A DNA stretch of 64,000 nt from Fibrobacter sp. Its GTDB lineage: Bacteria; Fibrobacterota; Fibrobacteria; Fibrobacterales; Fibrobacteraceae. The stretch lies in NCBI GenBank assembly GCA_024398875.1, contig JAKSIJ010000004.1:62001-126000 (forward strand). Direction: 5' to 3'. Of this stretch, positions 1 to 64,000 are shown piece by piece. Numbering within the stretch: the first letter of the stretch is position 1; every line of letters begins with the position of its first letter. The notes beneath the pieces are model-generated. The model ran no database searches and had not been told where the DNA came from. It saw only the letters and a list, made by a program, of their open reading frames with translations. Made by a program: the position numbers and the translations under genes.

Positions 1-2
1 AA

Positions 3-881
3 CTGGACGAGGGCTACAAGGTGGTGATTACCGGGAGCAATGCCTCCCTGCTTAGCCGTGAACTGGGAACACACTTGACGGGTCGCCACATCAGCAAGAC
101 CTTGTACCCCTTTTCTTACGCCGAATTCTGCGGATTGAAAAGGAAAGTTTTAGGCGAAAGGTCTTTTCATGAATACTTGCAGTTGGGCGGTTTTCCGCAA
201 TACCTCAAATTCATGGATGAGGAAATTTTGCAGAACCTGGTGAACGACATCGTTTATCGCGATATCATGGTTCGTTACGGCCTGAAAGAAGACTTGCCCC
301 TAAAAAAACTGCTGCTATACCTGATTGGTAACATCGGCAATCCGGTAAGTGCCACGTCGCTGAAGAATGTAATTGGTGTAAAGGCTCCGCAGACTATACT
401 GGACTACTTCTCGTATTTGGAAAATTCATATGTCGTCCAGTTCGTTCCGAAGTTCTCTTATTCATTCAAGGTCCAGCAGGTGAATCCCAAGAAGGTATAT
501 TGCGTGGATATGGGGCTGCATTCCGCCATGTCACCGTCGTTCTCGAAGGATCTGGGACGCAAACTCGAAAACACCGTATTCCTGGAACTGGTCCGCAACA
601 AGTTTGATGTGTTCTACCTAAACGAAAACGGGCACGAATGTGATTTTATCGCCTGCCAAAATAACGAGCCGAAAGTCGCCATTCAGGTGTGTTATGATTT
701 TACGGTGGAAAACAGGGAACGTGAGGTTGCGGGTTTGGCGGAGGCTCTGAAATTCTTCAAGATGGAAAGCGGACTTTTGCTGACCCTCAATCAGACCGAT
801 GAAATCAACGTGGAAGGTAAACGGGTGCATGTAATGCCCGTATGGAAATGGATGGAATCTCATGTACGCTCGCGTGTTTAA
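3..881 (+). CDS. DUF4143-type AAA ATPase, C-terminal part (5' end outside window)
   Basis: The reading frame is open to the left edge, so the start and Walker motifs are missing. The first residues (VITGSNASLLSRELG...LTGRH) fit the sensor-1 and arginine part of the AAA domain of this family. The rest fits the DUF4143 domain, including a C-terminal stretch with ECDFIA and IQVCYDF that resembles a PD-(D/E)XK-like core. Such ATPases are common, often strain-variable, and have no settled substrate. Its last 20 bases overlap the start of the sugar transferase, so the two may be co-transcribed. The family call is firm; the function is unknown. Confidence 0.8.
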   Translation: MDEGYKVVITGSNASLLSRELGTHLTGRHISKTLYPFSYAEFCGLKRKVLGERSFHEYLQLGGFPQYLKFMDEEILQNLVNDIVYRDIMVRYGLKEDLPLKKLLLYLIGNIGNPVSATSLKNVIGVKAPQTILDYFSYLENSYVVQFVPKFSYSFKVQQVNPKKVYCVDMGLHSAMSPSFSKDLGRKLENTVFLELVRNKFDVFYLNENGHECDFIACQNNEPKVAIQVCYDFTVENREREVAGLAEALKFFKMESGLLLTLNQTDEINVEGKRVHVMPVWKWMESHVRSRV

Positions 882-1542
882 GAGAATCATCGACTTCTTC
901 TGTGCGCTCCTGGCCATCGTCTGCCTGAGCCCGGTTCTCGTCGTGCTTACGATTCTGGGAGCCATCAAGATGAAGGGGAATCCCTTCTTCACGCAGCTGC
1001 GTCCCGGGAAGAACGAGAAGATCTTCAAGCTCATCAAGTTCCGCACCATGACCAATGCCCGCGACGCCCAAGGGAACCTGCTCCCAGATGACGTTCGCCT
1101 CACCAAGTACGGCAAGTTCCTCCGCAGCACGAGCCTTGACGAACTCCCCGAACTCTTCAACATATTGAAGGGCGATATGGCCGTCATCGGCCCGAGACCG
1201 CAACTCGTGCGCGACATGGTGTTCATGACACCGGAACAGCGCTGCCGCCACACCGTGCGCCAGGGCCTCAGTGGCCTAGCCCAAGTGAATGGCCGCAATG
1301 CCGTCACCTGGGAAACGAAGATTGCGTACGACCTCCAGTACATCGAACACATCACCTTTTGGGGTGACGTGAAAATAATTCTCACCACGTTTGCGAAAGT
1401 GTTCAAGCGCAGCGACATTACTGAAGAAAACTGCGACACCGCCACCGATTTGGGCGACTATCTGCTTGCAACAGGCAAAATCAGCCAGACCGAATACGAT
1501 TTGGGCCAGAAACAGGCTAAAAAGCTGATGGAGGTCGTGTGA
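862..1542 (+). CDS. Initiating sugar-phosphate transferase (bacterial sugar transferase, PglC/WcaJ type)
   Basis: This 226-residue protein should move a sugar-1-phosphate from a nucleotide sugar onto undecaprenyl phosphate at the inner membrane, the first step of surface-glycan assembly. It has a KRIIDF start, one hydrophobic re-entrant segment (about 10-35), KFRTM (59-63), the Asp-Glu catalytic pair in SLDELPEL (93-94) and GPRP (110-113). Its length matches the small monotopic PglC-like class rather than the long WbaP class. It opens the glycan cluster and ends one base inside the next start (TGATG). The sugar substrate cannot be read from the sequence. Confidence 0.93.
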   Translation: MYARVFKRIIDFFCALLAIVCLSPVLVVLTILGAIKMKGNPFFTQLRPGKNEKIFKLIKFRTMTNARDAQGNLLPDDVRLTKYGKFLRSTSLDELPELFNILKGDMAVIGPRPQLVRDMVFMTPEQRCRHTVRQGLSGLAQVNGRNAVTWETKIAYDLQYIEHITFWGDVKIILTTFAKVFKRSDITEENCDTATDLGDYLLATGKISQTEYDLGQKQAKKLMEVV

Positions 1543-2144
1543 TGTTGTACGAGATTGCGCATACAATCAAGGAACGTTGCGGATTCTTGTGGGACGCAAT
1601 TGAGTGGGGCAATGCCCTCGCTTTCTCCGTGATGTATCGCAAGGGCCTCAAACGCATTCCAGAAATCCTTGAAAAGTATTCTACGGACTATACGCATCGC
1701 TTGGCAACGAAGGATGATATCCCCGATATGGTGAAGTTCTTTGCGGAACAGCCCGAAAACGCCTTCAAATTTTTCAAACCTCACGGATTTGATGAGAAAT
1801 CCCTAAAGAAGATTGTTTGCAACAAATCTTTTATCACCTTCCTCGTGTTGAGCGGTGAATCCATTGTAGGCTACTTCTTCCTCCGCAGTTTTGTGAACGG
1901 GAAGAGTTTTAAAGGGTACATGGTCGATTATCGTTGGCGAAAAAAAGGTATTGCCAAGTTGGAAGGCATCGTGATGAACGAGGTCGTTCAAACCCTCGGA
2001 ATTCGCATGTTCGGCTCTATTTCTCCAGAGAATGAAGCCTCCATGGCTGCGGCTAAAGCGGTCAATGAAGTGAATGTCCTGAAGACTCTTGAAAACGGCG
2101 ACTATTACATAGAATTTTTACCGAAAGAAGTGGGCGAGGCCTAG
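1542..2144 (+). CDS. GNAT-family N-acetyltransferase in the glycan cluster
   Basis: About 200 residues. The ATG at 1542 is preferred over the in-frame GTG at 1539 because GGAGG at 1530-1534 sits seven bases upstream and the start overlaps the previous stop by one base. The second half has the GNAT pattern: a conserved beta strand (SIVGYFFLRSF), then DYRWRKKGIAKLEG, which fits the acetyl-CoA pyrophosphate-binding loop. The first 60 residues match no domain I recognise. Its place between the initiating transferase and the glycosyltransferases suggests it acetylates a sugar or sugar nucleotide for the polymer; this is inference from context. Confidence 0.75.
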   Translation: MLYEIAHTIKERCGFLWDAIEWGNALAFSVMYRKGLKRIPEILEKYSTDYTHRLATKDDIPDMVKFFAEQPENAFKFFKPHGFDEKSLKKIVCNKSFITFLVLSGESIVGYFFLRSFVNGKSFKGYMVDYRWRKKGIAKLEGIVMNEVVQTLGIRMFGSISPENEASMAAAKAVNEVNVLKTLENGDYYIEFLPKEVGEA

Positions 2145-3251
2145 ATGAAAATTCTGTATGTGACTACAGTTTCTATGACGATGGGCTTTTTCCCGGAGCA
2201 TATAAAGATGCTTTTGGGTGAAGGTCATTCCGTGGAAATTGCCACGAATTGTGAACAGCCTTTGCCTGAAATCTACAAGACGTTGGGTTGTAAATCCTAC
2301 GACATTCGTTTTTCCCGCTCTCCGTTTAGCAAGTGCAATTTGATAGCTTATAAGCAGTTGAAGGGTCTTGTGGAGAAGGAACATTATGATATAGTTCATT
2401 GCCACACTCCCAATGCCGCCATGATTACACGCTTGGCGTGTAGAAATGTTCGCAAACAGGGAACAAAAGTATTTTACACTGCGCATGGGTTCCATTTTTT
2501 TAAGGGAGCTCCTTTGAAGAATTGGCTCATGTACTACCCGATTGAAAAAATCTGTGCGCATTTGACTGATGTGCTGATAACCATCAATCACGAAGATTTT
2601 GAACTTGCAAAAAAGAAAATGCATGCAAAAAAAGTATGCTATGTTCCAGGGGTAGGAATAGACCTTTCAAAAATTCAAAGTGTAGAATGCGATAGGGCTG
2701 AAGTTCGTAAGTCTATGGGCGTGCCGGAAGATTGCATTTTGCTATTGTCTATCGGGGAGCTCAACGTCAATAAGAATCATCAAGTTGTCGTTAAGGCTCT
2801 AGCAAGGTTGAATAATACTAATGTGCATTATGCCATTGCTGGTCTTGGCGACCAGAAAGACAATCTCTTGAATCAGGCGAAGAACCTTGGTGTAGAAAGT
2901 CAATTCCATTTACTTGGTTACAGAACAGATGCCCTTAAGCTGTATAAGGCTGCGGATGTCTTTGTTTTCCCCTCATTTAGAGAAGGTCTTTCTGTTTCGA
3001 TGATGGAAGCGGTGGCCAGTGGAAAGGCTGTTATTTGCAGCAAGATTCGTGGAAATGTTGATTTGGTGGAAGATGGGGTAGGTGGATTACATTTTGTTCC
3101 CAATGATGTGGATGGCTTGATTCAGAATTTGAAAAATACCATTGATGATTCTGCAAAAATCGCCCAGATGGGTGATGCAAATAAAGAAAAAATAAAGATG
3201 TTTAGCCTGAAAAATGTTTTGGGCATGATGAAGGAAATTTATAATGCCTGA
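2145..3251 (+). CDS. Glycosyltransferase family 4 (EpsD/Cps-type)
   Basis: This 368-residue GT-B enzyme begins with MKILYVTTVSMTMGFF and carries HCHTPNAAMITRL and TAHGFHFFKGAP, both typical of EpsD-like family 4 enzymes of exopolysaccharide clusters. The C-terminal half has the donor-site EX7E element in FPSFREGLSVSMMEA. It follows the GNAT stop codon directly and overlaps the next glycosyltransferase by eight bases. It probably adds the second or a later sugar to the lipid-linked repeat unit on the cytoplasmic side; donor and acceptor are not readable. Confidence 0.9.
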   Translation: MKILYVTTVSMTMGFFPEHIKMLLGEGHSVEIATNCEQPLPEIYKTLGCKSYDIRFSRSPFSKCNLIAYKQLKGLVEKEHYDIVHCHTPNAAMITRLACRNVRKQGTKVFYTAHGFHFFKGAPLKNWLMYYPIEKICAHLTDVLITINHEDFELAKKKMHAKKVCYVPGVGIDLSKIQSVECDRAEVRKSMGVPEDCILLLSIGELNVNKNHQVVVKALARLNNTNVHYAIAGLGDQKDNLLNQAKNLGVESQFHLLGYRTDALKLYKAADVFVFPSFREGLSVSMMEAVASGKAVICSKIRGNVDLVEDGVGGLHFVPNDVDGLIQNLKNTIDDSAKIAQMGDANKEKIKMFSLKNVLGMMKEIYNA

Positions 3252-4314
3252 TAAGTGCTCAAAGAAAATATCGTTTTTTTTGGGTAGCATGGGACGAGGT
3301 GGTGCTGAACGTGTTATCAGTATTTTGTCCAATGATTTTGCCGAACGTGGTTGGGTTACTCACATTGGTTTGTTGTTGTTTAATAAAGTAGATTATGATT
3401 TAAACGAAACGACAAAAGTTTTTGACTTTACGGGAAGATTGACTTCTCGTTTAAAAAGAATTCCATATTGGATTAAGAGCGTTCGAAGCTATATAAAAAA
3501 AGAAAAGCCTGATGTAATAGTTTCTTTTGCAGCAAGGATTAACGTGCTTGTTTTATTGGCGGCTATAGGTACAAAAACAAAGGTTATTGTATCTGAAAGA
3601 AATGATCCGTGGCATGATGGACGTGGTTTGGCCACGCGGTTTATGGTTCGTTTGCTTTATCCTTTTGCTGCTAAAATTGTATTGCAGACAAAGAGAAGTG
3701 TCGCATATTTTTCGAAAGCGATTGCGAAAAAGTGTATTGTTATTCCGAACCCAATTTCGGTGAAGTGCGAAGCGTCTCCGGTGAAAAGAAAAAAAATTGT
3801 GGCTGTAGGAAGATTAGCTAAACAGAAAAATCATGAAATGCTTATAAGAGCATTCTCAAGTTTACCACAGGAATACAATGATTATAGTTTGTTCATCTAT
3901 GGAGATGGACCTTTATTAGAATACTTGACTTCGTTGGCCAAATCGTTAGGTGTGGAAAATAGAGTTTTTTTTCCTGGGAATGTTTCAAACATACATGAGC
4001 AAATTGCGGATGCTGAATTATTCATACTATCATCAGATTACGAGGGCTTATCTAACGCCCTTCTTGAAGCTATGATGATGGGGTTACCGTGTATTTCTAC
4101 AAATTGTGCTGGTGCGGATGAATTTATTGAAAATGAACGGAACGGTTTGATTGTTCCTGTTGGAGATGGAGATATGCTGAAAAATGCGATTGTAAAAATG
4201 CTATCGGAAGAAAATTTTTGTAACATGTGTGGACAAAATGCAAAAGAAACGTCAAAAAAATTTGCGAAGAAGGAAATGATAGCTTTGTGGAGAAGTCAAT
4301 TGGAGGAAGTGTAG
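3244..4314 (+). CDS. Glycosyltransferase family 4
   Basis: A 356-residue GT-B retaining glycosyltransferase. The N-terminus has the glycine-rich GSMGRGGAERVIS loop of the GT4 acceptor domain. The C-terminal domain has VGRLAKQKNHEMLIRAF and the EX7E motif in SSDYEGLSNALLEAMMMG. It overlaps the preceding gene by eight bases and is followed one base later by the ATP-grasp gene, so it lies inside a tight operon. Base composition turns AT-rich from here. The substrate is unknown. Confidence 0.9.
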   Translation: MPDKCSKKISFFLGSMGRGGAERVISILSNDFAERGWVTHIGLLLFNKVDYDLNETTKVFDFTGRLTSRLKRIPYWIKSVRSYIKKEKPDVIVSFAARINVLVLLAAIGTKTKVIVSERNDPWHDGRGLATRFMVRLLYPFAAKIVLQTKRSVAYFSKAIAKKCIVIPNPISVKCEASPVKRKKIVAVGRLAKQKNHEMLIRAFSSLPQEYNDYSLFIYGDGPLLEYLTSLAKSLGVENRVFFPGNVSNIHEQIADAELFILSSDYEGLSNALLEAMMMGLPCISTNCAGADEFIENERNGLIVPVGDGDMLKNAIVKMLSEENFCNMCGQNAKETSKKFAKKEMIALWRSQLEEV

Positions 4315-4315
4315 T

Positions 4316-5185
4316 ATGTTGAGAAAATTATTGAAGAGCTTGTTTTCCATCTTACCTGATAAGGTATATATCCAGTTGAAGTTTTTTTATCATTTTAAGA
4401 AATTTGCGAATTTAAAAAATCCTAAAACATTTAACGAAAAAATTCAGTGGCTGAAATTACATGACAGAAAAGATGTTTACACAACAATGGTTGATAAGTA
4501 CGATGCGAAAAAATATGTCGCTGATAGAATTGGCTCTGAATATGTGATTCCCGCTTATGGTGTGTGGGAACGTTTTGAAGATATTGATTTTGATTGTCTA
4601 CCAAATCAATTTGTGCTAAAAACAACGCATGATTGTGGAGGAATTGTTATATGCCGCGATAAAACATCTTTTGACAAAAAGAATGCTAAAGTTTTTTTGG
4701 AAAAACATTTGAATTTTAATTATTTCAAAGAAGGGCGAGAATGGCCTTATAAAAATGTTAAACCAAGAATATTAGCTGAAAAATATATGGAAAATGAAGG
4801 CTTGAATGGAAATTCTTTGGTAGATTATAAGTTTTATTGTTTTAATGGAAAACCAAAATTTTTATATGTTAGTTCTGGATTGGAAAATCACGCGACTGCT
4901 TCAATTAGTTTTTTGAATCTAGATTGGACTTTTGCTGAATATGAGCGTAGTGATTACAAACCTTTGACTAGAATTCCCCCGAAACCATTAAACTATGAAA
5001 AAATGCTTGAAATTTGTGAAACCATGTCCCAAGGAGTTAAATTTCTTCGCGTTGATTTGTATGAAGTTAACGGGAAAATATATTCATCGGAGTTGACGTT
5101 CCATCCCGGTTCTGGATTTACACGATTTAAAAATGATGCTCATGATGTTGAAATTGGAAATATGTTGGGATTGTATAAGGGATAA
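4316..5185 (+). CDS. TupA-like ATP-grasp protein of polysaccharide clusters
   Basis: A 289-residue protein with the order seen in TupA-like ATP-grasp proteins: the N-terminal KNPKTFNEKIQWLK stretch, a central strand FVLKTTHDCGGIVICRDK (ATP-binding lysine and glycine-rich loop), VDYKFYCFNGKPKF, and the C-terminal metal-binding strand VDLYEVNGKIYSSELTFHPG. TupA-type enzymes are linked to amide or peptide-like modification in teichuronic and capsular polymers. Here it lies between two GT4 genes, so it may attach an amino-acid-like group to the repeat unit. That role is inference. Confidence 0.85.
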   Translation: MLRKLLKSLFSILPDKVYIQLKFFYHFKKFANLKNPKTFNEKIQWLKLHDRKDVYTTMVDKYDAKKYVADRIGSEYVIPAYGVWERFEDIDFDCLPNQFVLKTTHDCGGIVICRDKTSFDKKNAKVFLEKHLNFNYFKEGREWPYKNVKPRILAEKYMENEGLNGNSLVDYKFYCFNGKPKFLYVSSGLENHATASISFLNLDWTFAEYERSDYKPLTRIPPKPLNYEKMLEICETMSQGVKFLRVDLYEVNGKIYSSELTFHPGSGFTRFKNDAHDVEIGNMLGLYKG

Positions 5186-5209
5186 AAAATTTGTTGAGGA
5201 AATAATGAT

Positions 5210-6406
5210 ATGAGAAATCTTGCAATTATCATACCGACTCTTAATGGTGGTGGCGCTGAACGTACGGCTTCGAATCTCTCGATTTTTTTTGATAAAATAT
5301 ATAATGTACATTTGATCGTTTTTGATGCAAGAAATATTAGATATCCGTATGCAGGAACTTTACATGATTTATCGCTTCCTCCCAAAACAGGAAAGATTGG
5401 AAAACTTATAAATCTCATACGGAGAATTAGTAGAACAAAAAAGATTAAGGCAATAGAAAAAATAGATGTATCAATAAGCTTAATGGATGGACCAAATTTA
5501 GTTAACATCTTTAGTCGTTATGGGCATGAGGTTGTAATAACGTCCATTCGAATATTTATGTCTAAGGCAAGCGGTTTTAGTGGCTCTATTCCCTATTTTC
5601 GAGAAATGTTGATGAATATTACGGGTTCAAAATCGGATAAGATTGTGACATTATCAAAGGGCGTTGAATCAGATTTGATAAAATCTTTTCATATTCCCCC
5701 ATCAAAAATTACTACCATTTATAATCCGTGTGACGGAGAACTTTTGTTAGAAAAATCCTCGTTAGATATATTGAGATCTATGAAAATGGGAGCTCATTCT
5801 GTTGCTACGATGGGCCGAATGACTCCACAAAAAGGGCAATGGTTGCTTATTAGAGCATTCTCAAAGGTTTTGAAACGAATCCCTGATGCGAAATTGTACA
5901 TTTTAGGTACTGGTATCCTTGAAAGTAGACTTAAAGAACTTGCAGAAAAATTGCATATCTCTAGCAGCATAGAATTTTGCGGTTTTATGGAAGCTCCGCA
6001 TCGTCTGATTCAAGCCTGTCGTGTTTTTGTTTTTCCTTCTTTATATGAGGGATTAGGAAACGTAATCATTGAATCCCTTGCTTGTGGAACCCCTGCAATT
6101 GCTTGTGATTGCCTTTCGGGACCGAGAGAAATTCTGGCTCCGGATACGGAATATGTTGGCTCGTTAAAAAGTGCTGAATATGGCGCTTATGGAATATTGG
6201 TAAAAGTTGCAAATGATAATACTTTTGATGCAAAAAAAACTTTGAGTGATACGGAAATTCAATTGGCGGATGCAATTATAGACGTCCTTGAAAATGACCA
6301 TGTTTGGGAGAGGTACCATAATGCTGCATTATTGCGATCAAAATTTTTTAGCTATAATTCAATTATGCGAGAATGGCAAAATCTAATAGAACATTGTATT
6401 AGTTGA
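5210..6406 (+). CDS. Glycosyltransferase family 4
   Basis: A 398-residue GT-B glycosyltransferase starting MRNLAIIIPTLNGGGAERTA, the GT4 acceptor-domain loop. Later motifs are VATMGRMTPQKGQWLLIRAF and the EX7E element in FPSLYEGLGNVIIESLACG, then SGPREIL, which is common in GalNAc- or Gal-transferring members such as the PglH/PglJ type. GAGGAAATAATGAT precedes the start. The stop overlaps the next start by one base (TGATG). The gene is AT-rich like its neighbours. Confidence 0.9.
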   Translation: MRNLAIIIPTLNGGGAERTASNLSIFFDKIYNVHLIVFDARNIRYPYAGTLHDLSLPPKTGKIGKLINLIRRISRTKKIKAIEKIDVSISLMDGPNLVNIFSRYGHEVVITSIRIFMSKASGFSGSIPYFREMLMNITGSKSDKIVTLSKGVESDLIKSFHIPPSKITTIYNPCDGELLLEKSSLDILRSMKMGAHSVATMGRMTPQKGQWLLIRAFSKVLKRIPDAKLYILGTGILESRLKELAEKLHISSSIEFCGFMEAPHRLIQACRVFVFPSLYEGLGNVIIESLACGTPAIACDCLSGPREILAPDTEYVGSLKSAEYGAYGILVKVANDNTFDAKKTLSDTEIQLADAIIDVLENDHVWERYHNAALLRSKFFSYNSIMREWQNLIEHCIS

Positions 6407-7539
6407 TGAATAGAATCTTTATAAAAAAAGAATCCTATGATGGAATAATTTTGCCGTTGACGGCATTTTTGGGATTGTTTCTGCCTTTCCTTGTCCCCAA
6501 TGCGGTGTCTCTTTTTATAAAACCTATTGGCATTGTTGCGGGAGTATTTTGGCTCATAAAATCAAATCAAGATATTTTTCGAAATAAAGGACTCTTTTTC
6601 TTTTTATTCTTTTTTGGAATATATGTGTGTGCTTGTTTAAGATTTAGAAATACATTAAATGTTAATTCTGTTGGATATTTGATATATGTTGTATATGCGC
6701 TTTGCCTTGTGACAATCGATCATTCAAAGAAGAGCATAGATAGGTTAATTAAAGGGTGCTTCTGGGCGGGGGCATTATTTGCACTATTTGTTGCTGTGTC
6801 TAATCCATTTATGTCCTTTAATTTTTACACTAGGACAAGACTGCTTGTTTTATGGCAATGGATAAATTCGAATCAAATTGTGTACGTTGTTGTTATTGGA
6901 TTTGCTGCCTTTCCGTATTTGATGCATCAATTATATTTATCTAAAGCAAAAAAACTTGTTTATAATCTCTTGCTAATTCCTATGGCATATTGTGTATTTA
7001 TGACGTTAAGTCGTGGCGGTTTTGCTTGTCTGTTATCAATTTCTGTAGTCTATTTTCTCCATTTGGAATGGCGTAATATAAAAAATAATAAGTTTGCTTT
7101 TTTGGGGTCTCTTCTTCTTGTAATAGCTGCGGGATTTACCCTTGTAGATTTATTTTCTTTTGAATACGCTCAACAATTAAACCGTGTGATTTCATTGGAA
7201 TCCTATGAAGATTCAAACGGAAGAATGGATATGTTTTCCCAAGCATTTTCTTCTGTTGAAAATATTGTTATAGGGGGTGGGTGTGATGCGTGGAATGGAG
7301 GGCATAAAATACACAATATTTTTATTTCAATATTTGTTCAGTGTGGTTTATTGGGGCTGACTGCATTTGTGATTCTTTTTTTATTTGATATAGTGCGTAT
7401 TCGTTCCATTTATGCTATTTATTTTGCGATTCCCTTGATAATGCAATCTATGGTTGAATCGGGTGATTCTTATACTTTTTGGATTCCATTTGTAGTGATT
7501 TGGTTAATAAATGAAAACAAAGGAAACCTGAAACTATGA
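6406..7539 (+). CDS. O-antigen polymerase/ligase-like membrane protein (Wzy candidate)
   Basis: A very hydrophobic protein of about 377 residues with roughly ten predicted membrane segments. It carries MTLSRGGFACLLS, which fits the conserved SRG motif of the Wzy_C/O-antigen ligase superfamily, then a polar periplasmic stretch and further membrane segments. The ATG at 6406 overlaps the preceding stop, so it is preferred to the TTG at 6403. In a Wzx/Wzy system it would polymerise lipid-linked repeat units in the periplasm. Because ligases share the fold, polymerase is the more likely role only by context (flippase and Wzc-type protein nearby). Confidence 0.8.
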   Translation: MNRIFIKKESYDGIILPLTAFLGLFLPFLVPNAVSLFIKPIGIVAGVFWLIKSNQDIFRNKGLFFFLFFFGIYVCACLRFRNTLNVNSVGYLIYVVYALCLVTIDHSKKSIDRLIKGCFWAGALFALFVAVSNPFMSFNFYTRTRLLVLWQWINSNQIVYVVVIGFAAFPYLMHQLYLSKAKKLVYNLLLIPMAYCVFMTLSRGGFACLLSISVVYFLHLEWRNIKNNKFAFLGSLLLVIAAGFTLVDLFSFEYAQQLNRVISLESYEDSNGRMDMFSQAFSSVENIVIGGGCDAWNGGHKIHNIFISIFVQCGLLGLTAFVILFLFDIVRIRSIYAIYFAIPLIMQSMVESGDSYTFWIPFVVIWLINENKGNLKL

Positions 7540-9035
7540 GTCGGGCAATAAAATTGGTACTTAATTCTGGATTGTCTTTATTTTACCAGATCGTGGTGGT
7601 TATAAGTGGTTTTGTTTTACCTCCGTTGATTATTAAGTATTACGGCTCTTCTGCGAATGGTTTGGTTGCGTCCATATCAAATTTTTTAGCTTTTTTTGCA
7701 TTGACAGAAATGGGTATGGGGGCAGTTGTAAGGGCGTCTTTGTATAAGCCGCTTGCAATGAATGATTCTGTTGAAATAAGTAAAGTCCTATTGTCATCGC
7801 GAAAATTCTTTACAAAGATTGGAGTGTTCCTCCTTCTATACACGATTGTTTTGATTTTTGTTTTTCCGTTTGTTTCAGAAAGTTGCTTTGATTTTGTTTC
7901 AACGGCCATTTTAATCGCCGCTATCGCTATTGGTTCTATTTCGCAGTATTTGTTTGGTATTGTATATGATCAATTGCTGAATGCATCTCAACGTGCGTAT
8001 GTTTCCCTAGTGATATCTTCATTGGTGGTGGTCTTAACCACGATAGTGAGCGTTGTTCTTATACGGCACAATTATTCTTTGCATGTTGTAAAAATTGCTA
8101 CTGCGGGAATCTTTGTTTTCAAACCGCTGCTTTTACAATTGTATGTAAAAAAAATATATAAGATAGATTTCTCCGTTTCGTATGAAGGAGAACCGATTAA
8201 ACAGAAATGGAATGGACTTGCTCAACATTTTGCGACATATGTTTTGAAACATTCCGATATTGTAGTTCTTACATTCTTTTCGAATTTAAAGATTGTTTCT
8301 ATTTATTATGTATATCATTTAATATCAAATGGTTTGCAGTCTATAGTAAGTTCTCTTTCTAATGGATTTTATTCATTGCTTGGGGATATGTATGCAAAAA
8401 AAGAAGAAGATTTGTTAAAACGTACTTTTAGCTTGTTTGAATTTATAATTCATACATCAGTAGCTATAATGTTTTCTGTGACCTTTTTATTAATTCTTCC
8501 TTTTGTCCATGTGTATACAATGGAGGCCCATGATGCAAATTATATTCAACCTCTTTTTGCATACATATTTTTAATGGCTACAATGTTCTTTTGCGTTAGG
8601 ACTCCATACTATATTATGGTTCAATCTGCGGGTCATTTTAAAGAAACTCAGAATAGTGCCATTTATGAGGTGCTAATCAATGTGGTTGTATCCATAACGC
8701 TTGTTTTCAACTATGATTTGGTTGGAGTGGCAATAGGAACCCTTTTGGCAATGATTTATAGAACATTCTACTTGGTGCATTATTTATCAAAGAATGTTCT
8801 TTATCTGCCATTCACTAATTTTTTGAAGCGAGTAATTATTGATGTTGTATGTGTTATGGTTTGTTTTAAGATTGGTTCGATATTTTCGTTACAGTGCAAT
8901 GACTATTTTGCTTTTTTTGTACTAGGTATAAAAATTATTTTCTTTTGTACTCTTCTTTCTTTGGGAATAAACATCGTTACATGCCCCTCGGATTTCAAGG
9001 CCTTGATGAGATACATAAAATGTAAATCGTTGTAA
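7536..9035 (+). CDS. Polysaccharide flippase (Wzx-like, MOP superfamily)
   Basis: A 499-residue integral membrane protein with a dozen or more hydrophobic segments and the N-terminal pattern of oligosaccharide flippases (LFYQIVVVISGFVLPPLIIKYYGSSANGLVAS). It starts by ATGA overlap with the polymerase gene. In this family the protein turns the undecaprenyl-linked repeat unit from the cytoplasmic to the periplasmic leaflet. It ends the AT-rich glycan operon; galE and the Wzc-type kinase come only after a block of unrelated small genes. Confidence 0.88.
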   Translation: MSRAIKLVLNSGLSLFYQIVVVISGFVLPPLIIKYYGSSANGLVASISNFLAFFALTEMGMGAVVRASLYKPLAMNDSVEISKVLLSSRKFFTKIGVFLLLYTIVLIFVFPFVSESCFDFVSTAILIAAIAIGSISQYLFGIVYDQLLNASQRAYVSLVISSLVVVLTTIVSVVLIRHNYSLHVVKIATAGIFVFKPLLLQLYVKKIYKIDFSVSYEGEPIKQKWNGLAQHFATYVLKHSDIVVLTFFSNLKIVSIYYVYHLISNGLQSIVSSLSNGFYSLLGDMYAKKEEDLLKRTFSLFEFIIHTSVAIMFSVTFLLILPFVHVYTMEAHDANYIQPLFAYIFLMATMFFCVRTPYYIMVQSAGHFKETQNSAIYEVLINVVVSITLVFNYDLVGVAIGTLLAMIYRTFYLVHYLSKNVLYLPFTNFLKRVIIDVVCVMVCFKIGSIFSLQCNDYFAFFVLGIKIIFFCTLLSLGINIVTCPSDFKALMRYIKCKSL

Positions 9036-9128
9036 TTTTTTCGTGAAAAGAAAAATCCTTTCATAACCCTCTTCCCATTCTCCCTTCTCCTTTGTCATAT
9101 TGATGCTAAATCAAGCAAAGGAGAAAAT

Positions 9129-9353
9129 ATGCACAATTGCAATCTTAAACCGGTAAATTCCGCCCTGATCAAGCAGGTGGGCTACAATCCCATGACTTCC
9201 GTGCTCTGCGTGGAGTTCCGAGATGGTTCCGTCTATCATTATTCCGGGGTCCCGTCCTCCGTCTATGAGGGGATGATGCTCTCCAGTTCCATGGGACACT
9301 ACTTCGACACCTACGTGAAAAAGGCCGGATATTCCTACACCAGGGAACGATGA
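9129..9353 (+). CDS. KTSC-domain small protein
   Basis: A 74-residue protein that is essentially one KTSC domain: VGYNPMTSVLCVEFRDGSVY followed by YSGVPSSVYEGMMLSSSMGHYFDTYVK. The domain is named for a conserved Lys-Thr-Ser-Cys-like signature and is found alone or fused to lysyl-tRNA synthetase or nucleic-acid proteins; its function is not settled. AAGGAG about six bases upstream supports the start. It is GC-richer than the glycan genes just before it and seems a separate unit. Confidence 0.85.
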   Translation: MHNCNLKPVNSALIKQVGYNPMTSVLCVEFRDGSVYHYSGVPSSVYEGMMLSSSMGHYFDTYVKKAGYSYTRER

Positions 9354-9385
9354 TTCTTTACAAATAAATTACAGAACAGGGAAGC

Positions 9386-9405
9386 TTGCAAACAGTTGTT
9401 TGCAA
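9386..9405. promoter_or_regulatory. Palindrome TTGCAAACA-GT-TGTTTGCAA, possible operator
   Basis: Two perfect 9-base arms separated by GT, about 25 bases upstream of the predicted -35 box of the Panacea-type gene. A closely related palindrome lies upstream of the Rpn-type gene at 49200-49225. No T-run follows, so a terminator is less likely than a binding site for a dimeric regulator. The regulator is unknown. Confidence 0.5.
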
Positions 9406-9429
9406 AATGAAAAATTTTTAGGAACCCCC

Positions 9430-9460
9430 TTGTTTTTCTTTGTTGAATAGTGTATATTTG
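9430..9460 (+). promoter_or_regulatory. Predicted promoter of the Panacea-type operon
   Basis: TTGTTT at 9430-9435, 17 bases, then TATATTTG at 9453-9460. The -10 matches the TAnnTTTG pattern known from Bacteroidota and repeated at other promoters in this window. Transcription would start near 9465 and give a leader of about 105 bases. Confidence 0.55.
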
Positions 9461-9522
9461 TGCAGTAGTTCGTTTTGTTTCTGGCTTTTTTTAGCATGTA
9501 AGCCGAAGGAGGTTCATTGGGT

Positions 9523-9570
9523 ATGTTGTCGCAGTCTCTGTATAAATGTATATTAAGGGGGATTTTATAA
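9523..9570 (+). CDS. Short leader ORF (15 codons) before the Panacea-type gene
   Basis: An ATG at 9523 follows a strong Shine-Dalgarno sequence, AAGGAGG at 9506-9512. It encodes MLSQSLYKCILRGIL, and its TAA overlaps the ATG of the next gene by one base (TAATG), the layout expected for translational coupling. The sequence around the ribosome site, CGAAGGAGGTTC, is repeated before the HigA-ImmA gene at 10604. Whether the peptide is made or only loads ribosomes is unknown. Confidence 0.45.
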   Translation: MLSQSLYKCILRGIL

Positions 9571-10133
9571 TGTTTGGGGTCTTCTTTATGCTGTTTGATG
9601 TCGAAAAGTTAATCGGTTTTGCAGCCTACATCATGAAGCAAATGAATGTAGATTCTATGAAGTACATTATGCTTATAAAGCTAATGTATCTTTCCGACCG
9701 CAAGTTTGTTGAATTGTACGATAGTACAATTTCCAATGATGATTTTGCTTCTATGCCTAAGGGGCCCGTTCTTTCGAGGCTATTGAATTTGATACGTAAC
9801 GATTCCATTGAAGAATTTCAAAAGGTTTGGAATTCCTATTTCCAGACTCAGGACAATGACATCCATATGAACGAAAATTTTGCCTTTAAAAAAATTGATA
9901 AACTTTCAAAGGCAGAAATGAAGGTCATTGATGGGGTTGTTGAAAAATACGGCAACTGGAATCGTTGGACACTCATTGATGAAGTTATGCATAAGCTTCC
10001 AGAGTGGGAAGATCCTAATGGTTCGTCACGTCCGATTTCTCTCAAAAAAATGATGCTCGCTTTGGGTAAGAGTGAAGATGAAATCAATGCAGCGCTTGAA
10101 GAAAATGGACTCTTCGAACGAGAACTTGCCTAA
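9570..10133 (+). CDS. Panacea/SocA-type (DUF4065) antitoxin-like protein
   Basis: About 187 residues. It shows the Panacea pattern: FDVEKLIGFAAYIMKQM, then IMLIKLMYLSDRKFVELYDS, then the conserved PKGPVLSRLLNLI, and a C-terminal helical half ending in a Trp-rich NWNRWTLIDEVMHKLPEW. Panacea-domain proteins are known as antitoxins that neutralise very different toxins, or as proteolysis adaptors (SocA). ATG 9570 has AGGGGG eight bases upstream; an ATG at 9588 is an alternative. The stop overlaps the next start by one base, so the downstream protein is the likely partner. Confidence 0.8.
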   Translation: MFGVFFMLFDVEKLIGFAAYIMKQMNVDSMKYIMLIKLMYLSDRKFVELYDSTISNDDFASMPKGPVLSRLLNLIRNDSIEEFQKVWNSYFQTQDNDIHMNENFAFKKIDKLSKAEMKVIDGVVEKYGNWNRWTLIDEVMHKLPEWEDPNGSSRPISLKKMMLALGKSEDEINAALEENGLFERELA

Positions 10134-10483
10134 TGAACAATTTGGAAGAAAGTTTTTCTCGTTTTGATGATAAAACGACTCATCGCTATTTTGTAATTAC
10201 TCATGTTGACTCCAATGATGATGTTTTGGTTGTTAATCGCTCTACATACCATGGCCTACCATCTGAAGAAACTACATGCATCTTGAATCCAGGTGATCAT
10301 AGTTCTGTGGAGCATACTTCGTATATTCCCTACAAAAGAGCTAAAATAGAGAAGTATTCCCTGATTCCTAGTAATCGTTTGGAAAGGGATGTTTCGTTGG
10401 ATTTGTACGAACGTATGCGTGAAGGCGCTAAAATGTCCGATTTTATTCCGTATGAATGTTATCGGTTTATTATGTGCCATTGA
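10133..10483 (+). CDS. Unknown 116-residue partner of the Panacea-type protein, candidate toxin
   Basis: I do not recognise a named family with confidence. It starts at the TAATG overlap with the Panacea-type gene, so the two are translated together. The protein has alternating beta-type segments (HRYFVITHV, DDVLVVNRSTYHG) followed by CILNPGDHSSVEHTSYIPY, a Cys/Gly-Asp-His/Ser-Tyr arrangement that might fit a small beta-barrel of the PemK/SH3 kind. There are no membrane segments. Genes next to Panacea antitoxins commonly encode toxins, so toxin is the leading inference. A terminator follows directly. Confidence 0.55.
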   Translation: MNNLEESFSRFDDKTTHRYFVITHVDSNDDVLVVNRSTYHGLPSEETTCILNPGDHSSVEHTSYIPYKRAKIEKYSLIPSNRLERDVSLDLYERMREGAKMSDFIPYECYRFIMCH

Positions 10484-10492
10484 TTGATTGTT

Positions 10493-10522
10493 AACGAGTG
10501 GCTCCGGCTGCTCGTTTCTTTT
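10493..10522 (+). terminator. Rho-independent terminator of the Panacea-type operon
   Basis: AACGAG at 10493-10498 pairs with CTCGTT at 10511-10516 around a TCCG loop, with additional GC and wobble pairs inside, followed by TCTTTTAT. Confidence 0.7.
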
Positions 10523-10581
10523 ATAAAAAAAACGTATCTATTGAAAAAAGACGCACCTCTTTCGTTTGTCAAAAATTTTTT

Positions 10582-10589
10582 TATATTTG
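10582..10589 (+). promoter_or_regulatory. TATATTTG -10 element of the HigA-ImmA gene
   Basis: TATATTTG stands 16 bases before the leader Shine-Dalgarno sequence. No -35 box at good spacing is obvious. It follows the preceding terminator, so a new promoter is needed here. Confidence 0.45.
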
Positions 10590-10615
10590 GAAAAATGATT
10601 AACGAAGGAGGTTCT

Positions 10616-10648
10616 ATGAAAATTTTTTGTAGGTGGGTTTATGGCTAA
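10616..10648 (+). CDS. Short leader ORF (10 codons) overlapping the HigA-ImmA start
   Basis: ATG 10616 sits four bases after AAGGAGG (10605-10611) and encodes MKIFCRWVYG, ending at 10648, eight bases beyond the ATG of the main gene at 10641. The ribosome site is far stronger than the AGGTGGG before the main gene. The layout resembles the leader before the Panacea-type gene and suggests coupled or regulated translation. Confidence 0.45.
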   Translation: MKIFCRWVYG

Positions 10649-11648
10649 AAAAGAAATTCAAAACTATTGGTTTGTTGTTTCTCCCGGTGATATCCTTGAG
10701 GAAAAGCTTGAGGAAATGGGGATGGATGTGAACGAGTTCGCACAGCGAATTGGTTACACGCCTAAAACGGTGAACGAAATCCTCAAGGGGAAGTGTCGCG
10801 TTTCCACGGAGGTGGCGCTTAATCTGGAATATGCTACCGACATTGCTGCCGAAGAGTGGCTTTCTATGCAGAGGGTGTATGAAGAAGACCTGATGCGTAA
10901 GAAAATGCGTGAATCGCTTAAAAGTCAGCCTCTATGGCGTTCCGATTTCCCCTTGAAAGAGCTTTCTCTCCGCAACTGGATTAAGGACCTGGACAACAAG
11001 GACGACAATGTTTCTCCCATTCTGCGATTCTTCAGGGTGGCGTCCCCGAAGGCTTGGGAAAACTACTATCTGAGTGCCGACCTCAAGGTGGCTTTCCGCA
11101 TTTCGCTTGCAGAGGCGCAGGACCCCTATGCGACTTCCGTATGGCTTCGCCGGGGCGAAATTCTTGCAGAGGCCATCCCCATGGAAAAGCAGAACGACAA
11201 GAAGCTGCGTTCCGCGCTCAAGAAGGCTTTGCCGCAGTTCCTCGACCTGGCCCGCGCTTATGGCAGTGAACGGACAATGGGGAAGCCTGGCGAAATTGAC
11301 GAGGGAATGCTCAAACTTCAGGAACTGGGACTTTCCCTCGGCATAAAAATCCTGTATGTGCAGAATTTCAAGAGCGCGCCCATCCATGGCATGGCCCGCT
11401 GGTACCGCGATATTCCAATCATCCAGATTCACGACCGCTTCAAGAGTCGCAAGGCGTTCTGGTACACTTTCTTCCACGAACTTTCCCACATCATCCTTCA
11501 TGGCAAAAAGGACATCTTCATCAAGAATGTGTATCACGGCAACAAGAATCTGCAAAAGGAAGAGGAGGCGGACTTGTTCGCCTTGAAGTGCATGGCCGAT
11601 GCTGGCCTTGAAATGAATGGTAAACTCCGAAAGTTCGTAAACGTTTAG
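10641..11648 (+). CDS. HigA-type HTH fused to an ImmA/IrrE metallopeptidase
   Basis: A 335-residue protein with two parts. Residues about 10-75 form an XRE-type helix-turn-helix of the HigA/VapI antitoxin class (GDILEEKLEEMGMDVNEFAQ, then IGYTPKTVNEILKGKCRVS). The C-terminal third is an M78 peptidase with the zinc motif HELSHIILH and a downstream Glu in EEEADLFA. In related proteins the peptidase cleaves a repressor or the protein acts as a self-regulating antitoxin. No HigB-like toxin is adjacent; the next gene is galE. It lies in the same accessory block as the Panacea pair. Family assignment is firm, target unknown. Confidence 0.88.
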   Translation: MAKKEIQNYWFVVSPGDILEEKLEEMGMDVNEFAQRIGYTPKTVNEILKGKCRVSTEVALNLEYATDIAAEEWLSMQRVYEEDLMRKKMRESLKSQPLWRSDFPLKELSLRNWIKDLDNKDDNVSPILRFFRVASPKAWENYYLSADLKVAFRISLAEAQDPYATSVWLRRGEILAEAIPMEKQNDKKLRSALKKALPQFLDLARAYGSERTMGKPGEIDEGMLKLQELGLSLGIKILYVQNFKSAPIHGMARWYRDIPIIQIHDRFKSRKAFWYTFFHELSHIILHGKKDIFIKNVYHGNKNLQKEEEADLFALKCMADAGLEMNGKLRKFVNV

Positions 11649-11690
11649 GCGCAGAATTTAGCTATATTCTCCATCTGTAAAGGTTTTTGT

Positions 11691-12707
11691 ATGCAGATTC
11701 TATTGACAGGTGGTGCGGGCTACATTGGTAGCCATACGATTATTGAGCTGGACAAGGCGGGCCATTCCGTTGTCGTCGTTGATAATCTCTCCAATTCCTG
11801 CGAGGAGTCTGTCCGTCGCGTTTCCGAAATCATCGGCAAGCCCATTCCATTCATCAAGGCGGATGTCCGTGATGCCGCTGCCATGGATTCCATTTTCAAG
11901 TCGTACAAGATTGGCGCGGTAATCCATTTTGCCGGTCTCAAGGCTGTGGGGGAGTCCGTCGCCAAACCTCTGGAATACTACGAGAACAACCTGAACGCCA
12001 CTTTCGTGCTGGTGAACGCCATGCGGAACAACGGCGTGAAGAACATTATCTTCTCGTCTTCTGCCACGGTGTACGGGAACCCGGCCGTCATCCCCATTAC
12101 GGAGAGTTGCCCCAAGGGCGAATGCACCAATCCCTACGGCAAGACAAAGTCTATGCTGGAAGAGGTCCTGAGCGATGTGCAGAAGGCTGACCCGGAATGG
12201 AACGTGGTGCTCCTCCGCTATTTCAACCCCATTGGTGCGCACCAGAGCGGCCGCATTGGCGAGAATCCCAATGGCATTCCCAACAACTTGATGCCCTACA
12301 TCACTCAGGTGGCGGTGGGCCGCCGGCCGGAGCTGGGCGTTTTCGGTAATGACTACGATACTCCCGATGGAACGGGTGTCCGCGATTACATTCACGTTTG
12401 CGACTTGGCAGCGGGCCACGTGAGCGCCCTCCAGGCGATTGAGCGCAAGTGCGGCCTAGCTATCTACAATCTCGGCACGGGCCATGGCTATTCCGTGCTG
12501 GACGTGGTGAAGGCCTTTGAGAAGGTGAACGGTGTGAAGGTGCCCTACAGCATCAAGCCCCGTCGCGCAGGCGATATTGCCACCTGCTACTGCAATCCGG
12601 CTAAGGCCAAGGCGGAATTGGGCTGGGAAGCGAAATTCGGCATCGAAGAGATGTGCCGCGATTCCTGGAACTGGCAGAAGAACAATCCTAAGGGTTATGA
12701 GGGTTAA
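11691..12707 (+). CDS. galE: UDP-glucose 4-epimerase
   Basis: A 338-residue extended SDR enzyme, the usual GalE length. It interconverts UDP-glucose and UDP-galactose and so supplies UDP-Gal (or UDP-GalNAc) for the nearby glycan genes. Visible motifs are the NAD-binding GGAGYIGSHT at the N-terminus, FAGLKAVGESV, the catalytic SSSATVYG and NPYGKTK (Tyr-xxx-Lys), and RYFNPIGAHQSG. A TATATT box lies at 11663-11668 and AAAGG precedes the start. The Wzc-type gene begins one base after its stop codon. Confidence 0.95.
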   Translation: MQILLTGGAGYIGSHTIIELDKAGHSVVVVDNLSNSCEESVRRVSEIIGKPIPFIKADVRDAAAMDSIFKSYKIGAVIHFAGLKAVGESVAKPLEYYENNLNATFVLVNAMRNNGVKNIIFSSSATVYGNPAVIPITESCPKGECTNPYGKTKSMLEEVLSDVQKADPEWNVVLLRYFNPIGAHQSGRIGENPNGIPNNLMPYITQVAVGRRPELGVFGNDYDTPDGTGVRDYIHVCDLAAGHVSALQAIERKCGLAIYNLGTGHGYSVLDVVKAFEKVNGVKVPYSIKPRRAGDIATCYCNPAKAKAELGWEAKFGIEEMCRDSWNWQKNNPKGYEG

Positions 12708-12708
12708 T

Positions 12709-14838
12709 ATGCAAGAAGAATCCAAGCAGCAGACCATCAGCGTTGCGGCCATTGCCCAGCCCCAGAACGATACGATTACTCTTCTGGAAGCCATTGGCAT
12801 TCTGTGGAATCGCCGCCTGTTCTTGTGCGGCATGGTGTTCCTGGGTGCGGTGCTTGGCTTGTTGGTTTCCTTCTGGATTCGTCCGCAGTTTACCAGCGAT
12901 GCCCTTTTGCAGATTGATGCAAAGGGCAATAATGCCAGTAAGGCCATGGGCGAAATGGGTGCTCTTTTGGAAGTGGCGAGCCCTGCCGATGCAGAAATTC
13001 AACTTATTAAGAGTCGGTTGGTGCTTTCCTATGTGGTGGAAGTGGAACATCTCTGCTATAATGCGGTTCCGGTGAGCAAGTTTAGGCGTCTCATCCATGA
13101 TGAGGGTCGCATGGACTTGGCTTATCTGGAAATTCCGGAAATTGCCATAGAAGACGATTGGTTCGCCGTGGTTACTGGAGCCAATTCCTATAAGGTGATT
13201 ACTCCTGAAGGTTCCACATTGGTGGAGGGAGAGGTGGGCGAAACGCTTCGTGCACCTTATGCTGGCGATACGCTCACGATTCAAGTGAAGCTCATGAGAG
13301 CTGAGGAAGGTGAAAAATTCCTCATTACGCAACAGAATCCTCTTATGGCGGTGCGCAATCTTTCCAAATCGCTCGCTGTATCGGAGAAGGGAAAGCAGAC
13401 GGGCATTATCGGAGTTTCTTATTCTCACCGCTATGCAGACCGTGCCGCAGCCATTCTGAATACTATTGCCAATACCTATGTGCGTCAGAATGTGGAGATG
13501 CGCAGTGCCGAGGCGGAAAAGACTTTGGAATTTTTGGAAGAACAACTCCCGGGAGTGAAGGCCAAGTTGGATAGTGCCGAAAAGGTGCTGGCGGACTATC
13601 GCCATAAGATTGGCTCGGTGGATATGACGGGGGAGACTCAGGTCCATTTGCAGAAGGAAGTCGACCTCCAAAAGCAATTTCTGGAATTAGAGCAGCAGCG
13701 CCAGGAGGCCACGCGCTTGTTCAAGGAAGAACATCCGGCGGTGCAGACCATTGTGCGTCAGCAGCAAAAGCTTCGTGGCGAACTAGCTAAACTTAAAGCT
13801 AATGCCGAAAAGATGCCTCTCACGCAGCAAGAGGTGCTTCGCTTGCAAGAAGAGGTGCAGGTCAACAACGCCCTATATACCACCATGCTCAACAACATCC
13901 AGCAGCTTCGGGTGGTGCGCGCCGGTGAGGTGGGTAACGTGCGCATTGTTGATTTTGCGCAGATTGAACCTATTCAAAGCAAACCGAAAAAGCTAAACAT
14001 CTTGATTTGTGCTGTGGCCGCAAGCTTCATGATTGGTGTTCTGATTGTGTTCCTGCTCCGCATGCTCCAGAATGGAGTCCGCAGTTCTTCTGAAGTCGAA
14101 CGGGAAACAGACGTCTGTGTGTACGCAAAAATTCCGGAATGTCATAATGCAATCCTTCATCGCCGTAAACATAAAGGGCGGACTGCCGACCAACCTCTGG
14201 TGGTGGCTGCTCCGGATGATCCTGCTAGCGAGGCTGTCCGCTCCCTCCAGACGGCTATGGATTTTAGTGCCATGGGTACCAGCAAGAACGTCATGGTGAC
14301 AGGCCTCATTCCTGGTGTGGGCAAGAGCTTTGTCTCTTTGAATCTGGCCGCACTTCACGCAGGTTCCGGCAAGAAGGTTCTCCTGATAGACGCGGATATG
14401 CGTCGCGGTGTTCATCGCGGGCGCAGGAACGCGGGCCTTGCCGATGTCCTCGTCGGCAAAATGGATGTTCAGGAAGCTTGCGCTGAATCTTCTACCCAGA
14501 ACCTCTTTGTGATGGGGTCTGGCCGTGCTGCTGTATCTCCCAGCGAACTTCTCCGCGGGAAGGCTTTTGCGAATATGCTTGCCAAGGCGGACGAACTCTT
14601 TGACCTGGTCATCGTGGATACGCCTCCGGTAAGCCTTGTTACCGATGCAGAACTCATCTGGCCGGTGGTGGATTTCAGTTTGGTGGTGCTCCATTACGGC
14701 AAGCATTCCATGGATGAGATTAAGGAAACCGTTAAAAAGCTCAAACTCTTTGGCGATAAGCCCTGCGCCTTTGTGATGAACCATTGCGAGCACGATCGTG
14801 GCCACTATTACGGCTATGGATACTATGGTAAGTATTAG
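12709..14838 (+). CDS. Wzc-type chain-length protein with BY-kinase domain
   Basis: About 709 residues. ATG 12709 is chosen because GAGGG lies five bases upstream and it follows the galE stop. An N-terminal Wzz domain has membrane segments near residues 40-60 and about 440-465, separated by a periplasmic coiled-coil part. The C-terminal cytoplasmic kinase has Walker A GLIPGVGKSF, Walker A' VLLIDADMR and Walker B LVIVDTPPV, and ends in a tyrosine cluster (GHYYGYGYYGKY) for autophosphorylation. Such proteins control polymerisation and export in Wzx/Wzy pathways, matching the cluster upstream. Confidence 0.93.
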   Translation: MQEESKQQTISVAAIAQPQNDTITLLEAIGILWNRRLFLCGMVFLGAVLGLLVSFWIRPQFTSDALLQIDAKGNNASKAMGEMGALLEVASPADAEIQLIKSRLVLSYVVEVEHLCYNAVPVSKFRRLIHDEGRMDLAYLEIPEIAIEDDWFAVVTGANSYKVITPEGSTLVEGEVGETLRAPYAGDTLTIQVKLMRAEEGEKFLITQQNPLMAVRNLSKSLAVSEKGKQTGIIGVSYSHRYADRAAAILNTIANTYVRQNVEMRSAEAEKTLEFLEEQLPGVKAKLDSAEKVLADYRHKIGSVDMTGETQVHLQKEVDLQKQFLELEQQRQEATRLFKEEHPAVQTIVRQQQKLRGELAKLKANAEKMPLTQQEVLRLQEEVQVNNALYTTMLNNIQQLRVVRAGEVGNVRIVDFAQIEPIQSKPKKLNILICAVAASFMIGVLIVFLLRMLQNGVRSSSEVERETDVCVYAKIPECHNAILHRRKHKGRTADQPLVVAAPDDPASEAVRSLQTAMDFSAMGTSKNVMVTGLIPGVGKSFVSLNLAALHAGSGKKVLLIDADMRRGVHRGRRNAGLADVLVGKMDVQEACAESSTQNLFVMGSGRAAVSPSELLRGKAFANMLAKADELFDLVIVDTPPVSLVTDAELIWPVVDFSLVVLHYGKHSMDEIKETVKKLKLFGDKPCAFVMNHCEHDRGHYYGYGYYGKY

Positions 14839-14898
14839 CCCGGTTGCACATTTTTGAGTTTTTATATATATTGGATTTAGAAGAAGTAAGGAGTTTTT

Positions 14899-15711
14899 AT
14901 GAATCGTTTTGCAAAAGTGGCTTTGACTGCAGCTCTGGTTGCAGCCCCTCTTATGGCTAGCGAAGAATTTGGTGGCATCGGCATCACCATCTATCAGGTG
15001 CCGGCAGGCGTCCATGTGGTGGAGGTCATTCCTGGTGGCCCTGCAGCAGAATCCAAACTTGCGGTAGGTGACGACATCATCGCTATTGATGGCATTTCCC
15101 TGAAGGGCAAGTCTATCGACGAATCCAAGAACCTCATCCGCGGCCAGGTGAATCGTCCGGTGGAACTCACTTATGTGAGCGGTGGCGATACCTATACGGC
15201 GGTCGTTCGTCGTGCTCAGATGCGCGTGGAAAACCTGGATGGCGAAGCTGTGACCAAGTGGTACAATGGCCAGCAGGAATTCTCTGCGGAAGAGTTGGAA
15301 ACCTTCGCTGCCGCAAATACCACGGACAAAAAACTTTTGACGGTGCTTAGCAATGGCCGCACCATTCCTGCCGAACAGACGGTGGGTGCCAAGGGCCTTG
15401 ATGGCATTTTCGTAGAAAAGGCCGAGGCTCCCGCTCCGAGTTACAAACAAACTAACAGCACGAAGTCCAATGGCGCAAAGCTTCGCGGCTTTGACCGCCA
15501 GAAGATTTCCTTCTCCCTGAAGAACGCCGGTACGGTGGTTGTGAAGGTGAGCGATGCTAGCGGCAACATGGTCTTCGAAGCCCGCCTGGATAATGCGAAC
15601 GTGGGCATCAATTCCGTGAGCTGGGATGGAGCCAATGTTCCTTCAGGCCGTTACATGGTGAGCTTTGAACAACTTTCCGGTGTGTCTGGCAAGTTCGCTG
15701 TTCTCAAGTAA
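14899..15711 (+). CDS. Secreted PDZ-domain protein with T9SS-like C-terminal domain
   Basis: A 270-residue protein with a signal peptide (AALVAAPLMASEE), a PDZ domain at about residues 25-110 (GGPAAESKLAVGDDIIAIDG), a linker, and a C-terminal beta-sandwich of about 75 residues: VVVKVSDASGNMVFEARL, GINSVSWDG, VPSGRYMVSFEQ and final KFAVLK. This resembles type A sorting domains of the type IX secretion system, which Fibrobacterota have, and also FlgD-type Ig folds. A TATATATT box and AAGGAG precede the ATG. No catalytic domain is seen; it may be a scaffold or binding protein. A strong terminator follows. Confidence 0.7.
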   Translation: MNRFAKVALTAALVAAPLMASEEFGGIGITIYQVPAGVHVVEVIPGGPAAESKLAVGDDIIAIDGISLKGKSIDESKNLIRGQVNRPVELTYVSGGDTYTAVVRRAQMRVENLDGEAVTKWYNGQQEFSAEELETFAAANTTDKKLLTVLSNGRTIPAEQTVGAKGLDGIFVEKAEAPAPSYKQTNSTKSNGAKLRGFDRQKISFSLKNAGTVVVKVSDASGNMVFEARLDNANVGINSVSWDGANVPSGRYMVSFEQLSGVSGKFAVLK

Positions 15712-15777
15712 GCCGCATCCCGCGTAGAACGTAAACTGAGTTCCACGCGAAGAACGTCGCGGTAGCCGCAAGGTTTT

Positions 15778-15817
15778 GAAACGGGTCTGCAGTATGTCTG
15801 CAGGCCCGTTTCGTTTT
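15778..15817 (+). terminator. Rho-independent terminator after the PDZ gene
   Basis: A 15-base stem, GAAACGGGTCTGCAG with CTGCAGGCCCGTTTC, around a TATGT loop, then GTTTT. One G-T pair lies in the stem. Confidence 0.85.
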
Positions 15818-15863
15818 GCCCAGCATCTTGCTGCCACCTCCAAATTTCTATCTTATCCCCGAC

Positions 15864-18335
15864 ATGACAATGTCTAGAACCCATAGCCTTCTGTGGGTCG
15901 TTTTGTCGTTTGTACTTGCGACCCTTTTTGCTCCTGCCGTGCTCGGCCAGGAGATGACTCGCTTTGAACTGGAAGAGCGGGTGCAGGAGGAAGAGGACAC
16001 TACGGAAGTGGACTGGATGAACGATACCACGGGCACAGACACTGTGGAATATCGTGCGGTGGATTTGATTTATGATGTGGAAAAGTCCACCTTCAATTTG
16101 AATAACAGCGCGCAACTAAAGTATCGAACTGCCACGCTGGATGCGGATACCATCTGGTTCGACCAGCAGAACAGCGTCCTTGCCGCAAGCGGAGATCCCG
16201 TATTGCGGGAGACGAAGAATCCTTCTCTTTCGGGTATGCGGATGAAGTACAACATGAAGAGCCGCATAGGCGAGATATATTACGCTACCACATATCAAGA
16301 TAACCAGCAGTTGAACGGCATGGAGGTGCGGCGCTTGCCCGATACCCGCTTGCAGATTGCCCGCGGTGACTTTAGTACCTGTAACGATTCTACGCACCAG
16401 CACTTCTACTTCTACGGTCGCCGTATGGTGGTGAAGCCAAAGGAGACCATCACTGCAAGGCCTGTGGTGTTGAACATTGCCGATGTGCCGGTGGCGGTGC
16501 TCCCCATGGTGGTGGCGCCTCTCAAGAGCGGTCGCCGTTCTGGCCTGTTGACTCCGAAATTCGGTGGTGACCAGGTGCAGGGCTACTACATCAGCAACTT
16601 GGGTGTTTACTATGCACCTAACGATTATTGGGACGCCACTTTGAAGGGCGACATTATCGAAGGTGAGGAAGCTCGGTTTGAACGTTCCACCATGACGGGC
16701 GAGGTGCGTTACAAAAAGCGTTATGTGCTGGATGGAAACGTGAGCTATACGGCTTACCTGGAGGAATTTGATTTTGCCAACAGCGGCTACGACATCTCTT
16801 TTGCCCATAACCAGAACCTCACTCCCGATGGCAAGCATACTTTGAGCGGTTCCGGTTCTTTCGTCAGTAGCCAGAATGTGCGTAAGGATAACGGACTTGA
16901 TGCCGAGACTATCTTGAACCAGCAGGCGAATGCGCAGCTGGCCTATTCTGGAAAGTTCGGTACCAACAAGAGCCTCACCGTGAAGGGGAGTCAGCAGCAT
17001 AACTTGGTGACGGACATGATGGAGCGCCAGATTCCGGATGTGCAGTACCGTATGAGTGGTCCGCTGTTTGATTTTGAGGTGGATGAAGATGAAGAGGCGG
17101 CTGAAGACGGCTCCTTTGAAAGCTACATGGAGAAGTTCAACTACAATTTCAACAACCGTTTCAATTACTATACCAAGCGTGCGCGAGATACCATTCTGGA
17201 TAAGGATACCACGGCGGAGTACGTGGGCTATACGGGTAATTATTCTCTGGATTATTCCTTGACGCTGTTTAATGTTTTGAACCTTACACCGAAGGCTTCC
17301 TTTACGGGTTATTGGACAGGAACATCCTGGATAAATCCTCAGGATTCTAGCAAGTATTGGAAGCGCCGTGTAAGTCTGGATCCCGAACACGATGAGTATG
17401 GCGAGTTTGCCTACAATCACGATTACAGCATTACCGCCGATACGAAGTTGTATGGAATCTGGTTGCCGGAGTGGGGAAGGTTCACGGGTGCACGCCATGT
17501 GCTTTCTCCAAGTGTTTCGTATACCTACGCTCCAGAGATTGATACGGTGAAACATTTTGCTCCACATCCGTTGTTAGGGCAGAGACCTTATCAGGAAAAA
17601 CAGAAAACGGTGGGCTTTGGCCTGAACAATGATTTCGACATCAAGTATTTGACGGTGGTGGGCCATGTGGCAGATACCGCCAACGGGGATACGTCCAGAA
17701 CGGTGGAGGACCAGTACGGCAACAGACGAATCCTCACCACACGCCATAATGTGTCTTACAACTTTGCGGCAGATTCTCTGAACTTCTCCGACATTACCTC
17801 AAGTTTTGGTTTGCAGGTTTTGCCCGATTACCTGTTTACCATAAATACCCGCCATAGTGTTTATCACAAGTTTTCCAGCAATCCAAACAAGGTGCAGGTC
17901 CCGGAGCTCACCTACTGGGGCTATGAACTTTCCCGCAACTTCCGCTGGGATGGCGACTTTAACGGAGGACTCCCTTCCCAGATGGGCAAGTATGAAATGC
18001 TCAAGTGGAGTTTTGGTTTTGATTACCGCTATACATTCTCTAGTACTCGCGTAGGGAAGGACTTGTTCAAGGACGATGTTTCTCATTCTACGGGCATTAA
18101 CGCCACCTTCCAGCCTACGGTGAATTGGGAGATGAGCTACAGCACCCGTTACGATTACAATGAAGGCAAGTTCGTCACGCATGAATTTACCTTCAACCGC
18201 GTTCTCCACTGCTGGCAACTGGATTTCACTTGGACCCCAACGGGCCCTGCCGCGGGCTGGAGCTTCTCCATTTACGTGCGTGACCTGCCCGATATCAAGC
18301 TGAACGCCGGCAGCACTGAAACCTCTACTAATTAA
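15864..18335 (+). CDS. lptD: LPS-assembly outer-membrane protein LptD (FCB-type)
   Basis: About 823 residues from ATG 15864 (an ATG at 15870 is possible); the longer upstream frame has no ribosome site. A signal peptide ends near VLGQE. Then comes an OstA/LptA-like jellyroll (LDADTIWFDQQNSVLAASGD, GEIYYATTYQDNQQLNG, DFSTCNDSTHQHFYFYGRRM), VPVAVLPMVVAPLKSGRRSG typical of LptD before the barrel, and a long beta-rich barrel ending YVRDLPDIKL. It inserts lipopolysaccharide into the outer leaflet. The four cysteines of enterobacterial LptD are not evident, as in other FCB homologues. Inverted-repeat sequence starts right after the stop. Confidence 0.9.
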   Translation: MTMSRTHSLLWVVLSFVLATLFAPAVLGQEMTRFELEERVQEEEDTTEVDWMNDTTGTDTVEYRAVDLIYDVEKSTFNLNNSAQLKYRTATLDADTIWFDQQNSVLAASGDPVLRETKNPSLSGMRMKYNMKSRIGEIYYATTYQDNQQLNGMEVRRLPDTRLQIARGDFSTCNDSTHQHFYFYGRRMVVKPKETITARPVVLNIADVPVAVLPMVVAPLKSGRRSGLLTPKFGGDQVQGYYISNLGVYYAPNDYWDATLKGDIIEGEEARFERSTMTGEVRYKKRYVLDGNVSYTAYLEEFDFANSGYDISFAHNQNLTPDGKHTLSGSGSFVSSQNVRKDNGLDAETILNQQANAQLAYSGKFGTNKSLTVKGSQQHNLVTDMMERQIPDVQYRMSGPLFDFEVDEDEEAAEDGSFESYMEKFNYNFNNRFNYYTKRARDTILDKDTTAEYVGYTGNYSLDYSLTLFNVLNLTPKASFTGYWTGTSWINPQDSSKYWKRRVSLDPEHDEYGEFAYNHDYSITADTKLYGIWLPEWGRFTGARHVLSPSVSYTYAPEIDTVKHFAPHPLLGQRPYQEKQKTVGFGLNNDFDIKYLTVVGHVADTANGDTSRTVEDQYGNRRILTTRHNVSYNFAADSLNFSDITSSFGLQVLPDYLFTINTRHSVYHKFSSNPNKVQVPELTYWGYELSRNFRWDGDFNGGLPSQMGKYEMLKWSFGFDYRYTFSSTRVGKDLFKDDVSHSTGINATFQPTVNWEMSYSTRYDYNEGKFVTHEFTFNRVLHCWQLDFTWTPTGPAAGWSFSIYVRDLPDIKLNAGSTETSTN

Positions 18336-18336
18336 G

Positions 18337-18370
18337 AATGCTGAATGCAGAATGCTGAATTTTGTCAGGA
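18337..18370. repeat. Left copy of the GAATGCTGAATGCAGAAT repeat flanking the four-helix gene
   Basis: GAATGCTGAATGCAGAAT is followed by GCTGAATT and TTGTCAGG. The reverse complement of each 48-bp unit in maf (18791-18934) reads GAATGCTGAATGCAGAAT then TATCATCAGG, so the four-helix-bundle gene lies between inverted copies. Other copies lie at 35316 and 48977. Confidence 0.75.
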
Positions 18371-18411
18371 CGAGTATCTTGTGGAATGAAAAAGATTAGG
18401 AAATAGACTAT

Positions 18412-18789
18412 ATGGAAAAGAATTCTAATGTTATTGTTGAAAAAAGTCGGGCATTTGCAATAAATATTGTTCATTTGTATCAGCAGCTTGTGCAAGAGAA
18501 AAAAGAGTATGTTCTCTCCAAGCAAATGCTGAAATCTGGAACGAGCATAGGGGCAAATATACATGAGGCGATAAGAGGTCAGAGTCATGCTGATTTCATT
18601 GCGAAAATGAGCATTTCTTTGAAAGAGGCTTCTGAAACGGAATATTGGATTTCGTTGATGATGGATACTGGTTACATATCCACAGAGAAGGCTCAGCCTC
18701 TACTGAAAGATGTGGAGGAGTTGACGAAAATTCTAGTTAGTATTGTGAAGTCGGCAGAAAAAAGGAAGGGTGTTAAATATGAAACGTAA
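18412..18789 (+). CDS. Four-helix-bundle protein (S23/bAvd-like)
   Basis: A 125-residue all-helical protein of the family first seen in 23S rRNA intervening sequences. Typical signatures are EKSRAFAINIVHLYQQL, LSKQMLKSGTSIGANIHEA and FIAKMSISLKEASETEYW. Relatives include the bAvd accessory protein of diversity-generating retroelements, but no reverse transcriptase or rRNA gene is nearby. The molecular role is unknown. The gene sits between lptD and maf, flanked by inverted repeats, overlaps maf by 11 bases, and is AT-richer than lptD, which together suggest it arrived as an insertion. Confidence 0.88.
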   Translation: MEKNSNVIVEKSRAFAINIVHLYQQLVQEKKEYVLSKQMLKSGTSIGANIHEAIRGQSHADFIAKMSISLKEASETEYWISLMMDTGYISTEKAQPLLKDVEELTKILVSIVKSAEKRKGVKYET

Positions 18790-19498
18790 TTCAACATTGA
18801 CTTCGCCTGATGATAATTCTGCATTCAGCATTCATGAATCAACATTGACTTCGCCTGATGGTAATTCTGCATTCAGCATTCATGAATCAACATTGACTTC
18901 GCCTGATGATAATTCTGCATTCAGCATTCATAATTCAGCATTAATCTTGGCAAGTGGTTCTCCCCGTCGTCGTGAAATCCTCACCCAGCTGGGCATAAAA
19001 TTCCGCGTTCTCGTCTCGGGCGAGGAGGAAAATCCCAAGTGCAAAAATCCTCTGGATTACCCTCGGGAAAATGCGGTGGCGAAGGCCATGGCCGTCTCTC
19101 GCAAGGAGGCGGGCGCAGTGGTTCTCGGGTTCGATACGCTGGTATTTCTCGACGATAAGCCTCTTGGCAAACCGAAGGATGCCGCAGATGCACTCCGCAT
19201 GCTGCAAGCGCTGAACGGTCGTTCGCATAAAGTAATCACGGGCGTCGCCATCGTCCAAGATGGAATAATCCTCGACGCCTCTGAAGAAGAAACTGAGGTG
19301 ATTTTTCGGGAAAACTCCCAACAAGACCTCGAAAATTATGTAAATTCTAAAGACCCGCTGGATAAAGCTGGGGCGTATGGCATCCAAACGCAGGGTGCTC
19401 GCCTCATCCACTCTATTCGCGGCTGCTATTACAATGTGGTGGGGCTCCCCGTGGCTCGCACCCTTGGAATGCTTGAAAAATTAAAGTTGAAGGTATAG
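18779..19498 (+). CDS. maf: Maf-family nucleotide pyrophosphatase with a repeat-derived N-terminal extension
   Basis: The Maf domain starts only at residue 55 with LILASGSPRRREIL, then FDTLVFLDDKPLGKP and KVITGVAIV, and ends at a normal position. Maf proteins hydrolyse non-canonical or modified nucleoside triphosphates. ATG 18779 has AGGAAGGG about eight bases upstream, inside the end of the four-helix gene. Between this start and the domain lie three 16-residue repeats (STLTSPDDNSAFSIHE, with variants) encoded by 48-bp DNA units of the intergenic repeat family. No ATG lies at the usual place, so the native start seems to have been replaced. Whether the extension is kept in the protein is not known. 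Confidence 0.85.
   Translation: MKRNSTLTSPDDNSAFSIHESTLTSPDGNSAFSIHESTLTSPDDNSAFSIHNSALILASGSPRRREILTQLGIKFRVLVSGEEENPKCKNPLDYPRENAVAKAMAVSRKEAGAVVLGFDTLVFLDDKPLGKPKDAADALRMLQALNGRSHKVITGVAIVQDGIILDASEEETEVIFRENSQQDLENYVNSKDPLDKAGAYGIQTQGARLIHSIRGCYYNVVGLPVARTLGMLEKLKLKV
18791..18934 (+). repeat. Three tandem 48-bp repeats inside the maf coding sequence
   Basis: Units start at 18791, 18839 and 18887. Each runs from TCAACATTGACTTCGCCTGA to CAGCATTCATGAA or CAGCATTCATAAT. They are nearly identical and a multiple of three, so the frame stays open. The TTCTGCATTCAGCATTC part is the same as intergenic repeats elsewhere in the window. Confidence 0.95.
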
Positions 19499-19500
19499 TA

Positions 19501-20529
19501 GTGAATCCTATTGAAGATAAACGACCCGACGAACGTCTTGGCGCCTATCTCACTCGAGCTCGTGAAGCCCGGGGTATGTCCGCTGCAGATCTTGCGACGG
19601 TAACGCATTTATCGGAAAAGAACGTTGAGCTTATTGAAGCCGGAGATTGGAAGGCTTTCCCCATTGAAGCCTATCTCCGCAGTTATTTGAATTCCATCAG
19701 CAACAAACTGGGCTTGGACCAGAAGCGTGTTTTGGACTGGTATGGTGCCGAAAGTGGAACTCGCCACGCCAGCCTTCTTAGTGATTTTGCTCCTAAGGCC
19801 GACAAGGCTTCTAATCCTCTTGGTCTTGAAGAGCCAGCAAAGCATAAGAATTTCATTATCCCCATCATTGTTGTGATTGTGGGCCTTGCTATTGTGCTCG
19901 CGGCTCATTTTGCTCGTGATGTTTCCAAGGCTACGGAGACGGCTGCTAAGTCTGCTCCGGTTAAGGAAGCTGTGGTGGAAGAACCCGTTATGGAACCTGC
20001 GGAAATGCCCGAGGGTGCGATTGCCGCCGATTCTCTGGAAGGCGATTCTCTCGCGGCTGTGGATTCCGTTGCTGCCGATACGGCAAAGAAAAAGGAACCG
20101 GGCCTAAGTCAGGCGGAAGTGGATTCCGCAGTGAAGAAGTCTGCGCTTCCGGCATCTGCTACGATTTTCATTTCTTCTACATCAACCGAAAAAGAAGAGG
20201 CTGCTGAAGAAGAGGAGGCAGAAGAAGCTGCAGAAGAACCTGCTGTAAAGGGTGCGAAGACTCGCTTGGAACTGGTAGCTTCTGGTGAAATGCGCACTTG
20301 GATTGGAATCAAACGCCATGAAGATGATGATAAGTTCCTTCGCGAATCCAACTTGGTGAAGGCCGGGACCCGCATGGTTTATAAGGCTACCGATACCGTT
20401 TTTGTGGTAATCGGAGAACCTCGTGCTATTTCCAAGATGGTGCTGAACGGAAAGACCACAAAGATTCCTCTGGCAAAGAATGCCCGTGTTGCGAAATTCA
20501 ATGTGTACAACGGAAAAGTTTTAAAGTAG
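19501..20529 (+). CDS. RodZ-like membrane HTH protein
   Basis: A 342-residue protein with a GTG start (the next in-frame ATG would cut into the HTH). Residues about 10-85 are an HTH_25 domain (LGAYLTRAREARGMSAADLA, LIEAGDWKAFPIEAYLRSYL) followed by one membrane segment (about 118-137), an acidic Ala/Glu/Val-rich linker, and a C-terminal DUF4115-like domain. RodZ links MreB to the membrane and guides rod-shape growth. The long EEAEEEEAEEAAEE-type linker is lineage-specific in look. It follows maf by two bases and precedes hisB by seven. Confidence 0.82.
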   Translation: MNPIEDKRPDERLGAYLTRAREARGMSAADLATVTHLSEKNVELIEAGDWKAFPIEAYLRSYLNSISNKLGLDQKRVLDWYGAESGTRHASLLSDFAPKADKASNPLGLEEPAKHKNFIIPIIVVIVGLAIVLAAHFARDVSKATETAAKSAPVKEAVVEEPVMEPAEMPEGAIAADSLEGDSLAAVDSVAADTAKKKEPGLSQAEVDSAVKKSALPASATIFISSTSTEKEEAAEEEEAEEAAEEPAVKGAKTRLELVASGEMRTWIGIKRHEDDDKFLRESNLVKAGTRMVYKATDTVFVVIGEPRAISKMVLNGKTTKIPLAKNARVAKFNVYNGKVLK

Positions 20530-20536
20530 GTTCAAC

Positions 20537-21121
20537 ATGAGAACTTCTACAATTTCAAGAAAGACTTCTGAAACTTCCATCGACCTCTTCCTCAACCTGG
20601 ACGAGGCCTCCCGCGGAAAGATTGATTCCGGCAACGCTTTTCTGGACCACATGCTGGACTTGTTCCAGGTTCACGGCGGTTTCCATCTGGATTTGACCTG
20701 CAAGGGCGATGTGGCGGTAGACATGCATCACAGCATGGAAGACATCGGCATCGTCCTCGGTCAGGCGCTTGTGGAATGCTTGGGCGATAAGAAGGGCATT
20801 GAGCGTTATGGCTTCTACTTTGTCCCCATGGACGAGGCCTTGGCCCGCGTGTGCATCGACTTTAGCAATCGCATCGGTTTTGTGTGGAAGGTGGAACTCC
20901 CTGCTGCAATGGCAGGCGGTGTTGAAGCCAGCATGTTTGAACACTTCTTCAAGAGTGTTTGCGAAAATGCCCGCATGAACCTCCATGTGGAGCTCTTCTA
21001 CGGTAACGACAACCATCACTGCCTGGAAGCAATCTTCAAGGCTTTTGCCCGCTCTGTGGCGATGGCTGTTGCTCCCTCCCGCAACGTGAAGGGCGTGCCC
21101 AGCAGCAAGGGTGTACTCTAG
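20537..21121 (+). CDS. hisB: Imidazoleglycerol-phosphate dehydratase
   Basis: A 194-residue monofunctional HisB, the usual length. It dehydrates imidazole glycerol phosphate to imidazole acetol phosphate in histidine synthesis. Manganese-site motifs are visible: FLDHMLDLFQVHG, DMHHSMEDIGI, FEHFF and NDNHHCLEAIFKAFARS. No other his gene is adjacent; it follows the rodZ-like gene closely. Its stop codon TAG lies inside a perfect hairpin (21118-21146), and a terminator follows. Confidence 0.95.
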   Translation: MRTSTISRKTSETSIDLFLNLDEASRGKIDSGNAFLDHMLDLFQVHGGFHLDLTCKGDVAVDMHHSMEDIGIVLGQALVECLGDKKGIERYGFYFVPMDEALARVCIDFSNRIGFVWKVELPAAMAGGVEASMFEHFFKSVCENARMNLHVELFYGNDNHHCLEAIFKAFARSVAMAVAPSRNVKGVPSSKGVL

Positions 21122-21146
21122 AAACAAAGCTGTGCTTTGTTTCTAG
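21118..21146. repeat. Perfect hairpin over the hisB stop codon
   Basis: CTAGAAACAAAGC and GCTTTGTTTCTAG are perfect 13-base arms around TGT. The left arm includes the hisB stop TAG (21119-21121). A second hairpin with the same core CAAAGC-TGT-GCTTTG but different outer arms lies over the FISUMP stop at 48574-48596. Confidence 0.85.
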
Positions 21147-21169
21147 TTATGAATTATAAGTTATGAGAG

Positions 21170-21200
21170 GTTCGCGGGTATGGAATCGCGAACTTTTTTT
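21170..21200 (+). terminator. Rho-independent terminator after hisB
   Basis: GTTCGCG (21170-21176) pairs with CGCGAAC (21187-21193), followed by seven T. Confidence 0.85.
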
Positions 21201-21209
21201 ATGAGCTAC

Positions 21210-21236
21210 AAAAAATGGTTCGCCGAGTGGCGAACC
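21210..21236 (-). terminator. Rho-independent terminator of the minus-strand lipoprotein gene
   Basis: GGTTCGCC and GGCGAACC form an 8-base stem around GAGT. Read on the minus strand it is followed by six T (A-run at 21210-21215). Confidence 0.8.
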
Positions 21237-21266
21237 TCTTGTAATTCATAATTAGTAACTCATAAT

Positions 21267-21905
21267 TTAAATCTTAGGTATCCGCACTTTGTCGCCGGCG
21301 TTCAGGTGTTCTAACACCACGCCGGGGTTTACGGATTGTAATGTCGAAAGTACGTAGAACCGGGGGAGGTTCTGGGCGCCTGCACCATAGCTCCGCTTTA
21401 GAAGCTTGAACAAATCGTCTCCATCTTTGGCTTCCACAACGCGGTAGAGGCTTGCGTTGGAGGGGTCGGACTGGAGGGCGGAGAGCGCCGTGGAAAACTG
21501 GTTGGCGAAGTTCTCGGCGGAGTGGTTTGCCTGCGAGGCTTTTGCTTCTCCATTCTTGCGGCTGGCGTTAGCAGCCGCGCTTTTTGCTGCCTTCGGGGCA
21601 TCCTTCTTGCCCGTCACGGAACCTGGCAGGTTGAAAATGGGGGCCTGGTGGGCGTTCATGGCGAGCTGCGGCTTCTTCTCTTTTTCGGCGTTCTTCTTCA
21701 GAGGCTCGAGCTTCAGGATGGAGTCCAGGGAGGCCACATAGATGCTGTCTGGCCACTCCAGAAGCGGCATTTTCTTGTTGATTTCCACAATCTTAGCTAC
21801 CCGGACGGGGTCGCAGGCTGAACCCGAGGCCTGGTCACAACCAGTCCAACCCATTAAAAAGAGAGAACCTATCAAGGCGCGAGAAAGGAGAAAACAGCGT
21901 TTCAT
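21267..21905 (-). CDS. Lipoprotein with a C-terminal LysM-like segment
   Basis: A 212-residue protein starting MKRCFLLSRALIGSLFLMGW with a lipobox ending TGC at about residue 23. A low-complexity Lys/Ala-rich middle (KKDAPKAAKSAAANASRKNG) leads to a C-terminal part, YRVVEAKDGDDLFKLLKRSY...LNAGDKVRIPKI, which has the look of a LysM peptidoglycan-binding repeat. An upstream in-frame ATG at 21959 would put the signal peptide too far in, so 21905 is chosen. It is alone between two converging terminators and the divergent rpmE2 gene. Envelope location is likely; function unknown. Confidence 0.7.
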   Translation of the reverse strand: MKRCFLLSRALIGSLFLMGWTGCDQASGSACDPVRVAKIVEINKKMPLLEWPDSIYVASLDSILKLEPLKKNAEKEKKPQLAMNAHQAPIFNLPGSVTGKKDAPKAAKSAAANASRKNGEAKASQANHSAENFANQFSTALSALQSDPSNASLYRVVEAKDGDDLFKLLKRSYGAGAQNLPRFYVLSTLQSVNPGVVLEHLNAGDKVRIPKI

Positions 21906-22003
21906 GCCCTTAAAATTACTAAAAAAAGGGCGTTTGCTTGCCAAAAATCCAAAAATCATCTAAATTTGAGCTCTCAAACAACTACTTCATAGGAAGTTAT
22001 AAA

Positions 22004-22309
22004 ATGAAACAAGGTATCCACCCTAACTATCAACCGGTCGTGTTCGTCGATGCGAATACGGGTAAAGAATACATCACCCGCTCCACGAAGTCTTCCGCCG
22101 AAAAGAAGACTATCGATGGTGTTGAATATAACGTGATTTCTTTGGAAATCACAGCTGATACTCATCCGTTCTGGACGGGTAAGCAGCATCGCGTGGATAC
22201 GGCAGGCCGTATCGACAGCTTCAACAAGCGTTTTGCTGGTGGTGCAAACATCACTTCTGCTAAGCGCAAGACCCGCAAGGCTGCTCCTGCTAAGGCCGAA
22301 GAAGCTTAA
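22004..22309 (+). CDS. rpmE2: Ribosomal protein bL31, type B
   Basis: A 101-residue bL31 beginning MKQGIHPNYQPVVFVDANTG, with ITADTHPFWTGKQ and RIDSFNKRF, both conserved. It lacks the zinc-binding cysteines of the C+ form, so it is a type B (zinc-independent) protein; in many bacteria such copies are induced on zinc limitation. AGGAAG precedes the start. The C-terminus has a short Lys/Ala tail. A terminator follows 10 bases after the stop. No Zur-type operator was identified. Confidence 0.94.
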   Translation: MKQGIHPNYQPVVFVDANTGKEYITRSTKSSAEKKTIDGVEYNVISLEITADTHPFWTGKQHRVDTAGRIDSFNKRFAGGANITSAKRKTRKAAPAKAEEA

Positions 22310-22318
22310 TTAGCATTT

Positions 22319-22343
22319 GCCCTCCCTTTCGGGAGGGCTTTTG
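22319..22343 (+). terminator. Rho-independent terminator after rpmE2
   Basis: GCCCTCCC and GGGAGGGC form a perfect 8-base stem around TTTC, followed by TTTTG. Confidence 0.9.
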
Positions 22344-22367
22344 TGCATTTTTACAATGAGGAACAAT

Positions 22368-23219
22368 ATGAAGAAACAACTCACATTCTGCGCTGCCGCA
22401 CTCATTGCATTTGCTATGACCGGTTGCCAAAAGACTGGCACCATCGAAGGTGATGTGCTGGACGCTTTCACAGGCAAGGCTCTCGAAATGCCTACTGTCT
22501 GGTTTGACTCTACCATTTACTCCACCCTGAAGGAAAAGTACAAGTACAAACAGGAACTCCGCAAGGGTCACTTCAAGTTTGAAAACGTTCCCGTTGGCAC
22601 CTATAAGGCCATCGCTGGCCGTTCCAAGTACATCAAGACTCGCAACACCATCACCACTACTGAAGAAAATCCGAACTTGACGGTGAACTTCTACATCTAC
22701 AGTGACCAGGTGGATCCGGGTCTCTACACGGGTTCCGAAGAAGGCCCGAAGAAGATTCAGAATGAATGGGTGATTTGGTCTACCCAGTGCGACGCTTCTG
22801 TTGCTGGTTACCGCATGGAATTCCCGCAGCAGGATGGCTCTGCCAAGGTTCCTGGCAAGCAGGACAAGAAGGCTAAGAAGGGCGCTCCCAAGATGATTCC
22901 GCTTCCGGCACCTCGCGTGATTGACGGCGGCAAACTTGACGTGTTCTATCGCAATGCTTCTTCTGTGACTACTCCGCTTGTTGCTAAGACCTACCCGGCT
23001 GTGGAAGGCGACGTTGCCGCTCACGCTGACTGTAAGGGCTTTGACGCTGCTGACAAGAAGGGCCTCTTTGTGGATAAGGATAAGGCTACTGACCTTAAGG
23101 TTACCTACATTGCAGAAAACCTCTTCAAGATCACTGGCGACCTTCCCAAGGGTAAGCAGATCATCCAGTTCTCTCAGGATGGCAAGACTCTCCAGACCTA
23201 CTATTTCGAGAACAAGTAA
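22368..23219 (+). CDS. Lipoprotein with carboxypeptidase-regulatory-like domain
   Basis: A 283-residue protein with a lipoprotein signal (MKKQLTFCAAALIAFAMTGC). Directly after the cysteine comes a beta-sandwich start, GTIEGDVLDAFTGKAL...GHFKFENVPVGTYKAIAG, typical of carboxypeptidase regulatory-like domains that often bind or scaffold extracellular material. The rest has no recognised domain and a Lys-rich PGKQDKKAKKG stretch. ATG 22368 has GAGGA five bases upstream; 22356 is a less likely start. Its stop is only 25 bases before the leucine leader peptide, so leuL-leuA transcripts may begin inside or before this gene. Confidence 0.75.
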   Translation: MKKQLTFCAAALIAFAMTGCQKTGTIEGDVLDAFTGKALEMPTVWFDSTIYSTLKEKYKYKQELRKGHFKFENVPVGTYKAIAGRSKYIKTRNTITTTEENPNLTVNFYIYSDQVDPGLYTGSEEGPKKIQNEWVIWSTQCDASVAGYRMEFPQQDGSAKVPGKQDKKAKKGAPKMIPLPAPRVIDGGKLDVFYRNASSVTTPLVAKTYPAVEGDVAAHADCKGFDAADKKGLFVDKDKATDLKVTYIAENLFKITGDLPKGKQIIQFSQDGKTLQTYYFENK

Positions 23220-23244
23220 GTCACGAGAATTAGGGCAAAACTTT

Positions 23245-23316
23245 ATGATGCAAAACTTGAACCTTCGACTTCTATGCCTAATCGCTTCTGGAGCGAGGTT
23301 CCAAGGTGTTGTCTAA
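23245..23316 (+). CDS. leuL: Leucine-rich leader peptide of the leuA attenuator
   Basis: A 23-codon ORF, MMQNLNLRLLCLIASGAR then FQGVV, preceded by AGGG nine bases upstream. Codons 5-12 hold five leucines (TTG, CTT, CTT, CTA, CTA). It ends at 23316, 28 bases before a terminator stem, and leuA starts at 23439. Leucine shortage would stall the ribosome on these codons. The RNA segments that would respond are described in the attenuator entry. The gene name is by analogy with enterobacterial leuL; the peptide sequence itself differs. Confidence 0.8.
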   Translation: MMQNLNLRLLCLIASGARFQGVV

Positions 23317-23379
23317 AGCAAAGCGCTAACAGATTTAACCATAAAGAACCCGCTTCCATTCGATGCGGGTTCTTCTTTT
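23259..23379 (+). promoter_or_regulatory. Transcription attenuator of leuA
   Basis: Four segments can pair in exclusive ways. Segment 1 GAACCT (23259-23264) pairs with AGGTTC (23296-23301). Segment 2 GCG-A-GGTTC (23293-23301) pairs with segment 3 GAACCCGC (23346-23353) with one bulged A, giving the antiterminator. Segment 3, extended to AAGAACCCGC, pairs with segment 4 GCGGGTTCTT (23365-23374) to make a terminator followed by CTTTTA. Stalling at the Leu codons covers segment 1 and frees segment 2. Confidence 0.8.
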
Positions 23380-23438
23380 ATGCTAACTTTAAGCATGGAA
23401 AAATCTTGCAGCGTTTTGAGGCGGGCAAGGAGATAAAA

Positions 23439-24992
23439 ATGAACGAAAATAGAAAACCTTTCTTTTACGATGTAACACTCCGCGATGGCAACCAGGCTCT
23501 TCCGAAGCCCTGGAATAATGCACAGAAGAAAGATGTGTACCTGCAGCTTTTAAAGCTTGGGGTTCAGGGAGCCGAAGTGGGCTTCCCGGCATCTTCCGAA
23601 ATGGATTTTGAATCCTGCAAGGAACTGGCGCAACTCACTGCCAAGATGGCCTCTGAGGGCGACGAATCTGCATCCAGAATTGTGGTTTCTGGTTTGGCCC
23701 GCTGTGTGGAAAGCGATATCCAGCGCTGCTGGGAGGCAATTCAGTTTGCGCCGCACCCCCGCATTCATACCTTCCTTGCCACGAGTCCGCTTTCTATGGA
23801 GCATGTGCTGCACTTGACTCCTGCGCAGGTGAAGGAAAAGGCCGTGAAGTGCGTTACCTTGGCCAAGTCCCTGGTGGGTGACAAGGGCGATGTGGAATTC
23901 AGTGCGGAACACTTTGGTGACTGCCTGGAGAACATGGATTTCGTTATCGATGTGTTGAAGGCCGTGGTGGAGGCGGGTGCCACTACCATCAATTTGCCGA
24001 ACACGGTGGAACGCTACCGCCCCAAGCTGTATGTGGACCAGATTCAGCAGGTTTACGAGGCATTGCCCAAGGATGTCACTATTTCTGTCCATTGCCACAA
24101 TGATTTGGGCATGGCGACTGCTGCTACGGTGGAGAGCTTCTTTGTGGGCGCTACCCAGCTGGAAGTGGCTTTGAATGGCCTTGGCGAGCGCTGCGGTAAC
24201 ACCAATTTGTATGAGGTGGCTTTGGGCCTCCACAATTCCGGTGTGGATACGGGCTTGCACCTGGACCGCATTTATGAAACGGCTATTCTCATTAGCCAGT
24301 GGAGCGGCGTGCCTATCTATATCCGCGCCCCGTTGATTGGTGCGGAAGCTATTGTGCACCGTAGCGGCATCCATCAGGATGGCGCCAGCAAGACGAAGGA
24401 TATGAAGAAGGGCGCCTATCGCCCCATCGATTACTCCATCATTGGTCGTAACCAGAATGATTCCCTCAGCTTCACGAGCCAGAGTGGCCGCACTGCCGTG
24501 TACGAAATCATCACCAAGTTCGGCTACAAGATGACCCTGCAGGAGGCCGCGGCTTTGCAGCCTGTGTTGAAGGCTTTGAGCGAGAAGGAAGGCGAACTCT
24601 GCGCAGAACGGGTGCTGGATGTTTTCCGCGAACAGATGGTGAATGTGAATGGCCGCTTGGTGTTCAACAATGTGGAAGTGATTCCCGACGAGAACCGCTT
24701 TATATTCCACTTCAAGAAGGACGGACAGTCTATGGAACGCTCCGTCATGGCTGAAGGTCCAATTGAAGCAGGCCTTATGCTCATGCGCGAAATCCAGATG
24801 CCGGTGGACCTGGTGAAGTATCGCCAGCTGGTAGTGCCCGAGAAGGACAAGATGTGGGCGGGCCGCGGCCTCAGCCGCATGCTTTTGAAGGCTCACGATG
24901 TGGAGCTGGAAGGCCGCGGTGTCAGTAGCGATACCTTGAAGGCCAACATGCGCGCCTTGTTCTGCGGCGTGAACCTGCTTTATAAGAAGTAA
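23439..24992 (+). CDS. leuA: 2-isopropylmalate synthase
   Basis: A 517-residue enzyme that condenses acetyl-CoA and 2-ketoisovalerate in the first committed step of leucine synthesis. The TIM-barrel part has DVTLRDGNQAL, the metal motif HCHNDLGMATA and GLGERCGNTNL; the C-terminal region matches the LeuA regulatory domain. AAGGAGAT five bases before ATG 23439 fixes the start; the longer frame runs into the attenuator. The upstream Leu-rich leader independently supports leucine synthase rather than homocitrate or citramalate synthase. No leuBCD genes follow. Confidence 0.92.
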   Translation: MNENRKPFFYDVTLRDGNQALPKPWNNAQKKDVYLQLLKLGVQGAEVGFPASSEMDFESCKELAQLTAKMASEGDESASRIVVSGLARCVESDIQRCWEAIQFAPHPRIHTFLATSPLSMEHVLHLTPAQVKEKAVKCVTLAKSLVGDKGDVEFSAEHFGDCLENMDFVIDVLKAVVEAGATTINLPNTVERYRPKLYVDQIQQVYEALPKDVTISVHCHNDLGMATAATVESFFVGATQLEVALNGLGERCGNTNLYEVALGLHNSGVDTGLHLDRIYETAILISQWSGVPIYIRAPLIGAEAIVHRSGIHQDGASKTKDMKKGAYRPIDYSIIGRNQNDSLSFTSQSGRTAVYEIITKFGYKMTLQEAAALQPVLKALSEKEGELCAERVLDVFREQMVNVNGRLVFNNVEVIPDENRFIFHFKKDGQSMERSVMAEGPIEAGLMLMREIQMPVDLVKYRQLVVPEKDKMWAGRGLSRMLLKAHDVELEGRGVSSDTLKANMRALFCGVNLLYKK

Positions 24993-25015
24993 CATTCCCG
25001 GCATGGGGCTGAAAA

Positions 25016-26266
25016 GTGGTGAAGTTTTCTAAGCGGCTTCCAAAGGATTTGGACCCGAGCCCGTTCTTTGCGGAATTGGAGAAGGCGAAGGCGAAGGCTT
25101 TGGTGATGCCGACCTCGGCAGAAACTGCGTCGGATAAAACCGCGCCCGACTTCATCGACATGACGGTCGGTAGCCCGCTGAAGGTGGGCTTGCCTTTTGA
25201 TCTGGGGCCTGCGGTAGATGCTGCCCGCGGTGAGTTTGGGACGTGGGTCCCGGACGCAGCGGGCAGGATGTCTGCGCGGGAGGCTGTGGCCGAATATTAC
25301 AAAGCCCGCGGTGGATGGTTTTCGCCGGAACAGATTCTCCTGACGGCCAGTACTAGCGAGGCCTACAGCATTCTCTTCAAGACGTTCTGCGACCCTGGGG
25401 ATGTAATCCTCACGCCAATGCCGGGTTATCCGCTTCTCGATACGCTGGCCCAGCTGGAGCATCTGGAATGTTACCCCTATTTCTTGAAGCTTGCTCGTGA
25501 AAAAGAATTCCGCTTTATGCTGGATACGGACAGCCTCCTCAGCGCATCAGAAAAAGCAAAAATTCTTCTTCTGGTTTCTCCTCATAATCCTACAGGCCAT
25601 TGCGTAGGGGAGAGGGAATGGAACGAAGTTGTGCATTTCTGTGAAGAGCGCAATTTGATTCTTGTGGTGGATGAAGTTTTTGGCGATTACGGCTTTAGCG
25701 ACAAGGTGCGTCGTTCCTGGGAATATCTGAAGGCTGGTGCTCGGAGCTTATCTCCAAAAGAAGGCCCCCGTTGCCCAATCTTCTGGCTCAACGGTCTCAG
25801 CAAAACTGTTGGCTCTCCTCAGTTGAAACTTGGCTGGATGGCATTTTATGCTCCGGCGGAACAATTCGAGCCCATTCGCGCCGCACTAGAATTTGTGGCG
25901 GATGCCTACCTGAGCGTTTCTGCTCCTGCTCAGGCCCTTGCTGTTCCAATGCTAGCGAATGCTGCGATGTACGAAGCCTCGATTCGTGAACGTTTGCGGG
26001 TCAACTGGAAGGTTCTGCGCTCTGCTTTCCCTTCCAAATACTGCCCGGAGGTTTTGGGCGGCTGGTACGCGGCAATTCGTTTGGGTGAGGACGATGAAAA
26101 ATTGACTCTTCAGCTTTTGCGTGAAAAACATGTGCTGGTGCAACCGGGATTCTTCTTTGATTTCGAGGAAGATGGCTGGGTTGTTGTGAGCTTGCTTAAT
26201 CCGCCGGAAGTCTTTGCAGAAGGCGTAGCGCGCTTGCAATCTATGTATATTTCTTCAAAGAAGTAA
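25016..26266 (+). CDS. Class I/II PLP-dependent aminotransferase
   Basis: A 416-residue fold-type I aminotransferase. Visible elements are MPGYPLLDTLAQ, SPHNPTGHCVGE, VVDEVFGDY (PLP ring Asp) and the Schiff-base lysine in NGLSKTVGSPQLKLGW. The first in-frame starts are two adjacent GTG codons at 25016 and 25019; no ATG precedes the conserved region, so the exact start is uncertain. It follows leuA by 23 bases, so a role in branched-chain or related amino-acid transamination is plausible, but the sequence does not reveal the substrate. Confidence 0.85.
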   Translation: MVKFSKRLPKDLDPSPFFAELEKAKAKALVMPTSAETASDKTAPDFIDMTVGSPLKVGLPFDLGPAVDAARGEFGTWVPDAAGRMSAREAVAEYYKARGGWFSPEQILLTASTSEAYSILFKTFCDPGDVILTPMPGYPLLDTLAQLEHLECYPYFLKLAREKEFRFMLDTDSLLSASEKAKILLLVSPHNPTGHCVGEREWNEVVHFCEERNLILVVDEVFGDYGFSDKVRRSWEYLKAGARSLSPKEGPRCPIFWLNGLSKTVGSPQLKLGWMAFYAPAEQFEPIRAALEFVADAYLSVSAPAQALAVPMLANAAMYEASIRERLRVNWKVLRSAFPSKYCPEVLGGWYAAIRLGEDDEKLTLQLLREKHVLVQPGFFFDFEEDGWVVVSLLNPPEVFAEGVARLQSMYISSKK

Positions 26267-26285
26267 ACGACGTAAGGATTATTTG

Positions 26286-26528
26286 ATGGCTAGACATGGA
26301 ACTCCTACTCCGGGCCAGGCAATTTTAGAAAGCCTGGAATGGCTCAAAATGGATAAGCCGGAGTTTGCTCGTCGCTTGGGTATGGGCGTTGATTTTTTGG
26401 ATAAGCTCATTGCTGGCGAAGAATCCATTACTCCTGAAATTGCCACATCTTTAGAGTCGGTGACCGGGAGCCCTGCGGCTTTCTGGCGCATGTTGCAAAG
26501 TAAGGTCAATCGTTCTTCAAATCCGTAG
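26286..26528 (+). CDS. HigA-like small HTH protein, no toxin adjacent
   Basis: An 80-residue XRE-type helix-turn-helix protein with the HigA order: TPGQAILESLEWLKM, FARRLGMGVDFLDKLIAGE, SITPEIATSLESVTGSPAAFW. AAGGA eight bases upstream of ATG 26286 is preferred to the TTG at 26283. HigA antitoxins normally pair with a RelE-like HigB toxin; here the neighbours are an aminotransferase and pmbA, so it is either an orphan antitoxin or a housekeeping regulator. Confidence 0.78.
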   Translation: MARHGTPTPGQAILESLEWLKMDKPEFARRLGMGVDFLDKLIAGEESITPEIATSLESVTGSPAAFWRMLQSKVNRSSNP

Positions 26529-26536
26529 TTTTGATT

Positions 26537-27865
26537 ATGAATATTTCTGAAGCAGTATCTTTTATTTGTGAAAAGGCCAGGGGGGAGGCGGAGCAGTTCG
26601 ATATCATTGCCTCCAATTCCCATTCCGAGGGCTTGTCTGTTTTTCAGGGCCAGGTGCAGAATACGGAAATTTCCGATTCCGTAGGCCTTGGGCTTCGCGT
26701 GATTCGGGATGGTCACCCGGGCTATGCCCATACGGAACGGCTTTCCAATGATGCTTTGGAACAGACATTGAAGGATGCGCTTTGCCATACCCAGTGGACA
26801 GAGAAGGTGGAAATTGAACTCCCTGCTGATCAGGGTTTCAAGGATGATGGATTTAACTACAATCCTGGTCTGGAAAGCTTGAATCTCGCCACCATGAAGG
26901 ATGCTTGCATCGAACTGGAAAAAATGACGTTTGCAAAGTCTAAGGAGATTGAAAACATTCCATATTTGGGCGCAGACATGTCGTCTGGCAACTCCGTCAT
27001 TGCAAATCATCGCGGCGTATTCTATGAGACTAAGTCCAATTCTGCTTCCATCGGTGTTGGGGCCGTAGCCTCCCGCGATGGCGTCAAGAAGTTGGGAAAT
27101 TTCTCCAAGTCTGGCCGAGACTGGAATGAATTTAATTTGGATGAAATTGCTTCCAAGGCCGCTGGCTATGCTACAGAACTCTTTGGCGCCAAGAAGATTG
27201 AGGGCGGCAAGATTCCGGTGGTTTTCTCGGAACGGATTTCTGCCCGCGTTATCGGGATGTACGTGCAGCCCTTCATCGCAGAAGCCATGCAGAAGGGTCT
27301 TTCCCGCTTGGCAGGGAAAGAGGGCGAGGTTATCGCCGCAAAGGAATTTTCCCTCTGGAGCGACCCTCAGGGCGAAATTTTCCAGCATCGCTACATGTAT
27401 GATTCTGAGGGTTGCCCGACTCATCGGGTGAAGGTGGTGGATGAAGGCGTCTTCACCTCGGCGCTCTACAATCTGGAGACTGCAGCAAAGGCGGGTCGCC
27501 AAACTACGGGCAACGGCGCTCGGGATTTTGGTACCAAGATGGCCACGGATTTCTATAACCTCTGCGTTCCCGCGGGCACCATGACCACAAACGAGCTGCT
27601 GAAGCTTTTCCCCAGGTGCCTATTTGTGGTGCGCTTGGAGGGTAATTCCGGCTGTAACGCCACCAGCGGCGAACTCTCCATCGGGGCCCACGGTTTTTGG
27701 TGTGAGAATGGCGTTATCGCTCACCCGGTAGATAGCGTCACCTTGAGCGGAAACTTCTTTGACATTCTGCGCGACATCGTTGCTGTCGGTTCTGAATATC
27801 GGGACCCCTTCGCCAGCTATAAAGTGCCGGCATTGGCGGTTTCTTCGCTCTCGGTCAGCGCTTAA
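26537..27865 (+). CDS. pmbA: TldD/PmbA-family metalloprotease subunit
   Basis: A 442-residue PmbA/TldE-like protein. The family forms TldD-TldE heterodimers that cleave small peptides, for example antitoxins or modified peptides. The N-terminal part has SEGLSVFQGQVQNTEISDSVGLGLRVI and GYAHTERLS; the C-terminal part has GNSGCNATSGELSIGAHGFW and the final DPFASYKVPALAVSSLSVS. It lacks the zinc HEXXXH of TldD, as expected for PmbA. No tldD is in this window. ATG 26537 follows the HTH stop by eight bases. Confidence 0.9.
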   Translation: MNISEAVSFICEKARGEAEQFDIIASNSHSEGLSVFQGQVQNTEISDSVGLGLRVIRDGHPGYAHTERLSNDALEQTLKDALCHTQWTEKVEIELPADQGFKDDGFNYNPGLESLNLATMKDACIELEKMTFAKSKEIENIPYLGADMSSGNSVIANHRGVFYETKSNSASIGVGAVASRDGVKKLGNFSKSGRDWNEFNLDEIASKAAGYATELFGAKKIEGGKIPVVFSERISARVIGMYVQPFIAEAMQKGLSRLAGKEGEVIAAKEFSLWSDPQGEIFQHRYMYDSEGCPTHRVKVVDEGVFTSALYNLETAAKAGRQTTGNGARDFGTKMATDFYNLCVPAGTMTTNELLKLFPRCLFVVRLEGNSGCNATSGELSIGAHGFWCENGVIAHPVDSVTLSGNFFDILRDIVAVGSEYRDPFASYKVPALAVSSLSVSA

Positions 27866-27986
27866 CTAGCCGTTTTTTACGGATGTAAACGTTTTTCGAA
27901 CTCGCGTGCCTCTTTTTGTGGCGAGAAAAGTTTATTTTAACTCCCGTAGTGAATTTTATTTCGCGCAGTAGCGCAAAGGATGAAAT

Positions 27987-28721
27987 ATGATTGATGTGAA
28001 GGGTAAATGGTGCCTCGTTACCGGCGGATGCCGTGGTGTCGGTCGCTTGACTGCAATTGAAATGGCTAAACTGGGTGCAAACATCATCTTGCAGGGCCGC
28101 GACAAGAGCCATGCCGAAAAGGTGATGGCAGAAATCAAGCCTTTTGGGGTGGAAGTTCGCGCTGTGGGCTGCAATCTGGAAAACGAAGCTGAAATCGATG
28201 CCGCTCTTGCAGAGATTGATTCCTGGGGCGTGCAGGTGGACCTGGTGTTCAACAATGCGGGCCTCATGAGCCACTACTTCACGGATTACACCTCCAACAC
28301 CATGGAAGACTTCCATCAGGCCATGGCGGTGAACTTCTTTGCCCCCATCAAGATTGTGTACCACTTCTTGCCGGGCATGATCAAGCGCGGTTTTGGCCGT
28401 ATGCAGCTTACCACCAGCGGCATCGCCAACGAGCCGGAACTTTCCGCTTATGCCGCTGCAAAGGCAGCCCTCACCAAGTTCGTGAAGGACTTCGCTTGCA
28501 AACTGAATGGCACCGACGTGATGATGAACGTCATGGATCCGGGTTGGCTCCGCACGGATTTGGGTGGCCCCAATGCTCCTAACGCTCCTGAATCTGTGAT
28601 TCCGGGCTCCATGGTCAGCGTGCTTTTGGACGACAAGAAGAGCGGTCGCTGGTTCAGCGCCCAGGAATTTACGGGCATGTCCATTGCCGACGCCGTGGAA
28701 AAGGGCAAGACCATCGAATAA
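27987..28721 (+). CDS. Short-chain dehydrogenase/reductase
   Basis: A 244-residue classical SDR. It has the cofactor motif TGGCRGVGRLTAIEM, the NAG element in VFNNAGLM, the serine in TTSGIAN and the catalytic Tyr-xxx-Lys in YAAAKAAL. The Arg in ILQGRDKSH after the second strand suggests NADP. AAAGGATG precedes the start. The substrate cannot be read, and the neighbours (pmbA, dCMP deaminase) do not help. It has its own terminator. Confidence 0.85.
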   Translation: MIDVKGKWCLVTGGCRGVGRLTAIEMAKLGANIILQGRDKSHAEKVMAEIKPFGVEVRAVGCNLENEAEIDAALAEIDSWGVQVDLVFNNAGLMSHYFTDYTSNTMEDFHQAMAVNFFAPIKIVYHFLPGMIKRGFGRMQLTTSGIANEPELSAYAAAKAALTKFVKDFACKLNGTDVMMNVMDPGWLRTDLGGPNAPNAPESVIPGSMVSVLLDDKKSGRWFSAQEFTGMSIADAVEKGKTIE

Positions 28722-28742
28722 ATCCAGTTTTTCTGAATATGG

Positions 28743-28768
28743 AGGCGGGCTTCGGCCTGCCTTTTTTT
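28743..28768 (+). terminator. Rho-independent terminator after the SDR gene
   Basis: AGGCGGGC and GCCTGCCT pair around TTCG with one G-T, followed by TTTTTT. The T-run merges into the TATATT box of the next gene. Confidence 0.85.
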
Positions 28769-28780
28769 ATATTCCAACCC

Positions 28781-29344
28781 ATGAACAAGAATGAATCCCG
28801 CACCAAGCTTCGCGATGAAGTCTATACCCAGATGATGTGTGCCCAGGCACGCCTCAGTAAAGACCAGAATACCCAGATGGGGGCTGTCCTCGTCAGTGCC
28901 GATGGCCGAGTACTCAGCACAGGCTATAATGGCGCTCCGGCCGGTTTTGATGACGAAACTGTGCCTTACACCCGTGAAAAGCAGCTACTGGCCTACGACT
29001 TGCAGGATGCCGATACGGGCGAGGTGCTGAGCCATCATGAATTTGAGGCGAACAAGTACCCCTTCATGGTTCATGCAGAAATCAACGCGCTCCATTACGC
29101 TCGCGGCAAGGTGCCTCCGGGATGCAAACTTTATGTGATTGGTTTCCCTTGCGAGCGCTGTGCTCTGGATGTGAGTTTGGCCGGTGTTTCCGAGGTCTTT
29201 GTGACCAAGGACGATTACGACCCCAAGTCCACCTTGAACAACAGCCGTGACACGGCCTACTACATGTTTGCCCAGGCTGGCATCGTGGTAACCCTGTGTG
29301 GTAAGCGTCTCCGCCCTGTGGTGGTGAAGCCGAACAAGGCCTGA
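28781..29344 (+). CDS. dCMP deaminase-like nucleotide deaminase
   Basis: A 187-residue zinc deaminase of the dCMP/ComEB group. The active-site motifs are HAEINALHYA and PCERCA; N-terminal DVLVS-like AVLVSADGRVLSTGYNG and TSR-like positions also fit. It would supply dUMP for thymidylate synthase, whose gene lies 5 kb downstream. ATG 28781 has no Shine-Dalgarno sequence; a TATATT box ends only seven bases upstream, so the mRNA may be leaderless. Confidence 0.85.
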   Translation: MNKNESRTKLRDEVYTQMMCAQARLSKDQNTQMGAVLVSADGRVLSTGYNGAPAGFDDETVPYTREKQLLAYDLQDADTGEVLSHHEFEANKYPFMVHAEINALHYARGKVPPGCKLYVIGFPCERCALDVSLAGVSEVFVTKDDYDPKSTLNNSRDTAYYMFAQAGIVVTLCGKRLRPVVVKPNKA

Positions 29345-29494
29345 CAGCCTTATTTTGCGTGAAAATAGCGGAATTTCCGCTTGCGGAATCTCACATTTTG
29401 CGGTAAATCACATCTTGGCGTTTTCCCCTATATAAGGGCGAAAAAATTTCATATTTTTTATGTATTAAAATGCCCTTGGGGTCTTTGAGGTTTT

Positions 29495-31126
29495 ATGAGT
29501 TTCAAAATTTCAATGTTTCGCTTGCTTCCGGTAATGCTTCTTGTTCCGGCACTTGCCTTCTCTGCTTCCGCAGTGGGTAAGGTTCGTTCCGTCCTCGGTG
29601 AGGTGGATCGCCAAAAAGCTAAGCAGAAGGATTGGACTCCGCTTCGCGTTTCTTCTCCCATCTATCAGACCGACCGCGTTCGTACGGGTCAGGAATCCGA
29701 GGTGGTGTTCGGCCTCCCTGATGGCAGTATCATCACCATTGCCGAATTTGCCGAAGTGGAAATGTCCCAGCTTCTGGAATCCGACGGCAAGGGTGCATTC
29801 AAGACCCGCTTGGATATCAAGAAGGGCCATGTGAATTTTGCTGTACACAAACTGAAAGAGAAAAAATCTTCCTTCACCTTCAAGACTGCAACCGCAACCG
29901 CTGCTATTCGCGGTACCAACGGCTTTATTGGTGGCGGAGACACCTTCTTTGCTAGTTTGGCCACGGGTAAGTTGGAAATCTCCCTCAACATGGCTCCTAA
30001 GGGAAAGAAGGGCAAAAAGTCCAAGGCTCAGTCTGTGAACATCGTGGCTGGCGAAACCGTGATTGGCGCTGACACTTTGGTCACCATGAAGCTCGCATCT
30101 TCCGGCGACACCAAGTTCGCTAAGAAGGTGGAGAAAATTATTGCTTCCGGCGAAAAGGATGTCAAGGTCCTCGTCAAGAAGATTGAAGAGGCCGATGCTG
30201 CCCATCAGGAAGAGTTGAAGAATGCTACGAAGGAAGAACCTACTGATGGCTTTACCCTCAATACCGCATCTCCTGTTACTGTTTGCGATGATGGCCTCAC
30301 CATTGAAGGCTCCTACTTTACCAAGGACACCAGTGCTTCCTTGATTTTGAAGGTTGGCTCCTTCACTTCTGAAAACTTGATTATGGTTGCCGATGGAAAG
30401 CCCCATAATTTCTCTCAGAAGATTGCTCTTAGCGATGCCAACAACTTGTGGAATGAAACTTCTGCCACAATCTCTTTTGTGGCGGGAAGCATTGTAGATG
30501 TGAAGAATGTTGATTTGACGGTGGATAAGGCTTGCCCTGGCGTGAACCAGAAGGCCCCGTCCCTCAAGTTCCTTTCTTATGACTCCATCGCCTGCAAAAT
30601 GTTCGTCTCTGTAGGGGAGATGCTGGGCGATGCGGGTATCTTGACCATTTCCAACGATGGCGCTCCTGTTATGGAGGAGGCTCTCACTCGTAACGAACAG
30701 AAACGAGTCTCTCTGTCTTCAGGCATTCACAAGTACGAGTTTTCCATGAAGGATCAGGCTGGGAACGAAGCCAAGATGGAAAAGGATTTGGGTTGCTATC
30801 CTGTGAAGCACTTTAACATAGATGTCTATGGAAATGCCAAAGAAGTCCTGAAAGTTCCGCCTCCGCCAAAGGGAATGCAGGACCGTATTACCAAAACACT
30901 CCAGTTTAAGATTCGTAGCCCTGAAAATGACCCCCTATATCTGTATAAGGTGACTGTAAAGCATAATGGAAAAGTTATATTACAGGAGTCCTTGGCCCAG
31001 ATCCAGTCTCTAGACTACCAGATACCCTTAGATCTGATGCGGAACGCTCAAAATCGCTTTGATATTGAAGTCGTTCACAAGAGTGGCTTTACGGCCAAGG
31101 CGCAGAAGATCTTTGAGGTTCGTTGA
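29495..31126 (+). CDS. Exported FecR-domain protein
   Basis: A 543-residue protein with a signal peptide (LLPVMLLVPALAFSASA) and a FecR domain at about 30-200: VRSVLGEVDRQ, PIYQTDRVRTGQESEVVFGL, GHVNFAV and ATATAAIRGTNGFIG, which contains the signature R-G-T/N. A Lys/Glu-rich helix (about 205-245) and an Ig-like C-terminal half follow. Here FecR is exported, not an anti-sigma factor with an N-terminal cytoplasmic part, so it more likely senses or binds cell-surface material. It overlaps the next gene by one base, so the two form a pair. Confidence 0.82.
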   Translation: MSFKISMFRLLPVMLLVPALAFSASAVGKVRSVLGEVDRQKAKQKDWTPLRVSSPIYQTDRVRTGQESEVVFGLPDGSIITIAEFAEVEMSQLLESDGKGAFKTRLDIKKGHVNFAVHKLKEKKSSFTFKTATATAAIRGTNGFIGGGDTFFASLATGKLEISLNMAPKGKKGKKSKAQSVNIVAGETVIGADTLVTMKLASSGDTKFAKKVEKIIASGEKDVKVLVKKIEEADAAHQEELKNATKEEPTDGFTLNTASPVTVCDDGLTIEGSYFTKDTSASLILKVGSFTSENLIMVADGKPHNFSQKIALSDANNLWNETSATISFVAGSIVDVKNVDLTVDKACPGVNQKAPSLKFLSYDSIACKMFVSVGEMLGDAGILTISNDGAPVMEEALTRNEQKRVSLSSGIHKYEFSMKDQAGNEAKMEKDLGCYPVKHFNIDVYGNAKEVLKVPPPPKGMQDRITKTLQFKIRSPENDPLYLYKVTVKHNGKVILQESLAQIQSLDYQIPLDLMRNAQNRFDIEVVHKSGFTAKAQKIFEVR

Positions 31127-34100
31127 TGGGATTTGGTGTACGGCTTCTAGCGTGTATTTTAATGGCTGCCCCGCTTGTTATGGCGGAGGCAGCTCCTTCT
31201 ATTTTAAAGGGTGAAGTCTCTGGCTTTTTGAAAGCCGCCAATTCCCCCTATACCGTTCAAGAAACAATTGTGGTTCCCGAAGGTAAGGCTCTTGTTGTGG
31301 AAGCGGGAACGGTTGTGGATTTTGCTCCGGGTACAGGCTTGGATGTGCAGGGCGGTTCTGTCGCCTTTGTGGGTGAGAGTGGACAGCCTGTGGTGCTCAA
31401 GTCTCAAAATCCCGATGCTTATTGGAATGGCATTTCGGTAACCGGTCAGCGCTCTGCGAAATTCCAGAACGTGTATATCTCTAATGCCGAAATTGGCCTT
31501 GCGGTGGAGAACGGCATTGCTGAACTGAGGGATGTGAATTTTGAAAACATCAGAAGCATCGGTTTGTATGCCAAGGCTGCTTCCGTAGATGTCCATTGGG
31601 GTTCGTTTAAGAATGGAAAGGGTGTTGCTCTTTGGGCGTCTAATAAATCGTTTGTAAACGTTGATGCGACGGCATTCTACCAGAATAAGGTGGCTGTGGT
31701 TGCGGGGGAGAATTCGAACCTTAACCTCCAGTTGTCCAATTTGGCGCATAACGATTGTGCAATTCTCGATATGGAAAACAACAATTTCCATCAATTGCGT
31801 TCCAAGGTGGAGCAGAACCAGGTTGGCTTGGTGTCTTCGGACATGCCTTCGGATGAGTTCAAGGCTATTGTTCATGGTAATGCCACCGATTTTTCGCAGA
31901 CGGTGCAGGCAACGGTTTCAACATTGCCCGATGAACCCTCCAACGCTTATTCGGAACGCTTTAGACCTGTAACCCAGTTGGTGGGCGCCGGTGCTGTAGA
32001 TTCTTCCTGGTCCATTAGTGGAAACTTGGAGGTCTCCGGCGGTTATCATCATGTGATGACTCGCCATAACCATTCCGGCGAAGATTACGTTATGGGGTCT
32101 GATACGGTAGAGAATGGCAAGCGCTATAAGAACTACTTCCAGACTCCCGGGTTCTTCACCAACTGGAATGCCTATCTCTCCATGGAATCTCCCAGCGGTC
32201 AGTTGCTGGAATTCTCTGCAGACATCTCTGCAGACAAGTGGAACAAGTTCAATCCTGAAAACGTCCTAGCGGTGTATAGCGATAATATGCAGCGCGCTGC
32301 TGTGGGTGACATTTACCTCTCGGCAGGTGAAGCCTACTTGGCTGGCGTAAACATCTTGGGTGGTTCCTACGATTTGAACCTTTTCAACAATCGCGCCGGT
32401 GAGCCGCTGTTTGTGCTTTCTGCATTTGGTGGTGAATCTCAGAAGCCCAAAGTCGTGGGCGAGCGGGACGAGGACATTTATAACGATTACATTGAAGATG
32501 GTGAAGGTGTTCCTCAGGAATTATTGGTGGGTGGCAAGGTTCGCTGGAACATGCACCGCCGTTTCAATGGAACATTGGGCTTTATTGGAAGCAATGACTA
32601 TCTGGAAGATCCTCTTCTCCGTGATGGGATGCATGATAACGTGAATACGGCTTCGCCGGTTGTTTCTTCAAAGACGTTCTTTGCAGATGGAAACTGGCTC
32701 TTCTTCCCAGGTGATATTGAATTGAATGGCCAGGTGGCTATCGGTGCAGCAGACACTTCTAATGCGGAACTGCAACGTGCCATCAATGAAGTGTTTGTGG
32801 ATGCTGGCCTTGATGCTAGCAACTTTGCAAAGCTTCGCCGTTTAATGGCTAACCCAAGCTTGGTAAACCGTATGGACGAAGCTGAATTAGAAGAGTTCTT
32901 TGGTGACAATTCCATGAAGACAGTTTCTGAAATGCGGCAGGAATTGATTGCCCTTTTGAATACGGCAAAACAAGTGCAGCAAAAATACAAGAGCGCAGAA
33001 AAGTCCCCCAGCGAAGTGAAGAACTGGGATGGTCAGAATTATTCTGTCGCAGCATCTCTCCGTTGGGCTATTGGAAACACCTTGATTAACGGCCACCTTG
33101 CCTTTGTAGGGGCGGATTTTTACAGTGCCGGTTCTCCCGACTTGCGTCAGAACTCCAGAGAGTTTGGCGGAAGTGTTGATCAAAAGATATTTGACTTCTG
33201 GAAGTTGAATGTGGGTTACGAGTTGGTTGTGGAAAACGCTTCTCAAGGTAACAAGTACAACATCTTTGGCCTTTCTGAAGGCACTGAATGGGGCTTCTCC
33301 TTTGGTGCAGAAGACGATTGGCTTGAAGAACATGAGCAGGATGACAACCGGACCCTTTACGACCATACGGCATCCTTGGGCAACGTTTTTGACGTCGGCA
33401 AACTGCTTCAGATTTCTGTCAATTACTCCATGAATCTTCGTAGTCGCTGGACAAATCAGCGCCTCTATGCGGATTATTCGGCGGCTTCTGGAATTTATAA
33501 TGATTCTTGGTTTAAACCTCGCAATGGTAAGGGAACGGTCAAATTGCTGGACGGCTCTGATACTTTGGAATTAGATTCTCTTCGCTGGTCCGATTACTAC
33601 GGGCTTGCATCAGAACCGTTCCTGGCAACCCAGTTCAATGAACGCATTGCAAAGCATACCTGGAATTTGGAACTCAAGTTCAACCTTCCGAAGAATGTGT
33701 TGAAGGTAGGCGGTGTCTGGACCTTCCGTCAGGATCTCTCTTACTTTAAGCAGGATGGCTTGATGGATGATTTGGATTTCTCGGATGAAACTTATGGAAT
33801 CCTCGGCTATTACTTCCATGGTGCAGACTACTTCGAACAGCGCTATCCCGTTTCTCTGGTGACTACGCTGGATGGTTTCCGGAACATGATTTCTGTAACG
33901 CCGCGGTACAAACTTTACAATCGGGACGATATGGAAGATTTTGAATGGAAGCTCATAGACAACATGACCATCAGCTTGTCTAAGGATTTCATCGACCTCT
34001 CTCTGGCAGGCGCGGTCCGTCAGGAATTCATGGGTCGCGATGAGGGTGCAGAGCGTATTAATGAAAGCGAATCCGATTACGAGGGCAGCCTTTCCCTCAA

Positions 34101-34227
34101 GTTCTTCCATACTCAGAACCTGACGACGGAATGGACGGTGGGCAGCTTCATCAGCTACAGGCCGGACAATCGGGCTGACGAATATAAGGATATTTTTGGA
34201 ATCCTGACCTTGAATTACATGTTCTAG
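31126..34227 (+). CDS. Large outer-membrane protein: right-handed beta-helix plus beta-barrel
   Basis: About 1033 residues; ATG 31126 overlaps the FecR stop. After a signal peptide (LLACILMAAPLVMAEA), residues about 25-230 read as right-handed beta-helix repeats (VVPEGKALVVEAGTVVDFAP, GSVAFVGESGQPVVLKS, GLAVENGIAELRDVNFENI). The remainder is long, aromatic and beta-rich with an alternating pattern, a helical insertion near 560-640, and ends in YKDIFGILTLNYMF, a typical outer-membrane C-terminal Phe signal. It could be a surface adhesin or a glycan or pore protein. I know no named family. Co-translation with FecR suggests one complex. Confidence 0.75.
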   Translation: MGFGVRLLACILMAAPLVMAEAAPSILKGEVSGFLKAANSPYTVQETIVVPEGKALVVEAGTVVDFAPGTGLDVQGGSVAFVGESGQPVVLKSQNPDAYWNGISVTGQRSAKFQNVYISNAEIGLAVENGIAELRDVNFENIRSIGLYAKAASVDVHWGSFKNGKGVALWASNKSFVNVDATAFYQNKVAVVAGENSNLNLQLSNLAHNDCAILDMENNNFHQLRSKVEQNQVGLVSSDMPSDEFKAIVHGNATDFSQTVQATVSTLPDEPSNAYSERFRPVTQLVGAGAVDSSWSISGNLEVSGGYHHVMTRHNHSGEDYVMGSDTVENGKRYKNYFQTPGFFTNWNAYLSMESPSGQLLEFSADISADKWNKFNPENVLAVYSDNMQRAAVGDIYLSAGEAYLAGVNILGGSYDLNLFNNRAGEPLFVLSAFGGESQKPKVVGERDEDIYNDYIEDGEGVPQELLVGGKVRWNMHRRFNGTLGFIGSNDYLEDPLLRDGMHDNVNTASPVVSSKTFFADGNWLFFPGDIELNGQVAIGAADTSNAELQRAINEVFVDAGLDASNFAKLRRLMANPSLVNRMDEAELEEFFGDNSMKTVSEMRQELIALLNTAKQVQQKYKSAEKSPSEVKNWDGQNYSVAASLRWAIGNTLINGHLAFVGADFYSAGSPDLRQNSREFGGSVDQKIFDFWKLNVGYELVVENASQGNKYNIFGLSEGTEWGFSFGAEDDWLEEHEQDDNRTLYDHTASLGNVFDVGKLLQISVNYSMNLRSRWTNQRLYADYSAASGIYNDSWFKPRNGKGTVKLLDGSDTLELDSLRWSDYYGLASEPFLATQFNERIAKHTWNLELKFNLPKNVLKVGGVWTFRQDLSYFKQDGLMDDLDFSDETYGILGYYFHGADYFEQRYPVSLVTTLDGFRNMISVTPRYKLYNRDDMEDFEWKLIDNMTISLSKDFIDLSLAGAVRQEFMGRDEGAERINESESDYEGSLSLKFFHTQNLTTEWTVGSFISYRPDNRADEYKDIFGILTLNYMF

Positions 34228-34260
34228 GTCAAAAATCCCCATTTTTTTGAAAAAATCCCC

Positions 34261-34288
34261 TTGACAGTGTCAAGGGTTTATCTATATT
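34261..34288 (+). promoter_or_regulatory. Promoter of tRNA-Asn
   Basis: TTGACA at 34261-34266, a 16-base spacer and TATATT at 34283-34288, followed by TG. It is the clearest sigma-70-type promoter in this part of the window. Confidence 0.85.
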
Positions 34289-34325
34289 TGGAGCCGTCGG
34301 TGAGAGTAATCTCACTGGCTGACAT

Positions 34326-34398
34326 TGCCTCATAGCTCAGTTGGTAGAGCCCGCGACTGTTAATCGCGTTGTCCTTGGTTCGAGTCCAAGCGAGGCAG
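34326..34398 (+). tRNA. tRNA-Asn (anticodon GTT)
   Basis: All arms fold: D stem GCTC/GAGC, anticodon stem CGCGA/TCGCG with loop CTGTTAA, variable TTGTC, T stem CTTGG/CCAAG with loop TTCGAGT, acceptor TGCCTCA/CGAGGCA with one A-C mismatch at its base, discriminator G. As in other bacterial tRNA-Asn the first base is T. CCA is not encoded. Confidence 0.95.
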
Positions 34399-34404
34399 CT
34401 CAAG

Positions 34405-34436
34405 AGCCCTCAGCGTTAGCTGAGGGCTTCTTGTTT
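34405..34436 (+). terminator. Terminator of tRNA-Asn
   Basis: AGCCCTCAGC and GCTGAGGGCT form a perfect 10-base stem around GTTA, then TCTTGTTTT. A second partial copy of the right arm and tail (GCTGAGGG then TTTCTTGTTTTT) lies at 34443-34462. Confidence 0.9.
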
Positions 34437-34500
34437 TCGAAAGCTGAGGGTTTCTTGTTTTTGCACCGCTGTTTTTGCAAAAACATGTTATTTTTAGAGC

Positions 34501-35313
34501 ATGCAGCAATACCTCGAATTACTACAAGATATTTTGGATAATGGCGTTGATCGTTCCGACCGTACGGGCACTGGCACCCGCAGTGTTTTCGGTCGCCAAA
34601 AGCGCTTTGACCTTTCACAGGGCTTCCCGTGCCTCACTACGAAGAAGCTTCACTTGCGTTCCATCATTCACGAACTTCTGTGGTTCCTGAAAGGTGATAC
34701 CAACATCAAGTATCTTCACGATAACAAGGTCTCCATTTGGGATGAATGGGCCGATGAGAATGGCGACCTGGGGCCTGTGTATGGGCATCAGTGGCGCAGC
34801 TGGCCGACCCCCGATGGCGGTCACATCGACCAGATTCAGAACTTGGTGAATAGCCTCAAGAACAATCCAGATTCTCGCCGCCATCTGGTGTGCGCCTGGA
34901 ATGTGGCTGAGGTGGATAAGATGGCGCTGCCTCCTTGCCATTGCCTTTTCCAGTTCTATGTGGGCGGTGTGGGTAAGACGGGCAAGCGCAAACTCAGCTG
35001 CCAGTTGTATCAGCGCAGTGCAGACACGTTCCTGGGCGTTCCGTTTAACATTGCTTCCTATTCGCTTCTGACCATGATGCTGGCTCAGGTCTGCGATTAC
35101 GAGCCGGGCGAATTCGTCCATACCTTTGGCGATCTTCACCTGTATATGAATCACTTTGACCAGGCGAAGGAACAGCTTTCCCGCACGCCTCGTAAGCTCC
35201 CCACCATGAAGATTAATCCGGATGTGAAGGACTTGTTCGAATTCAAGTTTGAGGATTTTGAACTGGTGGATTACGATCCGTACCCGACCATCAAAGCCCC
35301 GATTGCGGTGTGA
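34501..35313 (+). CDS. thyA: Thymidylate synthase
   Basis: A 270-residue ThyA that methylates dUMP to dTMP with methylene-tetrahydrofolate. It has the phosphate-binding [12 protein letters not shown], the active-site cysteine in [28 protein letters not shown] and the conserved [15 protein letters not shown] 34501 has no clear Shine-Dalgarno sequence; an AT-rich TTATTT lies nine bases before it. Dihydrofolate reductase follows after a repeat-filled 159-base gap, so the dTMP cycle genes are together. Confidence 0.96.
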
Positions 35314-35315
35314 TA

Positions 35316-35468
35316 ATGCTGAATGCAGAATGCTGAATGCAGAATTATGTCTAATGAAATACCTCGCCTGAGATAATTATGAATTATGAAGTATGAATTA
35401 TGAGATGTATCTGTCGGAGAGTTTCGCCTGAGATTTAATTTTGAATTGTGAATTTTGAATTGTGAATT
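35316..35468. repeat. Dispersed AT-rich repeats between thyA and folA
   Basis: The gap holds the AATGCTGAATGCAGAAT repeat twice in tandem (35316-35346), two CGCCTGAGAT copies (about 35368 and 35427), a TATGAATTATGAAG-type array (35378-35402) and a TTTTGAATTGTGAA array up to 35468. The folA start follows within a few bases and has no ribosome site. Confidence 0.85.
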
Positions 35469-35472
35469 GCCT

Positions 35473-35961
35473 ATGCTTCTTTCTGCTATTGTTGCTGTTT
35501 CTGAGAATAACGTCATTGGTCGGGATGGTCACCTCCCGTGGCATTTGTCCCTAGACTTAAAACGGTTTAAGGCCATCACTACGGGCCATTCCATCATTCT
35601 CGGCCGGAAGAACTATGATGACATCGGACGGCCGCTGCCAAACCGCACCAACTACGTGCTGACCCGCAATCCGAATTTTGTGGCGGAAGGCTGTATTGTC
35701 TGCGGTAACTTGCAGCAGGCGATTTCTGCGGCGGAAGCTGCAGGGGAGTCTGAGGCTTTCATCATCGGCGGTGCCGCGGTTTATCGCGAGGCCATGCCTT
35801 TGGTGAAGAAGCTCTACTTCACGAAGGTGCTTTCCCAGGTGGACGGAGATGTGTTCTTTCCGGAATGGGGCGAGGGCTGGCGCCTGGTGAGCGAGGAACG
35901 TTTTGATGCCGACGAGAAAAACGACTTCCCGACGGTGTTTCAGGTCTGGGAACGCGACTAG
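35473..35961 (+). CDS. folA: Dihydrofolate reductase
   Basis: A 162-residue DHFR, the usual size. Motifs include LLSAIVAVSENNVIGRDGHL, PWHLSLDLKRFK with the catalytic acidic Asp, GHSIILGRKNYDDIG, LTRN and FIIGGAAVYREAMP. It regenerates tetrahydrofolate after ThyA. ATG 35473 is the first start that gives a normal N-terminus; the bases before it are repeat sequence. It is followed five bases later by a membrane protein gene. Confidence 0.95.
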   Translation: MLLSAIVAVSENNVIGRDGHLPWHLSLDLKRFKAITTGHSIILGRKNYDDIGRPLPNRTNYVLTRNPNFVAEGCIVCGNLQQAISAAEAAGESEAFIIGGAAVYREAMPLVKKLYFTKVLSQVDGDVFFPEWGEGWRLVSEERFDADEKNDFPTVFQVWERD

Positions 35962-35966
35962 ATTTT

Positions 35967-37247
35967 ATGATTGAGTTCAACGAGTTCTACAAATTGGCTG
36001 CGGCTTTGGGCATTGGCTTTGTCATTGGCCTGCAGCGGGAGAATTCCAACGACAGTAATAACGCGAGGCACCCCGCAGGGCTTCGCTCTTTTACCATCGT
36101 CAGTTTGTGTGGCGCAGTTGCTGCCTATTTGGCGGAATTGATGAACACGGTGGCGCCTTTTGTGGCGGGCTTCGTGGTCGTCGGGCTTCTGCTTCTCACT
36201 TCTCACATTTCTTACGGATTGAATAGGGTAGAAGAAAAGTCCAATTTCTCGGGCCTTACTACAAGTCTTGCGTTGTTCCTGGTGTACTTCCTGGGCGCTC
36301 TCTGCTGGTACGGAAAGCTCCTGGAGGCGGGAATCCTCATGATTGTGCTGCTGTGGCTCCTCACTCTGAAAAAGCAGTTGCACGACTGGGCCGCCAGAAT
36401 CTCTACAGAGGATATCATCGCCGCGGTGAAGTTCGCCGTGGTGACTCTCATGATTTTCCCGTTCCTGCCGAATCAGGCGTATGGACCTGCAGGCCTTGAA
36501 GTATTGAACCCGCACACCATCTGGCTCTTTGTTGTTTTCATTAGCGGCATTGGCTTTGTGGGTTATGTGCTCATCAAGGTGGTGGGGCCCGGTAAGGGAA
36601 TCTGGCTCACGGGACTTCTAGGCGGACTCGCCAGCAGTACTGCGCTTACATTAAATTTGGTGGGCCGTAGTAAGGAGAACGAATCCTATGCGGAAGACTT
36701 CTCCATGGGCATCGTTCTCAGCTGGGCGGTGATGTATGTGCGCCTCTACCTGATTTGCATTGTGCTTGCGCCTAGTCTTGCGAAGCCTCTTGCGCTGCCG
36801 CTGTTGGTGCCTGCGGTGCCGAGCTTTGCTTATGCGATGTATTTGAAGGCAAAAAGCGCCCGCGACCATAAGGAAAAAAGTTCTAATTTCAGCAATCCCT
36901 TTAAGCTTTTGCCGGCTATCAAGTTCGGTATCATTTTTACGGTGGTGATGTTTTTAGCAAATGCCGCCCGCGTTTATCTGGGCGATGGTGCGCTCCTTGC
37001 CTGCAGCTTCCTGGGTGGTGCTGCAGAAATGGATGCGGTGGCGTTCTCCGTTCTGGATATGAGCATCAAGGATGTAATTCCTGTGCAGCAGTTGGTGCTC
37101 GCCCTCTTGTTTGCAAGCCTTGCCAACACCCTTACCAAGGGCGGTTTGGTGTGCTTCTTGGGGGCGAAAACTATGCGAAAGCCCATTATTCCGGCGGTAG
37201 CCCTGATTTGCATTACCACAGGTGTTTTAATCGGATTTTATTTTTAG
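35967..37247 (+). CDS. MgtC/SapB-type membrane protein with DUF4010
   Basis: A 426-residue membrane protein. The N-terminal quarter is MgtC/SapB-like (ALGIGFVIGLQREN, PAGLRSFTIVSLCGAVAAYL). The rest matches DUF4010: GLTTSLALFLVYFLGALCWY, a cytoplasmic KKQLHDWAARISTEDIIAAV, then GLLGGLASSTALTLNL and GGAAEMDAVAFSVLDMS. About a dozen hydrophobic segments are visible. Transport or magnesium-linked roles have been proposed for the MgtC family; the full-length fusion is uncharacterised. It follows folA by five bases. Confidence 0.85.
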   Translation: MIEFNEFYKLAAALGIGFVIGLQRENSNDSNNARHPAGLRSFTIVSLCGAVAAYLAELMNTVAPFVAGFVVVGLLLLTSHISYGLNRVEEKSNFSGLTTSLALFLVYFLGALCWYGKLLEAGILMIVLLWLLTLKKQLHDWAARISTEDIIAAVKFAVVTLMIFPFLPNQAYGPAGLEVLNPHTIWLFVVFISGIGFVGYVLIKVVGPGKGIWLTGLLGGLASSTALTLNLVGRSKENESYAEDFSMGIVLSWAVMYVRLYLICIVLAPSLAKPLALPLLVPAVPSFAYAMYLKAKSARDHKEKSSNFSNPFKLLPAIKFGIIFTVVMFLANAARVYLGDGALLACSFLGGAAEMDAVAFSVLDMSIKDVIPVQQLVLALLFASLANTLTKGGLVCFLGAKTMRKPIIPAVALICITTGVLIGFYF

Positions 37248-37282
37248 AAAAGAAGTATTTTATAGAGAAATAGGAGTCCATT

Positions 37283-38203
37283 ATGCGTGTTTTTGTTACC
37301 GGCGGAACAGGTTTTATTGGCCACTACGTTGTGAAGGCGCTTCTTGCCAAGGGCCACGAGGTGGTAATCTCCACAAGGCACCCCAATAAGGTGCCCTCTC
37401 TACGCTCACAGCCCAATGTTTCTTTTGTGGAAGCCTCCCTTACGGATTTTGATGCCATGGGCGAGGGCTTGTTTGGCTGTGATGCCTGCATTCATATTGC
37501 ACTTGGCTGGGGCGAAACTCCATCCCTCATGCTGATGAACGACACCCGCGCGACCGTTACCCTTTTGGAAATGGCTGCCAAGGCTGGCTGCCAGAAGTTC
37601 ATCTATACCTCTAGTACGGCAGCTATGGGCCGTATGCGTCCGGTAATGCGCGAGGTAACGGGTAATTTGCCCATGGACCTTTATGGCGCCACAAAGGCTG
37701 CCGGCGAAGCTTACGTTCTTGGATTTACTCACGGCTACGGAACACACTTCCCGGAAGTGAAGATGAAGCGAAACATCATTCGCCCGGGTTATACTTTTGG
37801 AAATCCCGCATTCCCTGATGGCTGTACGCAACCTGACCGTCGTTTCTTTGAGATTGCAAAGGCCGCCAAGGAAGGCCGCGACATCCATATCATCAAGAAC
37901 GATGGAACGCAGTTCATTCATGCAAGCCAGCAGGCGCAGCTCTTTGTGAACCTTCTGGAATCCGACAAGAATGAGGAAATCTTCCTGGGGCTTGGTTCCG
38001 TGTGGATTAGCTGGAAGGAAATCGCTGAAATTGCAATTTCTCTTTGCCCGGGTACAACCTCCAAGATTGTGGAGAAGGATTTGGGTTGGGGTGATGAACC
38101 CATGCTCTTCAATGTCCAGAAGATTCAGGACCATTTTGGCCTCGTCTTCGATGCCCACGAGTTCTTGGCCGGGCATTTGAAGTACAACATGGATCTTCCG
38201 TAA
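37283..38203 (+). CDS. NAD-dependent epimerase/dehydratase (extended SDR)
   Basis: A 306-residue extended SDR with the N-terminal cofactor loop FVTGGTGFIGHYVVKALLAK, IHIALGWGE, the catalytic serine region YTSSTAAMG and Tyr-xxx-Lys in YGATKAAGEAYV. Such enzymes act on nucleotide sugars or on small carbonyl compounds; the substrate is not evident and no glycan gene is adjacent. AGGAG lies six bases before the ATG. It starts 35 bases after the DUF4010 gene. Confidence 0.85.
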   Translation: MRVFVTGGTGFIGHYVVKALLAKGHEVVISTRHPNKVPSLRSQPNVSFVEASLTDFDAMGEGLFGCDACIHIALGWGETPSLMLMNDTRATVTLLEMAAKAGCQKFIYTSSTAAMGRMRPVMREVTGNLPMDLYGATKAAGEAYVLGFTHGYGTHFPEVKMKRNIIRPGYTFGNPAFPDGCTQPDRRFFEIAKAAKEGRDIHIIKNDGTQFIHASQQAQLFVNLLESDKNEEIFLGLGSVWISWKEIAEIAISLCPGTTSKIVEKDLGWGDEPMLFNVQKIQDHFGLVFDAHEFLAGHLKYNMDLP

Positions 38204-38253
38204 TGGGATTTTTTGAATTCTCGTTTTTAACCTTTTGCAAGGTGTTTTAGATT

Positions 38254-39861
38254 ATGATTTTTTATGAGTCCAATTTTGAATTGAGTAACGAAGCCGTTGT
38301 CAAGTATGCTAAAGAAATTAGTGAAGCATACGAAAAAGAGGCGAAGAAAAGAGTCGACAATGTTCAGAAGTTCAAGTTGACGGTAGAAGAAATTCTGCTT
38401 CGCTATCAGGACCTTTTTGGGGCTGGCGTTCCTTGTCATGTTGTGGGATTTTGGCATTTTGGTAAACTACAGTTCTCTGTGGAAGTAAAGGGAGATTCTC
38501 GGAATCCGCTGGTTATTGATGACCAGTATGCCTACTCCTTTGATTTGCTCACCCAGATGGGGATGTTCCCCAAGTACAGTTACAGCCCGCGGAATGGCGG
38601 CAACAACGTGGTGGTGATTCCTGCGGAACTGAAGGCTCGGAAGAACCAGTTTTTGATAAACGTTCTTATTGCGGTTGTGTTGGCGGTGGTATGTTTCTAT
38701 GGCATGAAACTTCTCCCTGCAAATGCCTCGTCATTTATTGAAACGGGCTTTATAAAGCCCATCTTCATCAAGATGACCAACATCATGGCAGAAATTGCGA
38801 CCCCGCTGGTGTTCCTGGCCGTGGTGACGGGAATTATCGGCATTGGCGATACTCGTTCCTTCGGCAAGATGGGTCAGAAGTTGCTGACGGGAATGCTCAC
38901 AACATATCTTTTTGCGGGTATCCTTTGTGCTATTGTTTCCAGTTTTGTTTACGGCGTTGGTAAGGCTGCAGGGAACGGCGATTACGGATTTGTTTCCCAG
39001 ATGGTTCAGTTGGTGCTGGATATTATTCCCGATAATTTGGTGGCGCCCTTTGCCATCGATAATGATTTGCAAGTCATCACCATTGCGGTGTTTGTAGGAT
39101 TTGTGCTGTTGGTTCTTGGAAACAAAGTGAAGATTGTGACTCAAGTGCTGACGGAACTTTCTGATGTGGTGTACAAGGCCATGGCCTTTGTGTGCAAGTG
39201 CATCCCAGCCCTTATCTTTTTTGGCATTTTGAATGTGATGTGCAATGAAATGTCTGGATTCGAAAACCTCTACAAGATGATTATCCTTTTCATTTGCTGC
39301 TCCCTCGCCACGGTTCTCTTTGTGGTGCTGAAGACCTATAGAGTCGCACGCGTTCCCTTTGGCGTGCTCTTCAAAAAGCAGTTGCCAACCACACTAATTA
39401 ATTTGACCACCAGTTCTCAGGTTTCTGCATTGCCTTCTAATATGGAATGCTGTAAGCATAAGTTTGGCATTGATGAACGGTTGGTGAATTTTGGACTTCC
39501 TCTTGGCATTGTGGTGTTCATGCCTTGCGGTGCTATCTTTATTTCCCTGGTGGCGTGGAGTTTGTCCGCGATGTGGGGTATTCCCTTTGATTTGGGACAG
39601 GTGGTGAAGGTTACATTTCTCGGCATTATTCTCGCTATAGCGGCCCCACCTATTCCCGGAAGCGCCTTGGCTATTATGCCTATCGTGTTTTCTGCTTGTG
39701 GACTTCCTCCGGAGGCTTATCCCATTGGCATTCTTATGGGAACGGTGATTGGGTATGCGTGCCCACTACTGAATGGATTCCTTTTGCAGCAGGAATTGCT
39801 GTGTGCGGCAGTGAAGCTGAATGCCTGCGATAAGGAAGTGTTGCGGAAACCGGAACAGTAA
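38254..39861 (+). CDS. Dicarboxylate/amino-acid:cation symporter with an extra N-terminal GHKL-like domain
   Basis: A 535-residue protein. Residues about 130-530 form a DAACS-family sodium symporter (FIKMTNIMAEIATPLVFLAV, LINLTTSSQVSALPSNMECC, IFISLVAWSLS, PPIPGSALAIMPIVFSACG). The first 130 residues are soluble: VDNVQKFKLTVEEILLRYQD and KLQFSVEVKGDSRNPL look like the N-box helix and a following strand of a GHKL-type ATPase fold, as seen in some related symporters. If it binds a nucleotide it could gate transport. The likely cargo is a dicarboxylate or Glu/Asp/Ser; it cannot be fixed from sequence. Confidence 0.85.
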   Translation: MIFYESNFELSNEAVVKYAKEISEAYEKEAKKRVDNVQKFKLTVEEILLRYQDLFGAGVPCHVVGFWHFGKLQFSVEVKGDSRNPLVIDDQYAYSFDLLTQMGMFPKYSYSPRNGGNNVVVIPAELKARKNQFLINVLIAVVLAVVCFYGMKLLPANASSFIETGFIKPIFIKMTNIMAEIATPLVFLAVVTGIIGIGDTRSFGKMGQKLLTGMLTTYLFAGILCAIVSSFVYGVGKAAGNGDYGFVSQMVQLVLDIIPDNLVAPFAIDNDLQVITIAVFVGFVLLVLGNKVKIVTQVLTELSDVVYKAMAFVCKCIPALIFFGILNVMCNEMSGFENLYKMIILFICCSLATVLFVVLKTYRVARVPFGVLFKKQLPTTLINLTTSSQVSALPSNMECCKHKFGIDERLVNFGLPLGIVVFMPCGAIFISLVAWSLSAMWGIPFDLGQVVKVTFLGIILAIAAPPIPGSALAIMPIVFSACGLPPEAYPIGILMGTVIGYACPLLNGFLLQQELLCAAVKLNACDKEVLRKPEQ

Positions 39862-39925
39862 TTACTTGAGATTACTTCGCCGGTTTAGACTGCAGTGTTT
39901 TTTGCTGGCTTGAACCGCTGCGAAC

Positions 39926-40816
39926 TTAGGCAGCCGCGGAAATCACTAGGGAAATCAGTCCCAGGAACATGGCGATTTTCGTCATGCCTTGGGCTTTGCG
40001 GTAGTTCTTCTTGCCTGCCATCAGGAGCGTTATTCCGAGAGTGGGCGTCATGGTGATGGCGGTGAGAATGAGGAATAGTTGCGGGTAGTAGCCTTGCATT
40101 ACAGGCAAGGGAAGCAGAATCCAAGAAAATAGGATGATGGCGCCTGCGAACCGGCGGGCGGTAGTGCTGCCTGCAATAAGCGGAAACGTCATGATGCCGG
40201 CCTTCAAATCGCCAGTCTCATCTTCCAAGTCCTTGTAGATTTCTCTTGCGGTAGTGAGCAAGAATGCAAACAGCATGGCCGGGTAGAGTTTCCCGAGGGA
40301 ATCCAGATTCAGAATGGGGGAGTGTAACCAGTTGAGAATGAGAGGTGTTGCACACAGGAAGGCTACGGTCATGTTTTTCAGTAGCGGAATGTGCTTTAGT
40401 TTTGAATTGTATGCGACGAGGAGTAGGGTAAGAGCGACGAAGAAGAGGGCTGGGATGGCTGCAGTATCGGGAGAAGAACTTTGCCACAGCAGGAGTGAGT
40501 CCGTAAGTCCGCAAAGGAGGGTGAGGATGGCGCCCGCGATACTGGCGGCTTTTGCCTGAGGTAAGGAAATTGTGCCGCGAACGAGTGGCCTTTCCGGACG
40601 GTTCATGCGGTCACTTTCCAAATCCAGAATGTCGTTCTGGATGTTGGCAAACCCGATGGCGAACGCAAAACCAAGAAGTTCTAGAATGAGATTGGGAACA
40701 CCAATGCCAACCCCTTTCCAAAAAGCGAAACCCATCAAGAAATAGCCCACACTGAGCGTCACCATGGCGATGGCGATGTTCACGGGGCGACTCATCTTGA
40801 AGAGGGTTGTAATCAT
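39926..40816 (-). CDS. UbiA-family prenyltransferase (digeranylgeranylglyceryl phosphate synthase-like)
   Basis: A 296-residue membrane enzyme with about eight segments. The first Asp-rich motif is NIQNDILDLESDRMNRPERP and the second KDLEDETGDLKAG, both magnesium-prenyl-diphosphate sites. The SDRMNRPERPLVRG version is typical of the geranylgeranylglyceryl-phosphate transferase-like branch rather than ubiquinone or heme O enzymes. The start codon has no ribosome site; a TATATT box lies eight bases upstream on the minus strand. It is divergent from 40914. The substrate is inferred from motif style only. Confidence 0.8.
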   Translation of the reverse strand: MITTLFKMSRPVNIAIAMVTLSVGYFLMGFAFWKGVGIGVPNLILELLGFAFAIGFANIQNDILDLESDRMNRPERPLVRGTISLPQAKAASIAGAILTLLCGLTDSLLLWQSSSPDTAAIPALFFVALTLLLVAYNSKLKHIPLLKNMTVAFLCATPLILNWLHSPILNLDSLGKLYPAMLFAFLLTTAREIYKDLEDETGDLKAGIMTFPLIAGSTTARRFAGAIILFSWILLPLPVMQGYYPQLFLILTAITMTPTLGITLLMAGKKNYRKAQGMTKIAMFLGLISLVISAAA

Positions 40817-40867
40817 TTATGTTTAATATAAAAAATTGAATAAAGGATAAATGCTGCTCTCGAAACC

Positions 40868-40901
40868 AATTCATAATTAATAATTCATAACTCATAATTA
40901 C
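40868..40901. repeat. TTCATAATT-type dispersed repeat in a divergent promoter region
   Basis: Variants of TTCATAATTAATAATTC and ATAACTCATAATTA fill the space between the divergent UbiA-type gene and 40914. The same words recur at 21147-21269, 35378-35402, 48920-48945, 49011-49020 and 49133-49147. Confidence 0.7.
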
Positions 40902-40913
40902 TACATTTTTCCC

Positions 40914-41228
40914 GTGCCGTTTTTTACAAAGAGCAATTTGGAAGACCTTCGGAAGGAAGCGGATCAGCTTTCCATCTGCGTGGAGCATTTTCTCTACGCT
41001 TCGGAGCATATTCCCGAAGGGGATTGGAAGACCAAGGGCTTCTATGACAACTGCATCGAGAAATGCAACGGCCGCTTGAAAGCGATTCATTTTCTGATGG
41101 AATCTATCCGCCGGGGGCATCCTGTGACGGAGGATTCCGAGGAAGCCGCCGAATCTGCTGCTGTGGAAACGGATTCCGCAGAGGCGGATGCAGCAAAGCC
41201 CGATCCCGCAGAAAAAGACAAAGCATAA
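40914..41228 (+). CDS. Hypothetical 104-residue acidic protein
   Basis: Not recognised. It starts at a GTG with no ribosome site, six bases after TACATT, so a leaderless mRNA is likely. The N-terminal 65 residues are predicted helical (KSNLEDLRKEADQLSICVEH, NCIEKCNGRLKAIHFLMESI) and the last 40 are an acidic Ala/Glu/Asp/Pro tail. It is followed 57 bases later by the superoxide reductase gene. No membrane segment. Confidence 0.6.
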   Translation: MPFFTKSNLEDLRKEADQLSICVEHFLYASEHIPEGDWKTKGFYDNCIEKCNGRLKAIHFLMESIRRGHPVTEDSEEAAESAAVETDSAEADAAKPDPAEKDKA

Positions 41229-41285
41229 AAATTCTCTTGTCGCCCTCCTTTTCGTGCAGCTACATTACGGAGAAAAGGAGGAAAT

Positions 41286-41672
41286 ATGGAAAATCTTAAA
41301 TTCTACCGCTGCCCTGTCTGCGGAAACATCGTCATCCATCTGGAAAAATCGGGAGTGCCCGTGCATTGCTGTGGTCGCCCCATGGAAGAAATCATTCCAG
41401 GTACGGTGAACGCTTCAAGAGAGAAGCATGTGCCCGTAATCGATGTCTTTGAAACGGCAGTCCTCGTTTCTATAGGGGAGGAACCGCATCCCATGCTGGT
41501 GGAACATCACATTGAATGGATTGCGTTCCAGTCCGCTACGGGGTTCCAGGTTCACTACCTCAGGCCCGATGAACCGCCCTGTTATGAATTCCAGGTGCAG
41601 GAGGGTGTAAAGGCAGTGGCCGCTTTCGCCTACTGTAATTTGCATGGGCTTTGGAAAGCAAATATAGATTGA
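41286..41672 (+). CDS. dfx: Desulfoferrodoxin (superoxide reductase, 2Fe type)
   Basis: A 128-residue protein that reduces superoxide to peroxide in anaerobes. The N-terminal desulforedoxin domain holds C9, C12, C28 and C29 for the structural iron. The catalytic iron ligands are visible as H48 in EKHVP, H68, H74, C117 and H120 (YCNLHGLW), and E46-K47 precede H48 as in active enzymes. GGAGGAAAT before the ATG gives a strong ribosome site. It implies an anaerobic, air-exposed lifestyle, fitting Fibrobacter. Confidence 0.95.
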   Translation: MENLKFYRCPVCGNIVIHLEKSGVPVHCCGRPMEEIIPGTVNASREKHVPVIDVFETAVLVSIGEEPHPMLVEHHIEWIAFQSATGFQVHYLRPDEPPCYEFQVQEGVKAVAAFAYCNLHGLWKANID

Positions 41673-41698
41673 TGGGGGCGACTCCAAAAATCTATATT
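41669..41698 (+). promoter_or_regulatory. Predicted leaderless promoter of folC
   Basis: TTGATG at 41669-41674, an 18-base spacer, TATATT at 41693-41698, then six bases to ATG 41705. There is no Shine-Dalgarno sequence in the six bases, so transcription should start at or near the A of ATG. Confidence 0.6.
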
Positions 41699-41704
41699 TC
41701 GCCT

Positions 41705-42994
41705 ATGCAAACTCCTGGAAAGGACTATCTGAATTCCCGACTGATGTTCGGGATGCAGCCGGGGCTCAAGAATACCTACGACCTTTGTGATGCTTTGGGA
41801 AATCCAGAGCGCAGTTTCAAGTCCATCCATGTGGTGGGAACTAATGGCAAAGGTTCTACAGCCTTTTATTTGGCTGGGATTCTCAAGGCTCACGGCTACA
41901 AGGTGGGCTTCTATTCCAGCCCGCACCTCATCAGCCTTCAGGAGCGCATTCGCGTTGATGACGTCTCTATTCCGGCGGCGGATTTGGATCGCCTTTTGTT
42001 GCAGGTGAAATCCGCGGCAGAGAAGATTCAGGTGGAGCCCACTTTTTTTGAGGTGGTGACCATCGCTGCATTCTTGTACTACAAAGAACAACAGATTGAT
42101 GTTGCTGTTTTGGAGGCTGGAATGGGCGGCCGTTTGGATAGTACTGCTTGTGCCCGCGGTGGCATTGCGGTTCTGACAAGTATCGGGCTCGAACATACAG
42201 AAGTCTTAGGCCCTACGGAAGAGGCTATCCTGAAAGAAAAGATGGCAGTTCTCTGCGAGCGGAAGCGGGCTACTGGCCCTCAGGCCTATGTGGTGGGCGG
42301 CATTTCCGGGAAGCTTCTGGATGCGGCCCGCTTTTATGCGGAGTCCCGCGGCATTCCTTGCCATGTCCCGAAGGTTCGTGAAGATATCGCGCTCCCGAAC
42401 TTGGGTCGGCATTATGCGGAAAACGCCAGCCTTTCAATGCGGGCCGCACAGCTGTTTGTTGCCCGTAGTGGAAAAACTTTTGATGAAACGCTGGCACTGG
42501 ATTGCCTGAAAACGCGGTCCTGGGCCGGACGCATGCAGCTTTTGCGGGATAAGGAAGGCCATGTCCACTATATTCTAGACGGGGCCCACAACTCTCATGC
42601 GGTGCGCCGCCTGGTGGAAACGCTGCAGCAGTATTATCCCGGACAAAAGTTCCGTTGCGTTTTTGGCGCCCTCAAGGATAAGGACGTGGATGTAATGCTC
42701 AAGATGATGGAGCCTGTGGTTTCTGAATGGCATTTGACCCGCACTCCCTACCCACGGTTCCGTGAGCTGGAAGATTTGCGAAGTCTCGTAGAAAATTGTG
42801 GCCTGAGGGTGGCTAATGCAGAACCCATCAGCAAGGCGTTCCTGGAGTCCGCGGTTGACCCGTCTATTCCAACCCCTGTTCTTATAACAGGCTCTCTCTA
42901 CATGATTGGTGCTGCCATTGAACTTTTGAAAAACGATTTCGAGGAACTGCAGTTTTTCCGTGGCCTAGAACCCACCACAAACGAACATCGTTGA
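41705..42994 (+). CDS. folC: Folylpolyglutamate synthase / dihydrofolate synthase
   Basis: A 429-residue Mur-ligase-type enzyme that adds glutamate to folates. Motifs are the P-loop VGTNGKGSTAFYLAG, SSPHLISLQERIR, VLEAGMGGRLDSTA, SIGLEHTEVLG and the C-terminal DGAHNSHAVRRLV. ATG 41705 gives the family's usual N-terminus; an ATG 54 bases upstream would lie inside the superoxide reductase gene. It shares the folate theme with thyA and folA 6 kb upstream. Confidence 0.93.
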   Translation: MQTPGKDYLNSRLMFGMQPGLKNTYDLCDALGNPERSFKSIHVVGTNGKGSTAFYLAGILKAHGYKVGFYSSPHLISLQERIRVDDVSIPAADLDRLLLQVKSAAEKIQVEPTFFEVVTIAAFLYYKEQQIDVAVLEAGMGGRLDSTACARGGIAVLTSIGLEHTEVLGPTEEAILKEKMAVLCERKRATGPQAYVVGGISGKLLDAARFYAESRGIPCHVPKVREDIALPNLGRHYAENASLSMRAAQLFVARSGKTFDETLALDCLKTRSWAGRMQLLRDKEGHVHYILDGAHNSHAVRRLVETLQQYYPGQKFRCVFGALKDKDVDVMLKMMEPVVSEWHLTRTPYPRFRELEDLRSLVENCGLRVANAEPISKAFLESAVDPSIPTPVLITGSLYMIGAAIELLKNDFEELQFFRGLEPTTNEHR

Positions 42995-43018
42995 CCTTTT
43001 CCTAAAACAAACTATATT
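42991..43018 (+). promoter_or_regulatory. Predicted leaderless promoter of the 43025 envelope operon
   Basis: TTGACC at 42991-42996, 16 bases, TATATT at 43013-43018, then six bases to ATG 43025. The -35 box overlaps the end of folC (TGA at 42992-42994). Confidence 0.7.
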
Positions 43019-43024
43019 TTGAAC

Positions 43025-44215
43025 ATGCGATTTTCTCATGTTCCTTTTGACATTTTCGTTGTTCGGCTGACACAGGTTTTGCTGGTTTTGACCTCTGTTA
43101 TTGCGCTTTCTGCATGTGCCGGTTCCCAAGATTCAAATGCTGATGAAGTCCGTGCTCGTGCCCATGGCGGCTACGATGCGCTGGACAGAGAAATTGATGA
43201 TGGCTCCTCTGCGAATTCCTGGGCGGCGACAAAACCCGCGACATCCACGAGGAATGGTGGCGATTTTATCCAGGTGGACGACTCAAAATCCATGATGGAG
43301 CATCTTGCTTTAGTATCTTGCGCAGATGCGAGTTTCATAAAGGGTTTTGGCATTGCGGATGACCCGCGCAAGGCTCTTCTTCAGGCACAAAAGAGTATTG
43401 CTGAACAGATTCAGTCGGAAGTTTCTTCGAAGACGGAAATGTCTGTGCAGGAAAACGAATATGGCAAGGATGTGGCTACGGAATCCTCCTATTCCATGAA
43501 GGCGATGGTTTCTTCACGGTTGGAAAATGCCCAAGATGCCAAAGCTATAGCAAACCTGAAACAGGGAGCGCAGTTTGGTGTTGTCGCCTGTATGTCCAAG
43601 ACGGATGCGGCAGCGCCCTTCATGCGGGATTTTGAATCTTTGCGGGATTCCACGCTCCTTCTTTCCAAAATTTTTGCGGAACAGAAACATCCCGTCGAAA
43701 AGGCCAATGCCTATAAGCAGGCGAAAAACACATTCGCCCGAATGCTCGCTGCGGAACATATTCTGCAGGGCTTGGGTGTGAATGCGCAGAATGAAGCGAA
43801 GGATGCCTTTAAGACAATGCAAAAAGACTATAATGTATTCCGTTCCCAGTATGCGTTTTATTTCAGTTCCAATGGAACTGAGGGCGAACCCGCGAAATGG
43901 TCCGGCCTTGTGTTTCAGAGACTTGCTGCGAATTATGCCGTTCAGAATGCGGCTTGCGAAATGGGCTTGAAACTGACCCTGACTCCATCGAATGTGGAAT
44001 GTAAGGAAGGTAGCTTGGGTATCTCCTGTGTGCTGGATATGAATTTGAATGGCTCCAGTTGCCAAGGCGAGAGCTTCTTTGCATTGAATGCCAAAGTGAA
44101 GGGTGTGGGACGCTATGATGAGGACGAAGCCAGGGCCCGCTTGGAAGAGAACGTCAAGGCTGGCGATTGGTTCGAGGAGTGGAAGTCGACCCTGGACCAG
44201 TGGAGATTGGAATGA
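43025..44215 (+). CDS. LPP20-like lipoprotein, first gene of the envelope operon
   Basis: A 396-residue lipoprotein with lipobox SACAG near residue 30. After a polar linker, GFGIADDPRKALLQAQKSIAEQIQSEVSS... fits the LPP20-type helix-strand domain (residues about 105-200), which is also found in the smaller lipoprotein at 50428-50976. The C-terminal half is unknown, with paired cysteines (NVECKEGSLGISC and SSCQGES). It starts without a ribosome site behind a good promoter and overlaps the thioredoxin-fold gene by four bases. Confidence 0.75.
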   Translation: MRFSHVPFDIFVVRLTQVLLVLTSVIALSACAGSQDSNADEVRARAHGGYDALDREIDDGSSANSWAATKPATSTRNGGDFIQVDDSKSMMEHLALVSCADASFIKGFGIADDPRKALLQAQKSIAEQIQSEVSSKTEMSVQENEYGKDVATESSYSMKAMVSSRLENAQDAKAIANLKQGAQFGVVACMSKTDAAAPFMRDFESLRDSTLLLSKIFAEQKHPVEKANAYKQAKNTFARMLAAEHILQGLGVNAQNEAKDAFKTMQKDYNVFRSQYAFYFSSNGTEGEPAKWSGLVFQRLAANYAVQNAACEMGLKLTLTPSNVECKEGSLGISCVLDMNLNGSSCQGESFFALNAKVKGVGRYDEDEARARLEENVKAGDWFEEWKSTLDQWRLE

Positions 44216-44766
44216 ACCGCATTGCCACATTCATTGTAATCTTCTTTGCGTCGTTCTGCTTGACATTTGCCCAGCCCAATGCATCTCCGTCTGCCGAAAT
44301 CAAGTTGCCGGCTACTTTGACCGATTCCATTCCCTGGTTTGCAGTTCGAGAATTGAACGAGGCCAACTCTCCCTTTACAAAAAATCATTTATCTAAAATT
44401 GCGGAAGGGAACAATCGTGTCGCCCTGGTTTATTTTGCCACCTGGTGCCTTCCTTGCCGTGCGGGAGTGAAACGTTTGGCAGAAAATGCCTCGGCGCTCC
44501 AGCAGAATAAAATGCAGGTGGTCCTGGTGAACATCGGTGAACGGGACGAGGAACAGATAAAGAATTGGGTAGAGAAGGTAGGCGCGTCTGATTTCAAGGT
44601 AATCATGGACCCCTTCAAACGTCTTACGGAAGGCTTTGGCTTGGTGAAAGAGGGGGAGGACATTAGCCTACCTCGTTCGGTGGTGGTTGATGGAAAATTG
44701 AAGCCTTTGTTTATGCTTGGAGAGGAAGGCTCCGATTGGCCCCAGGTACTTTGGGAAAAGAAGTGA
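44212..44766 (+). CDS. Exported thioredoxin-fold protein (TlpA/ResA-like)
   Basis: A 184-residue protein with a signal peptide (FIVIFFASFCLTFAQ) and a thioredoxin fold with the active site ATWCLPCRAGVKRL (Cys-Leu-Pro-Cys). The cis-Pro region is SLPRSVVVDG. ATGA overlap with the LPP20-like gene shows co-translation. An exported thiol-disulfide protein next to a lipoprotein with several cysteines suggests it acts on them or on the PEGA protein downstream. Function is inferred. Confidence 0.85.
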   Translation: MNRIATFIVIFFASFCLTFAQPNASPSAEIKLPATLTDSIPWFAVRELNEANSPFTKNHLSKIAEGNNRVALVYFATWCLPCRAGVKRLAENASALQQNKMQVVLVNIGERDEEQIKNWVEKVGASDFKVIMDPFKRLTEGFGLVKEGEDISLPRSVVVDGKLKPLFMLGEEGSDWPQVLWEKK

Positions 44767-44784
44767 TTTTATTATTTTTATGAT

Positions 44785-46380
44785 ATGAATCGCTTCTTTT
44801 TTGATTTTGCGAAATTGGCATGCCTTACCGTCGTTGTTTTGGCGCTGGGGTGCCCAGTTGCTGTTTTTGCAAAATATGTGGCGGTTCTCGAGACCGTTTC
44901 TCCCAACAACAAGCTGCTTACCATAGAGGAGCGTCAGTACCTTACCGATGTTCTGCGCAGTCAGGCGGTAAAGAGTTTGCCTGCCGAGCAGAATTTCACC
45001 ATCATGACGCGAGAAAACATAAACGTCATGCTTCCGCCGGGAAAATCCATCGAGGATTGCGAAGGAAGCTGCCTTGCCGAGACGGGGAAGAATATTGCTG
45101 CAGATTATGTGGCCCAGGCCCGCATCACGGAATTTGGCGGGAGTCTCGCTATCAGCGCCGAGGTCTATGAAACGGCGGGCAATAAACTCCTTGCCAGTTT
45201 TAACGGCCGTGGGAATAGCGTGACCGAGTTGGAACAGATTATCAAGGACGAATCGCCAGAGTTCTTCAAGAAAGTCAAGGGCGGAAATACTGGTTGGGGC
45301 GGTGTTGCCGGCTTCGGCAATTTCAGTACTGGTGGCGATTTTGCGGTTCAGGGAGTGCAGTCCTTCATCATGGAAGTCTCCAGTGAGCCTGCTGGAGCGT
45401 CCCTGAGTATCGATGGCCGCCCCATAACAAAGTGCACATCGACCCCCTGCAGGGTCCAGGTGGAAGTGGGGGAGCATCGCTTCCTGCTGGTCAAGGACCA
45501 GTATGAAGATGCAGATACTTTGTTTACAGTCTCTGCCGAAAGTAAGGTTCTGCGCATGAAACTGGAACCGAATTTTGGCTCGATTTATATAAATCCCTTG
45601 ATGCCCGGCAATTTGGGAAATCCGAGGAACTTGCGCATAAATGTGGATGGGGAACCCTTGAATGGCCATAGTAGGAATATTGCGCCTGGCGTGCATAAGG
45701 TGACTGTGACTCACCCCTGCTATGATCCGCTTGAGTTTTCCGTGGGCATAGAAAAAGGGAAGACGTCGAGTTATACGGAACCCTTGAAACGGGGTGTTGG
45801 CGGACTGAAGTTGACGGCTCTTTGGAATGGGGAGCCCCAGCCGGTGGGCGTTTTTGTGGATGGGAAAGAGGTGGGGAGCACTCCCTTTTTGGGAACGGTT
45901 CCTCTCTGTGCCACGGTTGCTGTGGGAGAGGGTTACACCCGGGAAGCCGTGGCTGTGGAACTCAAGTGGCATGAGACAGTCGAGTATGAGCATGTGCTGA
46001 AGAATGCTCCTATGGCTGTGGCGACCAGCACTGCGGCGGATACCGCCCGTGAAAAGGCCCATAAGGCTTATGCCGAGTTGGATGGTAACCCGTGGAATGA
46101 ACAGCCTGCAGGTGAAAGCGTGCCTACGAACATTGAAGAGGAGGATGGCGGAATCCACTGGGTTCCTGTTGGTATATCTGCGGCAGTTCTCGTGGCGGGG
46201 ACGGTGCTTGCCATTGTGGGTAACTCCCAAGCGAAGGATACCTATGATAGCGGCGTATCAGATGCGGATGAGTACCATAAGGCGAAGGATGACATTCATT
46301 CGGCACAAACTATGAGAACCGTGGGCATCGGAATTGCCATTGCCGGTGCGGTTGGCCTTGGCCTGAGTTTCGCGTTTTAG
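44785..46380 (+). CDS. Envelope protein with CsgG/FlgO-like N-terminus, PEGA repeats and C-terminal membrane segments
   Basis: A 531-residue protein. After the signal peptide, YVAVLETVSPNNKLLTIEER...FTIMTRENINVML...IAADYVAQARITEFGGSLAI resembles the CsgG/TolB-N-like fold used by secretion-linked outer-membrane proteins. From about 200 on there are PEGA-type repeats (VSSEPAGASLSIDGRPI, PCRVQVEVGEHRF, NLRINVDGEPLNGHSRNIAP), then two hydrophobic stretches (about 455-475 and 510-530). PEGA domains bind or decorate surface structures. It lies 18 bases after the thioredoxin-like gene. Confidence 0.75.
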   Translation: MNRFFFDFAKLACLTVVVLALGCPVAVFAKYVAVLETVSPNNKLLTIEERQYLTDVLRSQAVKSLPAEQNFTIMTRENINVMLPPGKSIEDCEGSCLAETGKNIAADYVAQARITEFGGSLAISAEVYETAGNKLLASFNGRGNSVTELEQIIKDESPEFFKKVKGGNTGWGGVAGFGNFSTGGDFAVQGVQSFIMEVSSEPAGASLSIDGRPITKCTSTPCRVQVEVGEHRFLLVKDQYEDADTLFTVSAESKVLRMKLEPNFGSIYINPLMPGNLGNPRNLRINVDGEPLNGHSRNIAPGVHKVTVTHPCYDPLEFSVGIEKGKTSSYTEPLKRGVGGLKLTALWNGEPQPVGVFVDGKEVGSTPFLGTVPLCATVAVGEGYTREAVAVELKWHETVEYEHVLKNAPMAVATSTAADTAREKAHKAYAELDGNPWNEQPAGESVPTNIEEEDGGIHWVPVGISAAVLVAGTVLAIVGNSQAKDTYDSGVSDADEYHKAKDDIHSAQTMRTVGIGIAIAGAVGLGLSFAF

Positions 46381-46391
46381 GGAGGGTGAAG

Positions 46392-48575
46392 ATGGGAAAT
46401 AGAAATTGCGCGCTCTTCCTTCTGAACCTCCTTGTGGCGTTTGCTCTCATTGCCTGCACGGATTACGAGGAATTGCTGGAAGATGATTACGGGTATTTGC
46501 TGATAGGGACTGAAGAAGATAGGGAAGAGGAATCTTCCTCCAGTAGTTCTGATTTGCTGTCATCCTCGGCTACGTTTGAGGAACCAGACGACTTCGATGA
46601 TGAAGAGGAAAGTAGTTCTAGTAGAGAGACATCCTCGGCAACGACCGGGGATTCTGAGTCTTCTTCATCAATTGCAGATGCTGTTTGCTATGGAGAATAT
46701 GGTGCTGATTACACTTGTGTCACCACGAAATATCTGAATCAAAGCATGCTTGTTGCTAATGGCTATGGCGAGTTTGTGGACACTCGCGACAACCAGGTTT
46801 ACAAAACCGTGACCATTGGCGACCAGACTTGGATGGCTCAGAATTTGAACTATAACTATAATGAAGGAACTGCGAAGAGTTATTGCTACAACGACAAGGT
46901 CGACTCGTGCTTCAAGTATGGCCGCTTATATTTATGGAGTGCCGCTATGGACTCCGCAGGGGTGTTCTCCACAAGCGGTGAAGGTTGCGGCTATGGCAAG
47001 ACATGTTCTGCGAATGGACCCATCCGAGGGGTCTGCCCTGAAGGTTGGCACCTGCCAGGTTTAGCCGAATGGAAAAACTTGCTTGAACCTATGGCAACAA
47101 GTGTGGGCGATTACTCCTCATACTGGTATTATTATGGGGCTGGTAGAATGTTGAAGTCGGAGGATGGATGGAAGTATAATTCCGAGTCAACGGAGGGTAT
47201 CGACTACTACGGCTTTTCCGCTCTCCCTGCAGGCGACCGGAGCAGCTATGACGGTTTCTATGGTGCCGGTGCCAGCGACAATGCCTCCTTCTGGTCGTCT
47301 AGCGAGTACGATGGCTACTTCGCCTACTACGTGTACTTGTGCTACGGCGACGAGCTTGCCCTCCTGTACTACTACATTGAGAGCAACGCGTTTTCCGTTC
47401 GTTGTGTCCAGAACTCCAATGGCGATGCCATTTCCTCCAGCAGTGAAGCCGAAAGCAGTTCTAGCACAATGTCATCCTCGTCCTTGATTGAGGAACCTGA
47501 ATCCTCTTCCTCCAGCGTCATTGCGAGCTCCTCGGGAGCGAAACAATCCAGTTCCAGCAGTGAAGAGGAAAGTTCCTCTAGCGAGGAGGAGAGCAGTAGT
47601 AGTGAAGATGAAAGTTCTTCCTCTAGCGTCATTGCGAGCTCCTCGGGAGCGAAGCAATCCAGCAGCAGTAGCGAAGAGGAAAGTTCCTCTAGCGAGGAGG
47701 AGAGCAGTAGTAGCGAAGATGAAAGTTCTTCTTCCAGCGTCATTGCGAGCAGCTCGTCTGCGAAGCAATCCAGCAGCAGTAGCGAAGAGGAAAGTTCCTC
47801 CAGCGAGGAAGAAAGCAGTTCCAGTGAAGCGGTGGCGGAGGTGAAAACTTCGGGCTACTACGAGAAGTATTGCCCTGCGGGCCATACTTGCAAGGATGCC
47901 GCCCCGTCCACATATCTGAAGAGCGGCATCACCTACGGGGAGATTTTGGACACCCGCGACGACCAGGTGTACAAGGTGGTGACCATCGGCACCCAGACCT
48001 GGATGGCTCAGAATCTGAACTATGCTCCAGACGAAAATCATGTGCACTCCTTGGGCGATGATGCCTGGAGCGGCTGCTTCAACAATTCTGCGGATTCCTG
48101 CGCCAAGTACGGTCGCCTGTACACCTGGGAAGTGGCCATGAACGATGCGAACTGCGTCTATGGCAACACATGTTCACCCAGCGGCCTCATTCGTGGTGTC
48201 TGCCCCGAAGGCTGGCACCTGCCGAGCTATGGGGAATTTGAAACACTCATCAATTATATTGACCCGGATTTCGGATATGGTCATACTGACGATGCTATTT
48301 CGTCGACTGCAGGTTATTACCTAAAAGCAACCGGTGGCTGGAATGGTGGTGGAAACGGCGAAGACACCCATGGTTTCTCGGCGCTCCCTGGTGGCAACTA
48401 CTACGCCGGCAATGTGGACTTCTACGATGTGGGCTACCGCGCCTACTTCTGGAGTTCTACGGAGTACAATAGCATCCGCGCTTACTACTTGTACCTGTAC
48501 TACGGCGATGACGACGCAATCCTCTACTGGGACTACAAGGATAACACAAGGTCGGTTCGTTGTCTTAAGGATTGA
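46392..48575 (+). CDS. Lipoprotein with two FISUMP domains and a Ser/Glu-rich linker
   Basis: A 727-residue lipoprotein (lipobox IACTD). Two copies of the Fibrobacter succinogenes major paralogous domain are visible, at about 115-340 and 530-727. Each has TRDNQVYKTVTIGDQTWMAQ or its variant, NLNY, YGRLYLW or YGRLYTW, GVCPEGWHLP, FSALP, FWSS and SVRCV or SVRCL. They are joined by a Ser/Glu linker with three 37-residue repeats. Such proteins are surface-exposed in fibre-degrading Fibrobacter; the function is not known. GGAGGG five bases before ATG 46392 sets the start. It is the last gene of the 43025 operon, and its stop lies in a hairpin. Confidence 0.9.
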   Translation: MGNRNCALFLLNLLVAFALIACTDYEELLEDDYGYLLIGTEEDREEESSSSSSDLLSSSATFEEPDDFDDEEESSSSRETSSATTGDSESSSSIADAVCYGEYGADYTCVTTKYLNQSMLVANGYGEFVDTRDNQVYKTVTIGDQTWMAQNLNYNYNEGTAKSYCYNDKVDSCFKYGRLYLWSAAMDSAGVFSTSGEGCGYGKTCSANGPIRGVCPEGWHLPGLAEWKNLLEPMATSVGDYSSYWYYYGAGRMLKSEDGWKYNSESTEGIDYYGFSALPAGDRSSYDGFYGAGASDNASFWSSSEYDGYFAYYVYLCYGDELALLYYYIESNAFSVRCVQNSNGDAISSSSEAESSSSTMSSSSLIEEPESSSSSVIASSSGAKQSSSSSEEESSSSEEESSSSEDESSSSSVIASSSGAKQSSSSSEEESSSSEEESSSSEDESSSSSVIASSSSAKQSSSSSEEESSSSEEESSSSEAVAEVKTSGYYEKYCPAGHTCKDAAPSTYLKSGITYGEILDTRDDQVYKVVTIGTQTWMAQNLNYAPDENHVHSLGDDAWSGCFNNSADSCAKYGRLYTWEVAMNDANCVYGNTCSPSGLIRGVCPEGWHLPSYGEFETLINYIDPDFGYGHTDDAISSTAGYYLKATGGWNGGGNGEDTHGFSALPGGNYYAGNVDFYDVGYRAYFWSSTEYNSIRAYYLYLYYGDDDAILYWDYKDNTRSVRCLKD
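47516..47771 (+). repeat. Three 111-bp linker repeats carrying the GTCATTGCGAGC / GCGAAGCAATCC element
   Basis: At 47516-47549, 47627-47660 and 47738-47771 the coding strand reads CGTCATTGCGAGC, nine variable bases, then GCGAAGCAATCC (first copy GCGAAACAATCC). The spacing is 111 bases, that is 37 codons, translated as VIASSSGAKQSS plus Ser/Glu runs. The reverse complement of the intergenic sequence at 49031-49063 has the same two blocks with eight bases between them. Confidence 0.9.
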
Positions 48576-48596
48576 TTCAAAGCTGTGCTTTGAATC
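48574..48596. repeat. Perfect hairpin over the FISUMP stop codon
   Basis: GATTCAAAGC and GCTTTGAATC around TGT. The stop TGA (48573-48575) overlaps the left arm. The core is shared with the hisB hairpin (21118-21146); the outer arms differ but are complementary in each case. Confidence 0.85.
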
Positions 48597-49199
48597 GGTC
48601 CTATGCCGCTCGGTTATGACGGTAAACAAGTTTACCGTCGCAACCCTCGCTTGTCAAGGACTCCATCTAGACCGGCGCAAGCCGGACTAGCAGGCGCCTA
48701 GGGGCCCCTTTGGGGAAGGCGCCTAACGGAAAATGGACCGCGCGAAGTGCGGTAGGCGGTCCAACCATTTCTATTCACAAAAATAATGTCAAAAACTGAC
48801 ATTAATTCAACCAACCCATTTCAATCCATACCACATAATTCAAAATTAGTGCTTCGCACACATTTTGACTTTGGCTCGGCAGTGTGCCTGCAAGCAGTCC
48901 CGTTGCCCTCGCCTCGACAAAATTCATAATTCATAATTCATAATTGCCTCGGGAGAATTTACCGCCCGAGGCTTAATTCAGCATTCCGCATTCAGCATTC
49001 TGCATTCATACTTCATAATTAACATCCCGTGGATTGCTTCGCCCTAAATGGCTCGCAATGACGTTTCTGAATCAATTCAAAATTCACAATTATCTCTGGA
49101 AATAACTTCGTCCGAGATAATTCTCATACCTCATACTTCATAATTAACATCTCGTGGATCGCCACACCCTAAAGGGCTCGCGATGACGAAATAAGACGA
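48597..49199. repeat. Gene-free, repeat- and hairpin-rich region
   Basis: No gene is supported. From 48618 to about 48765 several stems follow one another: GACGGTAAAC/GTTTACCGTC (48618-48639), CCGGC-GCAA-GCCGG, two AGGCGCCT blocks around a GGGGCCCC core, and GGACCGC/GCGGTCC. From 48900 on there are TTCATAATT arrays, a TTCAGCATTCTGCATTC copy (48977-49007) and two direct 57-bp repeats (49007-49063 and 49132-49188) that include the GGATTGCTTCGCCC...GCTCGCAATGACG element. Confidence 0.8.
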
Positions 49200-49225
49200 T
49201 TTTTGCTAACAACTGTTAGCAAAAA
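49200..49225. promoter_or_regulatory. Palindrome TTTTTGCTAACA-AC-TGTTAGCAAAAA, possible operator
   Basis: Two perfect 12-base arms around AC, followed at 49229-49238 by a second palindrome AACAGCTGTT. The core resembles the 9386-9405 palindrome. It lies about 55 bases upstream of the TATATT box (49280-49285) of the Rpn-type gene. Confidence 0.5.
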
Positions 49226-49279
49226 GACAACAGCTGTTTGCAAATTCGCATAAAACTCGTTTTTCGCACACCCATTTAG

Positions 49280-49390
49280 TATATTCCCCTCCTCGCCGGA
49301 CAACCGGCAGACATCATTTATTGGAAGATCGCATGCTCGCGTGTCACAGCGGCTGCGATCTTTTTTTATGCCTGTAATAAGGAGTAAAAT
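49280..49390 (+). promoter_or_regulatory. Promoter and structured leader of the Rpn-type gene
   Basis: TATATT at 49280-49285 would start transcription near 49292. The leader then holds a small stem GCCGG-ACAA-CCGGC (49295-49308) and a terminator-like stem AAGATCGCA/TGCGATCTT (49325-49362) running into TTTTTTT, all before AAGGAG and ATG 49391. Most transcripts could stop before the gene, or give a short RNA. Confidence 0.55.
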
Positions 49391-50377
49391 ATGAACCGTA
49401 AAACAAAGGGCCGTGTTAATCGCCGCAAGCACGACGGCTTTTTCAAATACGTCTACACAGTGCCGGACAATGCCCGTGCCATGCTGCGCACATTCTCCCG
49501 CCATAGCAAAGATTTGCGCAAAATCCTGAGAAACGTGGACCTGAACACCCTCGAAGAAATCCCCGAACGTTACGACAACGTGGACGAGCATGGCGAGGCG
49601 GATATCGCCTTCAAGGTGGAGGCCGCCGGTGGCGAGCGGTACTACTTCGGCATTCTTCTGGAGCACAAGTCGGAACACAAGGGGAATGTGCTGGAGCAGA
49701 CCTTCCGCTATGCCTTCAACGTGATGGTGGACAAGACTAATCCCACATTCAAGTGGATGCCGACCAAAGCAATTGTCATTTATAATGGAACTGATGATTG
49801 GGACCCTCTTGCAGAATACCGGTCGTCTCCGCATCCGAAATTCAACGGCAAGGATTTGCCCTTCGAGTGCGCCTTCATCGACTTGAAGCGGGTGAGCGAT
49901 GAACTGATTTTTCGGTGTGAATCGCCGGAGTCCGCCGTCGGTTTGTTCGCCATGAAGTACGCCTTTGACGTGGAGGCATTCTCCGCCGCACTCACAGAAA
50001 TGGAGCCCTTGTTCAAGAAAATGGACCCGGTGAAGGGGGCTACCCTGGTGGAGAAAATTAAGTTATATTTGGGAGAGTTCATCACCGAGGATGTGCAGAG
50101 GAGGTTGGACATGGCATTCAAGAGTATCGGTCAGAAGCTTGGCTTTGTCAGTGCAGGTGATGTGCGCCGTGCCCGGGAGCGTGCTGCGGAAAAGCGTGGT
50201 GAGGCGAAGGGTCGTGAGGCGGAGCGCCGGAAGGCTGAGGTAGAAATATCCAAAGCCCACACAGACTTCCTTCAGGAGAAACTGGAAGCTGCCCGCGAAC
50301 TACTCCGCAAGGGAGTCCTCATAGATGTCGTTGCGGAATCCCTGAAGCTTACCGAGGCCCAGGTGCGCTCGCTGTAG
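49391..50377 (+). CDS. Rpn-family recombination-promoting nuclease (PD-(D/E)XK, YhgA-like)
   Basis: A 328-residue member of the Rpn/transposase_31 group. The nuclease fold is visible in KHDGFFKYVYTVPDNARAML, DEHGEADIAFKV (catalytic Asp) and YYFGILLEHKSEHKGNVLEQ (Glu-x-Lys), then RYAFNVM. A Lys/Arg/Glu-rich coiled-coil-like tail (RERAAEKRGEAKGREAERRK) ends the protein. These proteins promote RecA-independent recombination and are often strain-variable. AAGGAG seven bases before the ATG. No inverted terminal repeats or target duplication were seen, so it is not shown to be a mobile element. Confidence 0.88.
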   Translation: MNRKTKGRVNRRKHDGFFKYVYTVPDNARAMLRTFSRHSKDLRKILRNVDLNTLEEIPERYDNVDEHGEADIAFKVEAAGGERYYFGILLEHKSEHKGNVLEQTFRYAFNVMVDKTNPTFKWMPTKAIVIYNGTDDWDPLAEYRSSPHPKFNGKDLPFECAFIDLKRVSDELIFRCESPESAVGLFAMKYAFDVEAFSAALTEMEPLFKKMDPVKGATLVEKIKLYLGEFITEDVQRRLDMAFKSIGQKLGFVSAGDVRRARERAAEKRGEAKGREAERRKAEVEISKAHTDFLQEKLEAARELLRKGVLIDVVAESLKLTEAQVRSL

Positions 50378-50390
50378 GAATTCTACGCAT

Positions 50391-50421
50391 AAGCCTTCTT
50401 CAGATAATCTGAAGAAGGCTT
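50391..50421. terminator. Bidirectional hairpin between the converging Rpn and lipoprotein genes
   Basis: AAGCCTTCTTCAGAT, one A, then ATCTGAAGAAGGCTT: 15-base arms. T-runs are weak on both sides, so terminator function is likely but not certain. Confidence 0.7.
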
Positions 50422-50427
50422 TGAGAA

Positions 50428-50976
50428 TTACTGGTTTTCTTTCTTGAACTGGTCGTAGGCTGCGATTTCTGCGTTCAGGTCGCCATAGCCCTTGGCGGCA
50501 CGCATGCGGGCCACGTCAGCCTGCTTTGCCTGCATTTCGGCTTCGAAGGCTTCCTTCACCAGCTTCGGGTCCAGAGCCATGATACCATAGACTTTGATGG
50601 TCTTTTCGGTGGCTTCCGTCTTCACCTTGATGAGGGTTGCTCCGCGGAGGGTCTGGGAAACAACGTTCTTTGTGATTTCTTCGTAGTGCTTGGTGAGTTC
50701 ACTATCCACTTCTTCCGTGTAGGAGCGGCTCAGGTTTCCAAGCTTGGATTCCAGTTCGCGGGCAATATCTTCACGGGCGGCAAGGTCAGCCTTGTTGTAG
50801 GCCGTCATCTCGTCCTGGGATTCGCCAATGCCAAAACCGGCAACCACGCCCTTATCAATAAGAGCGGTCTTTTCCTTCTGCATTTCAGCCAACATGTCGG
50901 CTCCCTTTTCCTGAGGGGTGCTGGCACAACCGGCGAGGAATGCTGCCGTGGCGAGAATAGCAAACAACTTTTTCAT
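50428..50976 (-). CDS. LPP20-family lipoprotein
   Basis: A 182-residue lipoprotein (MKKLFAILATAAFLAGC). The mature part has GVVAGFGIGESQDEMTAYNK, DLAAREDIARELESKL and a C-terminal strand-helix (VYGIMALDPKLVKEAFEAEM) typical of the LPP20/LPP-like domain. AAGGAGAT eight bases upstream on the minus strand supports ATG 50976 over a longer frame to 51021. It is a stand-alone gene related in its domain to the protein at 43025-44215. Confidence 0.85.
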   Translation of the reverse strand: MKKLFAILATAAFLAGCASTPQEKGADMLAEMQKEKTALIDKGVVAGFGIGESQDEMTAYNKADLAAREDIARELESKLGNLSRSYTEEVDSELTKHYEEITKNVVSQTLRGATLIKVKTEATEKTIKVYGIMALDPKLVKEAFEAEMQAKQADVARMRAAKGYGDLNAEIAAYDQFKKENQ

Positions 50977-51091
50977 TTTATCTCCTTTGGAGAATTTTCT
51001 CCATAAATTTCTTTTAAGCAATATATTAAAAAAAAACGTCTTTTGCGGGATGTGCGCCTCGAAACACGTTAATTTGTTTTAGAAATTCGTT

Positions 51092-52015
51092 TTAATCTGC
51101 TTTGGTAACCTTGTTCCCGGTGGCACTGTTGGCGGGTTCCTGTGATTGCGCAGATTTGCAATTTTTGTGTTCTCGTACCAGCAGGTAAATGAGCCAAATC
51201 GCTCCTGCAAGAATCATGAGGGAGCAGAGGGTTTGGCCGCGGCTCATGCCGAACAGGTCGATGCGGCCCAGGTGGGCGTCTGGCCGGCGGAAGAATTCGA
51301 TAACGAACCGGAACAGCCCGTAGCCCATCAGGTAGAGGCAGGGCATCTTGTCGCGAAGCACGGGGATGCGCCGTAGGTTGTAGAGAATCGCGAATAGAAT
51401 CACGCCCTCAAAGCACATTTCGTAGAGCTGGCTCGGGTGATGGAGAATTGGCTTTGTGACGGGACTGTCGTGGGCCAGAGGGAACCACATGCCGATGGGG
51501 CTGGTGGTGACTTCGCCGAAGAGTTCCCCGTTGATGAAATTCCCGAAGCGGCCCCAGGTATAGGCGAGAGGGGCGGCGAGGAACGCGAGGTTGAGCGTTT
51601 CCCAAAGTTTCATCTTGTTGCGCTTGATGCCGATGATGATGAAGAGGATGCCGAGAATGAGGCCTCCGTGGTAGCTCATGCCCGCAATGCCCGTGAAGTG
51701 GGTGCCGGCGGCATCGGTAGAGATGGGGAGGATGATTTCCAGAGGGTGGGAGAGGTAGTAGCCCGGTTTGTAGAAGAACACATAGCCGAGGCGCGCCCCG
51801 ATGAGAATGCCCGCGATAATCCAGGTGAAAAGGCTGTCGAACTGCTCTTTGGTGTAGCCCATCTTCTCTTTCTTGTTGATGTGCCACATGGTGAGGTAGG
51901 CGGTGACAAAGGCGAAGATATACATGATGCCGTACCAGCGCACAGGGAAACTCCCCAGCTGGAAGGCGGTTCCATCAAAATAGGTCGGTATGAGATTCCA
52001 CCAAGATAATTCCAT
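51092..52015 (-). CDS. lgt: Prolipoprotein diacylglyceryl transferase
   Basis: A 307-residue inner-membrane enzyme that attaches diacylglycerol to the lipobox cysteine, needed by the many lipoproteins in this window. It has LGSFPVRWYGIMY, GARLGYVFFYKP, MSYHGGLILG, the Lgt signature GRFGNFINGELFG, HPSQLYE and FVIEFFRRPD. TAGGACAAATT precedes the ATG. It is last in a minus-strand set orn-PBP-lgt, 27 bases after the PBP gene. Confidence 0.96.
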   Translation of the reverse strand: MELSWWNLIPTYFDGTAFQLGSFPVRWYGIMYIFAFVTAYLTMWHINKKEKMGYTKEQFDSLFTWIIAGILIGARLGYVFFYKPGYYLSHPLEIILPISTDAAGTHFTGIAGMSYHGGLILGILFIIIGIKRNKMKLWETLNLAFLAAPLAYTWGRFGNFINGELFGEVTTSPIGMWFPLAHDSPVTKPILHHPSQLYEMCFEGVILFAILYNLRRIPVLRDKMPCLYLMGYGLFRFVIEFFRRPDAHLGRIDLFGMSRGQTLCSLMILAGAIWLIYLLVREHKNCKSAQSQEPANSATGNKVTKAD

Positions 52016-52042
52016 AATTTGTCCTAAACACTCAAAAACTAG

Positions 52043-53380
52043 TTATTTCTTTTCCCAAAGGTTCTGGTGCGCCCAGTAGTTCATAATCATGGCGGCCACC
52101 TGAGTGGCAGGCTGAGAGCGAACCTTCTGCAAGTCGTGAATCTGTAGAATCACCACCACGATAGCCTTGTTCTTGTCCGTTTTGGATTGGGCAAATCCCA
52201 TGAACCACTCATAGCGTCCGTAAGGATCATGACCGTCCAGAGAGCCGGTCTTACCGCCAATATCCAGGGCCTCGAAGTTTTTCCGGGCCATGTTCTTGGT
52301 GGAAATCTGCTTGCGGGCGGTTCCATTGGTGATGGAGCGGATCATGGAGGCGCGAACGCCATAGTAGGTGTTGTCGCTGAACTTGCCCACATCAAGCGCG
52401 ATTCTCTTGTTGGGGGCGAAGGGGGCGAGGTTTTCGGCCCAGGGGATTTCCAAAGGTTTTTTGGTGATAATGGAACGAACTTGTGCAGCCGCAAGTAGGG
52501 GCGTCAGCGTTGTGGCCTCCGTAAATCCACAGCTGGCCTCGGCTAACCCATATCCCGTATCGGGCGGTGTATAGCTGGAACGGCCGGGAATTCCGCTGGG
52601 GAAGTTCATGTTGTAGCCCAGATTGTGGGCAGCGCTCCGCAGTTTTTTGGCTCCCACGTTCATGCCGATGTAGGCCAGGGGCTGGTTTGCGGATTTGGCG
52701 TAGGCGTCCTGGAGTTCGATGGTGGGCCCCGTATAGTTTTCGGGCACTTTTAGCTGTCGCTTGTACAGCGTGTGGTGGGCCCCGATTTCGGGAATCTTGC
52801 TGTTCAAGGAAAAACGGTTGCTTTCCATGGCCGCGGCGATGGTGATGGTCTTGGCGAGGGAGGCGGCAGGGAAGGTGTTCCGCACAAAATAGTCCGGCTG
52901 CTGCTGGATTTGCTCGTCCCGGCGCTCGCCCCAGGCGATGATTTCGTTGGTAGGTGCGTCTACCACAAGTACTACGCCATAGAGAGGTTTAAAACGGCGC
53001 AACATCTGGTCAATTTTTTCAGCCAGAAATACATTCTTCTGCTTTTTGATGTGGGTGGAATCGATGACCTCGACTTCAGGCGGTTCTTCCGGAGTGACTG
53101 CGTCTGTAATGGAGGCTTGGGTGTTGGCTAAATCCTCTGCGTCGGTAGTTTCTGCCTGCTTTTGGAGAGGCTTGTTCGCCGTTTTTGGAGAGGCGGACTT
53201 GGCACTGTCGGCCATAAGTTCTGTAATGGGGGCTTCCCCGGCCTGCGGAAGCGTGTCTGCCATATCTTCGTCATCGCTACCGCCAAAAATGCAGGAGGCG
53301 ATAAAGACACAACATGCAAAAAATACAGCTATGGCGATGTAGCGGTTCCTAATTCTCTTTTCGTAAGGTTGCAGTTCCAT
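52043..53380 (-). CDS. Penicillin-binding transpeptidase-domain protein
   Basis: A 445-residue protein with one membrane anchor (about 15-32, IAIAVFFACCVFIASCIFG), an acidic linker, and a transpeptidase domain starting near 130. The catalytic motifs are SLAK (SxxK), SAN (SxN) and KTG in GGKTGSLDGHDPYGRYEWFMGF. It lacks the long PBP dimerisation domain, so it is smaller than FtsI or PBP2 and fits the group of short class B-like or MrdA-like enzymes. It should cross-link peptidoglycan in the periplasm. It begins 20 bases after orn. Confidence 0.88.
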   Translation of the reverse strand: MELQPYEKRIRNRYIAIAVFFACCVFIASCIFGGSDDEDMADTLPQAGEAPITELMADSAKSASPKTANKPLQKQAETTDAEDLANTQASITDAVTPEEPPEVEVIDSTHIKKQKNVFLAEKIDQMLRRFKPLYGVVLVVDAPTNEIIAWGERRDEQIQQQPDYFVRNTFPAASLAKTITIAAAMESNRFSLNSKIPEIGAHHTLYKRQLKVPENYTGPTIELQDAYAKSANQPLAYIGMNVGAKKLRSAAHNLGYNMNFPSGIPGRSSYTPPDTGYGLAEASCGFTEATTLTPLLAAAQVRSIITKKPLEIPWAENLAPFAPNKRIALDVGKFSDNTYYGVRASMIRSITNGTARKQISTKNMARKNFEALDIGGKTGSLDGHDPYGRYEWFMGFAQSKTDKNKAIVVVILQIHDLQKVRSQPATQVAAMIMNYWAHQNLWEKK

Positions 53381-53400
53381 GTAATGCGAAAATCCGTAGG

Positions 53401-53946
53401 TTACTTAAAAATCGTTTTGCGGTAGTAGGCAAGTTCGGCGATGCTCTCGCGGATGTCGCTCAGAGCCTCGTGATTCTTGTCTTTCTGAAATTCTTCCAGT
53501 TTGGGGTACCAGCGGAAGGTGAGCTCCTTGATGGAACTCACATCGATGTTCCGGTAGTTGAGCCACTCAGAAACCTTGGGCATGTACTTGTACATAAAAC
53601 GACGGTCCTGGGTGATGGAGTTGCCGCAGAGGATGTTCTTCCCCTTTTCGGTCCAGGGCTTGATGAAGTTGAGTGTCTCCTGGTCCGCGTCGGAGAGCGA
53701 ATAGCGGGAATGGCGGCAGCGGTCCACGAGCCCGCTTGCATTGTGGTGCTTCGTGTTCCATTCGTCCATGCCCTCAAACACGTTTTCTGGCTGATGAACC
53801 GCGATGACGGGGCCCTCGGCGAGCACATTCAGGTCTCCATCGGTGACGATGGTGGCGATTTCCAGGATGACATCTTTCTCTGGTTCGAGACCAGACATTT
53901 CAAGGTCCATCCAGACCAGATTTCTTGAGTGCTTTGGCATGTTCAT
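53401..53946 (-). CDS. orn: Oligoribonuclease
   Basis: A 181-residue DEDDh exonuclease, the usual Orn length, that degrades 2-5-nucleotide RNA, including pGpG from c-di-GMP. Motifs are VWMDLEMSGLEPEKD, EIATIVTDGDLN, NSITQDRRFMYKYMP and NHEALSDIRESIAELAYYR. Starts at 53946 (MNMPKHS) or 53940 (MPKHS) are both possible; neither has a clear ribosome site. It is divergent from fabF, with about 60 bases between. Confidence 0.95.
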   Translation of the reverse strand: MNMPKHSRNLVWMDLEMSGLEPEKDVILEIATIVTDGDLNVLAEGPVIAVHQPENVFEGMDEWNTKHHNASGLVDRCRHSRYSLSDADQETLNFIKPWTEKGKNILCGNSITQDRRFMYKYMPKVSEWLNYRNIDVSSIKELTFRWYPKLEEFQKDKNHEALSDIRESIAELAYYRKTIFK

Positions 53947-53967
53947 AAAATAGTAAAATGAGATTTT

Positions 53968-54000
53968 TTGATAGTGATGGAAACCCGTTTTTTCTATCTT
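53968..54000 (+). promoter_or_regulatory. Possible promoter of fabF
   Basis: TTGATA at 53968-53973 and TATCTTTG starting at 53995, with a long spacer of 21 bases. Ten bases separate the -10 box from ATG 54011 and there is no Shine-Dalgarno sequence. Confidence 0.4.
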
Positions 54001-54010
54001 TGCCCTTGAA

Positions 54011-55231
54011 ATGGAAAATGTAGTCGTCACAGGCATGGGTTGCGTCTCCGCCTTAGGAAATTCTCCTGAGGAACTGTGGCGGAATTTGCTGCTGGGCAAG
54101 TCTGGCATTGCTCCCATTGAGCGCTTTGATGCAGGTGCCTTTACCTCGCAGATTGCGGGGGAGGTGCGAGATTTTGGCCCCAACGAATTTTGCTCGGAAC
54201 GGGATTTGAAACGTTTTTCCCGCTATGTGATGTACGCTGTTTTTGCAGCGAAGCAGGCCCTGCGAAATGCGGGTGTGGATGCCGCTGCAGAAAATCCTGC
54301 CCGAAGTGGTGTGGTGATTGGCAGTAGCATTGGCGGAATGCAGCACTATTATGAAGCTGCGGTGACACTTTCTACCCGCGGTCCCAACCGGGTTTCCCCA
54401 TTTTTCATCCCTATGTCCATTGTGAACATGGCATCGGGAGAGGTTTCCAATCGTTTGGGTTGGATGGGCCCCAGTTTTTCTGTGACTTCCGCATGTGCGA
54501 CTAGCAATCATTCCATCGCCAGTGCGGTGGACCAGATACGTCTGGGTCGGGCGGATATCATGCTGGCTGGAGGTTCTGATGAGACGGTGAATCCCCTCGG
54601 GCTCTCGGGCTTTACCAGCATGCATGCGGTGAGCCGGCGGAACGATTCGCCCGAGACGGCGTCGCGACCCTTCGACAGGGACCGGGACGGGTTCGTCATG
54701 GGCGAAGGGTCGGCCGTGCTCGTCCTGGAAAGTGAATCTCACGCGCGAGCACGGGGCGCTGAAGTGCTTGCGCGCATCGCCGGAGTTGGCTTCAGCGCCG
54801 ACGCCTACCACATCTCCGCTCCGAGGGAAGACGGCAAGGGTGTGATGCTTGCCATGCAGAACGCCTTGGCAGATGCCCGAATAAACCCCGACGACATCGG
54901 CTACATCAATACCCATGGCACCTCCACGCCATTGGGCGATGTGGCGGAATGCCGCGCCATCGAGGCAGTTTTCGGTTCCGTAAAGGTAAACTCCACAAAA
55001 TCCATGCTGGGTCATGCCCTCGGTGCTGCCGGTGCTTTGGAAGCCATCGCCGTCATCAAATCCCTACAAGAGCAAAAGCTCCATGGCACAAAGAACGTGT
55101 TCAACAAGGATCCGGAAATCCATCTGGATGTTTGCGAAAATGGCGCCTGCAGTCACCGTTTTGATTATGCGTTGAACAACAGTTTTGGCTTTGGCGGCCA
55201 GAACTGCGTCATCGTGTTTGGGAGGAACTAG
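54011..55231 (+). CDS. fabF: 3-oxoacyl-[acyl-carrier-protein] synthase II
   Basis: A 406-residue condensing enzyme that elongates fatty acids. It has VVVTGMGCVSALG at the start, the catalytic Cys in TSACATSNHSIASAVDQ, the first His in NTHGTSTPLGD and the second in SMLGHALGAAGALE, then NNSFGFGGQN at the end. It lies alone without acpP or fabG next to it. The following gene starts two bases after its stop, so they are co-transcribed. Confidence 0.95.
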   Translation: MENVVVTGMGCVSALGNSPEELWRNLLLGKSGIAPIERFDAGAFTSQIAGEVRDFGPNEFCSERDLKRFSRYVMYAVFAAKQALRNAGVDAAAENPARSGVVIGSSIGGMQHYYEAAVTLSTRGPNRVSPFFIPMSIVNMASGEVSNRLGWMGPSFSVTSACATSNHSIASAVDQIRLGRADIMLAGGSDETVNPLGLSGFTSMHAVSRRNDSPETASRPFDRDRDGFVMGEGSAVLVLESESHARARGAEVLARIAGVGFSADAYHISAPREDGKGVMLAMQNALADARINPDDIGYINTHGTSTPLGDVAECRAIEAVFGSVKVNSTKSMLGHALGAAGALEAIAVIKSLQEQKLHGTKNVFNKDPEIHLDVCENGACSHRFDYALNNSFGFGGQNCVIVFGRN

Positions 55232-55233
55232 AA

Positions 55234-56196
55234 ATGCGTCGTGAATGGTTCCGTTTGAAAAATCTCGGTTTTGTTTTTGCGTTGACGCTCGTTTTGCAGT
55301 GCCTTGCTTTGTCCACCCCATCCTATGCCGCACCTTATGATCCCTACACCTGGCGCGATTCCACTTGGGATTACCGCAGCGAGGATTCCACGGACATCCC
55401 GACGGAAGTTTCTGTTCCCAAATTGGTTGGCGTTGCATCCCTCACGCTCATCGCTTACGGTGCCGCTTACTGGCTGGTTTTTGAAAAGGGCTGGTGGGAC
55501 GATGAGAAAAGCCATTTCCACTTCGAGAACGATTTTGATTACGCCTTGAATTTGGACAAATTAGGCCACTTTGCCGCTGGCGTTGCGTTAGGCGAGGGCT
55601 TCTACGAGGGCTATCACTGGGCCGGAGCCAGCGAATTTCAGGCCTACTTGTTTGCGGGCCTTTCCGCTATGGCCACCCACATCGCCATCGATGTGAAGGA
55701 CGGCTATTCTCCGGAATGGGGCTTCAGCGTTTTTGACGTTCTTTCGGGAACGCTGGGCGGCTTTTTGCCCATGGCGGAGCGCTACGTTCCTTTGTTCAAA
55801 TATGTGGACTTGAAATGGAGCTACTGGATTAACACCAAGGCCTATTACCGCCAGAGCGATACGGGAATTTTCACCGACGACTATTGCAACCAGACTTTCT
55901 GGGCCTCCTTCAAACCCTACCGTCTGCTGCCCGCATCCGTCCGCCGGTTTTATCCCAGCTGGCTTGCCATCGCCGCAGGCCTCAGCATTGACGAAGGCGT
56001 TTTCATCCGCAATTATGAGGGAACGCCCCATCGCGAAGTGTACATCGCCCTCGACTACGACTTGGAAGCCTTCCGCCCCCAGAGCCGATTGGCCCGCCAA
56101 GCCATCAAATGGCTCAACTACTTCAAATTCCCGGCGCCCACCGTTCAGGTCTATCCCGACGTGAAGTGGTTCTGGCTCTATCCCATCAAGTTCTGA
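55234..56196 (+). CDS. Exported DUF2279-family protein
   Basis: A 320-residue protein with a signal peptide (LTLVLQCLALSTPSYAAP). The DUF2279 core is visible: a membrane-like segment, FDYALNLDKLGHFAAGVALG, GLSAMATHIAIDVKDGYSPE and GFSVFDVLSGTLGGFLP. The second half has aromatic beta-type strands (REVYIALDYDLEAF, VKWFWLYPIKF) ending in Phe as in outer-membrane proteins. The family is widespread in FCB bacteria with unknown function. It follows fabF by two bases. Confidence 0.8.
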   Translation: MRREWFRLKNLGFVFALTLVLQCLALSTPSYAAPYDPYTWRDSTWDYRSEDSTDIPTEVSVPKLVGVASLTLIAYGAAYWLVFEKGWWDDEKSHFHFENDFDYALNLDKLGHFAAGVALGEGFYEGYHWAGASEFQAYLFAGLSAMATHIAIDVKDGYSPEWGFSVFDVLSGTLGGFLPMAERYVPLFKYVDLKWSYWINTKAYYRQSDTGIFTDDYCNQTFWASFKPYRLLPASVRRFYPSWLAIAAGLSIDEGVFIRNYEGTPHREVYIALDYDLEAFRPQSRLARQAIKWLNYFKFPAPTVQVYPDVKWFWLYPIKF

Positions 56197-56226
56197 TAAA
56201 TTTATATGTAATGGGTTGGCAATAAT

Positions 56227-57021
56227 ATGGAATCGCAGGAACAGGAACGCTTTTTATCGGTGGCAGAGACCTTGGCCCGCAAGGCAGGGAATCTTTGTCT
56301 GGAACTACAGCAGAATTTGGGCAATGTGAAGTACAAGTCCGTGAAGGATGTGGTGACCATCGCCGATGTAGGCAGCGAAAAACTCATTGTAGATGGGCTC
56401 CGCGCCGCGTTTCCCACCCATTCCATCCGCACAGAAGAGGCGGGCATTATCGAGGGCTCCGATTCCCGCTACCGCTGGATTATCGACCCTGTGGACGGCA
56501 CGGTGAACTTCAGCCGCGGCATTCCCCTGTGGGGCATTTCCATCGCGCTCTTTTTTGAGGATAAGCCGCTGGTGGCCTGCGTGAACCTCCCGAAATTGGG
56601 GGAGGTTTTCACGGCTATTCGCGGTGGCGGAACCTTCATGAATGGGCATCCGGTCCATGTGAGCCAGGAAAGCAATCCTACCCATGCGCTCGTGAGTAAC
56701 GGCGACTTCAATGTGGGGGAGGCAGCGGTCATCAACGCCTGCAATTCCCGCAATTTTGCGCGGGAGGCGGAGACTTTTGAGCGGGTGAAGTGCCTCGGGT
56801 CTGCGGTGATTGAGGGCTGTTTTACCGCCTGCGGCCGTCTGGACTGTTTCGTCATGACCATGAGCTATCCTTGGGACATTGCGGCTATTGCGCTCCTTGT
56901 GGAGGAGGCCGGGGGCAGGGCTACTCATATCGATGGCACTCCGATGCAGTTTGTGGACCGGGAGCAGGTGATTTTCAGCAATGGCCTCTTGCATGAGACT
57001 TTGATAAAGACATTGCGCTAA
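56227..57021 (+). CDS. Inositol-monophosphatase-family phosphatase (SuhB/CysQ-like)
   Basis: A 264-residue FIG-superfamily phosphatase. The metal sites are EEAG (RTEEAGIIEG), DPVDGTVNFSRGIPLWGISI and the C-terminal YPWDIAAIALLVEEAGG. It should hydrolyse inositol-1-phosphate, PAP or a related sugar phosphate with magnesium. The start has no strong ribosome site (GCAATAATATGG). It is probably co-transcribed with the DUF2279 gene 31 bases upstream. Confidence 0.9.
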   Translation: MESQEQERFLSVAETLARKAGNLCLELQQNLGNVKYKSVKDVVTIADVGSEKLIVDGLRAAFPTHSIRTEEAGIIEGSDSRYRWIIDPVDGTVNFSRGIPLWGISIALFFEDKPLVACVNLPKLGEVFTAIRGGGTFMNGHPVHVSQESNPTHALVSNGDFNVGEAAVINACNSRNFAREAETFERVKCLGSAVIEGCFTACGRLDCFVMTMSYPWDIAAIALLVEEAGGRATHIDGTPMQFVDREQVIFSNGLLHETLIKTLR

Positions 57022-58548
<1,527 letters not shown>

Positions 58549-58589
58549 TGCTCGGACTTACTTAACGTAAGTACCTGCTATGACCAATG

Positions 58590-58623
58590 AAAACACTTTC
58601 GGTTATGCCGAGAGTGTTTTTTT
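58590..58623 (+). terminator. Rho-independent terminator after gdhA
   Basis: AAAACACTTTCGG and CCGAGAGTGTTTT around TTATG with one T-G pair, then TTT. A smaller stem, ACTTAC/GTAAGT, precedes it at 58558-58574. Confidence 0.85.
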
Positions 58624-58624
58624 G

Positions 58625-58655
58625 TTGACAAAACAGAATTTTCAAGCGATATAAT
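58625..58655 (+). promoter_or_regulatory. Upstream promoter-like sequence before ssrA
   Basis: TTGACA at 58625-58630 and TATAAT at 58650-58655, 19 bases apart (or GATATA at 17). It could be a second ssrA promoter or drive a short RNA across 58662-58730; no ORF is supported there. Confidence 0.5.
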
Positions 58656-58725
58656 AGTGAAAGGGTTTTGGTTGGGAAGGGGTTGTCGACAGGCCTGTCT
58701 CAACCAGATCACGAATTGAGTATGA

Positions 58726-58754
58726 TTGACTTGAGTGTGTGAAGTTGTTATATT
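58726..58754 (+). promoter_or_regulatory. Promoter of ssrA
   Basis: TTGACT at 58726-58731, a 17-base spacer, TATATT at 58749-58754 followed by TGG. Transcription would start near 58761, about 95 bases before the mature tmRNA, so a 5' precursor must be removed. Confidence 0.8.
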
Positions 58755-58820
58755 TGGACTAATCTTCTAATAACTGGGGGTGCTTTGCTCTTTCAGAGCC
58801 GAGCACCTGCGGTTCGGTCA

Positions 58821-58844
58821 TGCAAGAAAGCGAACTTTCTTGCA
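58821..58844. repeat. Perfect hairpin just before the tmRNA 5' end
   Basis: TGCAAGAAAG and CTTTCTTGCA around CGAA, 13 bases before the mature 5' end. It may guide processing of the precursor. Confidence 0.6.
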
Positions 58845-58856
58845 CGCCTCTCACCT

Positions 58857-59212
58857 GGGGGTGCTCTGGTATCGACAGGGTCGCTGAAGTGTTAGTTGCA
58901 AGCCGAGGTCTCAGACGAGGGCACTCGTTAAAAAGTCTGAAAAAAATAAGTGCTGACGAAAACTACGCACTCGCTGCCTAATTAGCGGCAACGCCGGGCC
59001 TCGACTCACTCCCATTGGGTAGTACGTCCGGACGCAATATGGGATAGGGATTTGTAATGCCTGGGTGCAGATTCCGAGATTTACTAGGCTGGCTGAAACC
59101 TGCGCCGACCTTCTTGGGCGTGGGTGAGGCGAGACCTCAAATACGAAGGGAAAGCTTGTAGGAATGTACATGGACGGGATTTTGGACAGGGGTTCGACTC
59201 CCCTCACCTCCA
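58857..59212 (+). ncRNA. ssrA: tmRNA
   Basis: The 5' GGGGGTG pairs with 3' CACCTCC plus discriminator A, and the 3' end has the tRNA-like T arm GACAGGGGTTCGACTCCCCT. CCA is not encoded. The tag reading frame at 58952-58981 gives ADENYALAA then TAA, which ends in the LAA degron recognised by ClpXP-type proteases and is the tag I recall for Fibrobacter. It rescues stalled ribosomes. The length of 356 bases is normal for a one-piece tmRNA. Confidence 0.97.
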
Positions 59213-59217
59213 TAAAT

Positions 59218-59254
59218 AGCGGGCTTCGCCAAAGGGCGGAGCCCGCTCTGTTTT
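59218..59254 (+). terminator. Rho-independent terminator of ssrA
   Basis: AGCGGGCTTCGCC and GGCGGAGCCCGCT, 13-base stem with one T-G pair, around AAAG, then CTGTTTT. Confidence 0.9.
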
Positions 59255-59294
59255 ATGCCCGCGCTATTTTTTTCGCGTTTTTTATATTTGAGAT

Positions 59295-59561
59295 ATGACG
59301 AAACTAGACGAAATTTTGACTGCCGCCAATGCTTCTAATCACGATTTGGTGGAGCAACTTCCAGAACATTTGAATCACAAAATGGTGCAGAAGGCGAGGC
59401 TTGGCAAGCGGGCCATCCCGAGGCACACGCAGGATATGCTGATTGTTGCCCTCAATAAACTGCTTACTCCTGAAAAACTATACCGCCGCGAGGATGTGTT
59501 CGACATCACAATGCCGAAAACTGAATCGCCTGTGCAGGTTTCTGTGCCCGAAAAGTCTTGA
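59295..59561 (+). CDS. Hypothetical 88-residue protein
   Basis: Not recognised. Predicted mostly helical, with a basic stretch NHKMVQKARLGKRAIPRHTQ and then MLIVALNKLLTPEK, which could be a small DNA- or RNA-binding fold. The ATG follows TATATTTG (59283-59290) by four bases and has no Shine-Dalgarno sequence, so it is one of the leaderless candidates. The reading frame and composition are gene-like. It lies between ssrA and a diguanylate cyclase. Confidence 0.6.
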   Translation: MTKLDEILTAANASNHDLVEQLPEHLNHKMVQKARLGKRAIPRHTQDMLIVALNKLLTPEKLYRREDVFDITMPKTESPVQVSVPEKS

Positions 59562-59652
59562 ATTTGCATTCCAAAGTGGACTATAGAGCCGACCTTTCCA
59601 ACCCATTTAATTATTTATTTTTATGGTTTGAGTTTGATACGTTGAAGTTGTT

Positions 59653-60795
59653 ATGTACGATCTGCTTTATATAGAGATTAACTTGTTCTGCGTTTGCATC
59701 CTGGTGCTCCTCTTGCACAAGGCGCGCTTGAACTATCGCCGACAAACGGAGCAGCTTCTATTCTCGAACGTGACGCTGAATGGCGTTTTGCTTTTGTTCT
59801 TAGATTTTTTGTGGATTCTGTTAGACGGGAAGAGTTTCCCGGGTGCTTATGAGATTTTGACGCTCATTAATGCGGGCTATTTTGTGGAAACGGCCGTGCT
59901 CGCTTGGGGATGGTTCTGCTACATCGATTATTGTCTGGGGCATAAAATTCATCATCACTCCTTATGGCGCAAATTGTCGCTAGTGCCGATGGTGGCGCTC
60001 ATCGTCTTGTCGGTAGCCTCCATCTGGACGGGCTGGATTTTCTCGGTGGACGATTTCAACCATTATCATCGCGGTGAATTGTATCTCGTTCAGCCTCTTC
60101 TTGTTTACATCTATCTCTTTTGGGCGATGGCCATGTCGCTAGCCCAGGCTTTCAAACGCAAGAATTATGCGGAGCGGAATATCTATCTCTCCCTGTTTAC
60201 CTTGGGTTTCTTCCCTTTGGTGGCGAGCCTTTTGCAGACGCTTCTTCCTGGAGTGCCGCTACTTGCAGTGGGCATGACCCTTGCCATTCTCATGGTGTTC
60301 GTGAACATACAGGCACAGATGATTTCTGTGGACCCTTTGACAGGGCTCAACAATCGCTTGCAGTTCTACAAGTTCCTTTCTAAAAAGATGGTGGCTGCTC
60401 GCCCTGCCATTGGAAACCTCTATCTTTTCGTCTTGGATGCGGACGATTTCAAGCACATTAACGATACCTATGGCCATGGGGAAGGTGACAATGCTCTGCA
60501 GGTTATGGCGGGTGTGCTAAAAAGAGTTTGCGGTCCTAGGAATTGCTTTATCGCCCGTTATGGTGGCGACGAATTTGTAGTGGCTGGGGAATTTGATTCC
60601 GAAGAAACGGCGAAGGATTTGGTGACCCTCATTGATGAAAGCCTGAAGGAAGCCTCGTCCAGCATGAAGTATCCGCTGAAGATGAGTGTTGGATATGCGG
60701 AATATTCCGATGATATGGAAATAGTTCCCGACTTCTTCAACAAGGCAGATGCAGCGCTGTATCAGGTGAAAGAAGCTAGGCATTCGGAGCGCTAA
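59653..60795 (+). CDS. Membrane-anchored diguanylate cyclase
   Basis: A 380-residue protein with about seven hydrophobic segments in the first 225 residues and a GGDEF domain after VDPLTGLNNRLQFYKFL. The active loop RYGGDEFVVAGEF is intact, so it should make c-di-GMP. The inhibitory RxxD site just before it is changed (RNCF), so product inhibition may be lost. The sensory part matches no named domain I can place. It overlaps the ABC ATPase start by one base (TAATG). Orn, 6 kb upstream, can degrade the c-di-GMP breakdown product. Confidence 0.9.
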   Translation: MYDLLYIEINLFCVCILVLLLHKARLNYRRQTEQLLFSNVTLNGVLLLFLDFLWILLDGKSFPGAYEILTLINAGYFVETAVLAWGWFCYIDYCLGHKIHHHSLWRKLSLVPMVALIVLSVASIWTGWIFSVDDFNHYHRGELYLVQPLLVYIYLFWAMAMSLAQAFKRKNYAERNIYLSLFTLGFFPLVASLLQTLLPGVPLLAVGMTLAILMVFVNIQAQMISVDPLTGLNNRLQFYKFLSKKMVAARPAIGNLYLFVLDADDFKHINDTYGHGEGDNALQVMAGVLKRVCGPRNCFIARYGGDEFVVAGEFDSEETAKDLVTLIDESLKEASSSMKYPLKMSVGYAEYSDDMEIVPDFFNKADAALYQVKEARHSER

Positions 60796-61658
60796 TGCCA
60801 ATCATTAGTTTCGAAAATGTTTCCTTTCGCTATCCAAAGAGTAGTGAGCTTGCGCTGAACGGCATTTCGCTAGAAATTCCAGAGGGTTCATTCTTTGCAC
60901 TTCTTGGTCCCAATGGCGCGGGGAAAACGACACTTCTCCGCTTGCTGTGCGGCAGGTTTGAAACTTTTGACGGCCGCTTGATTGTTGATTCTCGGTATCG
61001 TTCCGCATCAGGCTTTCTGGATCCGAAGCATTATGGCGTACTTCTCGAGAATCCGGGAATCTACGCAAAGCTTTCTGTTTTAGAATATCTCCAGTATTTT
61101 GGAGGTTTTTACGGCATGGATTCTGCTGCGATAGCGGACCATGCAAAAAAACTTTCCGAGGAATTGCTGTTGGGCGATTTGCAGCAGAAAATGAGCGCGC
61201 TTTCCTTAGGAAATCGCCAGAAGGTGCAGCTTATGCGTGCAATGCTGCCACATCCCGAAATTCTCATTCTGGATGAACCTGTGGCGAATCTGGACCCTAA
61301 CGCGCGGGAGACGGTGTGGAAGCTTATAGCCAAGTGGCGTAGGGAAACGGGTGGCACTGCCATCGTGTCTTCCCATATTCTGGCAGAAATGGAAGCGGAG
61401 GCTACCCACTATGGAATCATTGATTACGGGGTGGTTAAGGCTACCGGCGCAGTTCAGACTAGCGGCGTCGCGGTCTCGACTGACGGTGCTGTTTCTGTCG
61501 GTGATAAGGTCTCCGATGTATTCTCCCTCAAACTGGAAAATGGGGCGACCGCCGCGCAAATTGAGAAGGCTTTGACAGCGGCCCACATTGCTATCAAAGA
61601 TATTGAGCAATGCCAGGGAAGCCTTTCGGATATCTACAGGGATGCTACTGGCACGTAG
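60795..61658 (+). CDS. ABC transporter ATP-binding protein
   Basis: A 287-residue ATPase with Walker A LLGPNGAGKTTLLRLL, signature LSLGNRQKVQL, Walker B LILDEPVANLDP and the switch His in VSSHILAEME. The C-terminal extension (about 225-287) is typical of CcmA/NatA-like exporters. No permease gene follows on this strand; the next gene is on the minus strand, so the partner is elsewhere. Coupling to the GGDEF gene by one-base overlap is notable. Confidence 0.9.
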   Translation: MPIISFENVSFRYPKSSELALNGISLEIPEGSFFALLGPNGAGKTTLLRLLCGRFETFDGRLIVDSRYRSASGFLDPKHYGVLLENPGIYAKLSVLEYLQYFGGFYGMDSAAIADHAKKLSEELLLGDLQQKMSALSLGNRQKVQLMRAMLPHPEILILDEPVANLDPNARETVWKLIAKWRRETGGTAIVSSHILAEMEAEATHYGIIDYGVVKATGAVQTSGVAVSTDGAVSVGDKVSDVFSLKLENGATAAQIEKALTAAHIAIKDIEQCQGSLSDIYRDATGT

Positions 61659-61667
61659 TTTGCTACC

Positions 61668-63548
61668 CTAGAAGGTCTGCGACAAGTCGAAGGCGAATCT
61701 GCCCCAACCGAATTTTTCAGTCCAGTCGTGATCGGAGAAGTTCTTGTTGAAGGCGTAATCCAGACGGAAGGTAAGGAACTGCCAGTGGTAGCGAATGCCA
61801 AGGCCTAAGCTAGCGTCGGATTCCATGGCATAGACATCGTCTTCTTCATCCATGACCTTTGCCCAGTCGAAGAATTGCACAATCTGCCAACGTTTTGCAG
61901 ATTTCCACGGAAGTGTCCAGCGGAGTTCCTGATTGAAGCGTAAGTAGATTGGGGTGAGGCCAGTGTTGATGATGGTTTCGCCTTCATCGTCCAGAGATTC
62001 ATAGCTGGCATAGATACTGCGGAAGCGGTAACCACGAACGGAACGGGAACCTCCCTGGTAGAATACGCGGGCGTCATCTTCCAAGGCAGAGTTGAAGAAT
62101 TTACCTGCGCTACCGCTTAGGGCTCCATAGAAAGTCCACAACAGCGGGAAATACAGATTGACGGTTCCCTCGGTATAGGTGTAGGGGTTGCCGATCATGG
62201 TGGGATTATCCAGGGAGGCGGTTAGGTTGGTGCCAACACCTGTGGTAGGAGCGATACGGATACCCTTGGTGGGGTTGAAGTAATCATCGGTATAGTCAAA
62301 GGTGAGCGCCACTTCTCCTTTGACCTTCAAAAGTTCGTCATCGTTCTTGTTCACATAACGGGTATCTACCGTTCCACGGAAGCGAATATGGCTTGTAATG
62401 CCGAAGGTAAGGTCACCGCGGTTAATGACTTCGTAGCGCTCTTCAATGCTGTCGGGGTAGGCGGGCGGATTAATCTTTTCGTGATTGAAACTTAGACGGT
62501 CTTCAAAGCGGATAGCGGTAGGAATGAAGGTGAACGCTGTACCGAAAAGGAGGGGGTTGGCGTAGCCCGCTGAAATTTCTTGCTTGTGCTGTGCAATCTG
62601 GAAACTTGTAGAGAATTCATTGAAGCGGCCAAAGAAGTTTTTGTGTTTTGCATAGGCCTGGGCGCCAAAACCATAGATTTCTTCAAAGAAGAATCCATAA
62701 CGGGCTTCGCCAGGAACGCGTTCGGTTACATCTAAATGAACATCGGAAAGTCCGTCAGTGCGTAACGAATCGTTTAGCTTGATTTGTGTAAACAACTGCG
62801 TGGAGAATAATTTGTTCTTAAATGAGTTGTATTGGTTACCGTCAATGGTTTCTCCCTGTGGAATTTTCCAAAGGGAGGAAAGCCAGGCCGTATCCGACAA
62901 TCCCGTTTCTTCAACAGAACCGTTTTGCCTGTCAGTGACTCGCTTGCTGCTACTCACCATGTTTCCCATCATCACTTTGGCGCCTGGGAGCACATTGATT
63001 TCCACAAGAATCTTTTTGTTCAAGGTGTCAATTTTTTCGGCGGGGGAAACATAAACGTGGAGGTAACCCGCCTTACGATAGGCGCTTTGAATAGTCTGCA
63101 CGTCTTCGGCAATGTCATCTTGAGAGAAGTAGCGATCCTGTTCTGTTTTCAGAGAGCTTTCGTTAATTTCAACATCTTTGGTTTCCGGTGCAACAATTGA
63201 AACCCCGCTAAAGCGGTAGCGCTCACCTTCTACGATACTGAACATGTATCCGCGTTCCATGCTATCGAGGGAGTAGTACTGCCGGCGGATATCCATTTTT
63301 AAATCCAGACTGTAATAACCGCGAGAGTAGTAGAGGGCCCGGATTCCTTCTGCAGAAAGTCGCATCATGAAATCCTGCTTGGTCGTATCCAGTTGGCCGA
63401 ATTCATCAGGAATGTCTAGCTGTTCTTCCAGCTGGAAGGTAGAGAACACCTTATTTCCGTCAAAGTCCACGTACCAGGGGTGCTTCACTCCTTCATCTGC
63501 CAGCACCGCCGCAGCTAAGAACAACAGAACGCAAATTATCTTCTTCAT
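61668..63548 (-). CDS. BamA/TamA-type outer-membrane assembly protein
   Basis: A 626-residue Omp85-family protein. After a signal peptide (IICVLLFLAAAVLADE) there are POTRA-like repeats to about residue 280 (YRFSGVSIVAPETKDVEINE, QTIQSAYRKAGYLHVYVSPA), then a beta-barrel with the family motif GGSRSVRGYRFRS and a C-terminal FAFDLSQTF strand. The length and three-or-so POTRAs fit TamA better than BamA. The stop of the upstream gene overlaps its ATG (ATGA), so the two are translated together. Confidence 0.88.
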   Translation of the reverse strand: MKKIICVLLFLAAAVLADEGVKHPWYVDFDGNKVFSTFQLEEQLDIPDEFGQLDTTKQDFMMRLSAEGIRALYYSRGYYSLDLKMDIRRQYYSLDSMERGYMFSIVEGERYRFSGVSIVAPETKDVEINESSLKTEQDRYFSQDDIAEDVQTIQSAYRKAGYLHVYVSPAEKIDTLNKKILVEINVLPGAKVMMGNMVSSSKRVTDRQNGSVEETGLSDTAWLSSLWKIPQGETIDGNQYNSFKNKLFSTQLFTQIKLNDSLRTDGLSDVHLDVTERVPGEARYGFFFEEIYGFGAQAYAKHKNFFGRFNEFSTSFQIAQHKQEISAGYANPLLFGTAFTFIPTAIRFEDRLSFNHEKINPPAYPDSIEERYEVINRGDLTFGITSHIRFRGTVDTRYVNKNDDELLKVKGEVALTFDYTDDYFNPTKGIRIAPTTGVGTNLTASLDNPTMIGNPYTYTEGTVNLYFPLLWTFYGALSGSAGKFFNSALEDDARVFYQGGSRSVRGYRFRSIYASYESLDDEGETIINTGLTPIYLRFNQELRWTLPWKSAKRWQIVQFFDWAKVMDEEDDVYAMESDASLGLGIRYHWQFLTFRLDYAFNKNFSDHDWTEKFGWGRFAFDLSQTF

Positions 63549-64000
63549 TTTGCAACCTCTGTCTTAGCCTTGGTTTGTGTGGTATCTCTCGGAGAAATGG
63601 TTTCGCAGTGCCCGATGCCGAGGAGGCAAGGGTTCCAGTAACGGTAAGTGTAGTTTATACCCACATTTTTTTCAATGCGGTTTTCGTTGCCTTCGGTACC
63701 TGTGTTGGTCAAATACTGCTTGGAAACGAGCTGACCATTCAGAGAGAGGGCCGGATTCAGGTGATTTTTGTGAGAATATTCTTTTTCTTTAAACACGGGA
63801 AGCTTGTAGTTCACGCCGAATTGTAATGCCTGGTCGTAAGTGGGGTTCTCGCTCTGGTCTTGTGTATACCCGAAGATGAGACTCAAGTCCTTTACCCATT
63901 TGTCAAGGGAAATGGGCAGCTTGAAGTAGCTGGAGTCTTTTTCATTCTGGGTGTTGCTGTTGAATAACATCACCTTCATGTCGATATCGCCGATGTAATC
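63545..64000 (-). CDS. C-terminal part of a large envelope protein upstream of the Omp85 gene (TamB-like candidate), truncated by window end
   Basis: The frame is open to the right edge of the window (the minus-strand sequence begins DYIGDIDMKVMLFNSN). The 151 or so visible residues are beta-rich (LSLIFGYTQDQSENPTYDQA, LQFGVNYKLPVFKEKEYS) and end shortly after a Cys pair (NPCLLGIGHCETIS). TamB proteins end in a beta-strand-rich DUF490 domain and lie next to TamA, which fits the ATGA coupling here. Too little is visible to be sure. Confidence 0.5.
   Translation of the reverse strand, partial: DYIGDIDMKVMLFNSNTQNEKDSSYFKLPISLDKWVKDLSLIFGYTQDQSENPTYDQALQFGVNYKLPVFKEKEYSHKNHLNPALSLNGQLVSKQYLTNTGTEGNENRIEKNVGINYTYRYWNPCLLGIGHCETISPRDTTQTKAKTEVAK

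Follow-up and report, generated by a model that had tools for sequence, protein, structure and literature searches.

A conserved leucine leader-peptide element, a probable transcription attenuator, upstream of leuA in a class of Fibrobacterota

The leuA gene of a Fibrobacter genome is preceded by an element, at positions 23245-23380 of the 64-kb stretch of DNA analysed here (hereafter the window), that is very probably a classical three-state attenuator of transcription, mediated by the ribosome and setting leuA expression according to the supply of leucine. This reading draws on what can be seen in the sequence, namely a leader, three competing helices, the conservation of these helices, a codon bias and a ribosome geometry. 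It agrees with the three-state attenuator proposed in the first-pass annotation of this DNA, a proposal supported by the conserved leader, antiterminator (2:3) and terminator (3:4). On this basis the element is considered genuine, the representative of a new and well-conserved family with an established type of mechanism and a predicted role in regulation. The features of the locus are collected in Table 1.

Table 1. Predicted features of the leuA leader region and its flanking genes (window positions)
Feature	Position	Strand	Evidence or remarks
Lipoprotein-like gene upstream of leuL	22368-23219	+	
leuL, leader peptide ORF	23245-23316	+	23 codons, MMQNLNLRLLCLIASGARFQGVV followed by stop; Leu-rich homologues in relatives
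Control Leu codons TTG, CTT, CTT, CTA, CTA (codons 5, 7, 9, 10, 12)	23257-23280	+	
Segment 1, GAACCT	23259-23264	+	Pairs with 23296-23301 (AGGTTC)
Segment 2, GGAGCG-A-GGTTC	23290-23301	+	Partner is segment 1 or segment 3
Intrinsic terminator hairpin (3:4) with T-rich tail	23344-23379	+	Folding; arms AAGAACCCGC (23344-23353) and GCGGGTTCTT (23365-23374), tail CTTTTA
Segment 3, GAACCCGCTTC	23346-23356	+	5' arm side of terminator; partner is segment 2 or segment 4
leuA, 2-isopropylmalate synthase (LeuA2 type), putative controlled gene	23439-24992	+	NCBIfam NF042434

The protein encoded by leuA passes the NCBIfam equivalog model with 535.7 bits (cut-off 500), its nearest solved structures are 2-isopropylmalate synthases, and a strong Shine-Dalgarno-like stretch (AAGGAGA) lies just 5' of the gene. 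Translation of the leader ORF agrees with the 23 codons and the five Leu positions described at first pass, and the intrinsic terminator reported there, with its T-rich tail, was located between the leader ORF and leuA; C residues break up the T tail of this copy. Three helices were identified in the window element: a protector (1:2), an antiterminator (2:3) and the terminator (3:4). The pairing of segment 1 with AGGTTC was found where it had been described. The antiterminator, which joins GGAGCG-(A)-GGTTC to segment 3, is mutually exclusive with the terminator and uses the segment adjoining the control codons; it retains the single bulged A noted earlier, and its length has to be corrected from 8 to 11 pairs. 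Once the stretch occupied by a stalled ribosome is left out, the 80 nt of nascent RNA that remain fold into the 2:3 helix.

The structure of the window leader exceeds chance, because folding of the complete leader scores z = -4.1 and was equalled by none of 200 shuffles, the 2:3 complementarity was likewise matched by 0 of 200 shuffles, the element is the sole convincing combination of Leu leader and terminator on both strands of the 64 kb (two other finds are weak matches elsewhere), and it is conserved in relatives.

According to the proposed mechanism, with ample charged tRNA-Leu the ribosome would read the leader to its stop codon and cover segment 2, so that segment 3 would pair with segment 4 and transcription would end before leuA. 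Under shortage of leucine, the ribosome would stall on the CTA/CTT-rich Leu codons and leave segment 2 free to pair with segment 3, allowing RNA polymerase to read through. With no translation, the 1:2 helix would form and the terminator with it.

The position of the ribosome in these states was modelled in 48 species on the assumption that it shields 15 nt to each side of the first base of its P-site codon. In 45 of these species, four or more of the six nucleotides of segment 2 lie under a ribosome that has reached the stop codon, and in all 48 segment 2 is left free by stalls at two or more Leu codons. Folding of the nascent RNA places segment 3 in a helix for 48/48 species when the ribosome is stalled, and leaves it unpaired for 41/48 when the ribosome has reached the stop. 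Across species, the geometry of stop and stall is thus what classical attenuation requires. In the window copy the stop codon lies 12 nt past segment 2, which places GGAGCG just outside the terminating ribosome under the assumed footprint. Since the stop codon is further downstream than the TAG stop of close relatives, the window copy may be leakier than a typical one.

In each of three clades (the genus, other Fibrobacteraceae and other families), 28% of leader residues are leucine. Among the control codons the rare Leu codon CTA is overrepresented, accounting for 140 of 355 leader Leu codons in the genus (39%), 22 of 72 in other Fibrobacteraceae (31%) and 21 of 63 in other families (33%). 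Overall, CTA represents about 31-41% of Leu codons in leaders vs 0.7-4% in genes; gene samples from five stretches across these clades gave 0.7-3.9%, and the value for the genes of the window is 2.4%. The leu attenuator of Salmonella also uses CUA, and its replacement by CUG reduced sensitivity (PMC1183508).

The first-pass annotation had proposed a covariance search of leuA 5' regions and would have counted missing Leu codons or stem conservation in relatives as a refutation, a test that its reading survives. A covariance model built on 26 sequences, representing 22 kinds drawn from the genus and its neighbours, matched 77 of 80 genus genomes, with strong matches at leuA and a single match in the genome from which the window derives; leuA itself was found in 77/80. 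Recognizable forms of the element also stand before leuA in most other genera of Fibrobacteraceae and in three further families, and the Leu leader, the 2:3 helix and the 3:4 helix are conserved both in the genus and in other families. All 69 genus loci with enough upstream sequence carry a Leu-rich leader, followed by a 2:3 partner in the same relative place and a terminator; examples of genus leader peptides are MRKNLNLRLLLCIAHGARF, MNKILDLRLINLLGCASGARAGF, MKKTLNLLLLLRLACGARF and MKKILDLRLLLCIALRDTEARF. Leaders of the same plan were found 5' of leuA in genera g3, g5, g6, g7, g8, g9, g10 and g11 of the family and in families f2, f3 and f4 of the class. No leader was found in genera g4 and g2 or in other classes of the phylum, where several loci were short or LeuA was more distant; the weak model matches obtained there (E 1e-5 to 1e-2) may be due to a chance resemblance of terminator-like sequences. 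One genus genome that is 99% complete (G015) showed neither a leuA match nor a match to the leader element, and leucine synthesis may have been lost in it.

This distribution bears on the simplest alternative, in which the hairpin merely ends transcription of the lipoprotein gene and the ORF is open by chance. As described at first pass, the leader ATG follows the end of that gene by 25 nt; about 125 nt separate the stop codon of the gene from the hairpin, with no other terminator between them. Nevertheless, within the genus the hairpin and leader stay with leuA while the upstream gene differs from species to species, and conservation extends to the Leu content, the CTA bias and the 2:3 pairing; among the leuA loci read, the lipoprotein-like gene has a homologue only in the sister species (L003). 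The conservation with leuA refutes a plain lipoprotein-gene terminator, and we give this alternative a negligible probability.

The pairings themselves were evaluated by several approaches. The genus-level alignment shows helix 2:3 to be 100% paired in its first part, with G-C/A-U/G-U exchange at one pair. Column-wise covariation in the 26-sequence alignment of close relatives gave scores that were reached by 199 of 500 shuffles for 1:2, by 14 for 2:3 and by 15 for 3:4. This signal is weak because the genus sequences are too alike, and a partner-swap test across clades was therefore used. In this test, each of 32 representatives was paired with its own partners and with partners from other species, an arrangement in which effects of relatedness and base composition remain; own partners gave -12.7 kcal/mol vs -8.8 for swapped ones in 1:2, and -15.5 vs -12.5 kcal/mol in 2:3, with 0 of 20,000 permutations as good in either case. 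When swaps were made within groups, the numbers of permutations as good (out of 20,000) were 39 for 1:2 and 236 for 2:3 in the genus, 0 and 42 in other Fibrobacteraceae, and 9429 and 133 in f3/f4, so that 1:2 pairing found no support within f3/f4 in the within-group test. In family f4, segments 2, 3 and 4 change jointly, reading GAGTG/CACTC/GAGTG in most members and GAGCG/CGCTC/GAGCG in L106. Two further tallies, one of the sizes of indels in the interval from the Leu core to segment 2 and one of synonymous and nonsynonymous changes, were set aside, being confounded by the search pattern and by the small number of variable columns.

Analysis of the region 5' of the leader revealed that most relatives carry a promoter (TTGCCA or TTGACA, 17 nt, TATATT) ending 6-7 nt before the leader ATG; promoters in f4 have TATCAT and similar hexamers in place of TATATT. 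Species lacking a promoter match include some in which an earlier ATG inside the spacer had been taken as the start and some with weaker hexamers. With this spacing, the first transcribed base should be the A of the ATG or a neighbour of it, and the leader is probably leaderless in most relatives. In some species, segment 1 includes the start region (in L082, ATGACGAAA with TTTCGTCAT, where the ATG itself pairs), and helix 1:2 might block initiation there, as proposed for Corynebacterium glutamicum.

On the other hand, neither a promoter scan nor a search for TTGCCA/TATATT revealed a promoter before the ATG of the window copy; it is absent at 23220-23245 in both the window species and its sister. 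The window species has lost or replaced the leader's own promoter, and the element probably lies inside a transcript coming by read-through from the lipoprotein gene, the likely source of such transcription in this species. These features raise the alternative of a real family-wide attenuator whose copy in the window species and in its sister is in decay or re-wired: having lost its promoter and gained a longer leader, that copy would now serve as an intercistronic terminator, constitutive or leaky, 3' of the lipoprotein gene. The missing promoter, the unrelated upstream gene and the displacement of the stop codon beyond segment 2 speak for such a change. However, the three helices, the five Leu codons and the CTA codons are all intact, the change in segment 3 relative to the sister species (A to G) preserves both the 2:3 and the 3:4 pairs, and a weak Shine-Dalgarno-like stretch (AGGG) lies 9 nt before the ATG. 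We regard a re-wired copy, and the leaky or constitutive terminator in particular, as unlikely, though it keeps some weight; a working attenuator is the reading preferred here for the window copy as well.

A broader proposal, which we put forward tentatively and hold somewhat less probable than its opposite, is that the class possesses an attenuator acting on leaderless mRNA that starts at the AUG, with the protector helix reaching into the start region, so that the element would read both leucine charging and the ability of ribosomes to initiate. It would then have arisen outside the leu leaders of proteobacteria and actinobacteria and yet use the same rare control codon, CTA, and the trp leader described below would suggest a regulatory habit of the group.

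No Rfam family fits the element, and the site gave no match to the Leu_leader family (RF00512) even at E up to 10; the best match was to RF00506 (Thr_leader), with 26.7 bits vs a gathering score of 55. A riboswitch, a T-box or a protein-binding leader with an incidental short ORF might also account for structured RNA in the 5' region of an amino-acid gene, and a leuA leader mutation in Streptomyces, cited in PMC1262725, behaved unlike the expectation for classical attenuation. Yet no T-box or riboswitch matched the site in Rfam, either at gathering thresholds or at E up to 10, and conservation falls on the Leu codons, the choice of a rare codon and the position of the stop relative to segment 2, not on a compact aptamer; we consider this class of explanation highly improbable. 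The ribosome-mediated reading finds its closest counterpart in enterobacterial leuL (RF00512), which likewise places a Leu-codon leader peptide ahead of leuA, relies on rare CUA control codons and sets a terminator against an antiterminator. The leader peptide of leuL is another one, and the Fibrobacter leader is probably leaderless in most species. The ilvBNC attenuator of C. glutamicum resembles the present element in its three competing hairpins, the first of which could shield the start region, and has its start codon one nt from the transcription start (PMC11857589), much as is predicted for most species here, but it controls ilvBNC through Val/Ile/Leu codons and differs in phylum and sequence. 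The Sinorhizobium meliloti trpL (rnTrpL) transcript starts at the ATG of its leader ORF (PMC7298713), as is likewise predicted for most species here, although it carries Trp codons, precedes trpE(G) and belongs to a different phylum. The actinobacterial LEU element also has a run of Leu codons in an ORF before leuA; for it, a pseudoknot was proposed whose base stem joins the Leu-codon run with the leuA Shine-Dalgarno box, its mode of regulation being unknown (PMC1262725), whereas the Fibrobacter element has an intrinsic terminator with an antiterminator instead of the pseudoknot.

Leader-peptide systems were described by Naville and Gautheret as known only in Proteobacteria and Actinobacteria, to which Firmicutes were added (PMC2965389), and a 2013 survey considered the amino-acid attenuators in Rfam to be probably of gamma-proteobacterial origin (PMC3766115). 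A search of mainly open-access literature, including surveys of bacterial RNA elements, found no report of such an attenuator in Fibrobacterota. Vitreschak and colleagues reportedly predicted some attenuators in Bacteroidetes/Chlorobi in 2004, and for this reason no claim of a first is made for the FCB group. A leucine attenuator conserved across the class in Fibrobacterota, using the same rare codon and probably leaderless, would widen the known range of classical attenuation. These leaders also provide a clean comparative set for the evolution of such switches, a candidate leucine sensor testable in cultured rumen Fibrobacter, and a ready seed for a new Rfam family.

Other biosynthetic loci were also inspected. 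Among 15 related genomes, no clear attenuator emerged upstream of ilvB, ilvD or hisG. In three Fibrobacter species (loci L216, L220 and L222), a leader peptide with a Trp-Trp pair (MMIYATSATLNRRWWRGL and variants) lies about 300 nt 5' of trpE (locus positions about 1194-1330), with a TTGCCA-type promoter just before its ATG and a terminator; it is a probable Trp attenuator, apparently leaderless as well. The genome containing the window (99.3% complete) had no trpE match (TIGR00564), unlike most relatives tested, and may be that of a tryptophan auxotroph; genome G026 had none either. Elsewhere in the window, a 48-bp tandem repeat (18791-18942; 3.2 copies, 95% matches), read in frame as STLTSPDDNSAFSIHE repeats, stands at the start of an ORF (18770-19498) that has the appearance of a maf gene, and a tmRNA gene was located at 58857-59215 (Rfam RF00023, 166 bits).
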